This document shows positions 1 to 64,000 of a stretch of 64,000 bases of DNA, in pieces. The translations under genes and the position numbers were made by a program. Source of the DNA: Klenkia taihuensis. Lineage in GTDB: Bacteria > Actinomycetota > Actinomycetes > Mycobacteriales > Geodermatophilaceae. The notes below the pieces were generated by a model, which saw only the letters and a list, made by a program, of their open reading frames with translations, did not search any database and was not told where the DNA came from. The stretch covers positions 62,001 through 126,000 of the forward strand of contig NZ_FOMD01000002.1 in assembly GCF_900112525.1 (NCBI RefSeq). Direction: 5' to 3'. How positions within the stretch are numbered: position 1 is the first letter of the stretch; every line of letters starts with the position of its first letter.

Positions 1-747
1 CTCGACGCCGCCGATCTCCACCGGCCGGCCGGCGTACATGACCAGGACCCGGTCGGCGATGCCGGCCACGACACCCAGGTCGTGGGTGATCAGCACCATC
101 GCCGCACCCGTCTCCGACAGCGCGGTCTGCAGCACCTCGAGGATCTGCGCCTGCACCGTGACGTCCAGGGCCGTGGTCGGCTCGTCGGCGATGATCACGT
201 CGGGCTGGTTGGCCATCGCGATGGCGATGACGACGCGCTGGCGCATGCCGCCGGAGAACTCGTGCGGGTAGGACCGCACCCGCTCCGCGGCGTTCGGGAT
301 GCCGACCATGCCCAGCAGGTCGGCCGCGCGGGCCTGCGCCGCCTTCGAGGACAGCTTCGAGTCGTGGACCCGCAGCGTCTCCTCGATCTGGTACCCGACG
401 CGGTACACCGGGTCCAGCGACGTCATCGGGTCCTGGAAGATCATGGACACGCCCTTGCCGCGCACCCGGGACATCGCCCGGTCGCCCTGCCCGAGCAGCT
501 CCTGGCCGCGGTACTTCACCGACCCGCTGACCCGCGCGGAGGCGGGCAGCAGGCCCATGACGGCCAGCGAGGTCACCGACTTGCCCGAACCGGACTCGCC
601 GACGATGCCGAGCACCTCACCCGACCGCAGGGTGTAGTCCACCCCGCGGACGGCGTGCACCAGCCCGTCCTCGGTCGGGAACCGGACGTTGAGGTCCTCG
701 ACGGACAGCAGCGGCGCGCTCGGGTCGGTGTTCTTGGTGATGGTCAC
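1..747 (-). CDS. oppD: Oligopeptide/dipeptide ABC transporter ATP-binding protein (partial, C-terminus cut by window edge)
   Basis: Cytoplasmic ATPase powering peptide import with the permeases encoded just upstream. Seen: Walker A GESGSGKS near residue 45, ABC signature EFSGGMRQR, Walker B VIIADEPT and the H-loop LITHDLGVV, in the order expected for the Opp/Dpp ATPase family. The GTG start lies 11 nt after the upstream permease stop. About 249 residues are visible; the family is usually 320-350, so roughly the last quarter lies beyond position 1. OppD is preferred over OppF because the gene follows the OppC-type permease and has the motif spacing typical of OppD; a fused DF protein cannot be excluded from this fragment. 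Confidence 0.92.
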
Positions 748-758
748 GGACTAGCCCC

Positions 759-1715
759 TCAGGCCCGCACGCGGCGGTTGCTCGGGTCGAAGGCATCGCG
801 GATCCCGTCGCCGATCAGGTTGATCGACAGGACGATGACCAACAGCGTGATGCCGGGGAAGTAGAAGAGCCACGGCCGGGTCGTGGTGGCCTGCACGCCG
901 TCGGAGACCAGGCGGCCCAGCGACGTCTGGTTGGCCCCGTTCACACCGAACCCGAGGTAGGTCAGCGACGCCTCGAGGATGATCGCGGTGGCCGCGGCCA
1001 GCGTCGTCCAGACGATCAGCGACCCCAGCGCGTTCGGGATCAGGTGCTTGAAGATGATCCGGCTGTTGGAGGCACCGAGGGCGTGCGCGGCCTCGACGTA
1101 CTCCTTCTCGCGCAACGACAGGAACTGGCTGCGCACGATGCGGGCCAGGTCCAGCCAGCCGAACAGCCCCAGGATGATGCCGACGCCCAGCGGCGTGCGG
1201 CTGGAGGGGAAGTTGCTGGCGACGACGATGAGCACGACCAGCAGCGGCACGGTCAGGATCAGGTCGACGAAGCGCATGAGCACGCTGTCGACCCACCGGC
1301 CGAAGTAACCGGCCAGCGCGCCGACCAGCAGGCCCAGCGGCAGCGCGATGACGACGAACAGCAGCACGATGAGCATCGAGCGCTGCACGCCCTGCATCAG
1401 GCCGGCGAGCAGGTCGCGGCCGATGGCGTCGCTGCCCAGCGGGTAGCCCTGGGAGCCGGGCGGGACCGACTGCGCGCCGGAGTTCTGCGTGGCGTAGTCG
1501 GTCGTGTAGAGCAGCGGGCCCAGGAAGCCGAAGGCCAGCAGCAGGACGAAGACGACCAGTCCGGTCATCCCGACCTTGTTGCGCACGAACCGGCGGACGA
1601 TCTGCTGGCGCTGGCTGCGGGCCTTGACGGTGAACTCGCGCTCGACGCCGCCGCCGATCGGGGCGCCGGGCTCGCTCGGGAGGGCCGCCTCGGCGGCGGC
1701 CTGGGTGGTGGCCAT
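759..1715 (-). CDS. oppC: Peptide ABC transporter permease, OppC/DppC type
   Basis: Inner-membrane channel subunit of the peptide importer. The 318-residue protein has a cytoplasmic N-terminal stretch of about 50 residues, a first membrane helix near 50-70, then the periplasmic loop and core helices typical of OppC. The EAA coupling loop that contacts the ATPase reads EAAHALGASNSRIIFKHLIPN (given in parts here: EAAHALG, then I-FKHLIPN). It sits 20 nt after oppB and 11 nt before oppD on the same strand, so it is cotranscribed. Length and motif match the family well. Confidence 0.93.
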   Translation of the reverse strand: MATTQAAAEAALPSEPGAPIGGGVEREFTVKARSQRQQIVRRFVRNKVGMTGLVVFVLLLAFGFLGPLLYTTDYATQNSGAQSVPPGSQGYPLGSDAIGRDLLAGLMQGVQRSMLIVLLFVVIALPLGLLVGALAGYFGRWVDSVLMRFVDLILTVPLLVVLIVVASNFPSSRTPLGVGIILGLFGWLDLARIVRSQFLSLREKEYVEAAHALGASNSRIIFKHLIPNALGSLIVWTTLAAATAIILEASLTYLGFGVNGANQTSLGRLVSDGVQATTTRPWLFYFPGITLLVIVLSINLIGDGIRDAFDPSNRRVRA

Positions 1716-1735
1716 GGGGAGGTCTCCTCAGCCGG

Positions 1736-2725
1736 TCAGGACAGTCGGATGCGCGGGTCGAGCACCGCGTAGAGGACGTCGGCGACGAGGTTGAACACGA
1801 CGACGAAGACGGCGCTGACCAGCAGCCAGCCGAGGACGACGTTGATGTCGTTCTGCCCGATGCCGTTCTGGATCAGGTACTCGCCCATGCCGTGCCAGAC
1901 GAAGACCTGCTCGGTGATGACCGCACCGCCGAACAGCGTGCCGATGCCCAGCGCCACCACGGTGGTCAGCGGGATGAGCGCGTTGCGCAGCCCGTGCTTC
2001 ATGACCACCCGGCGGTAGGGCAGACCCTTGGCGCGGGCCAGCCGCATGTAGTCCGACCCGAGGACGTCGAGCATCGCCGAGCGCTGGAACCGGCTCCAGG
2101 CCGCGAAGGACAGCAGCGCGAGGCTGACGGTGGGCAGCACCAGGTGGCCCAGCCGGTCGCTCCACAGCTCCCAGCCCGAGGCGTAGAGCGAGAGCCCGGG
2201 TGTCTCCTCGCCGATGGTGAACAGCACCTGCTTGCCGAAGACGTCGTTCACCCCGCCGGCGACGAACTCCTTGAGGATTGCGGCGAACCAGAAGGTCGGC
2301 AGCGCGATCAGCAGGTAGGCCAGGAAGGTGAAGGCGTAGTCGGAGGGCTTGTACTGCCGGACGGCGCCGACGACGCCCACGACCACCGCGAGGACGACCG
2401 CGATGATGATCGCCAGCAGGATCATCCGGCCGGTCACCAGCAGGCGGCCGCCGAGCTGCTCGGAGACCGGGGTGCCGTTGATGGTCTCGCCGAAGTTGCC
2501 GGTGAGGGCGCCGGAGAGCCAGTTCCAGTACCGGACGAAGAAGTTGTCGTTGAGCCCGAGCTGCTCGCGGAGGTTCTCGAAGAACGACTCCGGGGGCCGG
2601 GGGTTCTGCGTGTAGTACTTCGACAGCGGGTCGAAGCTGGCGGCGCACAGCGCGAACACCAGGAACGAGCTGGCGAGCAACACGAAGACGGATGCGATGA
2701 CCCGTCGGATCGTGAAGAAGAACAT
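1736..2725 (-). CDS. oppB: Peptide ABC transporter permease, OppB/DppB type
   Basis: First permease subunit of the peptide importer. The 329-residue sequence begins with a membrane helix directly at the N-terminus (MFFFTIRRVIASVFVLLASS), has a long extracytoplasmic loop at about 35-100 as in OppB proteins, and carries the EAA-like loop RLARAKGLPYRRVVMKH near residue 230. It is the first gene after the substrate-binding lipoprotein, separated from it by 164 bp that contain a strong hairpin, so its expression is probably lower than that of the binding protein. Confidence 0.93.
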   Translation of the reverse strand: MFFFTIRRVIASVFVLLASSFLVFALCAASFDPLSKYYTQNPRPPESFFENLREQLGLNDNFFVRYWNWLSGALTGNFGETINGTPVSEQLGGRLLVTGRMILLAIIIAVVLAVVVGVVGAVRQYKPSDYAFTFLAYLLIALPTFWFAAILKEFVAGGVNDVFGKQVLFTIGEETPGLSLYASGWELWSDRLGHLVLPTVSLALLSFAAWSRFQRSAMLDVLGSDYMRLARAKGLPYRRVVMKHGLRNALIPLTTVVALGIGTLFGGAVITEQVFVWHGMGEYLIQNGIGQNDINVVLGWLLVSAVFVVVFNLVADVLYAVLDPRIRLS

Positions 2726-2810
2726 GCGGGGACCTTACGCCGTGAGCGGAAGCCGTCCGGTCGGAACGGCCAGTTCAGCTGGGACGTACTGACTCAGCGC
2801 GGACACAGCA

Positions 2811-2839
2811 CGGCCCCCGGGGGGTGCCCCCGGGGGCCG
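2811..2839 (-). terminator. GC hairpin between oppA and oppB
   Basis: A 12-bp perfect stem (CGGCCCCCGGGG with CCCCGGGGGCCG) and a 5-nt loop begin 50 nt past the oppA stop, inside the operon. There is no clear T run, so it may act as a partial terminator or as an RNA-stabilising 3' hairpin that raises oppA mRNA relative to the permease mRNA. The role is inferred; the inverted repeat is seen directly. Confidence 0.6.
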
Positions 2840-2889
2840 CGACTGCGATCTGCGATCAGGTGGTGCGGTGGTGCTGGGTGACCCTCAGG

Positions 2890-4614
2890 TCACTGCACCG
2901 TCCACGTCTCGGAGTTCCAGAGCGGACCGGCCTGGGTCGAGTTGTCCTCGACGTTGCTGATCGAGCTCTGGTAGGCGATGAACGTGGGCTTCTGGTACAG
3001 CGGCACCGTGGCGACCTGGCCCCAGAGCAGGGCGTCGATCTGGTTGCCCAGCTCGGCCTGCGCGTCGGGGTCGGGCTCGACCTGGAACTGCGCGAACAGG
3101 TCGTCGATCTCCTGGGTGCCCTGGCGGGAGTAGTTCTGCCCGATGGCGTCACCCTGCGGCTGCTCGTAGATCGACTGCGTGGCACCGCGGAACGGCGACC
3201 CCACCCAGGCGAAGACGGCGGCCTGGAAGCCACCGGCCTCCAGCGAGGTCGGCTTGTCCGCGCCGGCGAAGATGTCCGGGTTGGCGTTGAACGTCGCCTC
3301 GATGCCGGCCTCGGCCAGCTGCGGGATCATGACCTCGATGGTGGTCTGGCGCAGCGGGTTGTTGGCGGTGGTGTCGATCTGGACGGTCAGCCGCTGGCCG
3401 TTCTTGGCGTAGACGCCGTCCGCCCCCAGGGTCCAGCCGGCACCCTCGAGGGTCTGCTTGGCCAGCTCGGTGTTCTGGGTCTTGTACTCGTCGGGCGCGG
3501 TGTCCTGGTACTGCGGCTGGTTGTTGAAGTAGATCCGGTTCTGCAGCACCTCGGCGTCGGAGGAGAACTGGCCGACGGTCTGGTCGACGATCTCCTGCCG
3601 GTCCAGGGCCATGGTGAAGGCCTGGCGCACGGCGAGCTCGGAGAGCGGGCCGTAGGTGGTGTTGAAGTCCAGGTGCTCGAAGGACAGACCGAAGGTGACG
3701 TCGCTGGAGACGTTGGGCTCCAGGCCCTCGATCTGGCCGACGAGGTCCAGCTGCGGCTGCGGGTAGATCACGCCGAGCTCACCGGACTGGATGCCCTGCA
3801 CGGCGGTGGTCGGGTCGTTGCCGATGTTCTGGACGACCAGCTGGGCCAGCCCGGTCGGCTCGCCCCACCACTCGGGGTTCGGCGTCAGGACGACGATCTG
3901 GCCGCCGACGTCGATGTTCTCCTTCTTGATCTGCCACGGCCCGGCGGAGATGTCCCCGACGATGCCGTCGGCGATCGGCCAGCCGTTGGTGATCGTGTCG
4001 CAGAGGGCGACCGGGTCCTCGTTGTCCATGAGGTGCGCCGGCAGCAGGTTGCCGAACAGCGACTGCCAGTCCGAGAACGGGGTCTCGTAGGTGACGGTGA
4101 CGGTCTTGTCGTCCTCACCGGCCTCGACGGAGGCGATCTGCTCGTAGCCGGTGGTGCCCAGCAGCGAGGCGCAGCCGCCGTCGGCCGGGTCGCTGGAGCG
4201 GTTGGCCCGCCAGGTGAACTCGAAGTCCTCGGCGGTGATCGGGGTGCCGTCGCTCCACACCGCGTCGGGGTTGATGACGTAGGTGTTGACCTGGCCGCCG
4301 TTGGCGGTGTCCAGCTCGGGCTCGGAGGCCAGCAGGTCCTCGTCCCACTTCACGCTGAAGTCGGGCTCGACCACGTACGGGCCGGGCAGGACCCGGATGA
4401 GCAGGTTGGCCACGGAGGTGGCGTTGCCGGCCGCGATGTAGGGGAAGAGGTTCTCCGGGAAGTCCGTGGACTCACCGAAGACGACCCGACCCTCACCCGA
4501 GGACCCGGACTCACCGCCCCCGCTGTCGCTGCTGCCGCCGCCACAGGCCGACAGCACCATCGCGCCGGCGATGCCGGTCGCGAGGAGCGCTGCGCCGCGC
4601 TTTCTGGACTTCAC
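2890..4614 (-). CDS. oppA: Peptide ABC transporter substrate-binding lipoprotein (SBP family 5)
   Basis: Extracytoplasmic peptide-binding lipoprotein feeding the Opp permease. Seen: an N-terminal lipoprotein signal with basic start, hydrophobic core and the lipobox LSAC, followed by a Gly/Ser linker; family-5 features include ETPFSDWQSLF, the SGELGVIYPQ region and the LDFN segment in the middle. The start is set to GTG at 4614 because a strong Shine-Dalgarno (GAGGAGG) lies 9 nt upstream; the longer reading to 4686 adds 24 residues with no ribosome site. This gives 574 residues, normal for the family. First gene of the oppABCD operon. Substrate cannot be read from sequence; other peptides or opines are possible. 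Confidence 0.92.
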   Translation of the reverse strand: MKSRKRGAALLATGIAGAMVLSACGGGSSDSGGGESGSSGEGRVVFGESTDFPENLFPYIAAGNATSVANLLIRVLPGPYVVEPDFSVKWDEDLLASEPELDTANGGQVNTYVINPDAVWSDGTPITAEDFEFTWRANRSSDPADGGCASLLGTTGYEQIASVEAGEDDKTVTVTYETPFSDWQSLFGNLLPAHLMDNEDPVALCDTITNGWPIADGIVGDISAGPWQIKKENIDVGGQIVVLTPNPEWWGEPTGLAQLVVQNIGNDPTTAVQGIQSGELGVIYPQPQLDLVGQIEGLEPNVSSDVTFGLSFEHLDFNTTYGPLSELAVRQAFTMALDRQEIVDQTVGQFSSDAEVLQNRIYFNNQPQYQDTAPDEYKTQNTELAKQTLEGAGWTLGADGVYAKNGQRLTVQIDTTANNPLRQTTIEVMIPQLAEAGIEATFNANPDIFAGADKPTSLEAGGFQAAVFAWVGSPFRGATQSIYEQPQGDAIGQNYSRQGTQEIDDLFAQFQVEPDPDAQAELGNQIDALLWGQVATVPLYQKPTFIAYQSSISNVEDNSTQAGPLWNSETWTVQ

Positions 4615-4722
4615 GTTCGATTGCCTCCTCGACCCGCCGGAGCGGGGGGAACTGACCTGGTCTGCCCGTCCGGGCACGATCGGCACCCGGGCCGGACTGT
4701 GGACGAGCCGCGTCGGACCTGT

Positions 4723-4736
4723 CCGACAGCTGTCGG
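4723..4736. promoter_or_regulatory. Perfect 14-bp palindrome, operator candidate for the opp operon
   Basis: CCGACAGCTGTCGG is an exact palindrome located 109 bp upstream of the oppA start and about 20 bp downstream of the predicted -10 box on the minus strand. That is a typical place for a repressor site that blocks initiation or early elongation. The palindrome is seen; its function and the regulator are inferred. Confidence 0.45.
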
Positions 4737-4755
4737 TCCGGGTACGACCAGAGGG

Positions 4756-4784
4756 ACACTAGGCAGACCGTGGGGGGGCGTCCA
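4756..4784 (-). promoter_or_regulatory. Possible housekeeping promoter for oppABCD
   Basis: On the minus strand TGGACG (4784-4779) and TAGTGT (4761-4756) are separated by 17 bp, a fair match to TTGACA and TAnnnT. Transcription would begin near 4749, giving a leader of about 135 nt that contains the palindrome. Confidence 0.35.
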
Positions 4785-5021
4785 CGACCGTCACCGATTT
4801 GTGACCTGGGCTCACGACCTGCAGGAATCTCCCAGCACGGACCCGGAACGACGACGTCACACGGGCGTGACAACTGGATTTCCTGCGGTCCGGCAGGCCT
4901 CCGAGCGCATTCCTTGCAGCACGGGCGGTACCGGCAACACGGCGATCCCCATCGGCGGCGTGCTATGGGATCGGTCCCAGGCCCCGGCGCGGGTGTGCCG
5001 GCGAACCGGCAGGCCGGGAGA

Positions 5022-5047
5022 GGTGTGACCGGTGGGGTCACGGGTAG
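5022..5047 (+). promoter_or_regulatory. Possible general-stress (SigB-type) promoter for the csbD-like gene
   Basis: GGTGTG and GGGTAG are spaced by 14 bp, resembling the actinobacterial stress-sigma consensus GTTT-N14-GGGTA. It lies 43 bp before the CsbD start. CsbD family genes are known members of general-stress regulons, which supports the reading; the match itself is only moderate. Confidence 0.3.
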
Positions 5048-5089
5048 TGCCGATCTCGACCGCGTACGACGACCTCGAGGGAGACGACC

Positions 5090-5260
5090 ATGAGCGCCGT
5101 GGACAAGATCAAGAACAAGGCCGAGGAGCTGCTGGGTCAGGGCAAGGAGGCCGCGGGCAACGCGACCGACGACGACCGCCTCCGCGCCGAGGGCCAGGGC
5201 GACCAGGCCAGCGCGAACACCAAGCAGGCCGGCGAGAAGGTCAAGGACGTCTTCAAGTAG
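5090..5260 (+). CDS. CsbD family stress-response protein
   Basis: A 56-residue highly charged protein. It starts MSAVDKIKNKAEELLGQGKE and ends KQAGEKVKDVFK, the pattern of the CsbD family (small, hydrophilic, helical, no cysteine). Family members are induced by general stress in Bacillus and many actinobacteria; the biochemical role is unknown. The ATG follows GAGGGAG, a good ribosome site. The gene stands alone between its own promoter region and a terminator. Confidence 0.88.
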   Translation: MSAVDKIKNKAEELLGQGKEAAGNATDDDRLRAEGQGDQASANTKQAGEKVKDVFK

Positions 5261-5274
5261 TCCAGCTCGTCGAG

Positions 5275-5301
5275 GGGCCGTCCCGCAGTGCGGGGCGGCC
5301 C
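5275..5301 (+). terminator. Terminator after the CsbD gene
   Basis: Stem of 12 bp (GGGCCGTCCCGC with GCGGGGCGGCCC, one G-T pair) and a 3-nt loop, followed by TTCGT. It begins 14 nt after the CsbD stop and ends before the tldD start. Confidence 0.75.
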
Positions 5302-5356
5302 TTCGTGCTGCCCGGGGCTTGTCAACCGGCAGCCACCGGGCACACGATGGCCGACG

Positions 5357-6835
5357 ATGATGAGCAAGGCTCACGATGTCCCCGTCCCCTCGGCCGCCTA
5401 CGACGCGGCCGCCGCCGCGGTCGAGGCGGCCCTGGCCGCCGGCGCCCGCTACGCCGACGCCCGGCTGGTCGACCGCCGCACCGAGTCGATGACCGCGCGC
5501 GACGGCGACGTGCGCACGCTGGACCAGAGCACCACCGCCGGGCTCGGCGTCCGCGCCCTGGTGGGCTCCTCCTGGGGCTTCGCCGCGCTCGGCGACCCCG
5601 ACGGGGACGCTGCCTGCCGCAGCACCGGGGCCCGGGCGACCGCCATCGCGCAGGCCTCGGCGGCGGTGGCCGGGCCCGACGTCGACCTGCTCCCGGCGCA
5701 GGCGCACGTGGACACCTGGGCCAGCGACTGCGCGGAGGACCCGTTCGCGGTCTCGCTCGCCGAGAAGGGCGACCTGCTCACCGGGGTCACCGCGACCATG
5801 CGCGCCGCCGGGGTCGCCGTCGCCGAGGCGCTCTACCAGGCGTGGGACACCCGGACCGCCTTCGTCTCCAGCGAGGGCGCCCGGATCGGCCAGCACGTCC
5901 GGGAGTGCGGTGCGGGCATGCACTGCCTGACCGTCGGGGAGGACGAGACCCAGCGCCGCTCCTACCCGGCCTTCCGCGGCCAGTACGGCACCCGGGGGTG
6001 GGAGCTGGTCCGCGAGTTGGACCTGCCCGCGCACGCCGAGCGGATCGCCGCCGAGGCCACCGCCCTGCTCACCGCACCGCCGTGCCCGTCCGGGCGCACC
6101 ACGCTGGTGCTCGGCGGGGAGCAGCTCTCGCTGCAGATCCACGAGTCGGTGGGGCACGCGGTCGAGCTCGACCGCATCCTCGGCTGGGAGGCCGCCTACG
6201 CCGGCACCTCCTGGCTCGACCTGGACCGGCTCGGCTCCCTGCGCTACGGCTCGGAGCTGATGACCATCACCATCGACCCCACCCTCCCCGGGGCGCTGGG
6301 CTCCTTCGGCTACGACGACGAGGGCACGCCCGCGCAGCGCCGGTACGCCGTCCGCGACGGCGTCTGGGTCGGTGTGCTGGGCGGGCGGGACTCCGCCGCG
6401 GTCGCCGGGCTCACCGACACCGGCTCGGTGCGGGCCGACGGGTACGCCCGGATGCCGATGGTCCGGATGACCAACGTCGGGTTCGAGCCCGGGCCGCACT
6501 CCCTGGAGGAGATCGTGGCGGCCACCGACGACGGGGTGCTGATGGAGCACAACCGCTCCTGGTCCATCGACGACCGGCGGCTGAACTTCCAGTTCGGGTG
6601 CGAGATCGGCTACGAGATCAAGGACGGCCGGCGCGGCCGGATGCTGCGCAACCCCACCTACACCGGCATCGGCCCGCAGTTCTGGGCGTCGCTGGACATG
6701 CTGGCCGGCGGCGACGAGTGGCGGGCCTGGGGCACGCCGAACTGCGGCAAGGGCCAGCCCGGGCAGGTCGGGCACACCGGCCACGGCGCCGCGCCCGCCC
6801 GGTTCACCGACGTCCGGGTGGGGGTGCGCGGGTGA
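5357..6835 (+). CDS. tldD: TldD-type metalloprotease subunit
   Basis: One half of the TldD/TldE heterodimeric zinc protease that degrades unfolded or modified peptides in the cytoplasm. Seen: the HESVGH (HExxxH) zinc motif in a conserved setting near residue 255, followed by ELDRILGWEAAYAG, and a C-terminal region with the FQFGCEIGYEIKDG block of the family. Two adjacent ATGs (5357 and 5360) are both possible; the frame is open further upstream but would run through the preceding terminator. Length about 491 residues is normal. The stop overlaps the tldE start (GTGA), implying coupled translation and stoichiometric assembly. Confidence 0.93.
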   Translation: MMSKAHDVPVPSAAYDAAAAAVEAALAAGARYADARLVDRRTESMTARDGDVRTLDQSTTAGLGVRALVGSSWGFAALGDPDGDAACRSTGARATAIAQASAAVAGPDVDLLPAQAHVDTWASDCAEDPFAVSLAEKGDLLTGVTATMRAAGVAVAEALYQAWDTRTAFVSSEGARIGQHVRECGAGMHCLTVGEDETQRRSYPAFRGQYGTRGWELVRELDLPAHAERIAAEATALLTAPPCPSGRTTLVLGGEQLSLQIHESVGHAVELDRILGWEAAYAGTSWLDLDRLGSLRYGSELMTITIDPTLPGALGSFGYDDEGTPAQRRYAVRDGVWVGVLGGRDSAAVAGLTDTGSVRADGYARMPMVRMTNVGFEPGPHSLEEIVAATDDGVLMEHNRSWSIDDRRLNFQFGCEIGYEIKDGRRGRMLRNPTYTGIGPQFWASLDMLAGGDEWRAWGTPNCGKGQPGQVGHTGHGAAPARFTDVRVGVRG

Positions 6836-8172
6836 GCGCCGAGGACCTCGCCGCCGAGCTGCTGGAGCAGGTCCGCCGGCAGGCCGGGCCGGGTGCCGAG
6901 GCCGTCGTCCGGGTGGAGGACGCCGACCTCGCCCTCACCCGGTTCGCGGGCTCGGCCATCCACCAGAACACCGCCGAGAGCCGCCGCACCCTGCACCTGC
7001 AGCTGACCGTGGACGGCGGGCGCACCGCCGCGGCGTCCACCACCCGCGCCCGCGACGCGGCCGGCCTGGTCGAGGCCACGCTCGCCGCGGCGCGGCTGCG
7101 CCCCCGGGACCCCGCGTGGCCCGGGCCGGCCGGTCCCGCTCCCCTGGTCCTGCCGTCGGTGGCCGACCGGGCGACCGCCGAGGCCGACCCCGCGCTGCGC
7201 GCCCGCCTGGTCGGTGACTTCGTCGCCGCGGCCGGCGGCCTGTCCACCGCCGGCTACGTGCAGACGTCCGCGGTGCGCACCGTGCTCGCCACCTCCGCCG
7301 GCCAGCACGTCGGCGGCTCCGCCACCGCGGCCGCCTGCGACGGCATCGCCCGGCTCCCCGGCTCCGACGGCACGGCCCGCCAGGTGGCCGCCGCCGCCGG
7401 CGAGCTGGACTGCGCGGCGCTGGGGGCGCGGGCGGCGGCCAAGGCGCGGGCCGGCACCGACCCCTCCCCCGTCGACCCCGGCCGCTGGCCGGTGGTGCTC
7501 GAGCCCCCCGCGGTGGCCGACGTCGTCGCCGGGCTGCTCACCGGCCAGTTCCAGGCCCGGGCGGCCCTGGACGGCACCGGCGGCCTGCGGCCCGGCGAGC
7601 AGCAGTTCGACCCCGCCGTGTCGCTGACCGACCCGGCCGGACTGGGCCTGCCCTTCGACACCGAGGGCACGCCCAAGCGACCGGTCGAGCTGGTCCGCGC
7701 CGGCGTCCCGGTCGGGCTGACCTCCGACCGGCGGACGGCGGAGGCCACCGGCGGCACCTCGACCGGCCACGGCGGCCCGGCGTCGGCGACGTGGGGCCCG
7801 GTGGCGACCGACGCCGCGCTCGCCCCCGGCACCGGGGGGTCCGTCGACGACCTGGTCGCCGGCCTGGAGCGGGGCCTGCTGGTGACCGACGTCTGGTACA
7901 CCCGCGTGCTGGACCAGAAGCGCTCGGTGTGGACCGGCCTGACCCGCAACGGGGTCTGGCTGGTCGAGGACGGCCGGGTCGTGCGGCCGGTGTCCACGCT
8001 GCGGTTCACCCAGTCCTACCTGGAGGCGCTGGCCCCCGGCGCGGTCACCGTGGGCTCGGACGTGCAGGCGCTGCCCCGCACGCTCACCTCCACCGCCTGG
8101 GGCACCCACCGGGTCGCCGTCCCCGCGCTGGCCCTGGCGTCCTGGAACATCACCGGCAACGCCGCCGGCTGA
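6832..8172 (+). CDS. tldE: TldE/PmbA-type protease partner subunit
   Basis: Second subunit of the TldD/E complex, a 446-residue U62-family protein lacking the HExxxH motif, as expected for TldE. The N-terminal DLALTRFAGSAIHQNTAE block and the C-terminal NGVWLVEDGRVVRPVSTLRFTQ block match PmbA/TldE proteins. The GTG start overlaps the tldD stop by 4 nt. TldD/E pairs mature some ribosomally made peptides (microcins, mycofactocin-like context) but no precursor peptide is visible nearby, so a general peptidase role is more likely. Confidence 0.9.
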   Translation: MSAEDLAAELLEQVRRQAGPGAEAVVRVEDADLALTRFAGSAIHQNTAESRRTLHLQLTVDGGRTAAASTTRARDAAGLVEATLAAARLRPRDPAWPGPAGPAPLVLPSVADRATAEADPALRARLVGDFVAAAGGLSTAGYVQTSAVRTVLATSAGQHVGGSATAAACDGIARLPGSDGTARQVAAAAGELDCAALGARAAAKARAGTDPSPVDPGRWPVVLEPPAVADVVAGLLTGQFQARAALDGTGGLRPGEQQFDPAVSLTDPAGLGLPFDTEGTPKRPVELVRAGVPVGLTSDRRTAEATGGTSTGHGGPASATWGPVATDAALAPGTGGSVDDLVAGLERGLLVTDVWYTRVLDQKRSVWTGLTRNGVWLVEDGRVVRPVSTLRFTQSYLEALAPGAVTVGSDVQALPRTLTSTAWGTHRVAVPALALASWNITGNAAG

Positions 8173-8178
8173 GGGCGC

Positions 8179-8940
8179 TCAGAGCCGGGCGAGCAGCGCC
8201 CGGACCGCGGGCAGCAGCGGCCGGTCGGCCGGGATCCAGTCCAGGTCCTCCAGCTCGCCGGCGGTCACCCAGCGCACCTCGGAGTGCTCGTGGGCGACCA
8301 GCACGCCGCCGGTGATCCGTCCCCACCACACCCGCAGGGTGGAGGCCCCGGGCTCGCCGCCGGCGACGACGCCGGGCAGCGGCACCTCGCCGAGGAAGGC
8401 CTGCGGGGTGATGTCGACCGCCAGCTCCTCCTGGCACTCGCGGACCAGCGCGGCCAGCTCGGACTCCCCGCGCTCGACCTTGCCGCCGGGGAACTCCCAC
8501 TTCCCGGCCAGCCCGCCGGAGCCGCGGCGGGCGACCAGCACCCGGTCGCCGTCGACCAGGGCGGCCCCGACGACCTGGACGACGTCCTCGGCCCGGCGCT
8601 GCGCGGCGGCGGCGAAGAGGTCCAGGTGGGCCTGCATGGCGGTGAGCACGTGCCGCCGGACGACGGTCTGGTCCAGCAGCCGGCCCAGGAACCCCGGCAC
8701 CCGGTTGTCCCACTCCACCTGCTCGTCGACCAGCGTGCCCGCGCCGGTGGGGTGGAACCGGCGGGTGTGCCGCACCTGCGCCATGAACCCGCCCGAGCCG
8801 TGGAACTCGTCGGCGAAGGGACGGTCGGCGGAGACCTCGGTCAGCGCCCACGGCCAGGGCCGGCCAAGCACCCGGGCCACGTCGTGGGCCACCGTCAGCG
8901 GCGCCTCCACCAGCGTGGTGAATCGCAGCTGGAACACCAC
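8179..8940 (-). CDS. SRPBCC-like domain fused to a Nudix hydrolase
   Basis: A 253-residue two-domain protein. Residues 1-120 resemble a polyketide-cyclase/SRPBCC ligand-binding fold (strand-rich start, HTRRFHPTGAGTLVDEQVEW, C-terminal helix). Residues 125-253 are a Nudix hydrolase of the MutT type: the box runs GGKVERGE, then RECQEEL, with Ala in place of the last conserved Gly. Nudix enzymes of this type clean oxidised dNTPs or related diphosphates. It starts with GTG only 23 bp from the divergent rrf2 gene and ends 6 bp from tldE in convergent orientation. The Nudix half is certain from motif; the N-terminal assignment is by pattern only. Confidence 0.75.
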   Translation of the reverse strand: MVFQLRFTTLVEAPLTVAHDVARVLGRPWPWALTEVSADRPFADEFHGSGGFMAQVRHTRRFHPTGAGTLVDEQVEWDNRVPGFLGRLLDQTVVRRHVLTAMQAHLDLFAAAAQRRAEDVVQVVGAALVDGDRVLVARRGSGGLAGKWEFPGGKVERGESELAALVRECQEELAVDITPQAFLGEVPLPGVVAGGEPGASTLRVWWGRITGGVLVAHEHSEVRWVTAGELEDLDWIPADRPLLPAVRALLARL

Positions 8941-8963
8941 CCGAGCTTCCCAGACCGGGCAGG

Positions 8964-9446
8964 ATGGCCGTCGTGCGCATCTCCGCCCGGGTCGACTACG
9001 CCGTACGGGCCACCCTCGAACTGGCCAAGGCGAGCCCGGACTCCCTCACCTGCGACCGCATCGCCCAGGCCCAGGGCATCCCGTCCCGGTTCCTGCAGGC
9101 CATCCTCGGCGACCTGCAGCACGCCCGGCTGGTGACCAGCCAGCGCGGCCGGGACGGCGGCTACCGGCTCGCGCTGCCGCCGTCGGAGGTGTCCATCGCC
9201 CGGGTCATGCGGGTCGAGCAGGGGTTCCTCGCCGAGGTGCACGGCCAGCGGCCCGAGGACGCCAGCTACCCCGGTGCGGCCGAGGCCCTGACCAGCGTGT
9301 GGGTCGCCGCCCGCGACTCCTACCGACGGGTGCTGGAGCAGGTCACCCTCGCCGACGTGGTCTCGGGGAAGCTGCCCGACGCGGTGGCCGAGCTGGCCGA
9401 GGTGGAGAGCGCCTGGCGCTCCTTCGGGGCCGTCCCCGTCGACTGA
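8964..9446 (+). CDS. Rrf2 family transcriptional regulator
   Basis: Winged-helix repressor of the Rrf2 group. The N-terminus RISARVDYAVRATLELA, recognition helix region IPSRFLQAILGDLQHARLV and wing SQRGRDGGYRLA are characteristic. No Cys triad for a [2Fe-2S] cluster is present (only one Cys near residue 30), so it is closer to CymR-like cysteine-metabolism regulators than to IscR or NsrR. It heads a same-strand series of sulfur-assimilation genes (cysC starts 14 bp later), which makes control of that operon the likely job. Start may be ATG 8964 or GTG 8973; the latter follows CAGGAT at the distance of a leaderless transcript. Confidence 0.88.
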   Translation: MAVVRISARVDYAVRATLELAKASPDSLTCDRIAQAQGIPSRFLQAILGDLQHARLVTSQRGRDGGYRLALPPSEVSIARVMRVEQGFLAEVHGQRPEDASYPGAAEALTSVWVAARDSYRRVLEQVTLADVVSGKLPDAVAELAEVESAWRSFGAVPVD

Positions 9447-9460
9447 TTGACTGCTCCTCC

Positions 9461-9993
<533 letters not shown>

Positions 9994-9997
<4 letters not shown>

Positions 9998-10080
9998 CTG
10001 GCCGCGGCACCCCCCTGGTCGCGCGCCTGCACGTCGACCTGGGCCGCGTCGTGAGCGCCGCCTGTCGCCGCTCGCTCTGA
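9994..10080 (+). CDS. Putative sulfur-assimilation leader peptide (28 aa)
   Basis: A 28-residue frame starting GTG inside the cysC stop, reading VTGRGTPLVARL, HVDLGRV, SAACRRSL. The core R-L-H-V-D-L-x-R followed by S-x-x-C-R-R is one I recognise from short leader peptides before sulfite reductase and other sulfur genes in actinobacteria. The Cys lies near the C-terminus, where ribosome stalling under cysteine shortage could alter folding of the 62-nt spacer before sirA. That spacer has a 6-bp GC stem (10108-10113 with 10121-10126) just ahead of the sirA ribosome site. Coding is supported by pattern recall; the mechanism is inferred. Confidence 0.7.
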
Positions 10081-10142
10081 GCCGCGCCACCCCAGTCCCC
10101 GCAACGCCGCGCGCCCGACCCGCGCGAAGATGGAGCCCCCTC

Positions 10143-11801
10143 GTGTCCTCCCCCACCCGCAGCAGCCGCACCGCCCAGAAGGGCCAGGGCCAGTGGGCGC
10201 TCGGCTACCGCGAGCCGCTGAACCCCAACGAGCGGATGAAGAAGGACTCCGACGGCCTCGACGTCCGCCAGCGGATCCTCGACATCTACGCCCACACCGG
10301 CTTCGACGGCATCGACCCCGGTGACCTGCGCGGCCGGATGCGGTGGATGGGCCTCTACACCCAGCGCGCCCAGGGCATCCCCGGCGGGAAGACCGCCGTG
10401 CTGGAGCCCGAGGAGCTCGAGGACTCCTTCTTCATGCTGCGCGTGCGCATCGACGGCGGGCAGCTGTCGGCCGACCAGCTGCGCGTGGTCGCCGGCATCT
10501 CCACCGAGTTCGGCCGCGGGGTCGCCGACGTGACCGACCGGCAGAACGTGCAGCTGCACTGGATCCGCATCGAGGACGTCCCGGAGATCTGGCGTCGGCT
10601 CGAGGCCGTGGGCCTGTCCACCACCGAGGCGTGCGGCGACACCCCGCGCGTGATCCTGGGCTGCCCGCTGGCCGGGGTGCTCGACGACGAGGTCCTCGAC
10701 GCCACCCCCGCCGTCGCCGAGGTGGTGGAGAAGTACCTGGGCGACCGCGAGTACTCGAACCTGCCGCGCAAGTTCAAGTCCTCCATCTCCGGGTGCGCCC
10801 ACCACTGCACCAACCACGAGATCAACGACGTCGCCTTCGTCGGCGTGCGCAACGCCGAGGGCGAGGCCGGCTACGACCTCTGGGTCGGCGGCGGGCTGTC
10901 CACCAACCCGCGCTTCGCCGAGCGGATCGGCGTCTTCGTCCGGCCCGACCAGGTCGCCGACGTCTGGGCCGGCGTGTGCGGGGTCTTCCGGGACTACGGC
11001 TACCGGCGCTCGCGCACCCACGCCCGGATCAAGTTCCTCATGGCCGACTGGGGGCCGGAGAGGTTCCGGCAGGTGCTGCAGGACGAGTACCTGCACGCGG
11101 CGCTGCCCGACGGCCCGGCTCCCGACCGCCCGGCCACCGACCAGCGCGACCACGTCGGCGTGATGAAGCAGGTCGACGGCACCAACGCGCTGGGCTTCGC
11201 GCTGCACACCGGCCGCATCGGCGGCGAGCTCCTCGCGACCGTCGCCGACATCGCCGAGCAGTACGGCCAGGGGCGCATCCGGACGACGGCCGACCAGAAG
11301 CTCGTCGTCCTCGACGTCCCGGACGCCTCGGTGGAGGACGCCGTCGCCGCGCTGGCCGAGCACGACCTGCTCGTCCGCCCCAGCGTCTTCCGCAGGCAGA
11401 CCATGGCCTGCACCGGCATCGAGTTCTGCAAGCTGGCCATCGTCGAGACCAAGGGCCGGGCCAAGGAGCTCACCGCCGAGCTGGAGCAGCGGCTGCCCGA
11501 CTTCGACACCCCGCTGACCATCAACGTCAACGGCTGCCCGAACTCCTGCGCCCGGTTCCAGACCGCCGACATCGGCTTCAAGGGCATGGTCGTCGGCGGC
11601 GAGGAGGGCTTCCAGGTGCACCTGGGCGGCCACCTCGGGTTCGAGTCCTCCATCGGCCGCAAGCTGCGGGGGCACAAGATCGCCGCCACCGAGACCGCCG
11701 ACTACGTCGAGCGGGTGCTGCGCGGCTACCTGGAGCACCGCACCGAGGGCGAGTCCTTCGCCGCCTACGCCGGCCGCGCCGACGAGGAGTGGCTGCGCTG
11801 A
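10143..11801 (+). CDS. sirA: Ferredoxin-dependent assimilatory sulfite reductase
   Basis: Reduces sulfite to sulfide using siroheme and a [4Fe-4S] cluster. The cluster ligands are seen as ACTGIEFC (C-x5-C) and GCPNSC (C-x3-C) in the C-terminal half; the internal repeat shows as SGCAHHCTNHEINDV in the first half. A Tyr in GLYTQR and a Cys in TEACGD occupy the positions of the Tyr-Cys pair known in the Mycobacterium enzyme. The GTG start follows GGAG by 7 nt and gives 552 residues, normal length. Nitrite reductases share the fold, but the neighbours (cysC, cysH) point to sulfite. Its stop region overlaps the small zinc-ribbon gene. Confidence 0.92.
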   Translation: MSSPTRSSRTAQKGQGQWALGYREPLNPNERMKKDSDGLDVRQRILDIYAHTGFDGIDPGDLRGRMRWMGLYTQRAQGIPGGKTAVLEPEELEDSFFMLRVRIDGGQLSADQLRVVAGISTEFGRGVADVTDRQNVQLHWIRIEDVPEIWRRLEAVGLSTTEACGDTPRVILGCPLAGVLDDEVLDATPAVAEVVEKYLGDREYSNLPRKFKSSISGCAHHCTNHEINDVAFVGVRNAEGEAGYDLWVGGGLSTNPRFAERIGVFVRPDQVADVWAGVCGVFRDYGYRRSRTHARIKFLMADWGPERFRQVLQDEYLHAALPDGPAPDRPATDQRDHVGVMKQVDGTNALGFALHTGRIGGELLATVADIAEQYGQGRIRTTADQKLVVLDVPDASVEDAVAALAEHDLLVRPSVFRRQTMACTGIEFCKLAIVETKGRAKELTAELEQRLPDFDTPLTINVNGCPNSCARFQTADIGFKGMVVGGEEGFQVHLGGHLGFESSIGRKLRGHKIAATETADYVERVLRGYLEHRTEGESFAAYAGRADEEWLR

Positions 11802-11959
11802 GCAGCGAGGGAAGGGTCCGGCAGCTCCCGCCGTTCTACTGCCCGTACTGCGGCGAGGAGACCCTGCGGCCGCGCAGCACCGAGGGAGAATGGCACTGCG
11901 GGTCCTGCCTGCGGACCTTCACCCTGCGGACGACGGGAACGGGAGTGCAGCAGCCGTGA
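11789..11959 (+). CDS. Small zinc-ribbon protein between sulfite and APS reductase
   Basis: About 53-56 residues with two Cys pairs, CPYCGEE and CGSC, spaced like a zinc ribbon or rubredoxin-like knuckle. Comparable tiny Cys-rich proteins occur at this operon position in other actinobacteria (from memory); their function is unknown. The start is ambiguous: GTG at 11789 has no ribosome site, whereas a CTG at 11798 overlaps the sirA stop as CTGA and has GAGGAG 8 nt upstream. The stop overlaps cysH (GTGA). Strict sandwiching between two reductases suggests a role in cluster or metal supply, or in electron transfer. Confidence 0.75.
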   Translation: MAALSSEGRVRQLPPFYCPYCGEETLRPRSTEGEWHCGSCLRTFTLRTTGTGVQQP

Positions 11960-12669
11960 CGACATCCCTGGTCGAGCCCACACCCGAGCTGGCCGCCGAG
12001 GCCGACGCCCGCTTCGAGGGCATCACCGACCCGGAGGGGCAGGCGCTGGCCGTGCTGCGCTGGGCCGGGGAGACCTTCGGCGACTCCTTCGCGCTGACCT
12101 CCTCCATGGCCGACGGCCTGCTGGCGCACCTGGCCGGCCGCGCCCACCCCGGCGTCCAGGTGGTCTTCCTGGACACCGGCTACCACTTCGCCGAGACCAT
12201 CGGCACCCGCGACTGGATCGCCTCGGTCACCGACATCCGGGTGCTGTCGGTGCAGCCCGAGCAGACCGTCGCCGAGCAGGACGCCGAGTTCGGCCCCCAG
12301 CTGCACGACCGCGACCCCGACCTGTGCTGCGCGATGCGCAAGGTGCAACCGCTGGCCCGCGCCCTGGCCGGCTTCTCCGCCTGGGGCTCGGGCGTGCGCC
12401 GCGACGAGGCCGAGACCAGGCGCGGCACCAGGGTCGTCGACTGGGACGCCAAGCGCGGCATGGTGAAGGTCAACCCGCTCGCCGCCTGGACCCAGGACGA
12501 CGTCGACCGCTACACCGCCGAGCACCAGGTGCCGGTGAACCCGCTGGTCGACGTCGGCTACGCCTCCATCGGCTGCGCGCCGTGCACCCGCCCGGTCGCC
12601 CCCGGCGAGGACCCGCGCGCCGGCCGCTGGGCGGGCCGGAACAAGGTGGAGTGCGGGCTCCACACCTGA
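11956..12669 (+). CDS. cysH: Assimilatory APS reductase (CysH family)
   Basis: Reduces adenylylsulfate to sulfite plus AMP with thioredoxin. Seen: the nucleotide-binding SSMADGLL region, VFLDTGYHFAET, then CCAMRKVQPL and CAPCTRPV. The CC...CxxC set marks the [4Fe-4S] APS-reducing branch as opposed to cluster-free PAPS reductases. The C-terminal ECGLH carries the catalytic Cys. Length 237 residues is typical. It starts GTG within the stop of the zinc-ribbon gene. Sulfite produced here is the substrate of the sulfite reductase two genes upstream. Confidence 0.93.
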   Translation: MTTSLVEPTPELAAEADARFEGITDPEGQALAVLRWAGETFGDSFALTSSMADGLLAHLAGRAHPGVQVVFLDTGYHFAETIGTRDWIASVTDIRVLSVQPEQTVAEQDAEFGPQLHDRDPDLCCAMRKVQPLARALAGFSAWGSGVRRDEAETRRGTRVVDWDAKRGMVKVNPLAAWTQDDVDRYTAEHQVPVNPLVDVGYASIGCAPCTRPVAPGEDPRAGRWAGRNKVECGLHT

Positions 12670-12685
12670 CCAGCAGACTGCCCCC

Positions 12686-12991
12686 ATGAGCAGACCGCAG
12701 GCACTGCCCGCCGAGGAGGTCGCCGCGGCGGTCGCCGAGCTGACCCACTGGGACGGCGACGCGCAGGGCATCTACCGGCGCATCGAGGCCGGGTCCTTCC
12801 GCGCCGCGATCGACCTCGTCGACCGGATCGCCGACGTGGCCGAGGAGATGGACCACCACCCCGACATCGACATCCGCTACTCGTGCCTGCGGATCGCGGT
12901 GGTCACCCACGACGCCGGCGGGGTGACCGAGCTCGACGTCGAGCTGGCCCGTCGGGTCGACGCCCTCTCCGACGGCGCCGCCCCCGCCTGA
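12686..12991 (+). CDS. Pterin-4a-carbinolamine dehydratase family protein
   Basis: A 101-residue protein with the PCD signature EEMDHHPDIDIRY followed by THDAGGVTELD, the conserved His-His-Pro and Asp-containing loop of the family. Family members dehydrate 4a-hydroxytetrahydropterin; many bacterial homologues have no known aromatic hydroxylase partner and act in unknown ways, some in molybdopterin-related settings. Located 16 bp after cysH on the same strand, it may be cotranscribed with the sulfur operon. No amino acid hydroxylase is nearby. Confidence 0.85.
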   Translation: MSRPQALPAEEVAAAVAELTHWDGDAQGIYRRIEAGSFRAAIDLVDRIADVAEEMDHHPDIDIRYSCLRIAVVTHDAGGVTELDVELARRVDALSDGAAPA

Positions 12992-13109
12992 CCCGACGGT
13001 CCGCTGCCCGCTGTTCACCCGGGCGTCGTCCGCCCGCCCCCTCCCCCTCGCCCAGCTCCACCACTGTCGGGTGGTCGAGCACGCATGCGATCCGGGAGGA
13101 CCGAACGGG

Positions 13110-14837
13110 ATGGGCCACGACCACGGGCACCCGCACGACCACGAGCACGACCACCCGCTCCACCACGGGTCGGCCGAGGGCACCTGGCGGGACGAGCGCA
13201 CCGACGACCCGCTCTCGGTGTCGCGCCGGCAGTTCCTCACCCGCGCCGCCCTCGTCGCCGGCGCGACCGCCGGCGCCGGGGTGCTGGGCACCGGGCTCGC
13301 CGCGGCGGCACCCGGCGGGGCACCGGGCCGGCCGGGTCCGCGACCGCAGCCGGTCAACCCGTGGAGCGGCGGCGCCCGCTTCTACGCCGGCGACCACCAC
13401 ATCCACACCCAGTACTCCCCCGACGCCCAGTACACGGTGGAGACCCAGGTGGCCAAGGGCCGGGAGTACGGCCTGTCCTGGGTGGTCATCACCGACCACG
13501 GCAGCGTGGCGCACCAGAAGTTCTCGATCGACCAGGTGACCCCGAACATCGAGGCCTCCCGGAACGCCTACCGGGACATGCTGGTGTTCCAGGGCCTGGA
13601 GTGGAACATCCCGGGCGCCGAGCACGCCACGCTGTTCCTTCCCCCGGGCCGCAACACCGTGGACATCCTGCGCGCCTTCGAGCTGGCCTACGACGGTTCG
13701 GTCCTGGCCGCGAACGGGGTCATCCCGGGCGCCAACGCGGTGCAGGGCGAGCCCTACGCCCTCCAGGCGCTGCAGTACCTGGACCAGCAGGTGCGCAGCG
13801 GCCGCACCGACATCGCGCTGATGTTCGCCAACCACCCCTCCCGCCAGGGCATCGACAGCCCGCACGAGCTGCGCAACTGGCGCGACACCGCACCCGCCGT
13901 CGCAGTCGGCATGGAGGGCGCCCCCGGCCACCAGGCCGCCGGCATCCCCACCGCCGCCGGCGGGCCCGGGTCGGCCCGCGGCTACTACGACCGCAGCCCG
14001 AACCCGAACAGCTTCCCGGGCTACGCCCCCACCGCCACCGAGAACCCGTACCGCACCTACGGCGGATTCGACTGGATGACCGCCAAGGTCGGCGGCGTCT
14101 GGGACTCCCTGCTCGCCGAGGGCAAGCCGTGGTGGGTCACCGCCACCTCGGACTCCCACCAGGTCTGGCGGGACACCCGCACCCCCGGCACCCAGGACTA
14201 CGCGTCCACCGGCAGCCGCGGCGCACCGGTGGACACCGGCTCCCCCATCACCACCTACGGCGACTTCTGGCCCGGCCAGTACTCCTCCACCCTGGTCGCG
14301 GCGCGGTCCAGGAACTACGTCGACGTCATGCGCGGCCTGCAGTCCGGCCAGGTGGTCGCGGTGCACGGGCGGCTCGTCGACGGGCTCGACGTCCGGGTGC
14401 GGGCCACCCGCGGGGACGGCGACGCCCGCGGCGTCACCCTCGGCGGACGGACCTTCGTGGCCCGCGGCGGGGACATCCGGGTGGACATCACCATCGACCG
14501 CGCCGCCGGCCCCAACTCCAGCGGGCAGGTGCCCCAGCTGGCGAAGGTGGACCTGATCAGCGGGCCGGTCACCGGTGCCGCCGCCGACCGGGACACCCTC
14601 GCCGCCCCGCAGACGCGGGTGGTGCAGACCTTCGACACCACGCGGCCGCCCGGCCGGCAGGTGCGGCTGGAGTACACCTTCCGCAACGTCCAGCAGTCGT
14701 TCTACCTGCGGCTGCGCGGCAGCGACGGCAAGCAGCTGGACCCGGCCGGCAACCCGCGCATGGACACCATCGCCAACGAGGACCCCTTCGCGGACCTGTG
14801 GTTCTACGCGAACCCGGTCTTCGTCGACGTGGTGTGA
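13110..14837 (+). CDS. Secreted PHP-domain metallohydrolase, CehA/McbA-like
   Basis: A 575-residue exported protein. The first 17 residues are His/Asp-rich (MGHDHGHPHDHEHDHP), then comes a Tat signal with SRRQFLTRAALVAG and an Ala-rich core. The PHP phosphoesterase core begins near residue 90 with DHHIHTQYSP, then ITDHGS and further His/Asp metal ligands (ANHPS, TSDSHQVW). Residues after about 420 form a beta-rich C-terminal domain. CehA/McbA relatives hydrolyse esters or phosphoesters; the substrate here is unknown. ATG 13110 is chosen because GGAGGA lies 9 nt upstream; a longer reading starts at 13071. The stop overlaps the next gene. Confidence 0.8.
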   Translation: MGHDHGHPHDHEHDHPLHHGSAEGTWRDERTDDPLSVSRRQFLTRAALVAGATAGAGVLGTGLAAAAPGGAPGRPGPRPQPVNPWSGGARFYAGDHHIHTQYSPDAQYTVETQVAKGREYGLSWVVITDHGSVAHQKFSIDQVTPNIEASRNAYRDMLVFQGLEWNIPGAEHATLFLPPGRNTVDILRAFELAYDGSVLAANGVIPGANAVQGEPYALQALQYLDQQVRSGRTDIALMFANHPSRQGIDSPHELRNWRDTAPAVAVGMEGAPGHQAAGIPTAAGGPGSARGYYDRSPNPNSFPGYAPTATENPYRTYGGFDWMTAKVGGVWDSLLAEGKPWWVTATSDSHQVWRDTRTPGTQDYASTGSRGAPVDTGSPITTYGDFWPGQYSSTLVAARSRNYVDVMRGLQSGQVVAVHGRLVDGLDVRVRATRGDGDARGVTLGGRTFVARGGDIRVDITIDRAAGPNSSGQVPQLAKVDLISGPVTGAAADRDTLAAPQTRVVQTFDTTRPPGRQVRLEYTFRNVQQSFYLRLRGSDGKQLDPAGNPRMDTIANEDPFADLWFYANPVFVDVV

Positions 14838-15352
14838 CCGGCCCGGACCACTGGTGGGTGGGCGTCCCGGCGCAGGCCGCGGACGCCCACCTGCTGGCCG
14901 ACCTGGACGCGGCCCTGGCCGGCTCGGGCCGCCGGACGGTGTGGGTGCAGACCCACGTCGACCGCACCGGCCCGGCGCCGGTGGTGACCGCCAGCTGGCA
15001 GCTGGACGACGGCCCGGAGGTCCCGGCCGAGCTGTTCGACGCGGTGTCGGGCGGCACCGCGCGGCCGGTCGGCGGCGCCCCGGACGGGGGGCGGGCGGTC
15101 CGCTTCCCGGGCAGCGACGCCGTCCCCGTCCGGCTGACGGTCGCGGAGCTGCTGGCGACCACGGCGGTCGACCGGGTGGTGGGCATCGGCGCGCAGGCCC
15201 ACCCGGAGGACGTCGTGGACACCGTGGACGGCTTCCTGCGCCCGGTCCGCCACCCCGACGGCGTGGAGCTGCTGGTCGACCCGGCCGGCCCGGGCACCTG
15301 GCGGCCGGTGGAGATCAGCACACCGCACGAGTGCTGCGGCGGGCACGGCTGA
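14834..15352 (+). CDS. Hypothetical protein with Cys-Cys C-terminus
   Basis: A 172-residue acidic protein not recognised. It begins VTGPDHWWVGVPAQAADAHL and ends with HECCGGHG, a possible metal or thiol site. No signal peptide or membrane helix is visible. The GTG start overlaps the stop of the PHP hydrolase (GTGA), so the two are translationally coupled and may work together. Strand-specific codon bias (G/C in third position) runs through the frame, supporting real coding. Confidence 0.65.
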   Translation: MTGPDHWWVGVPAQAADAHLLADLDAALAGSGRRTVWVQTHVDRTGPAPVVTASWQLDDGPEVPAELFDAVSGGTARPVGGAPDGGRAVRFPGSDAVPVRLTVAELLATTAVDRVVGIGAQAHPEDVVDTVDGFLRPVRHPDGVELLVDPAGPGTWRPVEISTPHECCGGHG

Positions 15353-15360
15353 CCCGCTCG

Positions 15361-15741
15361 CTACAGCGGCAGCACCAGCAGCGCCAGCAGGCGGTCGGCC
15401 TCGGCGTCGGGGTCGGCGGTCAGCCCGGTGTGCACCGGGCCGGGCTGGACGACGGTCGAGCGGGGCGCGGTGAGCCAGCGGAAGCGCGACCCCAGCACCT
15501 CCCGGCCGGCCGCACCCGCGCCCGGGTCGGCGGTGCAGACGTCGGCGGCGGCCTGCAGCGCCCACGCGATCGCCACCGGGTCGGCGGCCGGGTCCAGCGC
15601 GCGCAGGCGGTCGAGGTCCAGGTGCACCCGGGAGCCCAGGTAGTCCCGCTGGCGGCAGTAGACCAGCACGCCGGCGTTCATCTGCTCGCCGCGGTCGACC
15701 CGCGGGACCACCCGCAGCACCGCGTACTCGTAGGTGTTCAC
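15361..15741 (-). CDS. DUF3037 family protein
   Basis: A 126-residue protein with the DUF3037 start YEYAVLRVVPRVDRGEQMN, then AGVLVYCRQRDYL. The family has no known activity but is repeatedly found directly after HipA-like kinases. Here it overlaps the upstream kinase stop by 4 nt (GTGA) and is clearly a two-gene operon with it. It converges with the hypothetical gene ending at 15352, leaving only 8 bp between the stops. Confidence 0.85.
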   Translation of the reverse strand: MNTYEYAVLRVVPRVDRGEQMNAGVLVYCRQRDYLGSRVHLDLDRLRALDPAADPVAIAWALQAAADVCTADPGAGAAGREVLGSRFRWLTAPRSTVVQPGPVHTGLTADPDAEADRLLALLVLPL

Positions 15742-16592
15742 CGCTGCGAGACCCCGGGCGGGGGCGGCGGGCCCAGCCAGCCCGGACGGTTCTGCCCGCG
15801 CGGGGCCGGGGACCGCCCGCGGGAGCCGTCGGCGGCGGCCCGCACCAGGGCGGGGAGCCAGGCCGGGCGGGCGTCCAGGCGCGCCAGCAGCTGGACGACG
15901 TAGCGCTCCCGGGTGGTGGCCGCCGGCTCCTCCTCCGGCCCGCGCAGCCACGCGTCGGGCACCAGCTCGAGCACCCGCTCCAGCAGGGGCCGGGTGACCA
16001 GCGGGCCCAGCGCCGCGTCGGCCGCGGCGACGTCGGGGTGGGACTCCACCAGCGCGTGCTGCGCGGCGTCGTACGGCCGGGCGACCGCCGCGGCCGCGCC
16101 GGGCCAGTGGTGGTGGAAGGTCAGCGCGGCGCCGTGGTCGATCAGCTGCAGCCGGCCGTGCCAGAACAGCATGTTCGGGTTGCGCCAGGACCGGTCCACG
16201 TTGCCGACCAGCGCGTCGAACCACAGCACCCGGCCGGCCAGCTCGGGGTCGACGTCGGCGGAGTGCGCCGAGAAGTCCAGCGCCCCGGGCAGGTAGTCCA
16301 TGCCCAGGTTGGTGCCGGCGGAGTGCCGCAGCAGCTCCTGCACCTCCTGGTCGGGCTCCCCCACCGCGAGGTCGGGTGCGACGTCCACGGTGACCAGCGC
16401 GGGCACCGGCAGCGCGAGGGCCCGGGCCAGCTCGCCGCAGACCACCTCGGCGGCCAACACCGGCACGCCCTGCCCGGCCGCCCGCCACTTGACCACGTAG
16501 GTGCCCAGGTCGTCGGCCTCGACCAGACCGGGCAGCGAGCCGCCCTCGCGCAGCGGGAGGACGTAACGGGTGGCGGTGACGGCGGCGAGCAC
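15738..16592 (-). CDS. HipA-like kinase-fold protein
   Basis: A 284-residue single-domain protein related to HipA kinases. Seen: DALVGNVDRSWRNPN, equivalent to the catalytic Asp and metal Asn loop, and LIDHGAAL, equivalent to the DFG-like magnesium motif; an N-terminal VVKW may supply the ATP lysine. Toxin HipA proteins are longer (about 440) and paired with a HipB antitoxin; this short form is instead paired with DUF3037. Residues 255-284 are a Pro/Gly-rich tail. The GTG start is preceded at 9 nt by TAGCCT. Substrate (tRNA synthetase or another) is unknown. Confidence 0.8.
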   Translation of the reverse strand: MLAAVTATRYVLPLREGGSLPGLVEADDLGTYVVKWRAAGQGVPVLAAEVVCGELARALALPVPALVTVDVAPDLAVGEPDQEVQELLRHSAGTNLGMDYLPGALDFSAHSADVDPELAGRVLWFDALVGNVDRSWRNPNMLFWHGRLQLIDHGAALTFHHHWPGAAAAVARPYDAAQHALVESHPDVAAADAALGPLVTRPLLERVLELVPDAWLRGPEEEPAATTRERYVVQLLARLDARPAWLPALVRAAADGSRGRSPAPRGQNRPGWLGPPPPPGVSQR

Positions 16593-16601
16593 AGTGCCGC
16601 G

Positions 16602-16607
16602 AGGCTA
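16602..16607 (-). promoter_or_regulatory. -10 box for the HipA-like/DUF3037 operon
   Basis: TAGCCT on the minus strand ends 9 nt before the GTG start of the kinase gene, fitting a very short or absent leader. It lies 12 bp from the divergent -10 box of the peptidase gene. Confidence 0.4.
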
Positions 16608-16619
16608 CCGCCGCACCCC

Positions 16620-16625
16620 TACGGT
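16620..16625 (+). promoter_or_regulatory. -10 box for the M1 peptidase, leaderless arrangement
   Basis: TACGGT is followed by exactly 6 nt and then the ATG at 16632, so transcription probably starts at or next to the A of the start codon. No Shine-Dalgarno is present, consistent with a leaderless mRNA. Confidence 0.5.
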
Positions 16626-16631
16626 GCAGCC

Positions 16632-18038
16632 ATGGTCCGTCGCCCCGCGCTCGTCGCCGGCACCCTGCTGCTGGTCACCGGGTGCGCGGGGCAGGTCGCC
16701 GTCCAGGAGTTCCCGGTGGTGGGTGCCACCGGCATCGGCGACGACTACTACCCCGGAGACGGCAACGGCGGCTACGACGTCGAGCGCTACGACCTCGACG
16801 TCGGCTACGACCCGGTCACCGACGAGCTGACCGGCACCGCGCTGGTCACCGCCGACACCACCGGCGCGCCCCTGCGCGGGTTCTCCCTGGACCTGGTCGG
16901 CCTGGAGGTCTCCTCCGTGCAGGTCGACGGCAGCGAGGTGACCACCACCCGGGACGGCGACGAGCTGGTGGTCGACCCCGGCCAGGTGGTCGTCGACGGC
17001 CGGTTCACCGTGCAGGTCGAGTACGCCGGCGTCCCCGAGCCGGTGCGCGACGGGCCGGGGACGTCGGGGGTGGTGCCCACCTCCGACGGCGTGCTGGTGG
17101 TCGGCCAGCCCGACGTGGCGGCGACCTGGTTCCCGGTGAACGACCACCCGCGGGACGCCGCCGCCGTCCAGCTGTCGGTGACCGTGCCCGAGGACCTGGT
17201 CGCGGTCTCCAACGGCACGCTGGTCGACCGCGGCGACCCGGTGGACGGCGAGCGCACGTGGGTGTGGCGCAGCGACGAGCCGATGGCGCCCTACCTGCTC
17301 ACCCTGGCGGTCGGGGACTACGACCTGACCGAGCGGGAGGTCGACGGCATCACCTACCGGGACGCCGTCGCCACCGGGCTGTCCGACCGGCGCGCGGGGA
17401 ACGCCCGCGCCGCGCTGGAGCGCCAGCCCGAGGTCGTGGACTTCCTGGCCGGGGTGTTCGGCTCGCCCTACCCGTTCACCGAGTGCGGCGCGATCGTCAC
17501 CGACTCCTCGCTGGGCTTCGCCCTGGAGACCCAGACCCGGCCGATCTACGCGAGCGACTTCTTCGGCAGCGCGACCGGCGCCGAGCTGGTCGTGGTGCAC
17601 GAGCTCGCCCACCAGTGGACCGGCGACGACCTGCGGCTGGACCGCTGGTCCGACATCTGGCTCAACGAGGGCTTCGCCACCTACGCCGAGTGGGCCTGGA
17701 CCGAGGCGCAGGGCGGGGAGACGGTGGCCGACCAGCTGGCCGCCGTCCTCGAGCAGCCGGCCGACGACCCGTTCTGGGACCAGGCCATCGGCGACCCCGG
17801 GCCGGCCACCGACGACCTGTTCAGCGGCGCGGTCTACGTCCGCGGCGCCGCCACCCTGGCCGCGCTGCGCGCGGAGGTCGGGGACGAGGCGTTCGACGAG
17901 CTGCTGTCCCGGTGGACCACCGACCGGGCCGGGCAGGCCGTCACCACCCCGGAGTTCGCCGACCTGGCCGCGGAGGTCACCGGCACCGACCTGACCGGGT
18001 TCTTCGACGAGTGGCTCGGCGCGGGCAAGCCGGCCTGA
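16632..18038 (+). CDS. Lipoprotein M1-family zinc aminopeptidase
   Basis: A 468-residue surface-anchored peptidase. The N-terminus MVRRPALVAGTLLLVTGCAG is a lipoprotein signal with Cys near residue 18. The zinc site is HELAHQW near 322-328 with the downstream Glu in NEGFATYAEW, the gluzincin arrangement of M1 peptidases; ALETQTRPIY corresponds to the exopeptidase GxMEN region but lacks the classic GAMEN. It is shorter than PepN (about 850), lacking the C-terminal helical domain, like other compact bacterial secreted M1 enzymes. A monocistronic unit or with the DUF1990 gene 16 bp later. Confidence 0.9.
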   Translation: MVRRPALVAGTLLLVTGCAGQVAVQEFPVVGATGIGDDYYPGDGNGGYDVERYDLDVGYDPVTDELTGTALVTADTTGAPLRGFSLDLVGLEVSSVQVDGSEVTTTRDGDELVVDPGQVVVDGRFTVQVEYAGVPEPVRDGPGTSGVVPTSDGVLVVGQPDVAATWFPVNDHPRDAAAVQLSVTVPEDLVAVSNGTLVDRGDPVDGERTWVWRSDEPMAPYLLTLAVGDYDLTEREVDGITYRDAVATGLSDRRAGNARAALERQPEVVDFLAGVFGSPYPFTECGAIVTDSSLGFALETQTRPIYASDFFGSATGAELVVVHELAHQWTGDDLRLDRWSDIWLNEGFATYAEWAWTEAQGGETVADQLAAVLEQPADDPFWDQAIGDPGPATDDLFSGAVYVRGAATLAALRAEVGDEAFDELLSRWTTDRAGQAVTTPEFADLAAEVTGTDLTGFFDEWLGAGKPA

Positions 18039-18054
18039 GCGGACACTGGGCCCG

Positions 18055-18585
18055 GTGGACCCCGCCCTCGCCGCGCTGACCGACGCCCCCTTCACCTACC
18101 CCGAGGTCGGGGCCACCCGCACCGGCGACCTGCCGGCCGGGGTGCACGTCGCCCGTCGGCGCGCGGTGGTGGGCCGCGGGGACGCAGCCTTCGACCGGGC
18201 GGTGGCCGCGGTCCTCGACTGGGCGCCGCAGCGGCACGCCGGGCTGCGGGTGCGGGCCAGCGGGCCGGCCGGCACCGAGGGCGCCGTCGTGCTGATGACC
18301 GCCGGGCTGCCGCCGCTGGGCCTGCGGATCCCCTGCCGGGTCGTGTGGACGTGCACCGAGGGCGACCGGCAGGGCTACGCCTACGGCACGCTGCCCGGCC
18401 ACCCGGAGAGCGGCGAGGAGTCCTTCGTCGTCTCCCGGGACGGCGAGGACGTGGTGTTCGAGATGGTCGCGTTCTCCCGGCTGGCCACCCGCGCCGCCCG
18501 GCTCGGCGGGCCGGTCAGCCGGGTGCTGCAGTCGATCGCGCTGACCCGCTACACCGCAGCGGTGCGGAAGGCCGCCCGGGGCTGA
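18055..18585 (+). CDS. DUF1990 family protein
   Basis: A 176-residue cytoplasmic protein. The start FTYPEVGATRTGDLPAG and the segment YAYGTLPGHPESGEESF are features of DUF1990, a family sharing an SRPBCC-like shape and of unknown activity. The GTG start lies 16 bp after the peptidase stop. It ends 3 bp from the convergent flavin-reductase gene. No partner-specific clue beyond proximity. Confidence 0.8.
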   Translation: MDPALAALTDAPFTYPEVGATRTGDLPAGVHVARRRAVVGRGDAAFDRAVAAVLDWAPQRHAGLRVRASGPAGTEGAVVLMTAGLPPLGLRIPCRVVWTCTEGDRQGYAYGTLPGHPESGEESFVVSRDGEDVVFEMVAFSRLATRAARLGGPVSRVLQSIALTRYTAAVRKAARG

Positions 18586-18588
18586 GCC

Positions 18589-19296
18589 TCAGCTGCCGCT
18601 GGGCCCGAACTGCTCCACCCGCACCGACGACGGCGCGAACCCCAGCCCGACGAGCAGGTCGCCCGCCGTCCGGGCGAACCCGGCCGACCCGCAGACGAAC
18701 GCGGTCTGCCCCTGCTCCCACAGCGGGAGCAGGTCGACGGCGGTCAGCCGCCCGGCCGGCCGGATGCCGTGCGCCTCGCGGGTGGTGACGACGACGGCGC
18801 CGGCGGCCTGCAGCTCGTCGGCGTAGGGCAGCTCGGCCAGCGTGCGGGCCGAGACCGCCACCCGCAGCAGCTCCTCCCGGCCGGTCGCGCGGGCGTGGCG
18901 GACCATCGCCACCAGCGGCACCACGCCGGTGCCGCCGCCGACCAGCAGCGCCGGCGTCTCGCCGTCCCAGGCGAACCAGCCGCCGACCGGGCCGCGCACC
19001 TCGAAGGTGTCCCCCGGCTCGACGACGTCGGCCAGGTAGGTGGACACCTCGCCGTCGTCCAGCCGCTCGACGAACAGCTCCAGCAGCGGGTCCGACGGCG
19101 CGGAGGCCACCGAGTACGACCGCTGGGCGGTGTACCCGTCCTCGGCGGTCAGCCGGACGACGTAGTGCTGGCCGGGCAGGTGGTCGACGCGGCCGTCGAC
19201 GTCCAGGCGCAGCTGCACCGTGCGCGGCAGCGGCCGGCGCACCCCCGACACCGTGGCCGTGGTCCACGGGCCGGGGGCGACGATGCGTGCGGGCAT
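18589..19296 (-). CDS. Ferredoxin-reductase-type FAD/NAD(P)H oxidoreductase
   Basis: A 235-residue FNR-family electron-transfer enzyme. Seen: the FAD-binding RSYSVASAPSD (R-x-Y-S) near 73-83, GPVGGWF, the NAD(P)-binding GGGTGVVPLVAM and a C-terminal CGSAGF region followed by VRVEQFG. No plant-type [2Fe-2S] domain is fused. The ATG overlaps the stop of the upstream molybdopterin protein (TGATG), so it is almost certainly its reductase partner, feeding electrons from NAD(P)H. Confidence 0.88.
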   Translation of the reverse strand: MPARIVAPGPWTTATVSGVRRPLPRTVQLRLDVDGRVDHLPGQHYVVRLTAEDGYTAQRSYSVASAPSDPLLELFVERLDDGEVSTYLADVVEPGDTFEVRGPVGGWFAWDGETPALLVGGGTGVVPLVAMVRHARATGREELLRVAVSARTLAELPYADELQAAGAVVVTTREAHGIRPAGRLTAVDLLPLWEQGQTAFVCGSAGFARTAGDLLVGLGFAPSSVRVEQFGPSGS

Positions 19297-19907
19297 CAGT
19301 CGCCCTGGTAGCGCTGCTGGCGCCACGGGTCGCCGCGGTCGTGGTAGCCGTTGCGCTCCCAGAAGCCCTGCTGGTCCCGCTTCAGGACGTCGAGCTTGGT
19401 GACCCACTTGGCCGACTTCCAGAAGTACAGGTGCGGCACGAGCAGCCGGACCGGCCCGCCGTGCTCGACGGTCAGCGGCCGGCCGTCGAACTCCCACACC
19501 AGCCAGGCCTTGCCGCCGGTGAGGTCCTCCAGCGGCAGGTTGGTCGTGTAGCCCGACTTGGAGGTGGCCATCACGAACCGGCCCTCCGGGGTCGGGCGGG
19601 CCACGTCCCACAGCGCGTCGAGGGAGACCCCGGCGAACTGCGTGTCGAACTTCGACCAGGTGGTGACGCAGTGGATGTCGCCGCGGTACTCGCTGCGCGG
19701 CAGGGCGTGCACGCCGTCCCAGTCCCAGGTGGTGGGGGCCTCGACGTTGCCGGCGACGGTGATGCTCCACGTCTCGGGGCTGATCCGCGGGGTCGGCTCG
19801 GCGGTCAGCACGGGCCAGTCGGCGCCCACGTCGTACTGGCCCGGGGGCAGCCTCGGGTCACGGGCGGGTCGGGTGCGGCCGAGGAATCCTCGGGTGGGTC
19901 CGGGCAT
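19296..19907 (-). CDS. Sulfite-oxidase-type molybdopterin oxidoreductase
   Basis: A 203-residue single-domain protein of the sulfite oxidase/YedY (MsrP) superfamily. The molybdenum-ligating Cys lies in DIHCVTTWSKFD near residue 80, and the C-terminal GGPVRLLVPHLYFWKSAKWV block is typical. It lacks the Tat signal of MsrP and the dimerisation domain of sulfite oxidase, so it is probably cytoplasmic. Paired by stop/start overlap with a soluble FNR reductase. Substrate unknown; sulfoxides or N-oxides are candidates by family. Confidence 0.87.
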   Translation of the reverse strand: MPGPTRGFLGRTRPARDPRLPPGQYDVGADWPVLTAEPTPRISPETWSITVAGNVEAPTTWDWDGVHALPRSEYRGDIHCVTTWSKFDTQFAGVSLDALWDVARPTPEGRFVMATSKSGYTTNLPLEDLTGGKAWLVWEFDGRPLTVEHGGPVRLLVPHLYFWKSAKWVTKLDVLKRDQQGFWERNGYHDRGDPWRQQRYQGD

Positions 19908-20033
19908 GGTTGCCTCCCAATCGGCGTCGTCCGGGGGAACCCGGGCGCGGGGTCGTTCGTTCCCCGCGGTAAGGCTGCCCTTCCATGAGACGTGTCACGC
20001 GGCGTTCACATGGGTCTCACCTGTGCATCGTCG

Positions 20034-20039
20034 TACCGT
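20034..20039 (+). promoter_or_regulatory. -10 box of the sdhCAB operon, leaderless arrangement
   Basis: TACCGT precedes the sdhC GTG by exactly 6 nt, with no ribosome-binding sequence between. Transcription would begin at the start codon. Confidence 0.5.
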
Positions 20040-20045
20040 GTGCTC

Positions 20046-20783
20046 GTGGCGACAGTGACGACGCAGCAGGCAGGGCAGTCGGCGGGGGCGAACCCCGGCC
20101 CGAAGCGTGACCCCAAGACCGGCCGGTTCGGCTCCTCGGTCTTCAAGAAGGCCGTCATGGCGGTCACCGGCATCATCTTCGTGCTGTACCTCATCGCGCA
20201 CATGGTGGGGAACCTGAAGGCCTTCGCCGGCGCCGAGACCTTCAACGCGTACTCGGAGTTCCTCCGCGACCTCGGCGAGCCGATCGTGCCGCGCCTGACG
20301 GTGCTGACGATCATCCGCGTCGTCCTGCTCGTGGCCGTCGCCGCGCACATCTGGGCCGCCTTCTCGCTGTGGAAGCAGGCCAAGCGCGCCCGTCCGGTCG
20401 CCTACGTGACCAAGAAGCGCGTCCAGCAGAGCTACGCCTCGCGGACCATGCGCTGGGGCGGGGTCATCCTGATCCTGTTCATCATCTGGCACATCCTCGA
20501 CCTCACCCTGGGCGCGGTGAACCCCGCCGGCCGCGACTCGCTGCCCTACGGCCGGCTCGTCGAGGGCTTCCAGAACCCGGTCGTCACGATCTGGTACGCC
20601 ATCGCGCTCATCGCCCTGGGCTTCCACATCCGGCACGGCGTCTGGTCGGCCACCCAGACCCTGGGCCACAGCAACAAGCGCCGCGAGCGCGCGCTCAACC
20701 TGTTCGCGACGGTCTTCGCGGTCGTGCTGGTCGGCGGTTACCTGCTGATCCCCTTCTCCGTCCTCTTCGGCATCATCGACTGA
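20046..20783 (+). CDS. sdhC: Succinate dehydrogenase cytochrome b subunit
   Basis: Membrane anchor and quinone site of complex II, 245 residues. Five hydrophobic helices are visible (about 38-60, 87-110, 137-160, 178-198, 218-242), the single-subunit five-helix layout of the diheme b558 (Bacillus/Wolinella) type. Histidines in [23 protein letters not shown] and GFHIRHGVW are the likely heme ligands. The basic N-terminal stretch of 35 residues is cytoplasmic. First gene of sdhCAB; no separate sdhD is present, in keeping with this type. Confidence 0.93.
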
Positions 20784-20797
20784 CAGGAGCACCTGAC

Positions 20798-22744
<1,947 letters not shown>

Positions 22745-22766
22745 CGATCAACGGAGCTGAGACACG

Positions 22767-23522
22767 ATGCAGCTGACCCTCCGGGTCTGGCGCCAGCCCT
22801 CCCCCCAGGTCAAGGGGAAGATGGCCAACTACCACCTGACCGACGTGTCCGAGGACATGTCGTTCCTCGAGATGCTCGACGTCCTCAACGAGCAGCTCAT
22901 CCTCGACGGCGAGGACCCCATCGCCTTCGACCACGACTGCCGTGAGGGCATCTGCGGCAGCTGCGGGCTGATGATCAACGGGATCGCGCACGGTCCCGAG
23001 CAGACCACCACCTGCCAGCTGCACATGCGGTCCTTCTCCGACGGCGACACCATCGACATCGAGCCGTGGCGCTCCGGGGGCTTCCCGGTCGTCAAGGACC
23101 TCGTCGTCGACCGGTCCGCCTTCGACCGGATCATCTCCGCCGGCGGGTTCATCTCCGCGCCCACCGGCACCGCCCCCGACGCGCACGCCACCCCGGTGCC
23201 CAAGGTCGACGCCGACGCCGCCTTCGACGCGGCGACCTGCATCGGCTGCGGCGCCTGCGTGGCGGCCTGCCCGAACGGCTCGGCGATGCTGTTCACCGCG
23301 GCCAAGGTGACCCACCTGGGTCTGCTGCCGCAGGGCCAGCCCGAGCGCGACTCGCGCGTGGTCAAGATGGTCGCCCAGCAGGACGCCGAGGACTTCGGCG
23401 GCTGCACCAACATCGGCGAGTGCTCCGCGGTGTGCCCGAAGGGCATCTCCATGGAGACCATCTCCCGGCTCAACCACGACCTGCTCGGCGCCCTGCGCGC
23501 CAACGCGGTGCCCGCGAGCTGA
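22767..23522 (+). CDS. sdhB: Succinate dehydrogenase iron-sulfur subunit
   Basis: Electron wire between SdhA and SdhC, 251 residues. Three cluster motifs are visible: [10 protein letters not shown] with a later Cys for [2Fe-2S], [12 protein letters not shown] for [4Fe-4S], and [15 protein letters not shown] completing the [3Fe-4S] site. It begins 22 bp after sdhA with a GGAG upstream. Last gene of the operon, followed by a strong terminator. Confidence 0.95.
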
Positions 23523-23535
23523 GCTGACCCACCCC

Positions 23536-23579
23536 ACGGAAAGGGGCGGTCGACCTCCGGGTCGACCGCCCCTTTCCGT
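23536..23579 (+). terminator. Strong terminator after sdhCAB
   Basis: A perfect 20-bp stem (left arm 23536-23555, right arm 23560-23579) with loop TCCG, 13 nt past the sdhB stop. No T run follows, which is common in high-GC actinobacteria. Confidence 0.85.
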
Positions 23580-23667
23580 CGTCAGGACACTTCTCCGCGA
23601 CGGATTCCCCGTTCGCGGTCGATCGGTGACACCATGACGGGGACCGACCGCCTGTGAGGAGACACCC

Positions 23668-25014
23668 ATGACCGACGTGCTGGACCAGACCGGCCTGCAG
23701 CAGCGCCGTCACCTGGTCACCGAGATCCCCGGCCCCCGGTCGGTCGAGCTCATGGCCCGCCGCGCCGCGACGGTGTCGGCCGGGGTGGGCACCACGCTGC
23801 CGGTCTTCATCACCCGCGCCGGCGGTGGCGTGCTCGAGGACGTCGACGGCAACACCCTCATCGACCTGGGCTCCGGCATCGCCGTGACCAGCGTCGGCAA
23901 CGCCGCGCCCCGGGTGGTCGAGGCCGTGCAGGCCCAGGTCGCGGACTTCACCCACACCTGCTTCATGGTCACCCCCTACGAGGGCTACGTCGCCGTCTGC
24001 GAGGCCCTCGCCGAGCTCACCCCCGGCGACCACGCGAAGAAGAGCGCGCTGTTCAACTCCGGCTCCGAGGCCGTCGAGAACGCCGTCAAGATCGCCCGCC
24101 ACGCCACCGGCCGGCAGGCCGTCGTCGTCTTCGACCACGCCTACCACGGCCGCACCAACCTCACGATGGCCCTGACCGCCAAGAACATGCCGTACAAGCA
24201 CCGCTTCGGGCCCTTCGCCGGCGAGGTCTACCGGGTGCCGATGAGCTACCCCTACCGCGACGGCCTGACCGGCCCCGACGCCGCGGCCCGCGCGATCTCC
24301 CAGATCGAGGTGCAGGTCGGCGCCGGCAACACCGCCGCGGTGCTCATCGAGCCGCTGCAGGGCGAGGGCGGGTTCATCGAGCCGGCCCCGGGGTTCCTCA
24401 CCGCGCTGCGCGAGTGGTGCACCGCCCACGGCGTGGTGTTCATCGCCGACGAGATCCAGTCCGGCTTCTGCCGCACCGGCGCCTGGTTCGGCGTCGACGC
24501 CGAGGGCGTCGTCCCCGACCTGGTCACCACCGCCAAGGGCATGGCCGGCGGCCTCCCGCTGGCCGCCGTCACCGGCCGCGCGGAGATCATGGACGCCGTC
24601 CACCCCGGCGGGCTGGGCGGTACCTACGGCGGCAACCCGGTCGCCTGCGCCGCGGCGCTGGGCGCGATCGAGACCATGCGGGCCGAGGACCTGGTCGGCG
24701 CCGCGCGCGCCGTCGGCGAGGTGATGCTGCCCCGGCTGCGCACCCTGGCCCAGCGGTTCCCCGCCATCGGCGACGTGCGCGGCCGCGGCGCGATGATCGC
24801 CGTCGAGCTGGTCGTGCCCGGCACCACCGAGCCCGACGCCGCGCTCGCCGGCGCGGTGGCCAAGGCCTGCCACGCCCGCGGCGTCGTCGTCCTCACCGCC
24901 GGCTCCTACGGCAACGTGCTGCGGTTCCTGCCCCCGCTGGTCATCGGCCACGACCTGCTCGTCGAGGCCCTCGACGTGGTCGAGGAGGCCTTCGCCGAGG
25001 TGGCCGGCTCCTGA
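23668..25014 (+). CDS. gabT: 4-aminobutyrate-type class III aminotransferase
   Basis: PLP enzyme transferring the amino group of 4-aminobutyrate to 2-oxoglutarate. Seen: NSGSEAVENAVKIAR near 130, the HGRTNLTMALTAK region, VLIEPLQGEGGF, FIADEIQSGFCRTG and the Schiff-base lysine in TTAKGMAGGLP near 291. At 448 residues it matches GabT of actinobacteria. The ATG has GAGGAG upstream. No succinate-semialdehyde dehydrogenase follows; instead a GNAT gene starts at the stop codon. Related omega-amino acid or ornithine specificity cannot be ruled out. Confidence 0.9.
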   Translation: MTDVLDQTGLQQRRHLVTEIPGPRSVELMARRAATVSAGVGTTLPVFITRAGGGVLEDVDGNTLIDLGSGIAVTSVGNAAPRVVEAVQAQVADFTHTCFMVTPYEGYVAVCEALAELTPGDHAKKSALFNSGSEAVENAVKIARHATGRQAVVVFDHAYHGRTNLTMALTAKNMPYKHRFGPFAGEVYRVPMSYPYRDGLTGPDAAARAISQIEVQVGAGNTAAVLIEPLQGEGGFIEPAPGFLTALREWCTAHGVVFIADEIQSGFCRTGAWFGVDAEGVVPDLVTTAKGMAGGLPLAAVTGRAEIMDAVHPGGLGGTYGGNPVACAAALGAIETMRAEDLVGAARAVGEVMLPRLRTLAQRFPAIGDVRGRGAMIAVELVVPGTTEPDAALAGAVAKACHARGVVVLTAGSYGNVLRFLPPLVIGHDLLVEALDVVEEAFAEVAGS

Positions 25015-25484
25015 TCCGCCGGCTCGACGCCGCCGACTGGGCGCTGCTGCGCGACGTCCGGCTCCGCGCCCTGCGCGCGGACCCGGACGCCTTCGGCCCC
25101 ACCCTGGAGGGCGAGCGCGACCTCACCCCCGACCGGTGGCGCGAGCGCGTCACCGACGCGGCCTGGTTCCTGTCCCACCCGCCGGGTCTGGTCAGCGGCA
25201 CCCGGGAGGACGGCGACGCCGTGCTGTCGGGCATGTGGGTCTCCCCCACCGCGCGGGGCCAGGGCGTCGGCCGGCTCCTGGTCGACGCCGTGCACCGCTG
25301 GGCGGCCGAGCAGGGGGCGGGACGGCTGGTGGCCCGCGTGTTCGACGACAACGCGCCGGCGGTCGGGCTCTACGCCGCGCTGGGGTTCGCCGTGGACGGG
25401 CCGGTGGTGGTCAGCCGACGCGATCCCTCGCGCACCTGGCACAGCTGGGTGCGACCCGTTGTGGGAGCGCCCCCGGGGTCCTAG
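25011..25484 (+). CDS. GNAT family N-acetyltransferase with apparent CTG start
   Basis: A 157-residue acetyltransferase. The N-terminus IRRLDAADWALLRDVRLRAL, the acetyl-CoA loop in MWVSPTARGQGVGRLL and the C-terminal NAPAVGLYAALGF are classic GNAT features. The first family-like residue is encoded by CTG at 25011, which overlaps the gabT stop (CTGA) and has GAGG about 10 nt upstream; no ATG, GTG or TTG lies at the right place in frame, so CTG initiation is likely. The stop TAG is also the start of the dhaK -10 box. Substrate unknown. Confidence 0.8.
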   Translation: MIRRLDAADWALLRDVRLRALRADPDAFGPTLEGERDLTPDRWRERVTDAAWFLSHPPGLVSGTREDGDAVLSGMWVSPTARGQGVGRLLVDAVHRWAAEQGAGRLVARVFDDNAPAVGLYAALGFAVDGPVVVSRRDPSRTWHSWVRPVVGAPPGS

Positions 25485-25487
25485 CGT
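25482..25487 (+). promoter_or_regulatory. -10 box of dhaKLM, leaderless arrangement
   Basis: TAGCGT lies 6 nt before the dhaK ATG. Its first three bases are the stop codon of the preceding GNAT gene, so the promoter is embedded in that gene's end. Confidence 0.45.
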
Positions 25488-25493
25488 CGGACC

Positions 25494-26491
<998 letters not shown>

Positions 26492-26495
<4 letters not shown>

Positions 26496-27070
26496 ACCCC
26501 GAGGAGCTGACCGCCTGGCTGCGCCGGTTCGCCGAGCTGGTCCACGAGCACAGGGACGAGCTGACCGCGCTGGACTCCGCGATCGGCGACGCCGACCACG
26601 GCGCCAACCTCGACCGCGGCATGACCGCCGTCCTCGCCGCGCTGCAGGAGGCTCCCCCGGCCGACGCCGCCGCGCTGCTCAAGAAGACCGGCGCCACCCT
26701 GGTCTCCAAGGTCGGCGGGGCGAGCGGGCCCCTGTACGGCACGCTGTTCCTGCGGATGGCCGGCGCGGTCGACGGCGGGTTCGCCCCGGCCCTGCGCGCG
26801 GGGTTCGACGGTGTGCTGGCCCGCGGCAAGGCCGAGCCCGGCGACAAGACGATGGTCGACGCACTGGGCCCCGCCTGCGACGTCCTCGACGCGGGCGGGT
26901 CGGTCGCCGAGGCCGCGCAGGCCGCCGCCGACGGCCGCGACGCCACCGTGCCGCTGGTCGCCCGCAAGGGCCGGGCCAGCTACCTGGGCGAGCGCAGCGC
27001 CGGCCACGCCGACCCCGGCGCGACCTCCACCGCGCTGCTGCTGCGGGCCGCCGCGGAGACCCTCCGGTGA
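26492..27070 (+). CDS. dhaL: Dihydroxyacetone kinase ADP-binding subunit L
   Basis: Carries tightly bound ADP that is recharged by DhaM and passes phosphate to the substrate on DhaK. Seen: [17 protein letters not shown], with the Asp cluster binding Mg-[20 protein letters not shown], and [19 protein letters not shown] near the C-terminus. 192 residues from the GTG that overlaps the dhaK stop by 4 nt. Presence of DhaM shows this is the PTS-driven type rather than the ATP-dependent fused kinase. Confidence 0.94.
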
Positions 27071-27474
27071 GCGTCGGCATCGTCGTCGTCTCGCACAGCC
27101 GGGCGCTGGCCGACGCCGCCGTCGAGCTGGCCCGGCAGATGCTGCCCGGCCGCGAGCTGGCGGTCGAGGTGGCGGCGGGGACCGAGGACGGCGGGCTGGG
27201 CACCGACGCCATGGCGGTGTCGGCAGCGATCGAGGCGGCCGACGGCGGCGAGGGCACCGTCGTCCTCATGGACCTGGGCAGCGCGGTGCTGTCGGCGGAG
27301 ACGGCGCTGGAGTTCCTGCCCGACGACGTCCGGGAGCGGACGACGCTGTCGGCGGCGCCGCTGGTGGAGGGCCTGGTGGGGGCCGTGGTCGTGGCCGCGG
27401 GCGGCGCCTCCCGCGAGCAGGTGGCCGCAGAGGCGGCCCGCGGGCTCGCGCCCAAGGAGGCCCAGCTGCGGTGA
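27067..27474 (+). CDS. dhaM: PTS-dependent dihydroxyacetone kinase phosphotransferase subunit M
   Basis: Phosphocarrier transferring phosphate from HPr to DhaL-ADP. It has the EIIA-mannose-like fold start VGIVVVSHSRALADAAVEL, whose His is the phosphorylation site, and the GTVVLMDLGSAVLSAE segment of DhaM. At 135 residues it is the minimal single-domain form, without the HPr and EI-like domains fused in E. coli DhaM, so it depends on separate EI and HPr proteins not found in this window. GTG start overlaps dhaL. Confidence 0.92.
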   Translation: MSVGIVVVSHSRALADAAVELARQMLPGRELAVEVAAGTEDGGLGTDAMAVSAAIEAADGGEGTVVLMDLGSAVLSAETALEFLPDDVRERTTLSAAPLVEGLVGAVVVAAGGASREQVAAEAARGLAPKEAQLR

Positions 27475-27481
27475 GATGCCC

Positions 27482-27487
27482 TAGCCT
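27482..27487 (+). promoter_or_regulatory. -10 box upstream of a short uORF and DUF808 gene
   Basis: TAGCCT with 6 nt to the GTG at 27494. The position predicts transcription starting at that GTG, not at the DUF808 start. Confidence 0.4.
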
Positions 27488-27493
27488 CGCGCT

Positions 27494-27526
27494 GTGACCC
27501 TGCTGAGCGTCCCCGGGAGCCGATGA
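27494..27526 (+). CDS. Possible 10-residue uORF coupled to DUF808
   Basis: GTG start, reading VTLLSVPGSR, stop TGA overlapping the ATGATG of the DUF808 gene (27523 and 27526). With the TAGCCT box 6 nt ahead, a ribosome could load on a leaderless 5' end and terminate on the next start codon. There is also GGGAG within the uORF that could serve the main gene directly. Coding is speculative. Confidence 0.3.
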   Translation: MTLLSVPGSR

Positions 27527-28482
27527 TGGCCAGCGGCCTGTTCGCCCTGTTCGACGACGTCGCCGCCCTGGTGCGGCTGTCGGCCGCGTCGCTGGACGAC
27601 ATCGGCGCCGCCGCCGGGCGCGCCGGGGTCAAGGCCGCCGGTGTCGTCGTCGACGACGCCGCGGTCACCCCGCGCTACGTGCAGGGGCTCGAGCCGAAAC
27701 GGGAGCTGTCGATCATCTGGCGGATCGCCAAGGGGTCGATCCGCAACAAGCTGCTGATCATCCTGCCGGCGATCCTGCTGCTGTCGCAGTTCCTGCCCTT
27801 CCTGCTGACCCCGATCCTCATGGTCGGCGGCGCCTACCTCTGCTACGAGGGCGCGGAGAAGCTGTGGGAGAAGGTCTCGGGCCACCACCCGGAGGAGACC
27901 GCGGCCGCCGAGGACACCACCACGGACCCCGCCGAGCACGAGAAGACGGTGGTGTCGGGGGCTGTGCGCACCGACTTCATCCTGTCCGCCGAGATCATGG
28001 TGATCGCGCTCAACGAGGTCGACACCGAGCCGTTCCTGTCCCGGGCGATCATCCTGGTCGTCGTCGCGGTCCTGATCACCGCGCTGGTCTACGGCGTCGT
28101 CGGGCTGATCGTGAAGATGGACGACGCCGGCGTCGCACTGGCCGCGAAGCCGTCGAAGGGTGTCGCCGCGCTCGGCCGCGGGCTGGTCAAGGCCATGCCG
28201 GTGGTGCTGTCGACGCTGGCCACGGTCGGCGTGGCCGCGATGCTGTGGGTGGGCGGGCACATCCTGCTGGTGGGCGCGGAGGAGCTGGGCTGGACCTGGC
28301 CCTACGACCTGGTGCACCACGTCGAGGTGGCCGTGCACGACGCCACCGGCGGGCTGGGCGGGGTGCTGGGCTGGCTGACCAACACGGCGCTGTCGGCGGT
28401 CGTCGGCGTCGTGGTGGGGGCGGTCGTCGTGGCCGTGCTGCACCTGGTCCCGAAGCGCGGCGGCAAGGCCGCCGCGCACTGA
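27523..28482 (+). CDS. DUF808 (YedI-like) membrane protein
   Basis: A 319-residue integral membrane protein. The N-terminus GLFALFDDVAALVRLSAASLDDIG is the DUF808 hallmark; hydrophobic helices lie near 82-102, 168-190, 224-245 and 285-307. A central acidic loop (about 125-145) is cytoplasmic or external. Family function is unknown. Two in-frame ATGs at the start are both possible. It ends 2 bp from a convergent small gene. Confidence 0.87.
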   Translation: MMASGLFALFDDVAALVRLSAASLDDIGAAAGRAGVKAAGVVVDDAAVTPRYVQGLEPKRELSIIWRIAKGSIRNKLLIILPAILLLSQFLPFLLTPILMVGGAYLCYEGAEKLWEKVSGHHPEETAAAEDTTTDPAEHEKTVVSGAVRTDFILSAEIMVIALNEVDTEPFLSRAIILVVVAVLITALVYGVVGLIVKMDDAGVALAAKPSKGVAALGRGLVKAMPVVLSTLATVGVAAMLWVGGHILLVGAEELGWTWPYDLVHHVEVAVHDATGGLGGVLGWLTNTALSAVVGVVVGAVVVAVLHLVPKRGGKAAAH

Positions 28483-28484
28483 CC

Positions 28485-28691
28485 TCAGCCGCCGCGGGCG
28501 AACAGCTCGGCGGCCTGGGCGTCGTCCACGAACGGGTACTTCACCTTGAACTGGGCGAGCGCGTCGGCGACCGACAGCACGTGGGTCTCGCGCCGGCCGG
28601 CCGCGTCGACGGTCTGCACGGTGACCATGTCGCCGTTGATGGGCACCCAGTGGGTCTGCGCGTAGTCGGTGAACACGTTCGGCACGACCAC
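28485..28691 (-). CDS. Small hypothetical protein (68 aa)
   Basis: Not recognised. Reads VVVPNVFTDYAQTHWVPING and continues through a stretch rich in Asp/Val/Ala to ELFARGG. No signal or helix long enough for a membrane. GTG at 28691 (or 28685) is the likely start, 14 nt after the stop of the other small gene on the same strand, so the two form a mini-operon. Third-position G/C bias supports coding. Confidence 0.55.
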   Translation of the reverse strand: MVVPNVFTDYAQTHWVPINGDMVTVQTVDAAGRRETHVLSVADALAQFKVKYPFVDDAQAAELFARGG

Positions 28692-28705
28692 GACCCTACG
28701 ACCGG

Positions 28706-28870
28706 TCAGATCGGTGCCAGGACCGCCAGGTCGCGGGCCTCGAGGGCCTCGGTGACCGCGGTGCTCAGCCAGCCGGCCGCGGAGAACAGGTCGTCGCCCC
28801 CGGGGTCGGCCGACAGCGTCGCCGCCACCGTGCCCGCCCGTTGCACGGCATCGCACACCGTCGTCGTCAT
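28706..28870 (-). CDS. Small hypothetical protein (54 aa)
   Basis: Not recognised. MTTTVCDAVQRAGTVAATL is followed by a Gly-Asp loop and an Ala-rich helix to the C-terminus VLAPI. The ATG is preceded by GGAGAAG at a good distance. A longer reading to 29041 is Arg-rich and antisense to the deacetylase gene, so it is not used. Probably cotranscribed with the 68-residue protein downstream. Confidence 0.5.
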   Translation of the reverse strand: MTTTVCDAVQRAGTVAATLSADPGGDDLFSAAGWLSTAVTEALEARDLAVLAPI

Positions 28871-28931
28871 GGCTTCTCCATCGGCAGTCCGACACCCTGA
28901 CCTGAGCCCCGGCACGACCACGACCGCGACG

Positions 28932-28937
28932 TAGCCT
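28932..28937 (+). promoter_or_regulatory. -10 box of the polysaccharide deacetylase gene
   Basis: TAGCCT ends 7 nt before the GTG start at 28945, again a leaderless arrangement. Confidence 0.45.
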
Positions 28938-28944
28938 CGCCGCC

Positions 28945-29745
28945 GTGGACCGACGACGCTTCCTCGCCTCCGCGCTCGCCGGCGGCGCCGCGGTGCTCGC
29001 CGGCTGCGGCACCGGGTCCGCGCCGGCCCCGCAGGCCGCACCGCCCACCACGCCGCGGCCGACCACCACCGCGCCCACCACGACGCCCTCCCCCACCTTC
29101 CCGGCGCCGCAGCTGGCCCGGGTACCGATCCCGCCGGGCAGGCTGACCGGGCTGCCCGGCGAGGGCTCGTCGCTGGCCTGGACGGTCGACGACGGCGACG
29201 ACGTCTCCGTGGTGCGCGCCTACACGGAGTTCGGCCGCGACACCGGCACCCGGCTGACGTTCTTCCTCAACGGGTCCAAGCCCGCGTGGACCGAGAACGC
29301 CGACCTGCTGCGGCCGCTGGTCGCCGACGGCCGCATCCAGCTGGGCAACCACACCTGGAGCCACGCCGACCTGACCTCGCTGTCGGCCGCCGGGGTCCAG
29401 GACGAGCTGCAGCGCAACCACGACTTCGTGCAGGCCACCTACGGGGTGGACATGCGGCCCTACTACCGGCCGCCGTACGGCTACCGCGACGCCGCCACCG
29501 ACGCCGCGGCCGCCGAGATCGGCTACACCTGCCCGGTGCTCTGGTACGGGTCGCTGTCGGACTCCGCGCTGATCACGCCCGAGGCGCTGCTCGGCTTCGC
29601 CGACCAGTGGTTCCTGCCCCAGCACATCGTGATCGGGCACCTGAACTTCACCCCGGTGACCACGGTGTTCCCGCAGCTGCACCAGCTCGTGGTCTCGCGC
29701 GGTCTGACCACGGTGACGCTGGACGACGTGTTCCTGCGCCCCTGA
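28945..29745 (+). CDS. Exported polysaccharide deacetylase (NodB-like) lipoprotein
   Basis: A 266-residue protein with a Tat/lipoprotein signal (RRRFLASALAGG, then LAGC), a Pro/Thr-rich wall-spanning linker at about 28-55 and a carbohydrate esterase 4 domain. Seen: WTVDDGDD (catalytic Asp region), NHTWSHADL (metal His pair), RPPYGYRD (oxyanion Arg) and VIGHLN near the end. The first motif differs from the common TFDDG. The family removes acetyl groups from peptidoglycan or other surface sugars. Confidence 0.87.
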   Translation: MDRRRFLASALAGGAAVLAGCGTGSAPAPQAAPPTTPRPTTTAPTTTPSPTFPAPQLARVPIPPGRLTGLPGEGSSLAWTVDDGDDVSVVRAYTEFGRDTGTRLTFFLNGSKPAWTENADLLRPLVADGRIQLGNHTWSHADLTSLSAAGVQDELQRNHDFVQATYGVDMRPYYRPPYGYRDAATDAAAAEIGYTCPVLWYGSLSDSALITPEALLGFADQWFLPQHIVIGHLNFTPVTTVFPQLHQLVVSRGLTTVTLDDVFLRP

Positions 29746-29774
29746 CCCGCGGTGGGGACCTCGACCGGTCGGGG

Positions 29775-30698
29775 TCAACGGGCGGGACGGTCAGCGGCGA
29801 GGGCGGCGCGCAGGTCACCCGCACCGGCGAAGCCCCACCGCAGGGCCACGGACCGCAGGGACACCGACCGCATGGCCGCTCCCCCGTCCTCCGCGGCGTC
29901 GAGGTCGCGGCGGGCCGCGGAACACCGCGCCCTCCGCAGGTAGGCGCCGACCGAGGTGCCGAGGTGCCGGCGGAAGGCGACCCGCAGTGCGTGGGGTGAC
30001 GTGCCGGCCGCCGCGGCGGCGTCGCCGGTGGTGATCGGCAGGGACAGGTGCGCGTCGATGTAGGCGACCGCCCGGCGCACGGCAGCCGGGCGCACGTCCC
30101 CCGGTGCCGGGAGGTACCCCCGCGTCAGGGCCGTGCTCGGGAAGACCTCCAACGCGGTCGCGGCCGCGAGCACCACCAACGCCCGGTGGAGGAGGGGGCT
30201 GATCGGCTCGGCCGGTGACCGGCGGAGCTGCTGGCTGACCTGCTTCGCCGTCCGTACCCACATGCGGCCGTGCTCGGGGGACCTGGGCCGCGGGGACAGG
30301 AACCGGAAGGCGTCCTCCGGCAGGCCGGTCTGGACGGCAGCGAGCCGCGCGACCTCCTGCTGCGGCAACCGCACCGGCAGGACCTCCAGGTCGTCCCAGC
30401 GAGGATCCGCCTGCACGATGGTCGTCACGACTGCCGCAACGAAAGCCGCTCCGTGACCGGAGCATCGCACTTGAAGGGGCGGCGGAACTAGTCCCACGAA
30501 GAGATCCTCGACGGCCGGCTCCACCGTGTGGCTGCCGAGCTCGGCGAACAGATCCTCTTCGACACCGGCGAGCTCGGTCTCGAGCAGCGACCTCTCAGCC
30601 GTGCTGAGTGTCTCGAGCCGGCCCCGCCCCTCACCGATAGCCACTCGCCAGTCAGGCAGGGCCACCGTGTGAGCAACCCCGTCGACCGAGATCCACAA
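29775..30698 (-). CDS. AraC-family transcriptional regulator
   Basis: A 307-residue regulator. The C-terminal 100 residues hold the double helix-turn-helix: first HTH TTGDAAAAAGTSPHALRVAFRRHLG, preceded by AYIDAHLSLPI, and second near SLRSVALRWGFAGAGDL. The N-terminal 190 residues are an unrecognised effector-binding region. The only available start is TTG at 30698, because a stop lies just upstream in frame and no ribosome site is seen; together with the adjacent integrase scar this suggests the N-terminus may be rearranged. Target genes are unknown. Confidence 0.8.
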   Translation of the reverse strand: MWISVDGVAHTVALPDWRVAIGEGRGRLETLSTAERSLLETELAGVEEDLFAELGSHTVEPAVEDLFVGLVPPPLQVRCSGHGAAFVAAVVTTIVQADPRWDDLEVLPVRLPQQEVARLAAVQTGLPEDAFRFLSPRPRSPEHGRMWVRTAKQVSQQLRRSPAEPISPLLHRALVVLAAATALEVFPSTALTRGYLPAPGDVRPAAVRRAVAYIDAHLSLPITTGDAAAAAGTSPHALRVAFRRHLGTSVGAYLRRARCSAARRDLDAAEDGGAAMRSVSLRSVALRWGFAGAGDLRAALAADRPAR

Positions 30699-31125
30699 CT
30701 CGGTTCCCCGCTTCGGTCATGGCTCACAGATTGCGCTGCCGCCGAGCTCCGACTCGTCCGATCGCCGGCCATCGTCTTGAACCACTACGACGCGTCCCAA
30801 CTTCGGGTACGAAACCAGTACACCCGGCTACAGCCCTCCAGGACGTTCTGGTCGCTCGTTCCTGCAGACGTCCGCAGGCGACGGTCTACCGGGACCGTCG
30901 TCGTCAAGCGCCTTGGATCGGTCGCCGATGCGTTGCAGGTTGTCCTCAAGCTCGGCAAACCACCGGCGCTGATAAGGGGGCAGGTCCGCTGCAAGGGCGC
31001 GAGCCACTCCGTCCCTGGCGAATGCGTGTGTCCAGTGACCGCGGTGGATCAGTTCTGGCACGACGAAGTCGACCATCTTCGCCCCCGGTGGCCGGAACGC
31101 ATCTCGTTGGGCCAGGGACGCACCC
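30699..31125. other. Lower-GC degenerate stretch beside a truncated integrase
   Basis: About 430 bp with noticeably more A and T than the flanks and no intact gene on either strand. A fragment on the minus strand resembles the end of a flavin-dependent monooxygenase (listed separately). The rest looks like decayed or rearranged DNA left by an integration event. Confidence 0.5.
30828..31110 (-). pseudogene. C-terminal fragment, possibly LLM-class flavin-dependent monooxygenase
   Basis: A minus-strand frame containing MVDFVVPELIHRGHW, which resembles the FVDLVVPELQRRG end segment of NtaA/SnaA-type luciferase-like monooxygenases, followed by about 60 residues ending at a stop at 30828. No catalytic part precedes it, since the frame runs directly into antisense integrase. 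Interpreted as a gene remnant; a free-standing 82-residue protein starting at this Met is the alternative. Confidence 0.35.
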
Positions 31126-31875
31126 TTGACGCCTTCGGTGTCGAAGAACCTCCGGTCGGTGTTCCGCGGCGCCGTCCGCGACCGGGTCATCGCCACCGAC
31201 CCCAGCGAGGGGGTGACACTCCCCCGCTGCCGGCGCGTCGAGCACACCATGACCATCCCCACGCCCGCAGAGGTCGGCAGGCTCATCGCAGCGGCCGACC
31301 CGCGCTTCGCCGCCTTCATAGCCGTGTGCGCCTTCGCTGGCCTCCGGCTCGGTGAGGCCGCCGGGCTCCAGATCGGGGATGTCGACTTCCTCCGCCGACG
31401 CATCCGGGTCAGCCGGCAGGTGCAACGCGGCCTCGACCGCACCGCCGACATCCGCCCGCCGAAGCACGGATCGGAGCGGACCGTCGTCGTCCCCGACCGG
31501 CTGCTCACCATGCTCGGCACGCACGTCGAGGCATTCCTCGCCGACGGGGACCGCGACCGGTGGTTCTTCCCCACTCCCGCTGGTACACCTCCGCACCAGA
31601 ACACCGTCGGTCATCTCTGGCGTCGGGCGCAGGCGGGCGCCGGTCTGACCGGCATCCGGCTGCACGACCTCCGGCACTTCTTCCCCTCCGGCCTGATCGC
31701 CTCGGGCTGCGATGTGGTGACCGTGCAGCGGGCACTCGGGCACGCCTCGGCGACCACGACGCTGAACAGCTACAGCCACCTGTGGCCCGACGCGGACGAC
31801 CGCACACGGGCCGCGACGGACAGCCTGATGGCCGCCTCGCTCGATCTTCCGGCGGACTATCTGCGGACTAGATGA
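31126..31875 (+). pseudogene. Truncated tyrosine-recombinase integrase (catalytic domain only)
   Basis: About 249 residues covering the end of the core-binding domain (SKNLRSVFRGAVRDRVIA) and a complete catalytic domain: Arg in GLRLGEAAGL, Lys region PPKHGSERTVVV, HDLRHFFPSG (H-x-x-R), GHASATTTLNSYSHLW (His and Tyr nucleophile). The arm-binding domain and most of the core-binding domain, roughly 120-150 residues, are absent and the only start is a TTG, so the gene is a 5' truncated relic of a phage or ICE integrase. Base composition is lower in GC than its neighbours. No att repeat or tRNA gene was found. Confidence 0.85.
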
Positions 31876-31911
31876 CTCAGGTAAGCCTCTGAGCTGGAGG
31901 TTTTTCGCCAG

Positions 31912-32985
31912 TCAGACGTTGAAGCGGAACTCCACGACGTCGCCGTCGGCCATGACGTAGTCCTTGCCCTCGATGCGCACCTGGCCGCGGGACTTGGCCT
32001 CGGCCATCGAGCCGGCCGCGACCAGGTCGTCGAAGGACACGACCTCGGCCTTGATGAAGCCGCGCTGGAAATCGGTGTGGATCACCCCGGCGGCCTGCGG
32101 CGCGGTGGCCCCGACCGGGATCGTCCAGGCGCGGGACTCCTTGGGGCCGGCGGTCAGGTAGGTCTGCAGGCCCAGGGTGGCGAAGCCGACCCGGGCGAGC
32201 TGGTGCAGGCCCGGCTCCTCCTGGCCGACGGCGGCCAGGAGCTCGGCGGCCTCCTCGTCGGGCAGCTCGGCCAGCTCGGCCTCGGTCTGCGCGTCGAGCA
32301 CGATCGCCTCGGCGGGGGCCACCAGCGCGCGCAGCTCGTCGAGCAGCTCGGTGTTGCCCAGCTCGTCGGAGTCCACGTTGAACACGTAGAGGAACGGCTT
32401 GGTGGTCATCAGGCCCAGCTCGCGAAGCGGCTCGGTGTCCACCCCCGCGGCGAACAGCGTCCGGCCGCCGTCCAGCACCTGCTGCGCAGCGACCGCGGCG
32501 TCGTGCAGCGCCTTGCGGTCCTTGTCCTTGCGCATCTCCTTCTCCAGCCGCGGGACCGCCTTCTCCAGCGTCTGGAGGTCGGCGAGCAGGAGCTCGGTGT
32601 TGATCGTCTCGATGTCGTCCTTCGGCGAGACCTTGCCGTCGACGTGCACGACGTCGGGGTCGGCGAACACCCGGATGACCTGGCAGATCGCGTCGGACTC
32701 GCGGATGTTGGCCAGGAACTTGTTGCCCAGCCCCTGCCCCTCGCTGGCCCCGCGCACGATGCCGGCGATGTCGACGAAGGACACCGTCGCCGGGATCGTC
32801 TTCGCGCTGCCGAACAGCTCCGCCAGCAGACCCAGCCGGGAGTCGGGGACGCCGACGACGCCCACGTTCGGCTCGATGGTCGCGAACGGGTAGTTCGCCG
32901 CCAGGACGTCGTTCTTGGTCAACGCGTTGAACAGGGTCGACTTGCCGACGTTGGGCAGGCCGACGATCCCGATGGTGAGACTCAC
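31912..32985 (-). CDS. ychF: Redox-regulated ATPase/GTPase YchF (Obg family)
   Basis: Universally conserved translation-associated P-loop protein. Seen: GLPNVGKSTLFNALTK at 8-23, switch region PFATIEPNVG, G3 FVDIAGIVRGASEGQGLGN, the NVDSDELGN segment where NKxD would specify guanine (as in YchF, which prefers ATP), and the C-terminal TGS domain ending VEFRFNV. 357 residues, typical. The GTG start is preceded at 8 nt by TACCCT, suggesting a leaderless promoter. Confidence 0.96.
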   Translation of the reverse strand: MSLTIGIVGLPNVGKSTLFNALTKNDVLAANYPFATIEPNVGVVGVPDSRLGLLAELFGSAKTIPATVSFVDIAGIVRGASEGQGLGNKFLANIRESDAICQVIRVFADPDVVHVDGKVSPKDDIETINTELLLADLQTLEKAVPRLEKEMRKDKDRKALHDAAVAAQQVLDGGRTLFAAGVDTEPLRELGLMTTKPFLYVFNVDSDELGNTELLDELRALVAPAEAIVLDAQTEAELAELPDEEAAELLAAVGQEEPGLHQLARVGFATLGLQTYLTAGPKESRAWTIPVGATAPQAAGVIHTDFQRGFIKAEVVSFDDLVAAGSMAEAKSRGQVRIEGKDYVMADGDVVEFRFNV

Positions 32986-32993
32986 GAGGAGCC

Positions 32994-32999
32994 AGGGTA
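32994..32999 (-). promoter_or_regulatory. -10 box of ychF
   Basis: TACCCT on the minus strand, 8 nt before the GTG at 32985, lying between the upstream glycosyltransferase stop and ychF. It suggests ychF has its own start independent of that gene. Confidence 0.4.
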
Positions 33000-33013
33000 C
33001 GGGGCCGTGGAGC

Positions 33014-34087
33014 TCAGCCGACCGTCACCGCGGCCTTCCCCAGCGCTGCGGCGCGGTGGGCGACGGCCTGCTCCCACGCACCCACCCACTGGGGCACCCG
33101 GTGCTCGACGAGGTGCCGCTCCAGCACGACCTCGCGCGCGGCGCGCGCCTGCTCCACACGCCACTCCGGCTCCTGCACGGCCCGGGTGATGGCCTTGGCC
33201 CAGTCCCGTGCGGCCCGCGCCCGGTAGCCGAGGCCCAGTCGGTCGTACTCCACGATCGGCGACCGGACGGCGAAGACCCCGCGGGCGGCGTACTCCAGCA
33301 CCTTCAGCCAGCTCTTCGAGGTGTTGAAGCGGTCCACGCGCAACGGTGCGAGCCCGATGTCCAGCGTCTCGCCGACCAGCGCCAGGTAGTCGTCGACGTC
33401 CCGCTGCCAGGGCACCTCACGCGGCTCGGCCCTGAGCCCGAGGCGCGCGGCCAGGTCCCACTTCTGGCCGACCACGACGAACTCGCTGTTCCCCGCGGTG
33501 GCGTCCAGCGCCTGCTGCAGACCTGACCCCATCTCCTGCAGGTCGTAGGGGTGCCCCAGCACGTTGCCGGTCCAGCCGACCACCGCCGGGTCCGACCCGC
33601 GCTCGTACGCGGGCGGCAGCTCGGCGACACGGCGCGGGATGGCGTTCGGGACGACGGCACCCCGGCCGTGGCGGGCGTACTCCTTGAGCAGGGCCGGGGT
33701 CGTGACGGTGACCAGGTCGGCCTCGCGGGCGCACTCCAGGACACGCTGGGCCGTCCCGTTCTGCGACATGTGGTGCCCGATGTGGCCGACGGAGGCCCCG
33801 TGGAGCAGGTCGTCGACCTCGACCACGACCGCCACCCCCCGGGCCTGCAGGATCCGCAGGCACTGCAGCATCTCGACGGTCTTCGGCAGCTGCATGACCA
33901 CCACGTCGGCACCCTGGTCGTCGACGTCGAGCACCACCGGGTCGGGTCCGGTGCTCATGGTGGTGGCCAGCCCGCGACCGATGAGCACCTCGACCCCGAT
34001 GCCGGCCTCGTTGACCGCGCGGGTCGGCTCCTCCACCCGGTGGTAGCTCAGGCCGTTGAAGACGGTCTTGCAGACGACGACGCGCAT
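33014..34087 (-). CDS. Glycosyltransferase, GT4/GT-B-like
   Basis: A 357-residue soluble GT-B type protein. The N-terminal half starts MRVVVCKTVFNGLSYHRVEEP; the C-terminal half has VVGWTGNVLGHPYDL and the motif TSKSWLKVLEYAARGVFAVRS, matching the donor-binding E-x7-E-like region of GT4 enzymes (SxxxxKxLEYxAxG). Acceptor and donor are unknown. It stands alone between a DNA repair gene (divergent) and ychF, away from the sugar cluster at 50 kb. The ATG follows GCAGGA. Confidence 0.8.
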   Translation of the reverse strand: MRVVVCKTVFNGLSYHRVEEPTRAVNEAGIGVEVLIGRGLATTMSTGPDPVVLDVDDQGADVVVMQLPKTVEMLQCLRILQARGVAVVVEVDDLLHGASVGHIGHHMSQNGTAQRVLECAREADLVTVTTPALLKEYARHGRGAVVPNAIPRRVAELPPAYERGSDPAVVGWTGNVLGHPYDLQEMGSGLQQALDATAGNSEFVVVGQKWDLAARLGLRAEPREVPWQRDVDDYLALVGETLDIGLAPLRVDRFNTSKSWLKVLEYAARGVFAVRSPIVEYDRLGLGYRARAARDWAKAITRAVQEPEWRVEQARAAREVVLERHLVEHRVPQWVGAWEQAVAHRAAALGKAAVTVG

Positions 34088-34206
34088 GGGTCCTGCTTCC
34101 GGGACGGGGCTGGTCCTGCCCGGTATCGGCAGCCCCGCCCGGCACGCGCACCGCCGTGTCCGATTCCCGCCAGAGCGCTCCCTCCCCCGCTGGCATGCTC
34201 GGTGGC

Positions 34207-35709
34207 GTGACCGAACTGCTGGAGGGCCGCCGCGGGGGCCAGGGCCTGGACGCCGAGCGCTGCTACCGCGCCGTGGCCAGCCGCGATGCCCGCTTCGACG
34301 GGTGGTTCTTCACCGCCGTGCACACCACCGGCATCTACTGCCGGCCCTCCTGCCCGGCCCGCACGCCGCTGCCGGGCAACGTCGAGTTCCACCCGACGGC
34401 GGCCGGTGCGCAGGCCGCCGGCTTCCGCGCCTGCCGCCGCTGCCGGCCCGATGCCGTCCCGGGGTCCCCCGAGTGGGACGTCCGGGCCGATGTCGTCGCC
34501 CGCGCCGTCCGGCTGGTCGCCGACGGCGAGGTCGAGCGCAGCGGGGTCGCCGGACTCGCGGCCGCGCTCGGGTACAGCGAGCGCCAGCTGCACCGGCTCG
34601 TCGTCGGCGAGCTCGGGGTCGGCCCGCTGGCCCTGGCGCGCGCCCAGCGCGCGCAGACCGCCCGGGTGCTGCTGGAGACCACCGACCTCCCCGTCGCCGA
34701 CATCGCCTTCGCCGCCGGGTTCGCCAGCGTCCGGCAGTTCAACGACACCGTCCGGGAGGTCTTCGCCACCACCCCCACCGGCCTGCGCGGCTCCCGCTCG
34801 CGCACCGGTCGCGGCTCCTCGGGCTGGCTCACCCTGCGGCTGGCCGCCCGCGCCCCGTTCAGCGCCGAGGAGGTGCTGCTGTTCCTGGGCGGCCACGCCG
34901 TCGCCGGCCTCGAGGAGTGGGACGGCACCACCTTCTCCCGGGTGCTCGACCTGCCGCACGGGCCCGCCGTCGTCCGGCTGTCCCCCGGTGCCGACGGCGC
35001 CTCGGTCACCGCCCGGCTGCACCTGACCGAGCTGCGCGACCTGGGGACGGCGGTCGCCCGCTGCCGGCACCTGCTCGACCTGGACGCCGACCCGACCGCG
35101 GTGGACGACGTGCTCGCCGCCGACCCCGCGCTGACCCGGCTGGTCCGGGCAGCCCCGGGACGGCGGGTGCCCACCCACCCCGACGCCGTGGAGGCGGCCG
35201 TGCGGGCAGTGCTCGGCCAGCACGTCTCCCTCGCCGGCGCCCGCACCTTCACCGCCCGGGTGCTCACCGCGGCCGGCACGCCCCTGCCGGAGCCGGTCGG
35301 CACGCTGACCCACGCCTTCCCCCGGCCCGGGGCCCTCGTCGACGCCGACCTGGGCGCGGTCGGGCTGACCGGCAAGCGCCGCAGCACGGTGCACGCCCTC
35401 GCCGCCGCGCTGATCGGCGGCGACGTCGACCTCGGCCCCGGCGCCGACCGCGCCGAGGCCGGCCGCGCCCTGCTCGCCCTGCCCGGCATCGGCCCCTGGA
35501 CCGTCGCGCTCGTCGCGCTGCGCGGGCTCGGCGACCCCGACGTGTGGCTGCCCGGCGACCTCGCCCTGCGCCGCGCCCTCACCGCCCTCGGCAGCTCGGA
35601 CGCCGACGCCGCCACCCGCTGGCGGCCCTGGCGCTCCTACGCCGTGCTGCACCTGTGGGCGATGTCCGCCCCCGCCCTGTTCACCCGCCACCCGGAGGAC
35701 TCGCCATGA
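34207..35709 (+). CDS. alkA: Bifunctional Ada-like regulator/AlkA DNA-3-methyladenine glycosylase
   Basis: A 500-residue alkylation-repair protein of three parts: an Ada metal-binding domain (residues about 10-85) with zinc/methyl-acceptor cysteines in GIYCRPSCPAR and ACRRCRPD; an AraC-type HTH (about 90-190) with GYSERQLHRLV; and an AlkA glycosylase (about 205-490) with the helix-hairpin-helix LLALPGIGPWTVALVALRGL and the catalytic Asp in LPGDLALRR. It both senses methylphosphotriesters and removes alkylated bases. GTG 34207 or ATG 34195 may be the start. Stop overlaps ogt. Confidence 0.92.
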   Translation: MTELLEGRRGGQGLDAERCYRAVASRDARFDGWFFTAVHTTGIYCRPSCPARTPLPGNVEFHPTAAGAQAAGFRACRRCRPDAVPGSPEWDVRADVVARAVRLVADGEVERSGVAGLAAALGYSERQLHRLVVGELGVGPLALARAQRAQTARVLLETTDLPVADIAFAAGFASVRQFNDTVREVFATTPTGLRGSRSRTGRGSSGWLTLRLAARAPFSAEEVLLFLGGHAVAGLEEWDGTTFSRVLDLPHGPAVVRLSPGADGASVTARLHLTELRDLGTAVARCRHLLDLDADPTAVDDVLAADPALTRLVRAAPGRRVPTHPDAVEAAVRAVLGQHVSLAGARTFTARVLTAAGTPLPEPVGTLTHAFPRPGALVDADLGAVGLTGKRRSTVHALAAALIGGDVDLGPGADRAEAGRALLALPGIGPWTVALVALRGLGDPDVWLPGDLALRRALTALGSSDADAATRWRPWRSYAVLHLWAMSAPALFTRHPEDSP

Positions 35710-36215
35710 CCGCGCTGCACGCCACCACCGGCACCCCGATCGGTCCGTTCACCGTGCTGGTGCAGGACGACGCCGTGCTCGCCAGCGGCTGGACCGCCGA
35801 CATCGGCGACCTGCTGCCCGTCGTGCACCGGTCGCTGCGCCCGGCCGAGGTGACCGCGGTCGACCGGCTGCCCGTGCTCGACCTCGTCGACGCCTTCCAC
35901 GCCGGGGACGTCGCCGCGGTCGAGGGCGTGGTCGTCCGCCAGCGTTCCGGCCCGTTCCTGCAGGAGGCGTGGGACGTGCTGCGCACCGTGCCGGCCGGGC
36001 GGCCCGACAGCTACGCGGAGTTCGCCGCCCGCTGCGGCCGACCCGCCGCCGTCCGCGCCGCCGCGGGTGCCTGCGCCCGCAACGCCGCCGCGCTGTTCGT
36101 GCCCTGCCACCGGGTGCTGGCCACCGGCGGCGGGCTGGGCGGGTTCCGCTGGGGGACGCCGGTCAAGCGGTGGCTGCTCGACCACGAGGCCGCGCACACC
36201 CCGGTGCCCGCCTGA
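35706..36215 (+). CDS. ogt: Methylated-DNA-protein-cysteine methyltransferase
   Basis: Suicide repair enzyme for O6-methylguanine. The active-site PCHRV, preceded by AARCGRPAAVRAAAGACARN (helix-turn-helix DNA binding), and followed by GLGGFRWG and KRWLLDHE, is diagnostic. 169 residues with a divergent N-terminal domain, as for Ogt. The ATG overlaps the alkA stop (ATGA), so the two act as a coupled adaptive-response pair, effectively a split Ada. Confidence 0.94.
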   Translation: MTALHATTGTPIGPFTVLVQDDAVLASGWTADIGDLLPVVHRSLRPAEVTAVDRLPVLDLVDAFHAGDVAAVEGVVVRQRSGPFLQEAWDVLRTVPAGRPDSYAEFAARCGRPAAVRAAAGACARNAAALFVPCHRVLATGGGLGGFRWGTPVKRWLLDHEAAHTPVPA

Positions 36216-36251
36216 CCGGTTCTGTCGTACCCCTCGGGCACGCTCCGGGCC

Positions 36252-37301
36252 ATGGACGCCGCCTCCCTGCTGCTGGGCCTGCTCGTCGGTGCGCTGCTGG
36301 CCACCGCGGTCACCCTCGGCCTCGTCGCCGTGCTCCGGCGCCGGGCCCCGCAGCCCGACGGCCTGGAGCCGGTGCACGAGTCGCTGGACCACCTGCACCG
36401 GCTGCTGGCCGGCATCGAGCGCGACCGGGCCACCGCGCACGGCGAGCTGCGCGAGCAGGTGGGCACCGTCGGGCAGACCTCCGCGCTGCTGCGCCAGGAG
36501 ACCGCCGCCCTGGTCACCGCACTGCGCACCCCGCACGTGCGCGGCCGGTGGGGCGAGGTGCAGCTGCGCCGGCTGGTCGAGGTCGCGGGCCTGCTGGAGC
36601 ACGCCGACTTCGTGCAGCAGCCGTCCGCGGTGAACGACCTCGGTGCGGGGGTGCGCCCCGACCTGGTGGTCACCCTGGCCGACGGCAAGCACGTGGTGGT
36701 CGACGCCAAGGTGCCCTTCGCCGGGTGGATCGAGGCCGTCCAGGCCACCGACGAGGCGGTCCGGGTCGCCCGGGTGGCCGAGCACGCCCGCCAGCTGCGG
36801 GCCCACGTCGAGGCGCTGGCCGCGCGCCGCTACCCGACCGCGTTCGACCCGGCCGCCCCGTTCACCGTGCTGTTCGTGCCCTCCGACGGTTTCCTCACCA
36901 CCGCGCTGGAGGCCGAGCCGGGGCTGCTGGAGCACGCGTTCGGCCGCGACGTGGTGATCGCCACCCCGAGCACCCTGCTGGCGCTGCTGCGCACCGTCGC
37001 CTACTCCTGGCGCACCGAGCGGCTGGCCCGCGACGCCGGCGCGGTCCTGGAGGTGGGCCGCCTGCTGCACACCCGGCTGGGCACGCTGTCGGGCCACCTC
37101 ACCAAGCTGGGCTCGGCGCTGGGGTCGGCGGTGGGCCGGTTCAACGACACGGTCGGCAGTTACGAGCGGTCCGTGCTCACCACCGCCCGTCGCTTCGACG
37201 ACCTCGGGGTGGCCGCCACCCCGGTGCCCACCCCGGCCCCGGTGAGCGCCCAGGTGCGCGAGCTGCACCCCGCACCCGACCCGGAGCTGCGCACCGGCTG
37301 A
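36252..37301 (+). CDS. rmuC: DNA recombination protein RmuC
   Basis: A 349-residue protein with an N-terminal membrane helix (about 5-25), a short coiled-coil region (about 40-85) and the RmuC domain: RGRWGEVQLRRLVEVAGLLEHADF, then VRPDLVVTLADGKHVVVDAK, containing PD-(D/E)xK-like nuclease residues. RmuC limits recombination at inverted repeats. ATG start 36 bp after ogt; possibly part of the same transcript. Confidence 0.93.
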   Translation: MDAASLLLGLLVGALLATAVTLGLVAVLRRRAPQPDGLEPVHESLDHLHRLLAGIERDRATAHGELREQVGTVGQTSALLRQETAALVTALRTPHVRGRWGEVQLRRLVEVAGLLEHADFVQQPSAVNDLGAGVRPDLVVTLADGKHVVVDAKVPFAGWIEAVQATDEAVRVARVAEHARQLRAHVEALAARRYPTAFDPAAPFTVLFVPSDGFLTTALEAEPGLLEHAFGRDVVIATPSTLLALLRTVAYSWRTERLARDAGAVLEVGRLLHTRLGTLSGHLTKLGSALGSAVGRFNDTVGSYERSVLTTARRFDDLGVAATPVPTPAPVSAQVRELHPAPDPELRTG

Positions 37302-37473
37302 CCGGTCGGTCGTGCGCGACGCGCCCACCTGCGCCGAGCCCGCCTCCAGCTCCTGGACAGGTTCGGCCGTTACCGTGCGGTGATCGATCGGCGGCCGCTC
37401 AGGGGTGCTGCCGGGAGCGAGGAGGTGCACCATCGCACCGGTCAGTGCTGTCGAGTCCAGGCGGGAGGGCGCC

Positions 37474-38031
37474 GTGCGTGCCGAGCGCAGCCAGCGCAGC
37501 GACCTGGGTGGCGGGGCCCCCCGGCCCCGCTCCGCCGCACCGCGTCCCCGGGGCGCGGAGCCCGACGATTGGTCCTACGACGGGCCGGCTCCTCGGGCGC
37601 CGTACTCCTCCCGCCCGGCACCCGGGCGGGACGCCCGCCCCGCGCCCCGGCGCACCGCCCGTCGCAGCGCACCGCCGCAGCGGGGCGTCGCCGGCGCCCT
37701 CGGCGTGCTCGGTGTCTTCCTGGTCACGCTGGCGGCCGGCGCCGCCGACTCCTACCTCGGCACCGGCCTGGGCCTGATCACGACGATCGCGCTCGTCGGC
37801 TCCACGGTCGCGGCCGGGTTCCTGGTCCGCCGGCGCGACCTGGCCACCGTCGTCGTGGCCCCGCCGCTGGTCTTCGTCGGCGTCGCCCTGGTCAACATCG
37901 TCCTCGCGCCGTCGGCCACCCTCTCGCTGCCGACGATCGCGACGCTGCTCATCCGGGGCTTCCCCGCCATGGCCATCGCCGTCGGCGCCGCCCTGGTCGT
38001 CGCCCTGGTCCGGGCGGTCTCCCGCCGCTGA
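37474..38031 (+). CDS. DUF6542-like actinobacterial membrane protein
   Basis: About 185 residues: an Arg/Pro/Ala-rich disordered cytoplasmic N-terminus (about 1-70) and a C-terminal membrane domain with three to four helices (about 75-180) containing GVLGVFLVTLAAGAADSYLG and an end RAVSRR. It resembles the DUF6542 family, unknown in function. The GTG at 37474 has GGGAGGG a few nt upstream; a longer GTG at 37405 is an alternative. A TACCGT box at 37371-37376 may be its -10. Confidence 0.65.
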   Translation: MRAERSQRSDLGGGAPRPRSAAPRPRGAEPDDWSYDGPAPRAPYSSRPAPGRDARPAPRRTARRSAPPQRGVAGALGVLGVFLVTLAAGAADSYLGTGLGLITTIALVGSTVAAGFLVRRRDLATVVVAPPLVFVGVALVNIVLAPSATLSLPTIATLLIRGFPAMAIAVGAALVVALVRAVSRR

Positions 38032-38039
38032 GCCCGGCT

Positions 38040-38065
38040 GGTCCCGCGCCGACCGGCGCGGGACC
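38040..38065. terminator. Bidirectional terminator between convergent DUF6542 and ispH
   Basis: Perfect 11-bp stem GGTCCCGCGCC with GGCGCGGGACC and loop GACC, lying between two convergent genes, so it can serve both transcripts. Confidence 0.8.
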
Positions 38066-38071
38066 GCCCGG

Positions 38072-39055
38072 TCAGTCGGTCGCCGAGGTGTCGACCGCGA
38101 GGGCCTGCCGCCGCTGCTTGAGCTCCTGCGGCAGCGCGAACACCAGCCGCTCCTCGGCCGCCTTGACCGTCTCCACGTCCGGGTAGCCGCGCTGCGCCAG
38201 CCAGTCCAGCAGCTCGCTGACCAGGATCTCCGGCACCGAGGCGCCGCTGGTGACCCCGACGGTCGAGACGCCCTCCAGCCAGGCCTCGTCGACCTCGGAG
38301 GCGTAGTCGACGAGGTAGGACGCCCGGGCGCCGGCCTCCAGCGCCACCTCGACCAGGCGCACCGAGTTCGACGAGTTGGTCGACCCCACGACCAGCACCA
38401 GGTCGCACTCGCCGGCCATCTGCTTGACGGCCTGCTGGCGGTTCTGCGTGGCGTAGCAGATGTCGTCGCTCGGGGGCGCCTGCAGACCCGGGAACCGGCC
38501 CTTGAGCTGGTCCACCGTGGCCAGGGTCTCGTCGACCGACAGCGTGGTCTGCGACAGCCAGACGACCTTCTCGGGGTCGCGGACCTGCACGTTGGCGACG
38601 TCCTCGGCACCGTCGACGAGCTGGGTGCGCTCCGGCGCCTCGCCCATCGTGCCCTCGACCTCCTCGTGCCCGCGGTGGCCGATCAGCAGGATGTCGTAGT
38701 CGTCGGCGGCGAACCGCTTGGCCTCCTTGTGCACCTTGGTGACCAGGGGGCAGGTCGCGTCGATGGTGCGCAGCTGACGCGCGGCGGCCTGCTCGTGCAC
38801 CGCCGGGGACACCCCGTGCGCGCTGAAGACCACGACCGCGCCCTCGGGCACCTCGTCGGTCTCCTCGACGAACACCGCACCGCGGCGCTCGAGGGTGGCC
38901 ACGACGTGCTTGTTGTGCACGATCTGCTTCCGGACGTAGACCGGGGCGCCGTGGATCTCCAGGGCCTTCTCCACCGCGATCACCGCGCGGTCGACACCGG
39001 CGCAGTAGCCACGGGGGTCGGCGAGCAGGACACGACCGGGCTGATCAGCAGGCAT
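38072..39055 (-). CDS. ispH: 4-hydroxy-3-methylbut-2-enyl diphosphate reductase
   Basis: Last step of the MEP isoprenoid pathway, an iron-sulfur enzyme producing IPP and DMAPP. The three cluster cysteines lie in [12 protein letters not shown] (near 19), [11 protein letters not shown] and [12 protein letters not shown]; the SAHGVSP and [12 protein letters not shown] blocks are also present. 327 residues from ATG 39055. A longer frame to 39343 is antisense to the next gene. A -10 box sits 7 nt upstream. Synteny with xseA/xseB mirrors Mycobacterium Rv1107c-Rv1110. Confidence 0.95.
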
Positions 39056-39062
39056 GGCACCC

Positions 39063-39068
39063 ACGGTA
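39063..39068 (-). promoter_or_regulatory. -10 box of ispH, leaderless arrangement
   Basis: TACCGT on the minus strand is 7 nt before the ispH ATG with no ribosome-binding sequence between. Confidence 0.45.
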
Positions 39069-39116
39069 CGTGGGCCTGGGGGCGCGCCGCAGCGCTCGCT
39101 GGGGCACGCTTCCCCC

Positions 39117-39995
39117 ATGGCACGTGAGATCCCCGAACCCGTCCGCGCCGCCGCCGGGCTGGCCGCCACGCTGCTGGACGAGGCCCGCAGGCTGCCCGAG
39201 ACCCTCCCCGGCCTCCCCGTCCGCGCGATCGGGCTGGCCATGCAGACGGCGCTGAAGGTGCAGCAGGAGTACTCCGGGCTGGTCGCCCGCGGGGACGAGC
39301 TGCTCACCGGCCTGCGCGGCGAGGACGAGCCGGGCCTGGCCACCTTCGACGACGACGAGGACGACCTGCCGCCCTCCCGGCCCGCCGCGACGGGCGGGCT
39401 GGGCTCGCGCAGCTCCTCCTTCGACCGCGTCCCGGTCGACCCCGAGGACGCCTTCGCCCCCGACGGCTACCTGGTCGACGACGAGCCCCTCGCCGACGAC
39501 GCCGACGACGCCGACGACGAGCCGGTCGAGGAGCCCGTGCTGGTCGTCGACGAGGCCGCCGCGGTCGGTGACGACGACCTGACCGACGAGACGTTGGCCA
39601 CCGAGGAGCTGCTCGCCACCGGCCTGACCGCCGACCTCGGGGGTGCCGCGCTCACCGACGCCGACGTCGCGGCGCTGCCGGACGACCCGGCCGCCGACGA
39701 GATCACCGCGGCCGTCGACGAGCTCGCCGTCGGCATGAGCGACTCCGCCGCCGAGGACGACGCCGTCGTCGCCGCCTCGGAGAAGGCGATCGACGCCGCC
39801 CACGAGGTCGCCGCCGAGGCGCCGGTCACCGGGTACGAGGGCTTCACCATCGCCCAGCTGCGGGGCCGGCTGCGCGGCTACCAGCCGGTGACGGTGGACG
39901 AGCTCCTCGCCTGGGAGGAGGCGCACCAGGCGCGGCCGCCGTTCCTCACGCTGCTGCGCAACCGCAAGGAGAAGCTGGCCCGCGAGCAGGGCTGA
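39117..39995 (+). CDS. Lipid droplet-associated protein (Rv1109c-like)
   Basis: A 292-residue acidic protein. The first 60 residues form amphipathic helices ([20 protein letters not shown], then [15 protein letters not shown]), the middle (about 85-235) is a very Asp/Ala-rich disordered region, and the end ([20 protein letters not shown], then [18 protein letters not shown]) is a conserved C-terminal helix pair. The ends and the position between ispH and xseA match Rv1109c of Mycobacterium, annotated as lipid-droplet associated. Start ATG 39117. Confidence 0.8.
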
Positions 39996-40004
39996 CCCGC
40001 CCGC

Positions 40005-42077
40005 TCAGCACACCAGCCCCAGGTCGCCCTCGGTGAAGGGGCAGTCCCCGCCCTCGGGGACCCCCAGCACCTGGCGGTCGGCGGCCGGGAAGTCCGCGGT
40101 CGGTCCGGCGGCGAGCACCGGTGCCATCGCGTCGTGCCAGATCTGCGCGCTCTTCCCGCCGCCGAACCCGCCGACGTCCGCGTCCTCGTCCGGGTCGAAG
40201 ACGAGCACGCTGGCGGTGTACTCGGGCGTGGAGCCGACGAAGGCCACCGACACGTTGCCCTGCGTCGTCCCCGTCTTGCCGGCGACGTCGTGGCCGGCCA
40301 CCCGCGCCCGGCTCGCGGTCCCGATGTCGGACTCCACGTCGCCGCGCATGACCTGGGCCAGCGTGTGCGCCACCGGGGCGGGCAGCGCGCCCGGTGTGCA
40401 GTGCTCGCCGGTGTCCACCGCGCCGCCGCCGGCCCCGGTGAGCGGCGAGCCGTCCGCGGCCAGGACGGCGGTGACCGGGGTGGGGTCGCACTGCGTGCCG
40501 CCGGAGAACACGGTGGCGTAGGCGTCGGCGAGGTCCAGCGGGCTGGTGCCCAGCGGGCCGAGGGTGAACGACCCCTGCTCCCCGTCGATGACCTGCTGCG
40601 CGTCGTCGTCGGTCAGCGAGGCCAGCCCCAGCCGCTGCGCCTCGCGGACCGGGCCCTCGACGCTGCCCAGGTGGTCCTCCAGCCCCACGAAGAAGGTGTT
40701 CGAGGACTCCACCAGCGCATCGGCCAGGTCCAGCGTCTCCGGGTAGTGCCCGGCGTTGCGCACCACGTAGGGCGCCCCGCGGGTGCCGCCGTCCTCCTTG
40801 TAGACCGTCGAGGTGTAGGGGTCCGACGTGGTCTGGGTGAACGACGCGGTGTACCCGTGCTGCAGTGCGTAGGCCGCGGTGAACAGCTTGTAGGTCGACC
40901 CCGACCCACGGGCCGCCGCGGTGGGCAGGTCCACCGAGGTGCAGCCCTCGCCGGTGCAGCCGTAGGTGCGGTTGACGCTCATCGCCAGCACGTGCCCGGT
41001 GCCGGGCTGGACGACGTCGTAGACCGCGGCCAGCGGGCTGTCCTGCGCCACCGTGCGCACCACCGCGGCGTCGCCCGCGCGCTGCACGCCGGTCTCCAGC
41101 GTGGTCCGGACGGTGAGCCCGCCGTCGTCGAGCTGCTGGTCGGTCAGGCCGAGGGTGCCGGTCAGGTACTCCCGCAGGTAGCTGCAGAAGAACCCGCCCA
41201 CGAGCGCCTGTGCGCAGCCCTGCGGGGGCGCCGCGCCCGGCGTGGTGGCGACCGGGGTGGCCAGGTCGGTGGCGAGGTCGGCGTCGGACAGGTCGCCGAG
41301 GTCGTGCATCCGGTGGAGCACGACGTCGCGTCGGGCCTGCGCGACGTCGGGGTGGGCGATCGGGTCGTCGGCCGACGGGTTCTGCACCAGCCCGGCCAGC
41401 GTGGCCGCCTGCAGCGGGGTCAGCGCCGAGGCGTCGACGGAGAAGTAGGTCCGGGCCGCTGCCTGCACCCCGTAGGCGCCGTGCCCGAAGTACACCGTGT
41501 TCAGGTAGCGGGTGAGGATGTCGGACTTGCTCATCCGCGCGTCCACGGCGAGCGCGAGCCGGGCCTCGGTGACCTTGCGGGCGAGCGTGTCGGCGGTGGC
41601 CTCCTGCTGCCCCTGCGTGGTCGTGGCCCGCTGCAGCAGCGTCTGCTTGACCAGCTGCTGGGTGATCGTCGAGCCGCCCTGGGCGGCGCCGCCGCTGGAC
41701 ACGTCGGTCACCAGCGCGCGCAGCGTGCCGATCGGGTCGACCCCGCCGTGGCCGTAGAAGCGGGAGTCCTCGACGTCGACCAGCGCGGTCCCCATGACCG
41801 GGGCGATCCGGTCGGCGGTGACCGGCACCCGGTACCGGTCGTAGAAGTCGGTGATCGTCGACCCGTCCGCGGCGAGCACGGCGGTCACGCCGGGCAGCGG
41901 GGCGGTCGTCACCTCGTCCACGGCGCTGGTCGAGACCGCGCCCTGGCTGTCCCCCACCGCCCGGCCGGCCAGGTCGAGACCCACCAGCCACGGCCCGGCG
42001 ACGGCGGCGACGAGTACCCCGGCCACCACGACCGCGCCCACCAGCTTCCCCACGACCGCGTACCGCACGCACAGCAC
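40005..42077 (-). CDS. Bifunctional class A penicillin-binding protein
   Basis: Peptidoglycan glycosyltransferase plus transpeptidase, about 690 residues. N-terminal membrane helix (about 8-28), GT51 domain with [17 protein letters not shown] and [12 protein letters not shown], then a transpeptidase with the serine motif GSGSTYKLF (SxxK), SSN and KTGTTQG. The C-terminus has acidic residues and cysteines ([12 protein letters not shown]) and lacks PASTA domains. GTG starts at 42077 and 42068 are both possible. It is convergent with the lipid-droplet gene and divergent from xseA, so its start faces the xseA start. Confidence 0.92.
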
Positions 42078-42142
42078 CCTGCCCCCGCCCCCTGGGTGGT
42101 GGCTGGGAGCTCCCCGCACGTGCACCTGGCAGGCTCGCGGGC

Positions 42143-43363
42143 GTGACCGCACCGTCGTCCCCGGACCAGCCGTGGCCGGTCCGCACCGTCGCCCGCAAGG
42201 TCGCCGACTGGATCGGCCGGCTCGGCGAGGTGTGGGTGGAGGGCCAGGTCGCCCAGCTGTCCCGGCGCGGGTCGGCCACGGTGTTCCTCACCCTGCGCGA
42301 CACCGCCGCCGACCTGTCGGTGCCGGTCACCTGCCCCCGCGACGTCGCCGACCGGCCGGGCGCGGCCCTGACCGAGGGCGCCCGGGTGCTGGTCCGGGCC
42401 CGGCCCGACTACTACGTCGCCCGCGGCTCCTTCTCCCTGCGCGCCACCGAGATCCGCGCCGTCGGCCTCGGTGAGCTGCTGGCCCGCATCGAGCGGATCC
42501 GCACCCTGCTGGCCGCCGAGGGCCTCTTCGACGCCCACCGCAAGCGCCCGCTGCCCTTCGCCCCCGCCGTGGTCGGGCTGGTCACCGGCAAGGACAGCGC
42601 CGCCGAGCGCGACGTCCTGGTCACCGCGCGGCGCCGCTGGCCGGCGGTCCGCTTCGCCGTCCGGCACTGCGTCGTGCAGGGCCCGGCGGCGGCGGAGGAG
42701 GTGGTCGAGGCGCTGCAGCGGCTGGACCGCGACCCCGAGGTGGAGGTCATCGTGCTGGCCCGCGGCGGCGGCTCGGTGGAGGACCTCCTGCCCTTCTCCG
42801 ACGAGGGCCTGGTGCGCGCGGTCGCCGCCTGCCGCACCCCGGTGGTCACCGGGGTCGGCCACGAGACCGACACCACCCTGGTCGACCACGTCGCCGACGT
42901 CCGGGCGGCCACGCCCACCGACGCGGCGCACCGGGTGGTGCCCGAGATCGGGGAGCAGCGGCGCCTGGTCGACGGGCTGCGCGCACGCGCCCGCGCGCTG
43001 GTCACCGCCCGCGTCGAGCAGCAGGAGCGCTGGCTGGAGTCGGTGCGCAGCCGTCCGTCGCTGGCCGAGCCCGAGCGGTTGCTGGCCGGGCGCGGCGAGG
43101 AGGTCCTCGCACTGCGCACCCGGGCCACCCGCACGCTCACCCACCGCGTGGACCTCGCCGTCCGCGACCTCGAGCACGCCCGGGCCCGGGTCGCCGCGCT
43201 CTCGCCCCAGGCCACCCTGGACCGCGGCTACGCGCTCGTGCAGACCGCCGACGGCGCGCTGGTGCGCAGCCCCGACGAGGTCGCCGACGGGCAGGCGCTG
43301 CAGGTCCGGGTGGCCGGCGGTCGCGTCCCGGTGCGGGTGGACCGGCAGGATGGTCAGCCGTGA
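42143..43363 (+). CDS. xseA: Exodeoxyribonuclease VII large subunit
   Basis: Catalytic subunit of ExoVII, degrading single-stranded DNA. Seen: N-terminal OB fold ([20 protein letters not shown]), [15 protein letters not shown], and the catalytic block [20 protein letters not shown] with [26 protein letters not shown] given here in parts ([18 protein letters not shown]). 406 residues. Starts GTG. The stop overlaps the xseB start by 4 nt. Confidence 0.95.
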
Positions 43364-43572
43364 GCACCCCGGAGCCGGCCCCGACGCAGAGCTACGAGCA
43401 GGCCCGCGAGGAGCTGGCCGACGTCGTCGGCAGGCTCGAGGGCGGCGGGCTGACGCTGGAGGAGTCACTGGCGCTGTGGGAGCGCGGCGAGGAGCTCGCC
43501 GGGGTGTGCCAGCACTGGCTCGACGAGGCCCGCGAGCGGCTGCAGAAGGCGGCTCCCGCCGAGGACCGGTGA
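43360..43572 (+). CDS. xseB: Exodeoxyribonuclease VII small subunit
   Basis: A 70-residue helical protein with the family pattern [36 protein letters not shown] (shown by [27 protein letters not shown]). It assembles in several copies on XseA. GTG overlaps the xseA stop. Ends 4 bp from the convergent DUF4245 gene. Confidence 0.95.
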
Positions 43573-43576
43573 GCCG

Positions 43577-44194
43577 CTACCCCGCCTGGTAGGGCTGCAC
43601 CGACGCCGCGAGCGTGCGCAGCTCGTCGTCGGTCGCCGAGCCGGTGACCGCGACCGTCGCGCCCTCGGCGTCGAGCAGGTAGGCGGTCTCCCCGCGGGCG
43701 GTGGTGGTCTGGGTCCACTCCTCGCCGCCGATCTCGACCGGGGTGTCGCCGGACCGGCCGTCGAGCACCCGGGCCAGGTCCTCGGCGCGGGGCTCGTCGC
43801 CGATGACGAAGCCGGCGTACTCCTCGTCCGGGGTGACGTACCCGATGGACAGGGTCACCGGGTCCCCGGCCTCGGTGGCGTCGCCGGCGTCGGTGGTGAT
43901 GCTGGTGGCCCGCCAGTCGTCGGGCAGGCCCTGCGGCACCAGCAGCGGGAAGCTCGCCCGGGCCGCGGCCAGCTGGGTGCCCGAGGTGGTCTCCACCTCG
44001 CGCACCGGGTCCACGTCGTTCTGCCGCAACGAGGTCAGGCCGACCAGGGCGAGCACGATGACGGTCAGCGGCAGCAGCGAGCGCACCATGTTCGCCGCGG
44101 TGAACTTCGCGGCCCGCTCCTGCGAGGAGCTGGCGACCATCTGCTCCTCGACGTCCTTCGAGCGCTGCTGACCCTGAGGTGCGGTGTCGGCCAT
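43577..44194 (-). CDS. DUF4245 family membrane-anchored protein
   Basis: A 205-residue protein with a cytoplasmic N-terminus (about 40 residues), one membrane helix ([18 protein letters not shown], about 38-57) and an exported domain with the DUF4245 features [17 protein letters not shown] and [18 protein letters not shown]. Function unknown; it is commonly beside glpX in actinobacteria, as here (divergent). ATG 44194; longer frame is antisense to glpX. Confidence 0.85.
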
Positions 44195-44278
44195 GGACCT
44201 AGGATCGCAGCAGCGCTCCCCCATCCCGTCGACCGGCGGTGCACCGGCGGTCCGGCGGCCCCTCGAGGAGGTCCTCCG

Positions 44279-45334
44279 TTGTCCCTGCCCGTCCCCGACG
44301 GCCCGGTCCCGACCTACCACTCCGCCTTCCACGAGCAGACGCCGCCGACGGGCATCCGGCCCGACCGGAACCTGGCCATGGAGCTGGTCCGCGTCACCGA
44401 GGCCGGGGCGATGGCGGCCGGGCGCTGGGTGGGCCGGGGTGACAAGAACGGCGGCGACGGCGCGGCGGTCGACGCCATGCGCCAGCTGATCCAGACGGTG
44501 AGCATGCGCGGCACGGTGGTCATCGGCGAGGGCGAGAAGGACGAGGCGCCCATGCTGTTCAACGGCGAGGAGGTCGGCGACGGCACCGGCGCCGAGTGCG
44601 ACGTCGCGGTCGACCCCGTCGACGGCACCACGCTGATGGCCAAGGGCATGCCCAACGCGGTCTCGGTGCTCGCGGTGGCCGACCGGGGGGCGATGTACGA
44701 CCCGTCCGCGGTGTTCTACATGGACAAGATCGCCACCGGGCCGATCGCGGCCGACGTGGTCGACATCCGGCTGCCGGTCAAGGAGAACATCCGCCGGGTC
44801 GCCAAGGCCAAGAAGGCGTGGGCGGCCGACGTGACCGTCGTCATCCTCGACCGCCCGCGCCACCAGGCGCTGGCCCAGGAGGTCCGGGACGCCGGGGCGC
44901 GGATCAAGTTCATCTCCGACGGCGACGTCGCCGGCGCGATCGCCGCGGCCCGCGAGGGCACCGGCGTGGACCTGCTGCTGGGCATCGGCGGCACCCCGGA
45001 GGGGATCATCACCGCCTGCGCGCTCAAGTGCATGGGCGGTGCGCTGCAGGGCCGGCTGTGGCCCAAGGACGACGACGAGAAGCAGAGGGCCATCGACGCC
45101 GGCCACGACCTGGACCGGGTGCTCGACATCGACGACCTGGTCCGCGGCGACGTGTTCTTCGTGGCCACCGGCATCACCGACGGCGAGCTGCTGCGCGGGG
45201 TGCAGTACCGCGCCGGCGGGTGCACGACGCAGTCGCTGGTCATGCGGTCGCGCTCGGGCACCATCCGGGCCATCGAGAGCCTGCACTCGCTGGAGAAGCT
45301 GAACCAGTACTCCGCGGCCGGTTCCGACTACTGA
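44279..45334 (+). CDS. glpX: Class II fructose-1,6-bisphosphatase
   Basis: Gluconeogenic phosphatase hydrolysing fructose-1,6-bisphosphate. Seen: [11 protein letters not shown], the metal site [14 protein letters not shown], and [20 protein letters not shown]. 351 residues. The start is a TTG, supported by GAGGAGG 7 nt upstream and by conserved N-terminal alignment. Followed by a strong terminator. GlpX plus fumC nearby repeats the Mycobacterium Rv1098c-Rv1099c arrangement. Confidence 0.94.
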
Positions 45335-45341
45335 CCCCGCA

Positions 45342-45383
45342 ACGACGACGGCCGGGTCCCCGCGGGGACCCGGCCGTCGTCGT
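45342..45383. terminator. Strong terminator between glpX and a convergent gene
   Basis: Perfect 20-bp stem (left 45342-45361, right 45364-45383) with a 2-nt loop, between the glpX stop and the convergent membrane-protein stop at 45389. It can act in both directions. Confidence 0.85.
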
Positions 45384-45388
45384 CGGTG

Positions 45389-46027
45389 TCAGAAGTCGTA
45401 GCAGTCGAAGACCGAGGACTCCTCGGTCCACGGCACCCGACCACCGCAGCTCTCGGCGTACCGCTCGTACTCCGAGTCGATCGGGGACGCGCCGTAGAGG
45501 CTCAGGCAGCCCGAGACGTCGCCGTCGAAGCACTGCTGCGCGTACTCGTCGAGCTGCGGGTCGTCGCCCAGGCCCTCGGGCGAGGTCGGCGTGCCCTCCA
45601 CGATGTCGCCGGTGCTGCCGCTGCCCGACGGCGACGACGGCACCGGGATCGACGGGATCGAGGGCACCGGGGGGAGGCTGAGCGTGACCGTCGGCGGGGC
45701 GGCCACCCGGGCGTCGTCGTCCCCACCACCGACGAAGACCACCAGCGCCACGACCACGGCCGCGATCACCACCACCGCGCCGATGGACAGCGCGATGACG
45801 GTGTTCTTGTTGTTCCCCGGCGGGTGGCCGTGGGGCGGCTGCCCGTACGGACCCGGCTGGCCGTACTGCCCGTACTGGCCCGGCTGGCCGTACTGCGGCT
45901 GCCCGTACTGCGGCTGCTGACCGTACGGGGGCTGCTGGCCCCAGCCGCCCTGCTGCGGCTGCTGACCGTGGGGGTCACCGCCCCAGGGCTGCTGGCCGCC
46001 GGGCGGCTGGTACGGGGGCTGGGACAT
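45389..46027 (-). CDS. Tyr/Gln/Gly-rich membrane protein with one cysteine-repeat domain
   Basis: A 212-residue protein of three parts: a low-complexity N-terminus (about 1-70) of PYGQ/QYGQPGQ repeats; one membrane helix (about 75-98, NTVIALSIGAVVVIAAVVVALVVF, shown as VIALSIGAVVVIAAV); a Pro/Ser/Thr linker; and a C-terminal module (about 155-212) with LDEYAQQCFDGDVSGC, then YAESCGGR. Tail-in cytoplasm topology is inferred. ATG at 46027 with GAGGAG upstream. It is a paralogue of the next gene. Function unknown; similar sequences are common in actinobacteria. Confidence 0.75.
   Translation of the reverse strand: MSQPPYQPPGGQQPWGGDPHGQQPQQGGWGQQPPYGQQPQYGQPQYGQPGQYGQYGQPGPYGQPPHGHPPGNNKNTVIALSIGAVVVIAAVVVALVVFVGGGDDDARVAAPPTVTLSLPPVPSIPSIPVPSSPSGSGSTGDIVEGTPTSPEGLGDDPQLDEYAQQCFDGDVSGCLSLYGASPIDSEYERYAESCGGRVPWTEESSVFDCYDF
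45838..45925. repeat. Short tandem repeats encoding PYGQ/QYGQPGQ units
   Basis: Imperfect copies of a 12-18 nt unit containing CCGTACTG on the plus strand, encoding Tyr-Gly-Gln-Pro stretches on the minus strand. The DNA repetition follows from the protein repeats. Confidence 0.6.
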
Positions 46028-46068
46028 GCGGGTGCTCCTCGTGGCGGCTGTGCGCGGTGCGGCCGGGG

Positions 46069-47067
46069 TCAGTCGAAGGCGACGGAGCAGGCGTTGCCCG
46101 TGCCCGTGGGCTGACGGCCGGCGCAGGAGTCGCCGTAGTCGTTGTAGGCCTCCAGGCCCTGGCCCAGCGACTGGAAGAACAGCGAGTCGCAGTCGCTCAT
46201 GGTGCCGTCGTAGCAGCTCTGCGCGAGCTGGTTCAGGTTCGCGTCGGTGCCCAGACCGTCGGGCGTCGCGGTCGGCGGCGGCACGTTGCCGCTGTCCGAG
46301 CCACCGGAGCCGCCGCCCGAACCACCCCCGGAACCGCCGGAGCCGCTGCCGTACAGGTCGTCGCAGCCGCCGTAGGTCTCGTCGGTGCGCTGCCCGCAGG
46401 TCGAGCCGTACTCCTCGTAGTCCGAGCCGATGTCCGACTGCAGCCACAGGTCGTCGCAGGCCACCCAGTCCTCGCCGTAGCAGGAGTCGGCGAGCTGGTC
46501 GAGCTCGGCGTCGTCACCCAGGTTCGACGGGGACTCACCCGCCGGCACCGACCCACCGCCGCCCCCGGACGAGCTGGACGAGGCACCCGAGGAGGTGGTC
46601 CGGGACGCCGACGTCGAGGACTGCGTGGCGGTGCTGGTCGGGCTGGTCGTGGTGTCGTCGTCACCGCGGTTCAGGAACAGCACGAGGCCGACGACGATCG
46701 CCGCGATCACCACGACACCGCCGATGGACAGCGCGATGGCGGTGTTCTTGTTGTTCTTGGGCGGCTGGCCGTAGGGCGGCTGGCCGTACTGCCCCGGCTG
46801 CCCGTACTGACCCTGCTGGCCGTACTGATCGGTGCCGTACTGCCCCTGCTGGCCGTACTGGCCCTGCCCGTACTGACCCTGCTGCCCGTACTGGTCCGAC
46901 CCGTAGGACGGCTGGCTGCCCCACTGCCCCTGCTGGCCCTGCTGGCCGTACTGCCCGGGCTGTCCCTGCTGACCGCCCCAGGGCTGGCCGGACTGGCCCG
47001 ACTGGTCGTTGCCGCCGCCGCCCCAGGGCTGCTGGCCGTCGTGGGGCGGGTAGGGGGGTTGGGACAT
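46069..47067 (-). CDS. Tyr/Gln/Gly-rich membrane protein with two cysteine-repeat domains
   Basis: A 332-residue paralogue of the preceding protein. The N-terminal 110 residues are a longer prion-like YGQQGQ tract; a membrane helix follows (about 118-140, IALSIGGVVVIAAIVVGLVLF with preceding KNNKN); then a Ser/Thr/Gly linker. Two copies of the Cys module are present, LDQLADSCYGEDWVACDDLW (about 190-250) and LNQLAQSCYDGTMSDCDSLF (about 275-332), separated by a Gly/Ser linker. The module pattern is L-x2-L/Y-A-x2-C-x6-C-x2-L, then S/Y-x2-YG-x-S/T-C. ATG 47067 follows GAGGAG. Confidence 0.75.
   Translation of the reverse strand: MSQPPYPPHDGQQPWGGGGNDQSGQSGQPWGGQQGQPGQYGQQGQQGQWGSQPSYGSDQYGQQGQYGQGQYGQQGQYGTDQYGQQGQYGQPGQYGQPPYGQPPKNNKNTAIALSIGGVVVIAAIVVGLVLFLNRGDDDTTTSPTSTATQSSTSASRTTSSGASSSSSGGGGGSVPAGESPSNLGDDAELDQLADSCYGEDWVACDDLWLQSDIGSDYEEYGSTCGQRTDETYGGCDDLYGSGSGGSGGGSGGGSGGSDSGNVPPPTATPDGLGTDANLNQLAQSCYDGTMSDCDSLFFQSLGQGLEAYNDYGDSCAGRQPTGTGNACSVAFD
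46780..46990. repeat. Tandem repeats encoding QYGQQGQ units
   Basis: About a dozen imperfect copies of a 15-21 nt unit with the core GGCCGTACTG on the plus strand, encoding repeated Tyr-Gly-Gln-Gln-Gly on the minus strand. Such runs are prone to expansion and contraction by slippage. Confidence 0.65.
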
Positions 47068-47187
47068 CTGGTGGACTCCTCGGTTCCGGACCCTGGCGTG
47101 CGGATCGTAGGGATCGGCCCCCCGGTCGGCCACTCGTCGTGATCATCCGGTGACCTGGCCGGGCCGCGGCGCCGCTCCCCCGGTGTC

Positions 47188-47193
47188 TAGGGT
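47188..47193 (+). promoter_or_regulatory. -10 box upstream of fumC
   Basis: TAGGGT at 47188-47193; transcription would start near the GTG at 47199, giving a roughly 40-nt leader to the fumC start at 47241, or a leaderless extended protein with 14 extra residues. Confidence 0.4.
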
Positions 47194-47240
47194 CTCCGGT
47201 GTCGTCCCAGCCGACACCGCCGACACACCGGGAGAGCAGC

Positions 47241-48635
47241 GTGGCCACCGAGCAGGACTTCCGCATCGAGCACGACTCCATGGGCGAGGTCCGGGTGCCC
47301 GCGCACGCCAAGTGGCGGGCGCAGACCCAGCGGGCCGTGGAGAACTTCCCGATCAGCGGCACCCCGATCGAGCGGGAGCTCATCGGCGCGCTCGCCGCCA
47401 TCAAGGGTGCCGCGGCCACGGTCAACGCCGAGCTCGGCGTGCTGGACGGCGACGTCGCGCGGGCGATCCACGCCGCCGCGCAGGAGGTCGCCCGCGGCGA
47501 CTGGGACGAGCACTTCCCGATCGACGTCTTCCAGACCGGCTCGGGGACGTCGTCGAACATGAACACCAACGAGGTCATCGCCACCCTGGCGTCGGACGCC
47601 TCCGGCCTGTCGGTGCACCCCAACGACCACGTGAACGCCTCGCAGTCCTCCAACGACGTGTTCCCCTCGGCCATCCACATCGCCACCACGCGCGCCGTCG
47701 TCGCCGTCCTGGTGCCGGCCCTGGAGCACCTGGCGGGCAGCCTGGAGCGCAAGGCGACCGAGTTCGCCACCGTGGTCAAGAGCGGCCGCACGCACCTGAT
47801 GGACGCCACCCCGGTCACCCTCGGGCAGGAGTTCGGCGGGTACGCCGCGGCGATCCGCTACGGGGTGGAGCGGCTGCAGGCCTCGCTCCCCCGCATCGGC
47901 GAGCTGCCGCTGGGCGGCACCGCCGTCGGCACCGGCATCAACACCCCGCCCGGGTTCGCCGCCAAGATCATCGCGACCCTCGCCGCGGACATGCAGCTGC
48001 CGCTGACCGAGGCGCGCGACCACTTCGAGGCGCAGAGCTCCCGCGACGGCCTGGTCGAGGCCTCCGGCCAGCTCAAGACCATCGCGGTCGGCCTGGTGAA
48101 GATCTGCAACGACCTGCGCTGGATGGGCTCGGGCCCGCGCACCGGCCTCGGCGAGATCTACCTGCCCGACCTGCAGCCCGGCTCCTCGATCATGCCGGGC
48201 AAGGTGAACCCGGTGCTGCCCGAGGCCGCGATCCAGGTCGCCGCCCAGGTCATCGGCAACGACGCCGCGGTCACCTTCGCCGGCACCACCGGCTCCTTCG
48301 AGCTCAACGTGACCCTGCCGCTGATGGCCCGCAACGTGCTGGAGTCCATCCGGCTGCTGGCCAACGTGTCGCGGCTGCTGGCCGACCGCTGCATCGACGG
48401 CATCACCGCGAACGAGGAGCAGTGCCGCACCTACGCGGAGAGCTCGCCCTCGATCGTCACGCCGCTGAACAAGTACATCGGCTACGAGGAGGCGGCGGTG
48501 GTTGCCAAGACCTCGCTCAAGGAGCAGAAGACCATCCGCCAGGTCGTCGTGGAGCGCGGGTACGTCGCCCAGGGCAAGCTCACCGAGGAGCAGCTGGACG
48601 CCGCGCTCGACGTGCTGTCCATGACCCACCCCTGA
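47241..48635 (+). CDS. fumC: Class II fumarate hydratase
   Basis: TCA enzyme converting fumarate to malate, 464 residues. Seen: [28 protein letters not shown], and the superfamily signature [12 protein letters not shown] near residue 320. GTG 47241 is preferred over the in-frame GTG 47199 because GGGAGAG lies upstream and the homologous start is [15 protein letters not shown]. Functionally tied to sdhCAB and gltA in this window. Confidence 0.94.
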
Positions 48636-48662
48636 CGCCCGCCGGGCGGCCCGGGGCGCCGG

Positions 48663-50057
48663 TCACCCGAGCCGCTCGGCCACGGCCAGGCCCTGCACCA
48701 CCTGGTCGGCCAGGGAAGCCAGGCCCGTCCCGAGCAGCGCCCCGGTGGGGACGACCCCCAGCCCGCGCAGCTCCTCCCGGCCGGCCCGGTCCGCCTCGAC
48801 GGAGGCCGCCGTCGGGACCCCGAGGGCGCCGGGGGCACGGAGCAGGCGGAGCACCTGGACGTCGGGGTGGCCGTCCCCGCCCGCCCCGAGGGCGGCCGGG
48901 GCGAGGCCGAGCACCCGGACCAGGTCGGCGACCAGCCGCCGCCCCAGGTCGTCGCCCGCGTCGGCCACGACCCGGCCGGCCGCCCCCGTCTCGACGGTGA
49001 CCCGGTGCCAGGCCGGGTCCCGGCCGGCCTGCGCGTCCTGGTCGGTCACCCGGTGCGCGACCGACCGCCCGTCGGCCAGCAGCACGCACCCCGCGGGGTC
49101 GGTGACGGCCCCGGCGCGGACGCGGCAGCTGAGCACGCCGATGTCCACCGCGGGGCCCCGGGGCGCCGGCCGGAGGCCGAGCAGCTCCCGGGCGCGGGGC
49201 ACCGGGAGCCCGAGCACCGGTGCGGGGTGGAGCCAGACCCCGCCCGCGGTGCTCACCTCCCACCCCGCCGCCGTGCGGCGCAGGGGGCGCAGCGGCTGGT
49301 CCTCGACCACCACGCCACGGGCGACCAGCTCGTCGCGCAGGCCGGTGACGACCTCGCCGACCAGCCCCCCGGCCGTCGTCCAGAAGCGGTGCTCGACGAC
49401 GCCCGTAGGTCGGCCACCGGCGGCCGCCGCCACCGTCGCGGGCCAGTACAGCGGCAGCCAGGCCGTCCGGTGGTACCGGGCGAGAAGCTGGTCGGACGCC
49501 GGCCCGAGGACGGCGGCGAGGAACGGTTCCACCAGCCGGCCGTGGACGTCGGGGCCGTGGTTGGCCAGCGACGCGCTGCGGTAGTCCAGCCCGTCGTAGG
49601 CCGGCGCGGTGGTCTTGCCCCGGGCGTGCCGGGGGTCGTCGACGGCCAGCAGCGGATCGGGCACCGCGGCACCGGCGAGGACGTCGAGCCGGTCGCTCAT
49701 CAGGTGGTCCGCCGTCCGCCGTCCGTCGACGAGGACCTGCGGGGTCGGGGTGCGGCGCAGCTCCACCCGACCGGCCTGCCACCGGTCGACCAGGCCGGCG
49801 AACCGGGTCCAGTCGTAGCGGCGGTCCGGGTCGTACCCGGCCAGCGGCGGGGTGACCGGTCCCGCCTCCCCGGCACCGGGCCGCTCGAGGGTGACCATCC
49901 CGGTGTCGAAGGCCGTCCCGTCCACCCGCAGACCGCCGAAGTGGCCCCCCACCGGCCGACCGTCGGTGAGCAGCACGACCTCCCGGCCGGCCGCGGCGAG
50001 CTCGCGGGCGGCCACCAGGGCGGCGAGGTTGGCCCCGACGAGGACCGCGTCAGGCAT
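48663..50057 (-). CDS. FAD-dependent oxidoreductase of the amine-oxidase/UGM-like fold
   Basis: A 464-residue flavoprotein-like sequence. The N-terminal Rossmann motif is degenerate (GANLAALVAARELAAAGREV instead of GxGxxG), followed by GGHFGGLRVDGTAFDTG. Segments such as GRLVEPFLAAVLG and the C-terminal GVVPTGALLGTGLASLADQVVQ resemble NAD(P)-binding/protoporphyrinogen-oxidase-like proteins. It is the last gene of a minus-strand trio with a methyltransferase and an acyltransferase (8-nt overlap), so a role in modifying a surface sugar or lipid is likely. Exact reaction unknown. Confidence 0.65.
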   Translation of the reverse strand: MPDAVLVGANLAALVAARELAAAGREVVLLTDGRPVGGHFGGLRVDGTAFDTGMVTLERPGAGEAGPVTPPLAGYDPDRRYDWTRFAGLVDRWQAGRVELRRTPTPQVLVDGRRTADHLMSDRLDVLAGAAVPDPLLAVDDPRHARGKTTAPAYDGLDYRSASLANHGPDVHGRLVEPFLAAVLGPASDQLLARYHRTAWLPLYWPATVAAAAGGRPTGVVEHRFWTTAGGLVGEVVTGLRDELVARGVVVEDQPLRPLRRTAAGWEVSTAGGVWLHPAPVLGLPVPRARELLGLRPAPRGPAVDIGVLSCRVRAGAVTDPAGCVLLADGRSVAHRVTDQDAQAGRDPAWHRVTVETGAAGRVVADAGDDLGRRLVADLVRVLGLAPAALGAGGDGHPDVQVLRLLRAPGALGVPTAASVEADRAGREELRGLGVVPTGALLGTGLASLADQVVQGLAVAERLG

Positions 50058-50814
50058 CGACCGGCTCGGCGTCCACCCAGATCTCGGAGCCGAGACCCGG
50101 CAGCTGCGCGGTCAGCCGGTCCAGGCCGTCGAGCAGCTCGGTGGTCAGGAAGCCGGTGTCGACCAGGTGCTGCATCTGCGCGTGGGTGAACGGCTTGACC
50201 AGCAGGCTGCCGCGCTCCCGCACGCGCAGGCCGCAGCGGCGCAGCTCGTCGTCGAGCCGCTCCTCGTCGTAGACGGTGCGCTGCTGCAGGAGCCGCTGGG
50301 TGGCCGACTCCTCGTCGGGGCTGGCGGCCAACCCCATGGCCACGGCCAGCAGCCGGTGCAGCGAGCGGGCGTTCGGCACGCTGACGTGCACCACGCCGCC
50401 GGGCGCGCACAGCTCGCGCGCGGCGCCCAGCAGGCGCACGGGGTCGGGGACCTCGTGCAGCAGGCCGCTGACCACGACCAGGTCGAACCGGCCCCCCACC
50501 TGCCCCGGGCCGACGTCCTCCAGCAACGCCGGCACGACGAGGACGTCCGGCCGTCCCGCCGCCTGCTCCCTCGCGCGCGCCGCGAAGGCCTCCGTCGGCT
50601 CGACGACCACGTGCTCCCGGCCGGGCAGGTCGAGGAAGAGCGGCAGCTCCGCGCAGCCGACCTCCAGCAGCCGGGCCGGGTCGTGCGCCCGCACCCGCGA
50701 GAGCACCAGGCGTCGGCGGTACGCCGCCTGCAACGGCTCGAAGGGCAGCTTGCGGTACTGCTCGCCGTAGTCGGCCAGGTCCCGGTCCCGCGGGTCGGGG
50801 GCGCGCGCGTCCAT
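50050..50814 (-). CDS. Class I SAM-dependent methyltransferase
   Basis: A 254-residue methyltransferase. The SAM-binding motif I is LLEVGCAELPLFLDLPG near 55-70, the acidic loop VVEPTEAFAA, and motif IV FDLVVVSGLLHEVPDP, with a post-motif VHVSVPNARSLHRLLA typical of sugar or natural-product O/N-methyltransferases. Its ATG overlaps the upstream acyltransferase stop by 1 nt and its stop overlaps the FAD gene start. Probably methylates the sugar made by the neighbouring genes (inference). Confidence 0.8.
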   Translation of the reverse strand: MDARAPDPRDRDLADYGEQYRKLPFEPLQAAYRRRLVLSRVRAHDPARLLEVGCAELPLFLDLPGREHVVVEPTEAFAARAREQAAGRPDVLVVPALLEDVGPGQVGGRFDLVVVSGLLHEVPDPVRLLGAARELCAPGGVVHVSVPNARSLHRLLAVAMGLAASPDEESATQRLLQQRTVYDEERLDDELRRCGLRVRERGSLLVKPFTHAQMQHLVDTGFLTTELLDGLDRLTAQLPGLGSEIWVDAEPVDA

Positions 50815-51734
50815 CAGAACCTCACCTCGAAGACCTTCCGGGTGCCGGGCACGGCACCCACGCTGCGCTTGAAGGCGAGCAGTCCGGTGTTGGGGGTGCC
50901 GTCCTTCTCGCTGGAGGGGCCCAGGTCCAGCAACCGCACACCCGCGGTGACCGACCGGGTGACCAGCAGGTGGGCGAGCAGGTCCATCGGCGACCGGGGC
51001 AGGTCGTGCTCGGCGTCGCCCCACGCCACCAGGAGGTCCACGTCGTCCAGCACCCGGTAGACCACGGCCGCGGCGACCGGCTGCGAGTCGACGTGCAGCA
51101 GCAGCAGGCGCACCCGGTCGGGGAACTGCGCCGCGACCCGGCCGAGGTAGTCGCGGCCCAGCCCGGGGGGCCGTCCGTGGGCGGCGCGGTTGGCGTCCAG
51201 GAGCCGGTGCAGCACGGTCAGGTCCGCGCCACCGGTGACCTCGCGCAGCTCCCAGTCGCCCTGCAGGGCCGCGCGCACGACCGGGCGCTTGCGGGCGAGC
51301 AGCGAGAAGGCGTCCCGCTCGCCCCGCAGCAACGGGACCAGGTCCACGTGCTGGTTGACGTCGCAGTGCACCACCGCGAACCCGCGGTTGAGCAGGACGT
51401 ACTCCAGCAGCGGTTCCGCGGCCGAGTAGACCGGCGGCCTGGCCTGGATGCGCACCCCGCGCAGGCCGTCCGCGCGGGCCGCCGCGAGCGCGCCGTCGAC
51501 CAGGTCGAGCACGTCCTCGACGGGCGGGTCGTCGCGGACCAGGTCCGGCCCGCCGAACGGTGCGCTCCACCCCGACCGCACCACCCCGTCGACGACGACC
51601 CCCGGCAGCACGCCGGTCACCCGGTCACCCCGCCGGTGCACGTAGCCCCACCGGTCGGGGGCGGGGACACCGTTGAGGTCGTGGAAGGCGTCCGAGCCGA
51701 AGAGCAGGCCGCCGCCCAGGTACGTCCCGGCCAC
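50814..51734 (-). CDS. GNAT/FemAB-like acyltransferase
   Basis: A 306-residue protein with the FemAB/GNAT double-domain style: LRGVRIQARPPVYSA, a KR-rich loop (SLLARKRPVVRAALQG) and a C-terminal LLDLGPSSEKDGTPNTGLLAFKRSVGA typical of these acyltransferases. The GTG start at 51734 has a perfect GGAGGTGA ribosome site; the longer frame to 52127 is antisense to the ketoisomerase. In the context of an amino-sugar pathway, N-acylation of the 3-amino group is the likely job. Confidence 0.75.
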   Translation of the reverse strand: MAGTYLGGGLLFGSDAFHDLNGVPAPDRWGYVHRRGDRVTGVLPGVVVDGVVRSGWSAPFGGPDLVRDDPPVEDVLDLVDGALAAARADGLRGVRIQARPPVYSAAEPLLEYVLLNRGFAVVHCDVNQHVDLVPLLRGERDAFSLLARKRPVVRAALQGDWELREVTGGADLTVLHRLLDANRAAHGRPPGLGRDYLGRVAAQFPDRVRLLLLHVDSQPVAAAVVYRVLDDVDLLVAWGDAEHDLPRSPMDLLAHLLVTRSVTAGVRLLDLGPSSEKDGTPNTGLLAFKRSVGAVPGTRKVFEVRF

Positions 51735-51800
51735 CCGGTCACCTCCGCTCGCGCCCGCCCGCCGTCCGGTGCTGGGTCCACCCCATCCTCGCGGCTGCCG

Positions 51801-52301
51801 ATGACTACCCGCGTGACCATCCTCGACCGGCGCGCCCTGGGCCCCGGCCGCCGGGCCGTGGACTGGAACCCGACCCCGGTCGGGAACGGCGCCGGCTGCC
51901 GGCTGGTCCCGCTGCCGAAGATCGCCGACCCGCGGGGCAACCTGACCTTCCTCGAGGGGCGGTCGCAGGTGCCCTTCGACGTGGCCCGCGTCTACTGGCT
52001 CTACGACGTCCCCGGCGGGGAGTCCCGCGGCGGCCACGCGCATCGCGAGCTCGAGCAGGTCATCATCGCCGTCGCCGGGAGCTTCGACGTGGTCGTCGAC
52101 GACGGCGCCGAGACCGCCCGCTTCCACCTCAACCGGTCCTACACCGGGCTCTACCTGCCCCGGCTGACCTGGCGCGAGCTCGGCAACTTCTCCTCCGGCA
52201 GCGTCTGCCTGGTCATGGCGTCCCTCCCCTACTCCGAGGACGACTACTACCGGGACTACGACGGGTTCCTGGCTGCCCGCGCCGCCGAGGCCGCCGGGTG
52301 A
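51801..52301 (+). CDS. dTDP-4-keto-6-deoxyhexose 3,4-ketoisomerase (FdtA/QdtA type, WxcM-like cupin)
   Basis: A 166-residue cupin isomerase that moves the keto group of dTDP-4-keto-6-deoxyglucose to C3. Seen: KIADPRGNLTFLEG, the cupin metal-free active site SRGGHAHRELEQVIIAV, and C-terminal FSSGSVCLVMASLPYSEDDY with RDYDGF, all hallmarks of FdtA/QdtA. ATG 51801 begins the divergent plus-strand trio. The substrate supply genes rmlA/rmlB are not in the window. Confidence 0.88.
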   Translation: MTTRVTILDRRALGPGRRAVDWNPTPVGNGAGCRLVPLPKIADPRGNLTFLEGRSQVPFDVARVYWLYDVPGGESRGGHAHRELEQVIIAVAGSFDVVVDDGAETARFHLNRSYTGLYLPRLTWRELGNFSSGSVCLVMASLPYSEDDYYRDYDGFLAARAAEAAG

Positions 52302-53425
52302 CCTCCCTGCTCAGGACCGGGCCCACCGTGCCCTTCCTGGACCTGCGGGCCCAGCACACCGAGCTGCGGGCCGACCTCGACGCGGCCGCCCTGCGGGTGC
52401 TGCACTCCGACCGGTTGGTCCTCGGCCCCGAGGTCGAGGGCTTCGAGCACGCCTGGGCCGCCACCGCCGGGGCGCGGCACGCGGTCGGCGTGGCCAGCGG
52501 CCTGGACGCACTGACCCTGGCCCTGCGCGCCGTCGGGGTCGGCCCCGGGGACGAGGTGGTCGTGCCGGCGCACACGTTCGTCGCCACCTGGCTGTCGGTC
52601 GTGCACGTCGGTGCCGTCCCCGTCCCCGTCGACGCGGACCCCGTCAGCGGGGCGTGGGACCCGGCCGCCGTCGAGGCGGCGGTGACCCCCCGGACGACCG
52701 CGCTGGTCCCGGTGCACCTGTACGGCCACCCGCTGGACCTCGACCCGCTGCTGGCCGTGGCCGGCCGGCACGGCCTGGCGGTCGTCGACGACGCAGCGCA
52801 GGCGCACGGCGCGCGCGTCGGCCGGCGGCCGGTCGGGTCGGGTGCGCGGGCGACGGCCTGGAGCTTCTACCCCGGCAAGAACCTCGGCGCGGTCGGCGAC
52901 GGTGGTGCGGTCACCACCGACGACCCGCAGGTGGCCGGGCGCGTGCGGTCGCTGCGCAACTACGGGTCCACCACGAAGTACCGGCACGACGAGGTCGGCT
53001 GGAACAGCCGCCTCGACGAGCTGCAGGCCGCCCTCCTGACGGTCAAGCTGCGCCACCTCGAGGAGTGGAACGCCCGCCGGCGGTCCGTGGCCGCCCGCTA
53101 CGACGCGGCCCTGGGCGGCCTGCCCGACCTGCTCCTGCCGGCCACCGCACCGGGCACCGAGCCGTCGTGGCACCTCTACGTGGTCCGCACCCCGCACCGG
53201 GACGCGCTGCAGGCCCACCTCACCGCCTGCGGGGTGGGGACCGTCGTGCACTACCCGGTCCCCCCGCACCGCCAGCCCGCCTTCGCCGGCACGGCGGCCG
53301 CGGCCGCCGACCTCCCCGGCGCGGACCGGTGGTCCGCGCAGGTCCTCAGCCTCCCGATGGGACCGCACCTGACCGCCGACCACCAGGACCACGTCCTCCG
53401 ATCCGTGCAGGAGTTCCGCCCGTGA
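52298..53425 (+). CDS. DegT/DnrJ/EryC1 family sugar 3-aminotransferase
   Basis: PLP enzyme aminating the 3-keto sugar. Seen: GVASGLDALTLALRAVGVG, VPAHTFVATWLSV, VVDDAAQAHGARVG, the Schiff-base lysine in SFYPGKNLGAVGDGG near 193, and RNYGSTTKYRHDEVGWNSRLDELQ as RNYGST, GWNSRLDELQAA. 375 residues. GTG overlaps the ketoisomerase stop by 4 nt, giving the FdtA-FdtB order of dTDP-3-amino-3,6-dideoxyhexose pathways. Confidence 0.92.
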   Translation: MTSLLRTGPTVPFLDLRAQHTELRADLDAAALRVLHSDRLVLGPEVEGFEHAWAATAGARHAVGVASGLDALTLALRAVGVGPGDEVVVPAHTFVATWLSVVHVGAVPVPVDADPVSGAWDPAAVEAAVTPRTTALVPVHLYGHPLDLDPLLAVAGRHGLAVVDDAAQAHGARVGRRPVGSGARATAWSFYPGKNLGAVGDGGAVTTDDPQVAGRVRSLRNYGSTTKYRHDEVGWNSRLDELQAALLTVKLRHLEEWNARRRSVAARYDAALGGLPDLLLPATAPGTEPSWHLYVVRTPHRDALQAHLTACGVGTVVHYPVPPHRQPAFAGTAAAAADLPGADRWSAQVLSLPMGPHLTADHQDHVLRSVQEFRP

Positions 53426-54420
53426 CCACCCCGTCGGTCAGCGTCCTGGTGCCCACCTACAACGGCGAACGGTTCATCAAGGCGGCGGTCCGCTCGGCCC
53501 TCGCGCAGTCGCACCGCGACCTGGAGGTCGTGGTGGGCGACGACGCCTCCACCGACCGCACCCCCGAGGTGCTGGCCGAGCTGGCCGCCGCCGACGACCG
53601 CGTCCGGGTGGTCCGCCACCCGCGCAACGTCGGCGCCTTCGAGAACCCCCGGCTCCTGCTCTCGGTCGCGCGCGGGGAGTACGTCAAGTACCTGCTGCAC
53701 GACGACGTGCTGGCCACCGACTGCGTCCGCGACATGGTCCGCGCCTTCGAGGCCGACCCGCGGATCAGCCTGGCCTTCTCGCACCGGACGGTGATCGGGG
53801 AGGACGGCCGCCCCCTGGCCACCGGTCAGCCGGTCGCCCTGGCCGACCGGGTCACCACCTTCCCCGGCGCGGAGCTCGCCGACCGGGTGCTCACCACCGG
53901 TGCCAACCTCCTCGGCGAGCTGACCACGATCATGTTCCGACGGCAGGACGTCGAGCCCGCGGGTCTCTGGGCCGTCGACGGCCGCCGGATGACCATCCTG
54001 GGCGACGTCGCCCTCTGCCTGGACCTCCTGCGGCGCGGCGACGCGTGGTACTCCCCGCGTCCGCTGTCCCGCTTCCGGGTGCACCAGCAGCAACGCACCT
54101 GGGACACCCGGCTGTGGGCCGTCGGCGTCGCCGACTGGCCGCACCTGGTCGACTGGGCCGGCCGCGCCGGGCTGCTCACCGGTGACGGCGACCTGCGCCG
54201 CGCCTTCACCGTCGCCCTGCTCAACGTCGCCGCCCGCCTGCGCGACTCCCTCGACGGCGGCCTGCACCCGGTGATGCTGGACGCCGTCGAGCTGGCCACC
54301 CGCCGGCTGCGCGAGCTGGCGCTCGACCGCGACGCCCTCGACCTCCCGGACCCCGGTCCGCTGCACCAGCAGGCGGTGCCGGACGAATCCGTCGTCGCCG
54401 TGGCGGCCGGCACTCGGTAG
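53422..54420 (+). CDS. Family 2 glycosyltransferase
   Basis: A 332-residue GT-A enzyme. N-terminal VSVLVPTYNGERFIKAAVRS, donor-binding VVVGDDASTDRTPEVL, the metal DxD-like LLHDDVLA and a C-terminal acceptor region with ILGDVALCLDLLRRGD. It starts GTG inside the aminotransferase stop and probably transfers the finished amino sugar onto a glycan or lipid carrier. Its TAG stop overlaps the gltA -10 box. Confidence 0.87.
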   Translation: MTTPSVSVLVPTYNGERFIKAAVRSALAQSHRDLEVVVGDDASTDRTPEVLAELAAADDRVRVVRHPRNVGAFENPRLLLSVARGEYVKYLLHDDVLATDCVRDMVRAFEADPRISLAFSHRTVIGEDGRPLATGQPVALADRVTTFPGAELADRVLTTGANLLGELTTIMFRRQDVEPAGLWAVDGRRMTILGDVALCLDLLRRGDAWYSPRPLSRFRVHQQQRTWDTRLWAVGVADWPHLVDWAGRAGLLTGDGDLRRAFTVALLNVAARLRDSLDGGLHPVMLDAVELATRRLRELALDRDALDLPDPGPLHQQAVPDESVVAVAAGTR

Positions 54421-54423
54421 CGT
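54418..54423 (+). promoter_or_regulatory. -10 box of gltA embedded in the preceding stop codon
   Basis: TAGCGT, whose TAG is the stop of the glycosyltransferase gene, lies 8 nt before the gltA ATG. Same design as at dhaK. Confidence 0.45.
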
Positions 54424-54431
54424 CACCCCCG

Positions 54432-55742
54432 ATGAGCGCGACAGCAGACACCGAGGTAACCGGTCCGGCCACCCTGCGCTACCCGGGGGGTGAACTGGAG
54501 CTGCCGCTGCGTGCGGCGACCGAGGGGTCGCACGGGTACGACACGTCCAAGCTGCTGGCCACCACCGGCCAGGTCGCGCTGGACATCGGGTTCGTCAACA
54601 CCGCGGCGTGCACGTCGGAGATCACCTACATCGACGGCGACGCCGGCATCCTGCGCTACCGCGGGTACCCGATCGACCAGCTGGCCGGCAAGGCCAGCTT
54701 CGTCGAGGTGTCCTACCTGCTCATCCACGGCGAGCTGCCCACCGCGGCCCAGCTCGAGGAGTTCGACAACAAGATCCGCCGGCACACGCTGCTGCACGAG
54801 GACCTCAAGCAGTTCTTCAAGGGGTTCCCCCGCGACGCGCACCCGATGCCGGTGCTCTCGTCGGCGGTCAGCGCGCTGTCGACCTTCTACCAGGACTCCC
54901 TCGACCCCTTCGACCACGCCCAGGTCGAGATGAGCACCTACCGGCTGCTGGCCAAGCTGCCGACGATCGCGGCCTACGCGTACAAGAAGTCCGTCGGCCA
55001 GCCGTTCCTCTACCCGGACAACTCGCTGGGCCTGGTGGAGAACTTCCTGCGGATGACCTTCGGCTTCCCGGCCGAGCCCTACGAGGCCGACCCCGAGCTG
55101 GTCAAGGCCCTCGACATGCTCTTCGTGCTGCACGCCGACCACGAGCAGAACTGCTCCACCTCGACGGTGCGCCTGGTCGGCTCCTCGCACGCCAACCTCT
55201 TCGCCTCGGTCTCGGCCGGCATCAACGCCCTGTTCGGCCCGCTGCACGGCGGTGCCAATCAGTCGGTGCTGGAGATGCTGGAGGGCATCCAGCGCGACGG
55301 CGGCGACATCGCCGCGTTCGTCAAGCGGGTCAAGGACAAGGAGCCCGGCGTCAAGCTGATGGGCTTCGGCCACCGGGTCTACAAGAACTACGACCCCCGC
55401 GCGGCGATCGTGAAGTCCACCGCCGACTCCGTGCTGGACAAGCTGGGCGGCAACAGCCAGCTGCTCGACCTGGCCCGCCAGCTCGAGGAGGTCGCGCTCA
55501 CCGACGACTACTTCGTGCAGCGCAGGCTCTACCCGAACGTCGACTTCTACACCGGCCTGATCTACCGGGCGATGGGCTTCCCCACCCGCATGTTCACCGT
55601 GCTGTTCGCGCTGGGCCGGCTGCCCGGCTGGATCGCCCAGTGGCGGGAGATGATCCAGGACCCGACCACCAAGATCGGCCGCCCGCGTCAGGTCTACACC
55701 GGCCCCACCGCGCGCGACTTCGTGCCCCTCGACCAGCGCTGA
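54432..55742 (+). CDS. gltA: Citrate synthase
   Basis: First TCA enzyme, condensing oxaloacetate and acetyl-CoA, 436 residues of the type II (long) class. Seen: RYRGYPIDQLA, the active-site His regions LVGSSHANLFAS and FGPLHGGANQSVLEML, GFGHRVYKNYDPRA and the catalytic Asp near VDFYTGLIYRAMG. N-terminal extension ELPLRAATEGSHGYDTSKL is usual for this class. Confidence 0.96.
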   Translation: MSATADTEVTGPATLRYPGGELELPLRAATEGSHGYDTSKLLATTGQVALDIGFVNTAACTSEITYIDGDAGILRYRGYPIDQLAGKASFVEVSYLLIHGELPTAAQLEEFDNKIRRHTLLHEDLKQFFKGFPRDAHPMPVLSSAVSALSTFYQDSLDPFDHAQVEMSTYRLLAKLPTIAAYAYKKSVGQPFLYPDNSLGLVENFLRMTFGFPAEPYEADPELVKALDMLFVLHADHEQNCSTSTVRLVGSSHANLFASVSAGINALFGPLHGGANQSVLEMLEGIQRDGGDIAAFVKRVKDKEPGVKLMGFGHRVYKNYDPRAAIVKSTADSVLDKLGGNSQLLDLARQLEEVALTDDYFVQRRLYPNVDFYTGLIYRAMGFPTRMFTVLFALGRLPGWIAQWREMIQDPTTKIGRPRQVYTGPTARDFVPLDQR

Positions 55743-55745
55743 GCC

Positions 55746-55934
55746 GTGCCCGACGGCGACCCCTTCCGGCTGCCGCCGGTCCCCCTCGCCTCGGGGGACC
55801 GGCTGGCGGACCCGGACGGGCGCACCGTCGTCGGCGTCGAGCTGGTGGTGACCACCGAGGACGGCGGCCGCACCCGGATCCCGCTGCGCGCCGAGCACGG
55901 CGCCTGGTGGGCACCGCGTCACCCGGAGGGGTGA
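55746..55934 (+). CDS. Small hypothetical protein (62 aa) after gltA
   Basis: Not recognised. GTG start 3 nt past the gltA stop; sequence PFRLPPVPLASGDRLADPDG, then an Arg/Glu-rich beta-like stretch to WWAPRHPEG. It may be cotranscribed with gltA. The frame keeps the third-base GC bias, but length makes the call tentative. Confidence 0.45.
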   Translation: MPDGDPFRLPPVPLASGDRLADPDGRTVVGVELVVTTEDGGRTRIPLRAEHGAWWAPRHPEG

Positions 55935-56060
55935 GCGCACCACCCCGTCCGGGTCGGGCACCTCAACCGGTGGGGACGGCGTCCCGATGCCCTCGGTGGA
56001 CACCGGTCGACCTCCGGCCCGCCACCGGCGCGGGCGCGACCCGGTGCCGGGGGGAGCACC

Positions 56061-57932
56061 GTGCCGCCGCGCTCCGCAGCGACCCTCCCCCGGGCCACCG
56101 CCCCGGCCGCCCGGCCGGCCCCGCGGACCCCGCAGGAGCTCGCCCGCGCGCGGGCGGTCGCCCGCCGTCGCGCCCTGGTCGCGCGCGCGGAGGCAGCCGC
56201 GGCGCGCAAGGCCGCCGCCCGGGCCCGCCGCCGGGCCGCCCTCACCCGCTGGACCCACCGCGCCGGGGCCGTCACCGGCGCCCTGCTCGTGGTCCTCGTG
56301 GGTGCCGTCGTGGTCTCCGGCGTGCAGCCGGCCACCCCCGCCGCGGCCTCGGCACCGCTGGACCTCGCCGCGCAGGCCACCCAGCTGCGTGAGCAGCTGA
56401 CCGCCACCACCACCGACCTGCAGGCCGCCCGCGCCGGTGTCACGGCCGCCGCCACCGACCTGGCCACCGCGCAGGCCGACCTCGCCGCGGCGCAGGCCGC
56501 GCTGAGCACCGCGCGCGCCGCCGTCGGCACCGGCGCCGGCGCGCTCTACCGCGGCACGCCCGCCGACCGCGCCGTCGCCGCCGGCTTCCCCGCCGGCACC
56601 GACCTCGCGGTCGCCGGCTCGGTGGCCGTGGTCGCCGAGCGCGCCGCCCAGCAGCTGGCCGGGCTGACCCGCACCGCCCAGGACGCCGAGGCCGCCGTCG
56701 CGCACGCGCAGCGCCGGGTGGGCGCGGCGCAGGCCGTCCTCGACGACGCGCACGGCCGGATCACCGCCGTCACCGACGCCGCCCGCGCCCGGGCCGAGCA
56801 GCAGCCCGCCGTGGTCACCGCCGCGCTCGCCGGCCTGCCCGCCGCACCCACGTCGTCCGAGCAGCAGGCGACCGACGACGCCGCCCGCACCGCCTGGCAG
56901 GCGCGGCTGAACGCCCTGTCCGCCGCGGGCATCACCCTGCCCACCGCCGCCCAGCTGCGTGCCGGCGACCTGCCCGGCGGTCTCAGCCCGGCCCGCGACG
57001 CCGCCGGCGCGCCGATCGCCGGTGCCGCCGTCGGCGTGGTGGACGGCGCCGTGGTGCCCGTCCCGTCGGCGGAGGCCGCCGCCGCCGTCAGCTTCGCCTT
57101 CGCCCAGCTGGGCACGCCCTACTCCCCCGGCGGCAGCACCCCCGCCGGCATGGACTGCGGCGGGCTGACCGCCGCCGTGTGGACCTCCGCCGGGACCGCC
57201 CTGGGCACCGGCCTGGTCGACCAGTGGTCCGCCGGCACGGTCGTCCCGGCCGGGCAGCTGGAAGCCGGGGACCTCGTCTTCGGCATCGACCCGCTGCTGG
57301 GGCTGGACGACGTCGGCGTCTACGTCGGCGACGGCCAGGTGGTCACCGCCTCGGCCCGGCAGGCGCAGGTGGTCGTCGCCGGGCTGCCCGAGGGCGCCAC
57401 CGCCGTCCGCACGTCGCTGCCCGTCGACGTGCCCAACGCCGCACCTCCCGGGACCGGGTCCCTCGTGGCCACCTGCGGCGCACTGCCCGCGGCGGCCACC
57501 GTCGCCGGCGCCCCGGTCGACCCCGCCTGGGGCGGGTGGTCCAACGGCCGCATCCCGGCCTCGACGCTGTGCCCGATCGGTGGCGGGCAGCTGCTGCGCT
57601 GCGACGCGGCCGCGGCCTACACCGCGCTGGACCGGGCCTTCCAGCAGGCCTTCGGCACCCCGCTGTGCATCACCGACTCCTACCGGTCCTACGCCGCGCA
57701 GCTGGACGCGCACGTCCGCAAGCCGCGGATCACCGCGGTGCCCGGCACGTCCCACCACGGGTGGGGCCTGGCCGTGGACCTGTGCGGCGGGGTGAACGTG
57801 TTCGGCACCCCTCAGCACGACTGGATGGTCGCCTACGCCGGCCACCTGGGCTGGGTGCACCCGGACTGGGCGCAGGCCGGCGGCAGCAACCCGGAGCCGT
57901 GGCACTGGGAGTTCGGCCACCTGGCCGACTGA
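56061..57932 (+). CDS. Membrane-anchored NlpC/P60-like and VanY (M15) fusion cell-wall protein
   Basis: A 623-residue protein: basic N-terminus (about 1-65), a membrane helix (about 70-92), an Ala-rich coiled coil (about 100-160, and 190-240), an NlpC/P60 domain (about 335-440) and a VanY-type D-Ala-D-Ala carboxypeptidase (about 490-623). VanY ligands are clear: SYRSYAAQ, SHHGWGLAVDL and PWHWEF. In the NlpC domain the Cys is present (MDCGGLTAAVW), but the usual catalytic His is Asp (LDDVGVYVGDG) and the third residue is Thr (VVTAS), so it is probably a binding domain. Likely trims peptidoglycan stems at the surface. Confidence 0.85.
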   Translation: MPPRSAATLPRATAPAARPAPRTPQELARARAVARRRALVARAEAAAARKAAARARRRAALTRWTHRAGAVTGALLVVLVGAVVVSGVQPATPAAASAPLDLAAQATQLREQLTATTTDLQAARAGVTAAATDLATAQADLAAAQAALSTARAAVGTGAGALYRGTPADRAVAAGFPAGTDLAVAGSVAVVAERAAQQLAGLTRTAQDAEAAVAHAQRRVGAAQAVLDDAHGRITAVTDAARARAEQQPAVVTAALAGLPAAPTSSEQQATDDAARTAWQARLNALSAAGITLPTAAQLRAGDLPGGLSPARDAAGAPIAGAAVGVVDGAVVPVPSAEAAAAVSFAFAQLGTPYSPGGSTPAGMDCGGLTAAVWTSAGTALGTGLVDQWSAGTVVPAGQLEAGDLVFGIDPLLGLDDVGVYVGDGQVVTASARQAQVVVAGLPEGATAVRTSLPVDVPNAAPPGTGSLVATCGALPAAATVAGAPVDPAWGGWSNGRIPASTLCPIGGGQLLRCDAAAAYTALDRAFQQAFGTPLCITDSYRSYAAQLDAHVRKPRITAVPGTSHHGWGLAVDLCGGVNVFGTPQHDWMVAYAGHLGWVHPDWAQAGGSNPEPWHWEFGHLAD

Positions 57933-57959
57933 CCAGTGCGACGGGGCCGAGCCCGGGGA

Positions 57960-58733
57960 TCAGGCCCAGGGGAGGTCGGCGAGCTCCCGCCAGGGCAGCA
58001 CGACGCAGGGCTCGACGCCCTCGCCGGCCAGCCGCGCGGCGACACCGCGGGGTGCCCAGGCGACGGGCCGGCCGGGGGTGACGACGACGCTGCCGTCGGC
58101 CAGCAACAGGCCGAGCTCGGCGGACCGGGCGACGACCTGCTCGGGTGCCGCGAGGGCGGCGGTGGCCAGCAGGGGCGCGTCGGCGTCCAGCAGCAGCACC
58201 GGTCCCTCGACCGAGCAGCGGACGACGACGTCGGCCGCGCGGGCGCGGGCGGCGTCGCGGACGGCGAGCACGTCGAGGGCGCTGGTGAACGGGTGCGGCG
58301 TCCAGCCGACGAGCCGGTCCCCGCGGGCCACGGCGACCTGCCAGGCGAGGTCGTCGCCGGCGGGGCCGGCCCACGCGAGGACGGCGACACCGCGGCGGGC
58401 GGCCTCGGCGTCGGTCACCGGCCGCCGGTCCAGGTGCTCGAGCAGGGCCCGGTCCAGGCCGGCGGGTCCGAGGTCGGCGCCGGTAGATGACAGCTCCTCC
58501 GCCAGGTCGGCGAGGTCGACGCGCCAGACGCGCTCGTCCTCCTCGACCAGCAGGGCCGGGTGGCGGACGTCGTCCTCGACCTGCAGGCGCAGGCCGCGTG
58601 CGCCGGTGGCGCACAGCCGGGTGGTCGCGGCGACCAGGTCGTCGAGGTCGCAGGTGCGGCGGTCCAGGCGGGTCAGCAGGCGCAGCGGTGCGCCGAGGGC
58701 GGGCACGCCCGGGAGGTCAGAGGGAGCGGCCAC
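57960..58733 (-). CDS. Hypothetical protein in the sigma-like operon
   Basis: A 257-residue cytoplasmic protein, not recognised. LGAPLRLLTRLDRRTCDLDD at the start, an acidic middle (VEDDVRHPALLVEEDERVWR), and many Asp/Val/Ala segments up to WRELADLPWA. No membrane segment or known catalytic motif. Its ATG overlaps the upstream gene by 17 nt, so it is translated from the same message as the 145-residue protein and the sigma-like factor. Confidence 0.65.
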   Translation of the reverse strand: MAAPSDLPGVPALGAPLRLLTRLDRRTCDLDDLVAATTRLCATGARGLRLQVEDDVRHPALLVEEDERVWRVDLADLAEELSSTGADLGPAGLDRALLEHLDRRPVTDAEAARRGVAVLAWAGPAGDDLAWQVAVARGDRLVGWTPHPFTSALDVLAVRDAARARAADVVVRCSVEGPVLLLDADAPLLATAALAAPEQVVARSAELGLLLADGSVVVTPGRPVAWAPRGVAARLAGEGVEPCVVLPWRELADLPWA

Positions 58734-59154
58734 CGGTGAGCGCGGCGCGCACCGGGGGCGTGAGCTCGGGCAGGCTGAGGGCGCAGGCCAGCTCCATGGC
58801 CGAGAGCCGGACCGGGAGCGTGTCGGGGTCCCAGCCGGTGACCAGGCGGACCCGGGCGGCCGAGGAGGGCCAGACCACGTCGCGGGCGCGGGCCACGTGC
58901 AGCTCGGTGAGCACGTCCACCAGGCGGTCGGCGGTGGTGGCGGGCAGGTCCGCGCGGGTCAGCGCGGCCTCGATGCTGGCGGCGAGCGCGTCCCGATCTG
59001 CGGCCGACAACCAGTGCGGCACGAGGACCACCCGGGTCGACTGCTCGTAGACCATCGACATCGTCGACACGCTCCCCTTGCGCTCCAGGACGGTCCCGTA
59101 CGGCTCTCCCGTCCCACTGACCTCATCTATCGGCAGGAGAGCGCACTCATCCAT
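58717..59154 (-). CDS. Hypothetical protein directly after the sigma-like factor
   Basis: A 145-residue protein, unrecognised. MDECALLPIDEVSGTGEPYG, then a hydrophobic strand MVYEQSTRVVLVPHWLS and helical DRDALAASIEAALTRADLP. The ATG is 5 nt after the sigma-like stop, implying tight coupling, so an anti-sigma-like partner is one possibility (pure inference). An internal start at MSMVYEQ preceded by AAGGGGAG would give a shorter product. Confidence 0.6.
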   Translation of the reverse strand: MDECALLPIDEVSGTGEPYGTVLERKGSVSTMSMVYEQSTRVVLVPHWLSAADRDALAASIEAALTRADLPATTADRLVDVLTELHVARARDVVWPSSAARVRLVTGWDPDTLPVRLSAMELACALSLPELTPPVRAALTGGRSL

Positions 59155-59159
59155 CCGAG

Positions 59160-60230
59160 TCAGCCGGCCAGTTCGAGCAGGCGGTCCTTGAGCACGCGCT
59201 CGGCGCGGTCCGCGTGCACGTTCATGTTGCGCACGGAGGTGCCGAGGTCGGCCGAGAGCTGCGTCTTGGTCTGCCCACCCCAGGTGGTGAGGTACCAGGT
59301 CACCCAGCCGAGCACGTTCGGCTGGCCGGCGCGCTGGTCGGGGCGGGCGGTCACGTCGGGCGCGCAGGCCGCGGTGAGGGCGTGCGAGAGCAGCGTCTGC
59401 TCGGCCTCGCCGAGGATCTCGTCGGGGGCCTGCGCGGTGTCGGGCAGCAGGTGGTCGGCGCCGTCGGGGACGCCGTCCAGCGACTGGAGGTTGCGCAGCC
59501 CGTTGAGGGTCGCGACCGACTGGGCGTTCTTGCGCAGCACGGCCACGCTCTGCCCCAGCAGGTCGGCCAGCTCGCGCTCGGTCGGGCGCCGCTGGTGCTC
59601 GGCGATGAAGGCGGCGACGGCCTTCTGCTGCTTGTTCTCCGTGTCGGTGGCGGTGCGCCCGAAGGCGGCCCGGCCCAGGTCGTGCACCCACTTGGACAGC
59701 TGGGTGGCCAGGAAGGCGCCGAAGGGCACCCCCTTGGTCTCGTCGTACTGCGCGACGGCCTTGAGCACCCACTCGCTGACCTGCTGCACGACGTCGTCGT
59801 TGTCCGGGATGTGCAGCCGGATCGTGCTCATGTTCCGCTGCAGCCGCTTGAGGCTGACCGGCCCGTAGTGCCGGCACAGGTCGGCGAGGAACTGCGGCGG
59901 CAGGTCGCGGGGCGCCCTCCGCCGCACCCCGGTCTCGGCGCGCAGGCCGATCGTGCGGTAGCCCTGGACGGCGCACCAGTTCTTCACCAGCGCCGACAAC
60001 GCCGCCGCCTGGCCGGCGTCGCCGTCGACCCGGTACAGGCCCTCGCCCTCGTCGAGGGTGACGGTGACGCCCGCGGGCAGCGCCGCGCGGAACTCGCCCA
60101 TCGGCAGCTCGCGCTCGGTGCGGAAGTGCACCCGGTCGCGCAGCGTGATGGGCGTGCTGGCCCAGGCCTCGTCCTCGGTGATGCCCCCGAAGACGAGGGG
60201 GGCGGTGGACCTGCGTGGCGGCTCGGACAC
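59160..60230 (-). CDS. Divergent sigma-70-like factor with an extra N-terminal domain
   Basis: A 356-residue protein. Residues about 1-120 are unrecognised. From about 150, DNDDVVQQVSEWVLKAVAQYDETKGVPFGAFL (seen as VVQQVSEWV, YDETKGVPFGAFL) matches sigma region 2 helix pattern, HQRRPTERELADLLGQ matches region 3, and the end TKTQLSADLGTSVRNMNVHADRAERVLKDRL (as TQLSADLGTSVRNMNVH) resembles the region 4 HTH. GTG start with AGGAG 7 nt upstream. It precedes two unknown genes in an operon next to csrA and flagellar genes. Role as a flagellar or stress sigma factor is inferred. Confidence 0.65.
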   Translation of the reverse strand: MSEPPRRSTAPLVFGGITEDEAWASTPITLRDRVHFRTERELPMGEFRAALPAGVTVTLDEGEGLYRVDGDAGQAAALSALVKNWCAVQGYRTIGLRAETGVRRRAPRDLPPQFLADLCRHYGPVSLKRLQRNMSTIRLHIPDNDDVVQQVSEWVLKAVAQYDETKGVPFGAFLATQLSKWVHDLGRAAFGRTATDTENKQQKAVAAFIAEHQRRPTERELADLLGQSVAVLRKNAQSVATLNGLRNLQSLDGVPDGADHLLPDTAQAPDEILGEAEQTLLSHALTAACAPDVTARPDQRAGQPNVLGWVTWYLTTWGGQTKTQLSADLGTSVRNMNVHADRAERVLKDRLLELAG

Positions 60231-60360
60231 CGGGTGACTCCTGTCGTCGGGTCGGATCTCGGGGGAAGACGGCCCGCCGACGAGGAGCCGGCGGGCCGCG
60301 GGATCGCGTCTCGGTCGAGGACGAGCTGCGAGGTGGTGCTGGGACGTGCGGGGTTCGCGC

Positions 60361-60864
60361 TCAGGCGCTGACGGCGCCGAGCACCTCGGACTGCCAGACC
60401 GGCTCCGCGGTCAGCGGCCGGTCACCGGCGCGCAGGAACGGCGCGACGACCGCGCTCTCCTCGGCGGTGGGCTCGGTCGCGTAGACCGGCATGTGGTCGT
60501 AGAGGACCGTGAAGAGGTCCGAGACGAAGCCGTAGGCGGCCTGCGCGGCCGGGCTGAAGCGGGCGACCTCCAGCCGCGGGCCGAGGTCGACGGCGACGGT
60601 GATGCGCAGGACGCGGTCGTCCTTGCTCAGGCCGGCGAGGCTGACCGGGACGCCGGCGTGCTCGGTGGCGAGCTGCGCCAGCGCGGTCAGGCACTTGCGC
60701 GCGGCCGCCCGGCGGGGGCGCAGCTGCACGTGCACGACGAGGTGGTCGGTCTCGTCGCGGTCGGCGTCGGCCGGTGCCGCGAGCAGGACGGGACCCGTCG
60801 AGGTCGAGCCGGTCATCCGGTCGAGGTCGACGCCGTCGGTGGTGTCGGTCGCGCTGTGTCGCAT
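60361..60864 (-). CDS. Hypothetical protein between csrA and the sigma-like gene
   Basis: A 167-residue protein, unrecognised. An N-terminal Thr/Asp-rich tail (about 1-35) precedes HLVVHVQLRPRRAAARKCL, helical and beta segments, and a C-terminal helix ending EVLGAVSA. No membrane helix. The ATG has GGGGG upstream. It lies 130 bp before the sigma-like gene and 110 bp after csrA on the same strand. It does not look like FliW, the usual CsrA partner. Confidence 0.6.
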   Translation of the reverse strand: MRHSATDTTDGVDLDRMTGSTSTGPVLLAAPADADRDETDHLVVHVQLRPRRAAARKCLTALAQLATEHAGVPVSLAGLSKDDRVLRITVAVDLGPRLEVARFSPAAQAAYGFVSDLFTVLYDHMPVYATEPTAEESAVVAPFLRAGDRPLTAEPVWQSEVLGAVSA

Positions 60865-60974
60865 CCTGGTTGCCCCCTGTCACGTGCTTGGGGAGAAGGA
60901 TTGCGCACCGGGGGGTCGGAGTTGAGCCGAAACGAGGTTCGTGTCGCCCAACTACGGACGGATTCGTGGGCAGA

Positions 60975-61271
60975 TCATGCCGAGGAACGGGCCGCCGTGT
61001 CGCTCGTCGCGGCGACCGCCTGTGTGCCAGCTGCGGACGCCCTGGTCCCACCCAGCGCGGCGGTCAGCGCACCGACCGCGTCGGCTGCCACGCGCGCGGC
61101 CAGCCGGCGGGCTGCGGCGATCTGCTCGTAGACCTCCTCGCGGTGGATGGACACCTCGCGGGGGGCCTTGAAGCCGAGCCGGACGGTGTTGCCGCGGACC
61201 TCGACGACGTGCACCTCGATGTCGTCGCCGATGCGGATGGTCTCGCCGATCGTGCGGGTGAGCGTGAGCAC
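60975..61271 (-). CDS. csrA: CsrA carbon storage/flagellar RNA-binding regulator with C-terminal extension
   Basis: Post-transcriptional regulator binding GGA motifs near ribosome sites. The core (residues 1-55) is standard: LTLTRTIGETIRIGDDIEV, VVEVRGNTVRLGFKAPREV, SIHREEVYEQI, including the Arg of LGFKAP...R. Typical CsrA is 60-75 residues; here 98, with an Ala-rich tail of about 35. GTG start with GGAGGGG upstream. It follows flgL on the same strand, the usual flagellar position, but fliW is absent. Confidence 0.93.
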   Translation of the reverse strand: MLTLTRTIGETIRIGDDIEVHVVEVRGNTVRLGFKAPREVSIHREEVYEQIAAARRLAARVAADAVGALTAALGGTRASAAGTQAVAATSDTAARSSA

Positions 61272-61276
61272 CAGTA

Positions 61277-61283
61277 CCCCTCC
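61277..61283 (-). promoter_or_regulatory. csrA ribosome-binding site containing a GGA motif
   Basis: The minus strand reads CACGGAGGGG before the csrA start. The CGGAGG core is close to a CsrA binding site (A/CnGGA), so CsrA may block its own translation. Sequence seen; autoregulation inferred. Confidence 0.4.
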
Positions 61284-61407
61284 GTGGGTGTCGGTGGATG
61301 CGGCGGCGTCCTGCCGTCGCGGGTCGTGGACCCGCCATCATGATCGGCAGTCGCGCAACCCGACACGCACCGGCCGTGGTGCGGGTGGGGTGCGCGTGCC
61401 CGGTGGG

Positions 61408-62295
61408 TCAGCGGATGAAGTCCACCAGCGAGGTCTGCACGGACTGCGAGCTGACCGCCAGTGCCGCCTCGTAGGAGTTCTGCCTGATCTTGAGCTCGAG
61501 GTAGGCCTTGCCGGTGTCGATGCTCTCGACGTCCCCGAGCTGGGAGCTGAGCGAGAGCGCGACGTCGGCGTTGACCGCCTTGACCGTGTCGACCCGGTTC
61601 ACCCGGACGCCGACCTCGGTGCGCGCCGCGGTCAGCCGACCCAGGGCTGCGTCGATGTCCCCGATCGAGGCGGTGAGGTCACCCGTCGGCGTCGCCGTCA
61701 TCTCGCCCGCGATGCGCTGCACGAGGGCGAACACGTCGTCCCCGGCCGGACCGAAGGCGGTCGGCCCGTCGACGTCGGTGCGCACCGTCTCGGTCGGGGA
61801 CACCCGCACGTCGAGGGCCACCCCGGTGCGGCCGGTGAAGGCACCGGTCGTCGGGTCGTAGGCCTGCGAGCCCGAGGTCGCCCCGCCGAAGACGGGGCGA
61901 CCGTCGACGGTGCGGTTGGCCATCGACAGCAGGCCGTCGCGCAGGCCGGACACCTCGATCGACAGCGCCTTGAGCGCGTCGGGGCTCTGCGCGCCGGTGT
62001 TGGCGGCCTGCGTGGTCAGGTCGCGGACCCGCCGCAGCAGGTCGCCCATGGTGGCCAGTGCACCGTCCGCGGCGGCCAGCGTGGTGCCCGCCTGCGAGAT
62101 GTTGGCCGTGTACTGGTCGTTGGCGGCGAGGTCGGTGCGCGTGCGCATCGCCGTGGACGTGCCGCTGGGGTTGTCCGAGGGCTTGGTGATCGCCCGACCG
62201 GACGAGATCTGGTCGTTGAGCAGGGAGATCGCCGACAGGTTGGCGCCCATGTTGCGGATGTTGTTGTCCGCCAGGGTGCGCTGGGTGATGCGCAT
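61408..62295 (-). CDS. flgL: Flagellar hook-associated protein 3 (hook-filament junction)
   Basis: A 295-residue junction protein. The flagellin-like N-terminus MRITQRTLADNNIRNMGANL with ISSGRAITKPSDNPSGT and the C-terminal helix KIRQNSYEAALAVSSQSVQTSLVDFIR (as YEAALAVSSQ, LVDFIR) are diagnostic. Exported through the flagellar type III system with no cleavable signal. ATG starts 4 nt after flgK; GGAAGG upstream. Confidence 0.94.
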   Translation of the reverse strand: MRITQRTLADNNIRNMGANLSAISLLNDQISSGRAITKPSDNPSGTSTAMRTRTDLAANDQYTANISQAGTTLAAADGALATMGDLLRRVRDLTTQAANTGAQSPDALKALSIEVSGLRDGLLSMANRTVDGRPVFGGATSGSQAYDPTTGAFTGRTGVALDVRVSPTETVRTDVDGPTAFGPAGDDVFALVQRIAGEMTATPTGDLTASIGDIDAALGRLTAARTEVGVRVNRVDTVKAVNADVALSLSSQLGDVESIDTGKAYLELKIRQNSYEAALAVSSQSVQTSLVDFIR

Positions 62296-62299
62296 CAGG

Positions 62300-63691
62300 T
62301 CACCTTCCGACCAGTCCGGTCTTGTTGATCAGGACGTCGAGCATCTCGTCGAGGGCGGTCACCACACGGGCGGCCGCGGCGTAGGACTGCTTGAAGACCA
62401 GGAGGTTGGTCATCTCCTCGTCGAGGGAGACCCCGCTGACCGACAACCGCGCCTGGTCGACCTGGCCCAGCACCGTGCTGGCGGTGGTCGCCGCGCCGGC
62501 CGCGCCGCGCGAGGCGATGCCCAGCGCGGTGATCATCTGCCGGTAGGTGGCGTCAGGGCCGGCCGCGGCCTTGCCGAGCTGGGCGACCTGGTCCGCCAGC
62601 GCCCCGTCGGCCGAGGCGTCGGTCCCGGCCGGCGGGTTCGCCGCAGCGGCCAGCTCGGCCGGGTCCGTGATGACCACGGTGATGTCGCGGGCCGAGCTGC
62701 CGCCGTAGAGCGCCGTGCCCGGCGCGCCGGCCTTGTCGTACCCCGTGGCCAGGACGGCGTTGACGCCGGTCACGGCCAGGGCGACCTGGTCCAGCTGCGC
62801 CTGGTAGGAGGGCAGGACGGTGTTCATCGCGTCGAGCTGGCCGCCCACGGTGCCGCCGGGCTGCAGGACGGAGCCGCCGGGCGCGACGGCCAGCCGCACC
62901 GGGGCGGTCGCCATGGTCAGGGGGTCGGTCCCGCCGGTCAGGGCGAGCTTCGACGCGCCGGTGCCGCTGACCAGCACGTTGCCGTCCACGACGACGTCCA
63001 CCATGCCGTTGTCGCCCTCGACCCCGGTCGCACCCAGGGTCTTCGACAGCAGGGCCACCAGACCGTCCCGCTGGTCCTGGAGCTCGTTGGCCGGGTTCCC
63101 GTTGCCCTGGGAGTCCTGGATGGTCCGGTTCAGCTGCGCGATCTGGGCGAGCGTGGCGTTGGCCTCGTCGACCAGGTCCGTGGCCTCGAGCCGGGTGTTC
63201 GACCACTGGGCGTCGACGGCCGCGCTGGCCGTGCGCAGGCCCTTGGCCAGCGCGTCGGCCGACGAGAGCACGGCGATCCGCGACGAGGTGTCGGTGGGCC
63301 GGGTGGACAGCTGGCTCCAGGCGGCCGAGGTCTTGGTCAGCAGGCTCTGGATGCCGGTGTCCCCGGGCTCGCCGAAGGAGGTCTCCAGCTGGCTGTAGGT
63401 GGCCGCCGTGGCCGCGGCCTGGCTGGCCAGCCCGGCCTGCTGCTGGGCGCGGCGCTCGAGGAACGCGTCGCGCACGCGGATGACCTTCTCGGCGCTGACG
63501 CCGTTGCCGGGGCTGTCCTCGCGGGACTGCAGGCCGTAGGCCGAGTGGCTGGCCAGCGACTGCATCTCCACCCGCTGGCGGGTGTAGCCGACGGTGTTGG
63601 CGTTGGCGACGTTCTGGCCGGTGACGTCGATGGCGCGCTGCTGGGCGGCCAGCGCCCGGGAGGCGACGTTGAGGGAGGAGAAGCCGCTCAC
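62300..63691 (-). CDS. flgK: Flagellar hook-associated protein 1
   Basis: A 463-residue hook-filament junction protein. N-terminal SGFSSLNVASRALAAQQRAID with TGQNVANANTVGYTRQRVEM and the C-terminal VSLDEEMTNLLVFKQSYAAAARVV and LDEMLDVLINK blocks are hallmarks of FlgK. The GTG overlaps the stop of the FlgN-like gene. The flgN-flgK-flgL order is standard. Confidence 0.95.
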   Translation of the reverse strand: MSGFSSLNVASRALAAQQRAIDVTGQNVANANTVGYTRQRVEMQSLASHSAYGLQSREDSPGNGVSAEKVIRVRDAFLERRAQQQAGLASQAAATAATYSQLETSFGEPGDTGIQSLLTKTSAAWSQLSTRPTDTSSRIAVLSSADALAKGLRTASAAVDAQWSNTRLEATDLVDEANATLAQIAQLNRTIQDSQGNGNPANELQDQRDGLVALLSKTLGATGVEGDNGMVDVVVDGNVLVSGTGASKLALTGGTDPLTMATAPVRLAVAPGGSVLQPGGTVGGQLDAMNTVLPSYQAQLDQVALAVTGVNAVLATGYDKAGAPGTALYGGSSARDITVVITDPAELAAAANPPAGTDASADGALADQVAQLGKAAAGPDATYRQMITALGIASRGAAGAATTASTVLGQVDQARLSVSGVSLDEEMTNLLVFKQSYAAAARVVTALDEMLDVLINKTGLVGR

Positions 63692-64000
63692 AGCGCGCCG
63701 TCCAGGCTGACCGAGCGCGAGGCGCCGGCCTGGGTGCGACCGGTGGCCGAGTAGGTGCGCGGCTGGTCCGGGCGCACGCTCAGCAGCGCCTCGTCGATGG
63801 CGGCCAGGCCGCTGGCGATCAGCTCGCGGTTGGCGTCGGAGAGCCCGCGCAGCTCGCTGACCAGCACCAGCAGCGTCTCGTGGTGCTTGACGAGCAGCTC
63901 GTCCCAGGGGGCGCCGGCCGCCTCGGCGAGGGTGCGCAGCGAGGGGTTGGCCGGCAGGCCGAGCTGGGAGGCGATGGTCTCGGCGACGGCGGCCCGCTCG
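63688..64000 (-). CDS. flgN: FlgN-like flagellar export chaperone (partial, N-terminus beyond window)
   Basis: The final 103 residues of a minus-strand gene running off the right edge. Helical segments with LLVLVSELRGLSDANRELIASGL and a C-terminal tail with TGRTQAGASRSVSLDGAL match FlgN, the chaperone of FlgK and FlgL. Stop overlaps the flgK start (GTGA). Identified by position plus the NRELI region; start not in window. Confidence 0.8.
   Translation of the reverse strand, partial: ERAAVAETIASQLGLPANPSLRTLAEAAGAPWDELLVKHHETLLVLVSELRGLSDANRELIASGLAAIDEALLSVRPDQPRTYSATGRTQAGASRSVSLDGAL

Follow-up and report, generated by a model that had tools for sequence, protein, structure and literature searches.

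The Geodermatophilaceae are dwellers of rock and soil, and this locus from the family member Klenkia taihuensis raises the question of what a run of unrecognised genes, among them one for a sigma-like protein, is doing directly behind flagellar genes. We refer to the whole 64,000-nucleotide stretch of DNA analysed as the window. An earlier note on this DNA had suggested a lineage-specific flagellar sigma module with a new partner.

Locus layout and conservation in Geodermatophilaceae

All genes of the run lie on the minus strand. At the window end is flgN (63688–63999; the 5′ part lies beyond the window, and the gene encodes 161 residues at L085:1689-2174), followed by flgK (62300–63691), flgL (61408–62295) and csrA (60975–61271), which encodes a 98-residue protein with a C-terminal extension, the family model spanning residues 1–52. 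Behind csrA come P167 (60361–60864; 167 residues, with a conserved core at approximately residues 43–132), SIG356 (59160–60230; 356 residues), P145 (58717–59061 for a conserved protein of approximately 114 residues, within a longer 145-residue frame at 58717–59154) and P257 (57960–58733; 257 residues). The open reading frames claimed in the earlier note for P257, the 145-residue protein, SIG356, P167 and csrA are all present, and the same-strand run with csrA behind flgN-flgK-flgL is confirmed by the frames together with library calls: CsrA, FlgL and FlgK are recognised by both Pfam and NCBIfam, and FlgN by Pfam alone. An Rfam search of positions 57900–64000 gave zero matches.

The block is widespread in the family and specific to it among the genomes sampled. 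Full-length SIG356 matches, free of internal stops, occur in 102/112 family genomes. Outside the family nothing scored comparably in 298 genomes of the order and 396 of the phylum, with the best 5–6 candidates scored per sample. Scoring 108 family genomes for flagellar rod genes and SIG356 gave 98 with both, nine with neither and one with SIG356 alone; SIG356 accompanies the rod genes in 98/98 rod-positive genomes and is missing from 9/10 rod-negative ones. The pattern that the earlier note named as damaging to its proposal, absence from motile relatives and presence in non-motile ones, is not seen. Rod-negative genomes form a small, related set (genera g6, g7 and g8, plus one 70%-complete genome), so this correlation represents only a few independent events. 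The conservation next to flgK and flgL that the note had proposed to look for was found, SIG356 lying beside flgK, flgL and csrA in the loci of relatives. SIG356, P167, P145 and P257 are a real Geodermatophilaceae block behind flgN-flgK-flgL-csrA.

Selection on SIG356 was compared among three Klenkia species and a strain deposited as Modestobacter sp. Leaf380, using tblastn-aligned gene parts. Its dN/dS of 0.074–0.107 is the lowest of ten genes in each of the four comparisons; the ranges are 0.126–0.199 for gltA, 0.184–0.222 for fliA, 0.39–0.77 for flgK and 0.45–0.67 for P257. Identity to other genera is 73–79% for SIG356 and 42–47% for flgK.

Relationship of SIG356 to sigma factors

Judged by sequence profiles and a predicted structure, SIG356 belongs to the sigma-70 family as a very divergent member, closest to FliA and WhiG and with an added N-terminal α/β domain. 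The predicted domains are a β-α-β-β-α-β unit at approximately residues 12–105, followed by sigma2-like (142–198), sigma3-like (199–245) and sigma4-like (276–356) segments, also approximate. The region 2, 3 and 4 motifs described in the earlier note rise above chance: the NCBIfam model FliA_WhiG (TIGR02479) matches residues 129–254 (E 2.8e-6), the family profile of SIG356 finds WhiG as its best match in the PDB (6pfj/6pfv; E 0.005 for 6pfj), and the best 50 Foldseek matches listed are without exception sigma factors or sigma–RNA polymerase models. They are also weak. The TIGR02479 score is 27.2 bits versus a curated cut-off of 189.6 (WhiG of the same genome scores 275 bits, and FliA 147, itself below the cut-off), Pfam Sigma70_r2 (E 0.006) and r3 (E 0.06) are both under cut-off, and the window copy has no Pfam region 4 match. 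The Foldseek TM-scores are low (0.15–0.24 by query length). Regions 2, 3 and 4 in order together with a sigma fold, a mark of the sigma-70 superfamily, are found in SIG356 at the level of sub-cut-off Pfam matches and a full-length model of moderate confidence (pLDDT 69, pTM 0.46). In a tree of sigma factors SIG356 forms its own clade (100/100), but the branch leading to it is very long, at 8.4 changes per column.

The protein departs from its nearest relatives in region 2.4. The motif DWxxRSVR, which we take to be the -10-reading part of this region, is present in 8/8 FliA and 2/2 WhiG sequences aligned. All nine aligned SIG356 sequences have [FYH]GRTAxD in its place, two residues shorter and near-invariant. 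Region 2.1–2.2 was compared with what we take to be the core-binding residues of sigma-70: D146 and Q149 are retained and invariant in 35 sequences, W154 is invariant, and the signature glycines are replaced. Because both DWxxRSVR and these glycines are replaced, SIG356 may have lost the ability to bind core or to recognise promoters, and the absence of the FliA/WhiG -10 motif makes any promoter-directing activity putative. Across the 35 sequences, 42/57 positions of sigma2 and 47/81 of sigma4 are invariant, including every residue of T331–R342 in the sigma4 helix-turn-helix. The analysis found no promoter for SIG356 itself, and a de novo motif search upstream of fliA, csrA and P167 returned conserved stretches but no motif assignable to SIG356.

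SIG356 does not stand in for an absent FliA. The earlier note had recognised neither FliA nor FlgM; the apparent lack of FliA is an effect of where the window ends, as fliA starts approximately 290 nt past the window edge (by gene call), divergently on the plus strand (L085:2291-3277, E 1.4e-42). We therefore reject SIG356 as the family's sole flagellar sigma and regard it as an additional, much more divergent sigma-like protein, encoded approximately 4 kb from FliA. Like FliA, it belongs to a flagellar cluster, has regions 2, 3 and 4 in order and finds FliA_WhiG as its best NCBIfam match; unlike FliA, it has an extra N-domain of approximately 105 residues and a 14-column insertion in region 4, lacks DWxxRSVR and scores far under the cut-off. 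It resembles WhiG in its best PDB profile match but is not WhiG, whose own gene lies elsewhere (G000:C10:1535335). RsiG is the anti-sigma that pairs with the group 3 sigma factor WhiG in a c-di-GMP switch. Its c-di-GMP motif, E(X)3S(X)2R(X)3Q/H(X)3D, is absent from all four block-protein alignments (35, 33, 30 and 34 sequences), and an RsiG-like identity for SIG356, P167, P145 or P257 is rejected (0/132 aligned sequences).

The observation on FlgM stands. FlgM (PF04316) was undetected at E ≤ 0.1 in 21/21 genomes searched, 13 of them in the family, a threshold that a very divergent FlgM could escape, and no locus protein matches FlgM in Pfam or NCBIfam. FliW (PF02623), which works with CsrA in the CsrA-FliW system, occurs in 67/108 family genomes, all within genera g2, g3, g4, g10, g11 and g12; it was not found in K. 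taihuensis, in the eight further g1 genomes or in genus g9 (presumably Modestobacter).

Neighbouring genes and their candidate control signals

P167 is preceded by a leader (60865–60900) in which, in the folds predicted for most relatives, a run of C pairs with the AGGGGG ribosome-binding site. Fifty loci have both flanking genes; L056 and L084 gave no seed match, and the hairpin forms in 46 of the 48 folded. Paired bases change between genera, for example from G-C to T-A and from T-G to C-G, as read from the predicted folds. Within the Klenkia group the signal is weak: its six loci have z values from −1.4 to +1.5, and one does not form the hairpin. Read from the sequence by eye, P167 has the same β-α-β-β-α-β pattern as the SIG356 N-domain; recognisable homology between the two is rejected (profile comparison probability 0.3%), and a hint of SoxY in P167 was dropped as below cut-off.

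The earlier note had placed the start of the 145-residue protein 5 nt after the SIG356 stop and had suggested modelling the two proteins as a complex. Position 59154 is overlapped by a conserved, putative FliA-class promoter (59128–59157, minus strand; -35 CGGATGGA at 59157–59150, -10 GCCGATA at 59134–59128), predicted from sequence alone, and that start is almost certainly wrong on this evidence. Because conserved P145 begins at 59061, the gap to SIG356 is approximately 98 nt. Translational coupling is rejected, since the promoter sits between the two genes. P145-P257 and their promoter are separated from SIG356 by an insertion of approximately 3.1 kb in L052 and are inverted in L070. Searched within the family, P145 is present in 52/55 loci (L032-L084, L088, L089); of the remaining three, two (L061 and L082) stop at this point and one, L051, has neither P145 nor P257 within 5.6 kb after SIG356.

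The promoter rows number 52 and represent 51 distinct loci (L088 duplicates L081), several Modestobacter loci being close relatives. Because GCCGAT[AG] was itself used to collect the rows, independent evidence comes from the count of the 9-mer CTGCCGATA, which precedes P145 in 43/51 loci versus a largest count of 7 in 20 sets of two-base-block shuffles; other 9-mers of the region reach 34 loci because the coding end of SIG356 is included. The -35 consensus, CGGGTCSA, differs from the classical TAAA. P145 shares this candidate promoter class with fliC, fliD and flgN of its own cluster, an assignment made from sequence, and the -35 pattern occurs in 17/45 fliC, 9/27 fliD and 45/52 flgN leaders. 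Outside flagellar genes, the joint pattern also occurs six times between the window start and 57.9 kb (shuffle mean 2.05, maximum 5). One-mismatch matches are no commoner than those of a reversed control pattern, and we place weight on exact matches only.

By sequence, P167, P145 and P257 resemble no protein in the libraries searched, and P167 and P257 are Geodermatophilaceae-specific. The AlphaFold2 model of P257 is confident (pLDDT 90) and has no Foldseek match at E ≤ 0.001 in the PDB and viral libraries. Hints of SRP54_N and phage tail I in P145 were dropped as below cut-off. A study of Actinoplanes missouriensis (PMC10733313) describes sigma-SsdA/SipA: SsdA, a SigB/F/G-type sigma factor linked to motile spores, carries a STAS domain at its C terminus and has a partner of the RsbW-like kind. 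Both SsdA and SIG356 are actinobacterial and join a sigma part to a further domain; that of SIG356 is N-terminal with another fold pattern, and Pfam finds no RsbW-like or STAS domain in P167, P145 or P257.

A proposed motility regulator and its alternatives

We propose that SIG356 is an extra, Geodermatophilaceae-specific, sigma-70-derived flagellar regulator beside ordinary FliA, with FliA-driven feedback partners, a reading we judge about evenly poised between right and wrong. P167 and SIG356, perhaps on one transcript with csrA, would be translated only after opening of the hairpin that covers the ribosome-binding site of P167. SIG356, whose activity its N-domain and P167 probably gate, would then dock on RNA polymerase and act at promoters outside the FliA consensus, most likely those of early flagellar genes. 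Active FliA would switch on flagellin, cap and hook-associated genes along with P145-P257, although the P145 promoter might instead be read by WhiG, which has a similar consensus, and P145 and/or P257 would feed back on SIG356 or FliA in place of the undetected FlgM. The FlgM gene carries both early and FliA-dependent promoters. P145 is like this anti-sigma-28 factor in being small and under a putative FliA-class promoter; it differs in giving no FlgM match, and its binding to FliA is hypothetical. What survives of the module first suggested is its lineage specificity, flagellar linkage, sigma-like protein and unrecognised neighbours; the 145-residue protein is not tightly coupled to the sigma gene, and FliA is present.

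Several other readings of the block were weighed. That SIG356 is a decaying, functionless pseudo-sigma would fit its low scores to every sigma family and its very long stem branch; this is extremely improbable and is rejected as contradicted by a dN/dS below that of citrate synthase in all four comparisons, as well as by full-length copies across the family. It is rather unlikely that SIG356 is instead a sigma-derived antagonist or co-regulator, a functional FlgM substitute that sits on RNA polymerase, or makes contact with FliA or WhiG, but recognises no -10 element, with the effect of delaying or tuning the late flagellar genes. The loss of DWxxRSVR with a two-residue deletion and near-invariant new sequence, the 13 family genomes with FlgM undetected, and the presence of a FliA-family sigma gene near the block in each of the two settings found all favour it, but retention of all three sigma domains is more than an antagonist would require, and a sigma4 helix-turn-helix as conserved as sigma2 suggests DNA contact. 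Two further readings are compatible with the others. P145 and P257 could be late flagellar proteins, for example glycosylation factors or an export chaperone, that have no relation to SIG356 beyond their neighbourhood. Their own transcription unit with its putative promoter, the rearrangements in L052 and L070, their absence after SIG356 in L051 and the fast evolution of P257 point this way; we consider it unlikely, as the four genes stay together in genome G072 although the adjacent flagellar genes are gone.

G072 also bears on the remaining reading. Here all four block genes are flanked by WhiG on one side and, on the other, by genes bearing the N-methylation motif of type IV pilins, P145 is preceded by a CTCA-N16-GCCGATA element, and SIG356 is 58% identical with zero Pfam sigma matches; no rod domain was found in this genome (74% complete, 300 contigs). 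Because a rod-negative genome retains the block beside WhiG and pilin genes, flagella may not be the sole target of SIG356. The block might then regulate FliA/WhiG-controlled appendages generally, type IV pili first and flagella later, having been recruited to the flagellar cluster as the family's flagellated lineage emerged. A Rubrobacter study suggests that WhiG there controls type IV pili (PMC8325347), which agrees with this. We hold the idea tentatively and at less than even likelihood: it depends on one incomplete, fragmented genome, and G073-G075, three genomes of the same genus, are without SIG356. A fuller version, in our view doubtful, is a previously undescribed four-gene appendage-control module, comprising a sigma-derived factor with a sensory N-domain and a changed promoter-recognition surface, translational control by an RNA hairpin, and FliA/WhiG-driven feedback proteins from unrecognised families (P257 possibly a new fold), that replaces FlgM in FliA-bearing Geodermatophilaceae and, in a relative with no detected flagellar genes, is attached to type IV pili and WhiG.

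For our preferred reading, SIG356 as an extra flagellar regulator beside FliA, the block is probably an additional layer of motility control, not described in the literature searched. According to one report, Blastococcus has flagellar genes, yet motility was unseen in the strains studied (PMC9686282). A conserved, family-specific regulator within the flagellar cluster would offer a direct genetic handle on the motility switch. SIG356 would represent a sigma-70-family protein kept under very strong selection after loss of the usual -10 motif, and the block may reveal how a flagellar hierarchy works with no detectable FlgM.

Gene layout and flagellar neighbours

All of the open reading frames reported in the earlier note are present on the minus strand. 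They encode P257 (57960-58733), P145 in a 145-aa frame (58717-59154), the sigma-like protein SIG356 (59160-60230), P167 (60361-60864) and CsrA (60975-61271), and also FlgL, FlgK and the part of FlgN that falls inside the window. CsrA, FlgL and FlgK are matched by both Pfam and NCBIfam, and FlgN by Pfam, with no match in NCBIfam. FliA had been considered unrecognisable because the window ends too early: a FliA of 328 aa begins about 290 nt past its end, divergent from flgN, and matches TIGR02479 (E 1.4e-42) at 146 bits, itself under the cut-off of 189.6. The FliA gene heads a long run containing fliC, fliD, fliS and basal-body genes. WhiG is found above the family cut-off elsewhere in the genome (C10:1535335). 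FlgM was indeed not recognisable, with none detected in the 21 genomes searched, 13 of them family members.

The CsrA of the window bears a C-terminal extension, and csrA is retained in Klenkia and Modestobacter loci though FliW, present in 67 of 108 family genomes, was detected in neither genus. Convergent to P257, and adjoining the block in a conserved arrangement, is a 623-aa protein (56061-57932) joining NlpC/P60 and VanY domains, possibly a cell-wall enzyme serving flagellar assembly or cell-form change. The fliC 5′ leader (L085:3277-3417, plus strand; L085 is a 20 kb locus of the same genome) carries a conserved GCACGGATGC, with relatives in L033-L084, judged by eye to fold into a small hairpin whose loop contains GGA. 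It resembles a CsrA site. The leader 9-mers GCACGGATG and CACGGATGC each occur in 37 of 45 loci.

A four-gene block of Geodermatophilaceae

SIG356 is matched over its full length in 102 of the 112 family genomes; a 103rd (G061) has a weak, partial match at the level of other sigma factors. With the best 5-6 candidates scored per genome, an order sample of 298 genomes gave 51 strong matches, all Geodermatophilaceae, and one further partial match (G278; 43 bits, residues 151-285), and a phylum sample of 396 genomes gave none at E<=1e-9 outside the window's own genome. P257 and P167 each show 28/200 strong matches, all in the family, with 5 and 2 more marginal, respectively. Like SIG356, they are restricted to Geodermatophilaceae. 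The closest named relatives by SIG356 (93-96%) are Klenkia species and a strain deposited as Modestobacter sp. Leaf380, which makes the window's genome Klenkia-type.

The block is conserved beside flgK and flgL, as the earlier note had proposed checking. The order fliA / flgN-flgK-flgL-(fliW)-csrA-P167-SIG356-P145-P257-NlpC/VanY-gltA is repeated across loci of Klenkia, Modestobacter, Geodermatophilus, Blastococcus, Goekera and Trujillonella. Departures seen were an insertion in L052, an inversion of P145-P257 in L070, and L051, where P145 and P257 were not found at the locus. The L052 insertion (9053-12148) contains a 170-aa open reading frame that we take to resemble rifampin ADP-ribosyltransferase. 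SIG356 and the flagellar rod domain (PF00460) were both scored in 108 family genomes: 98 have both, 9 lack both, one (G072) has SIG356 alone and none has rods alone. Because the genomes without rods form a small, related set, these are not 108 independent observations.

The block is not described in the titles and abstract openings of open-access literature on Geodermatophilaceae or Klenkia flagella, atypical flagellar sigma factors, Geodermatophilus morphogenesis, Actinoplanes FliA or actinobacterial CsrA-FliW, which is weak evidence since only open-access papers were covered. In the portions available, the flagellar genes named in two Geodermatophilaceae papers include fliA in one case and block genes in neither, and a survey of actinobacterial flagella whose targets included FliA, FlgM, CsrA and FliW names nothing SIG356-like (PMC10746217).

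Promoter and leader elements

In 43 of 51 loci the element CTGCCGATA lies 5′ of P145; the top shuffled 9-mer count is 7. The shared form is CGGGTCSA-N13-CTGCCGAT[AG], with the P145 core starting 18-143 nt downstream. In the window it occupies 59157-59128 (-35 CGGATGGA) and overlaps the 145-aa start at 59154 assumed previously, which is almost certainly wrong. By its motifs this is a FliA-class promoter; judged from the part of PMC8325347 available, its -10 agrees with the flagellar GCCGATAA but its -35 is unlike TAAA. The joint pattern also precedes fliC (CGGCTCAAG-N15-GCCGTA), fliD and flgN in the same cluster. Of the six matches in L085 (shuffle mean 0.95, max 3), three do not precede a gene. 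The window's first 57.9 kb likewise holds six (mean 2.05, max 5). Across loci, the -35 pattern occurs in 45/52 flgN, 17/45 fliC and 9/27 fliD leaders. A strict P145 pattern had 13 exact matches in 16 genomes, 11 within 1.5 kb downstream of SIG356 and two in a single genome (G106); one-mismatch matches were as frequent as in the reversed control. Copies in Klenkia differ, so that the window's own genome lacks an exact match. The promoter moves with P145 when this is parted from SIG356 by the ~3.1 kb insertion (L052) or inversion (L070), and P145-P257 therefore stands as a unit of its own, with FliA or WhiG as its probable driver.

In predicted folds, a C-run 5′ of P167 pairs with the AGGGGG ribosome-binding site. 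At least 4 of the 5 G are paired in 46 of 48 folded loci (mean z -2.0 vs shuffles), L037 and L076 being the two in which the hairpin is not formed. Outer pairs vary on both sides between genera: one position is G-C in Geodermatophilus and T-A in Modestobacter, and the adjacent one is T-G or T-A vs C-G. The six Klenkia-group loci have a weak hairpin (z -1.4 to +1.5). The predicted hairpin thus points to translational control of P167, perhaps of SIG356 too, for which other genera give better support than the window's own. By eye, genus-specific inverted repeats (GGCACA..TGTGCC; ACGGCGAG-T-CTCGCCGT) are seen upstream of P167 in the csrA-P167 spacer (e.g. L058, L064; Modestobacter L039-L043) and could be operators or attenuators.

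SIG356 and possible roles of the block

SIG356 is a divergent sigma-family protein, in line with the original description. NCBIfam FliA_WhiG matches residues 129-254 (E 2.8e-6, far under the curated cut-off); Pfam matches regions 2 and 3, both under cut-off, and gives no match to region 4. A profile of 35 orthologues found Streptomyces WhiG in the PDB (E 0.005). The AlphaFold2 model (pLDDT 69, pTM 0.46; blocks over residues 11-110 at 81-95) predicts a b-a-b-b-a-b domain at residues ~12-105, then helices. All 50 of the best Foldseek matches to the model are to sigma factors, WhiG and sigma-28 among them (E 1.8e-7 to 1.1e-3). TM-scores by query length are low (0.15-0.24) because domain packing differs. 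SIG356 forms its own clade, on a saturated stem. Decay is rejected, since dN/dS is 0.074-0.107 and the lowest among ten genes in all four comparisons.

We aligned nine SIG356 with eight FliA and two WhiG, all from the family. The -10 motif is changed: DWxxRSVR of region 2.4 is absent from all nine SIG356, which have two residues fewer there, and region 4 has a 14-column insertion. Invariant positions are densest in sigma2 (42/57) and sigma4 (47/81), and fewer in the N-domain (38/95). We consider it rather unlikely that SIG356 is a sigma-derived antagonist.

In the genome with SIG356 alone (G072, 74% complete), P167, SIG356, P145 and P257 are flanked on one side by a divergent WhiG-like sigma gene and on the other by two genes that bear type IV pilin N-methylation motifs (Pfam N_methyl 6e-10, 3e-5). 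Its SIG356 is 58% identical and has no Pfam sigma match. The block is intact here without flagellar neighbours; the four genes therefore stay together. For Rubrobacter, the part of PMC8325347 available suggests that WhiG controls type IV pili. A wider appendage role for the block is conceivable, if somewhat doubtful, and is compatible with the other readings. In G072, the spacer that separates the pilin gene from a divergently oriented 225-aa gene (L089:2383-2657) has two outward-facing GCCGATG sites, possible WhiG-type promoters.

We give roughly even chances to a joint mechanism in which SIG356 would affect transcription via RNA polymerase, P167 and the SIG356 N-domain would gate it, and FliA-driven P145 and P257 would feed back.
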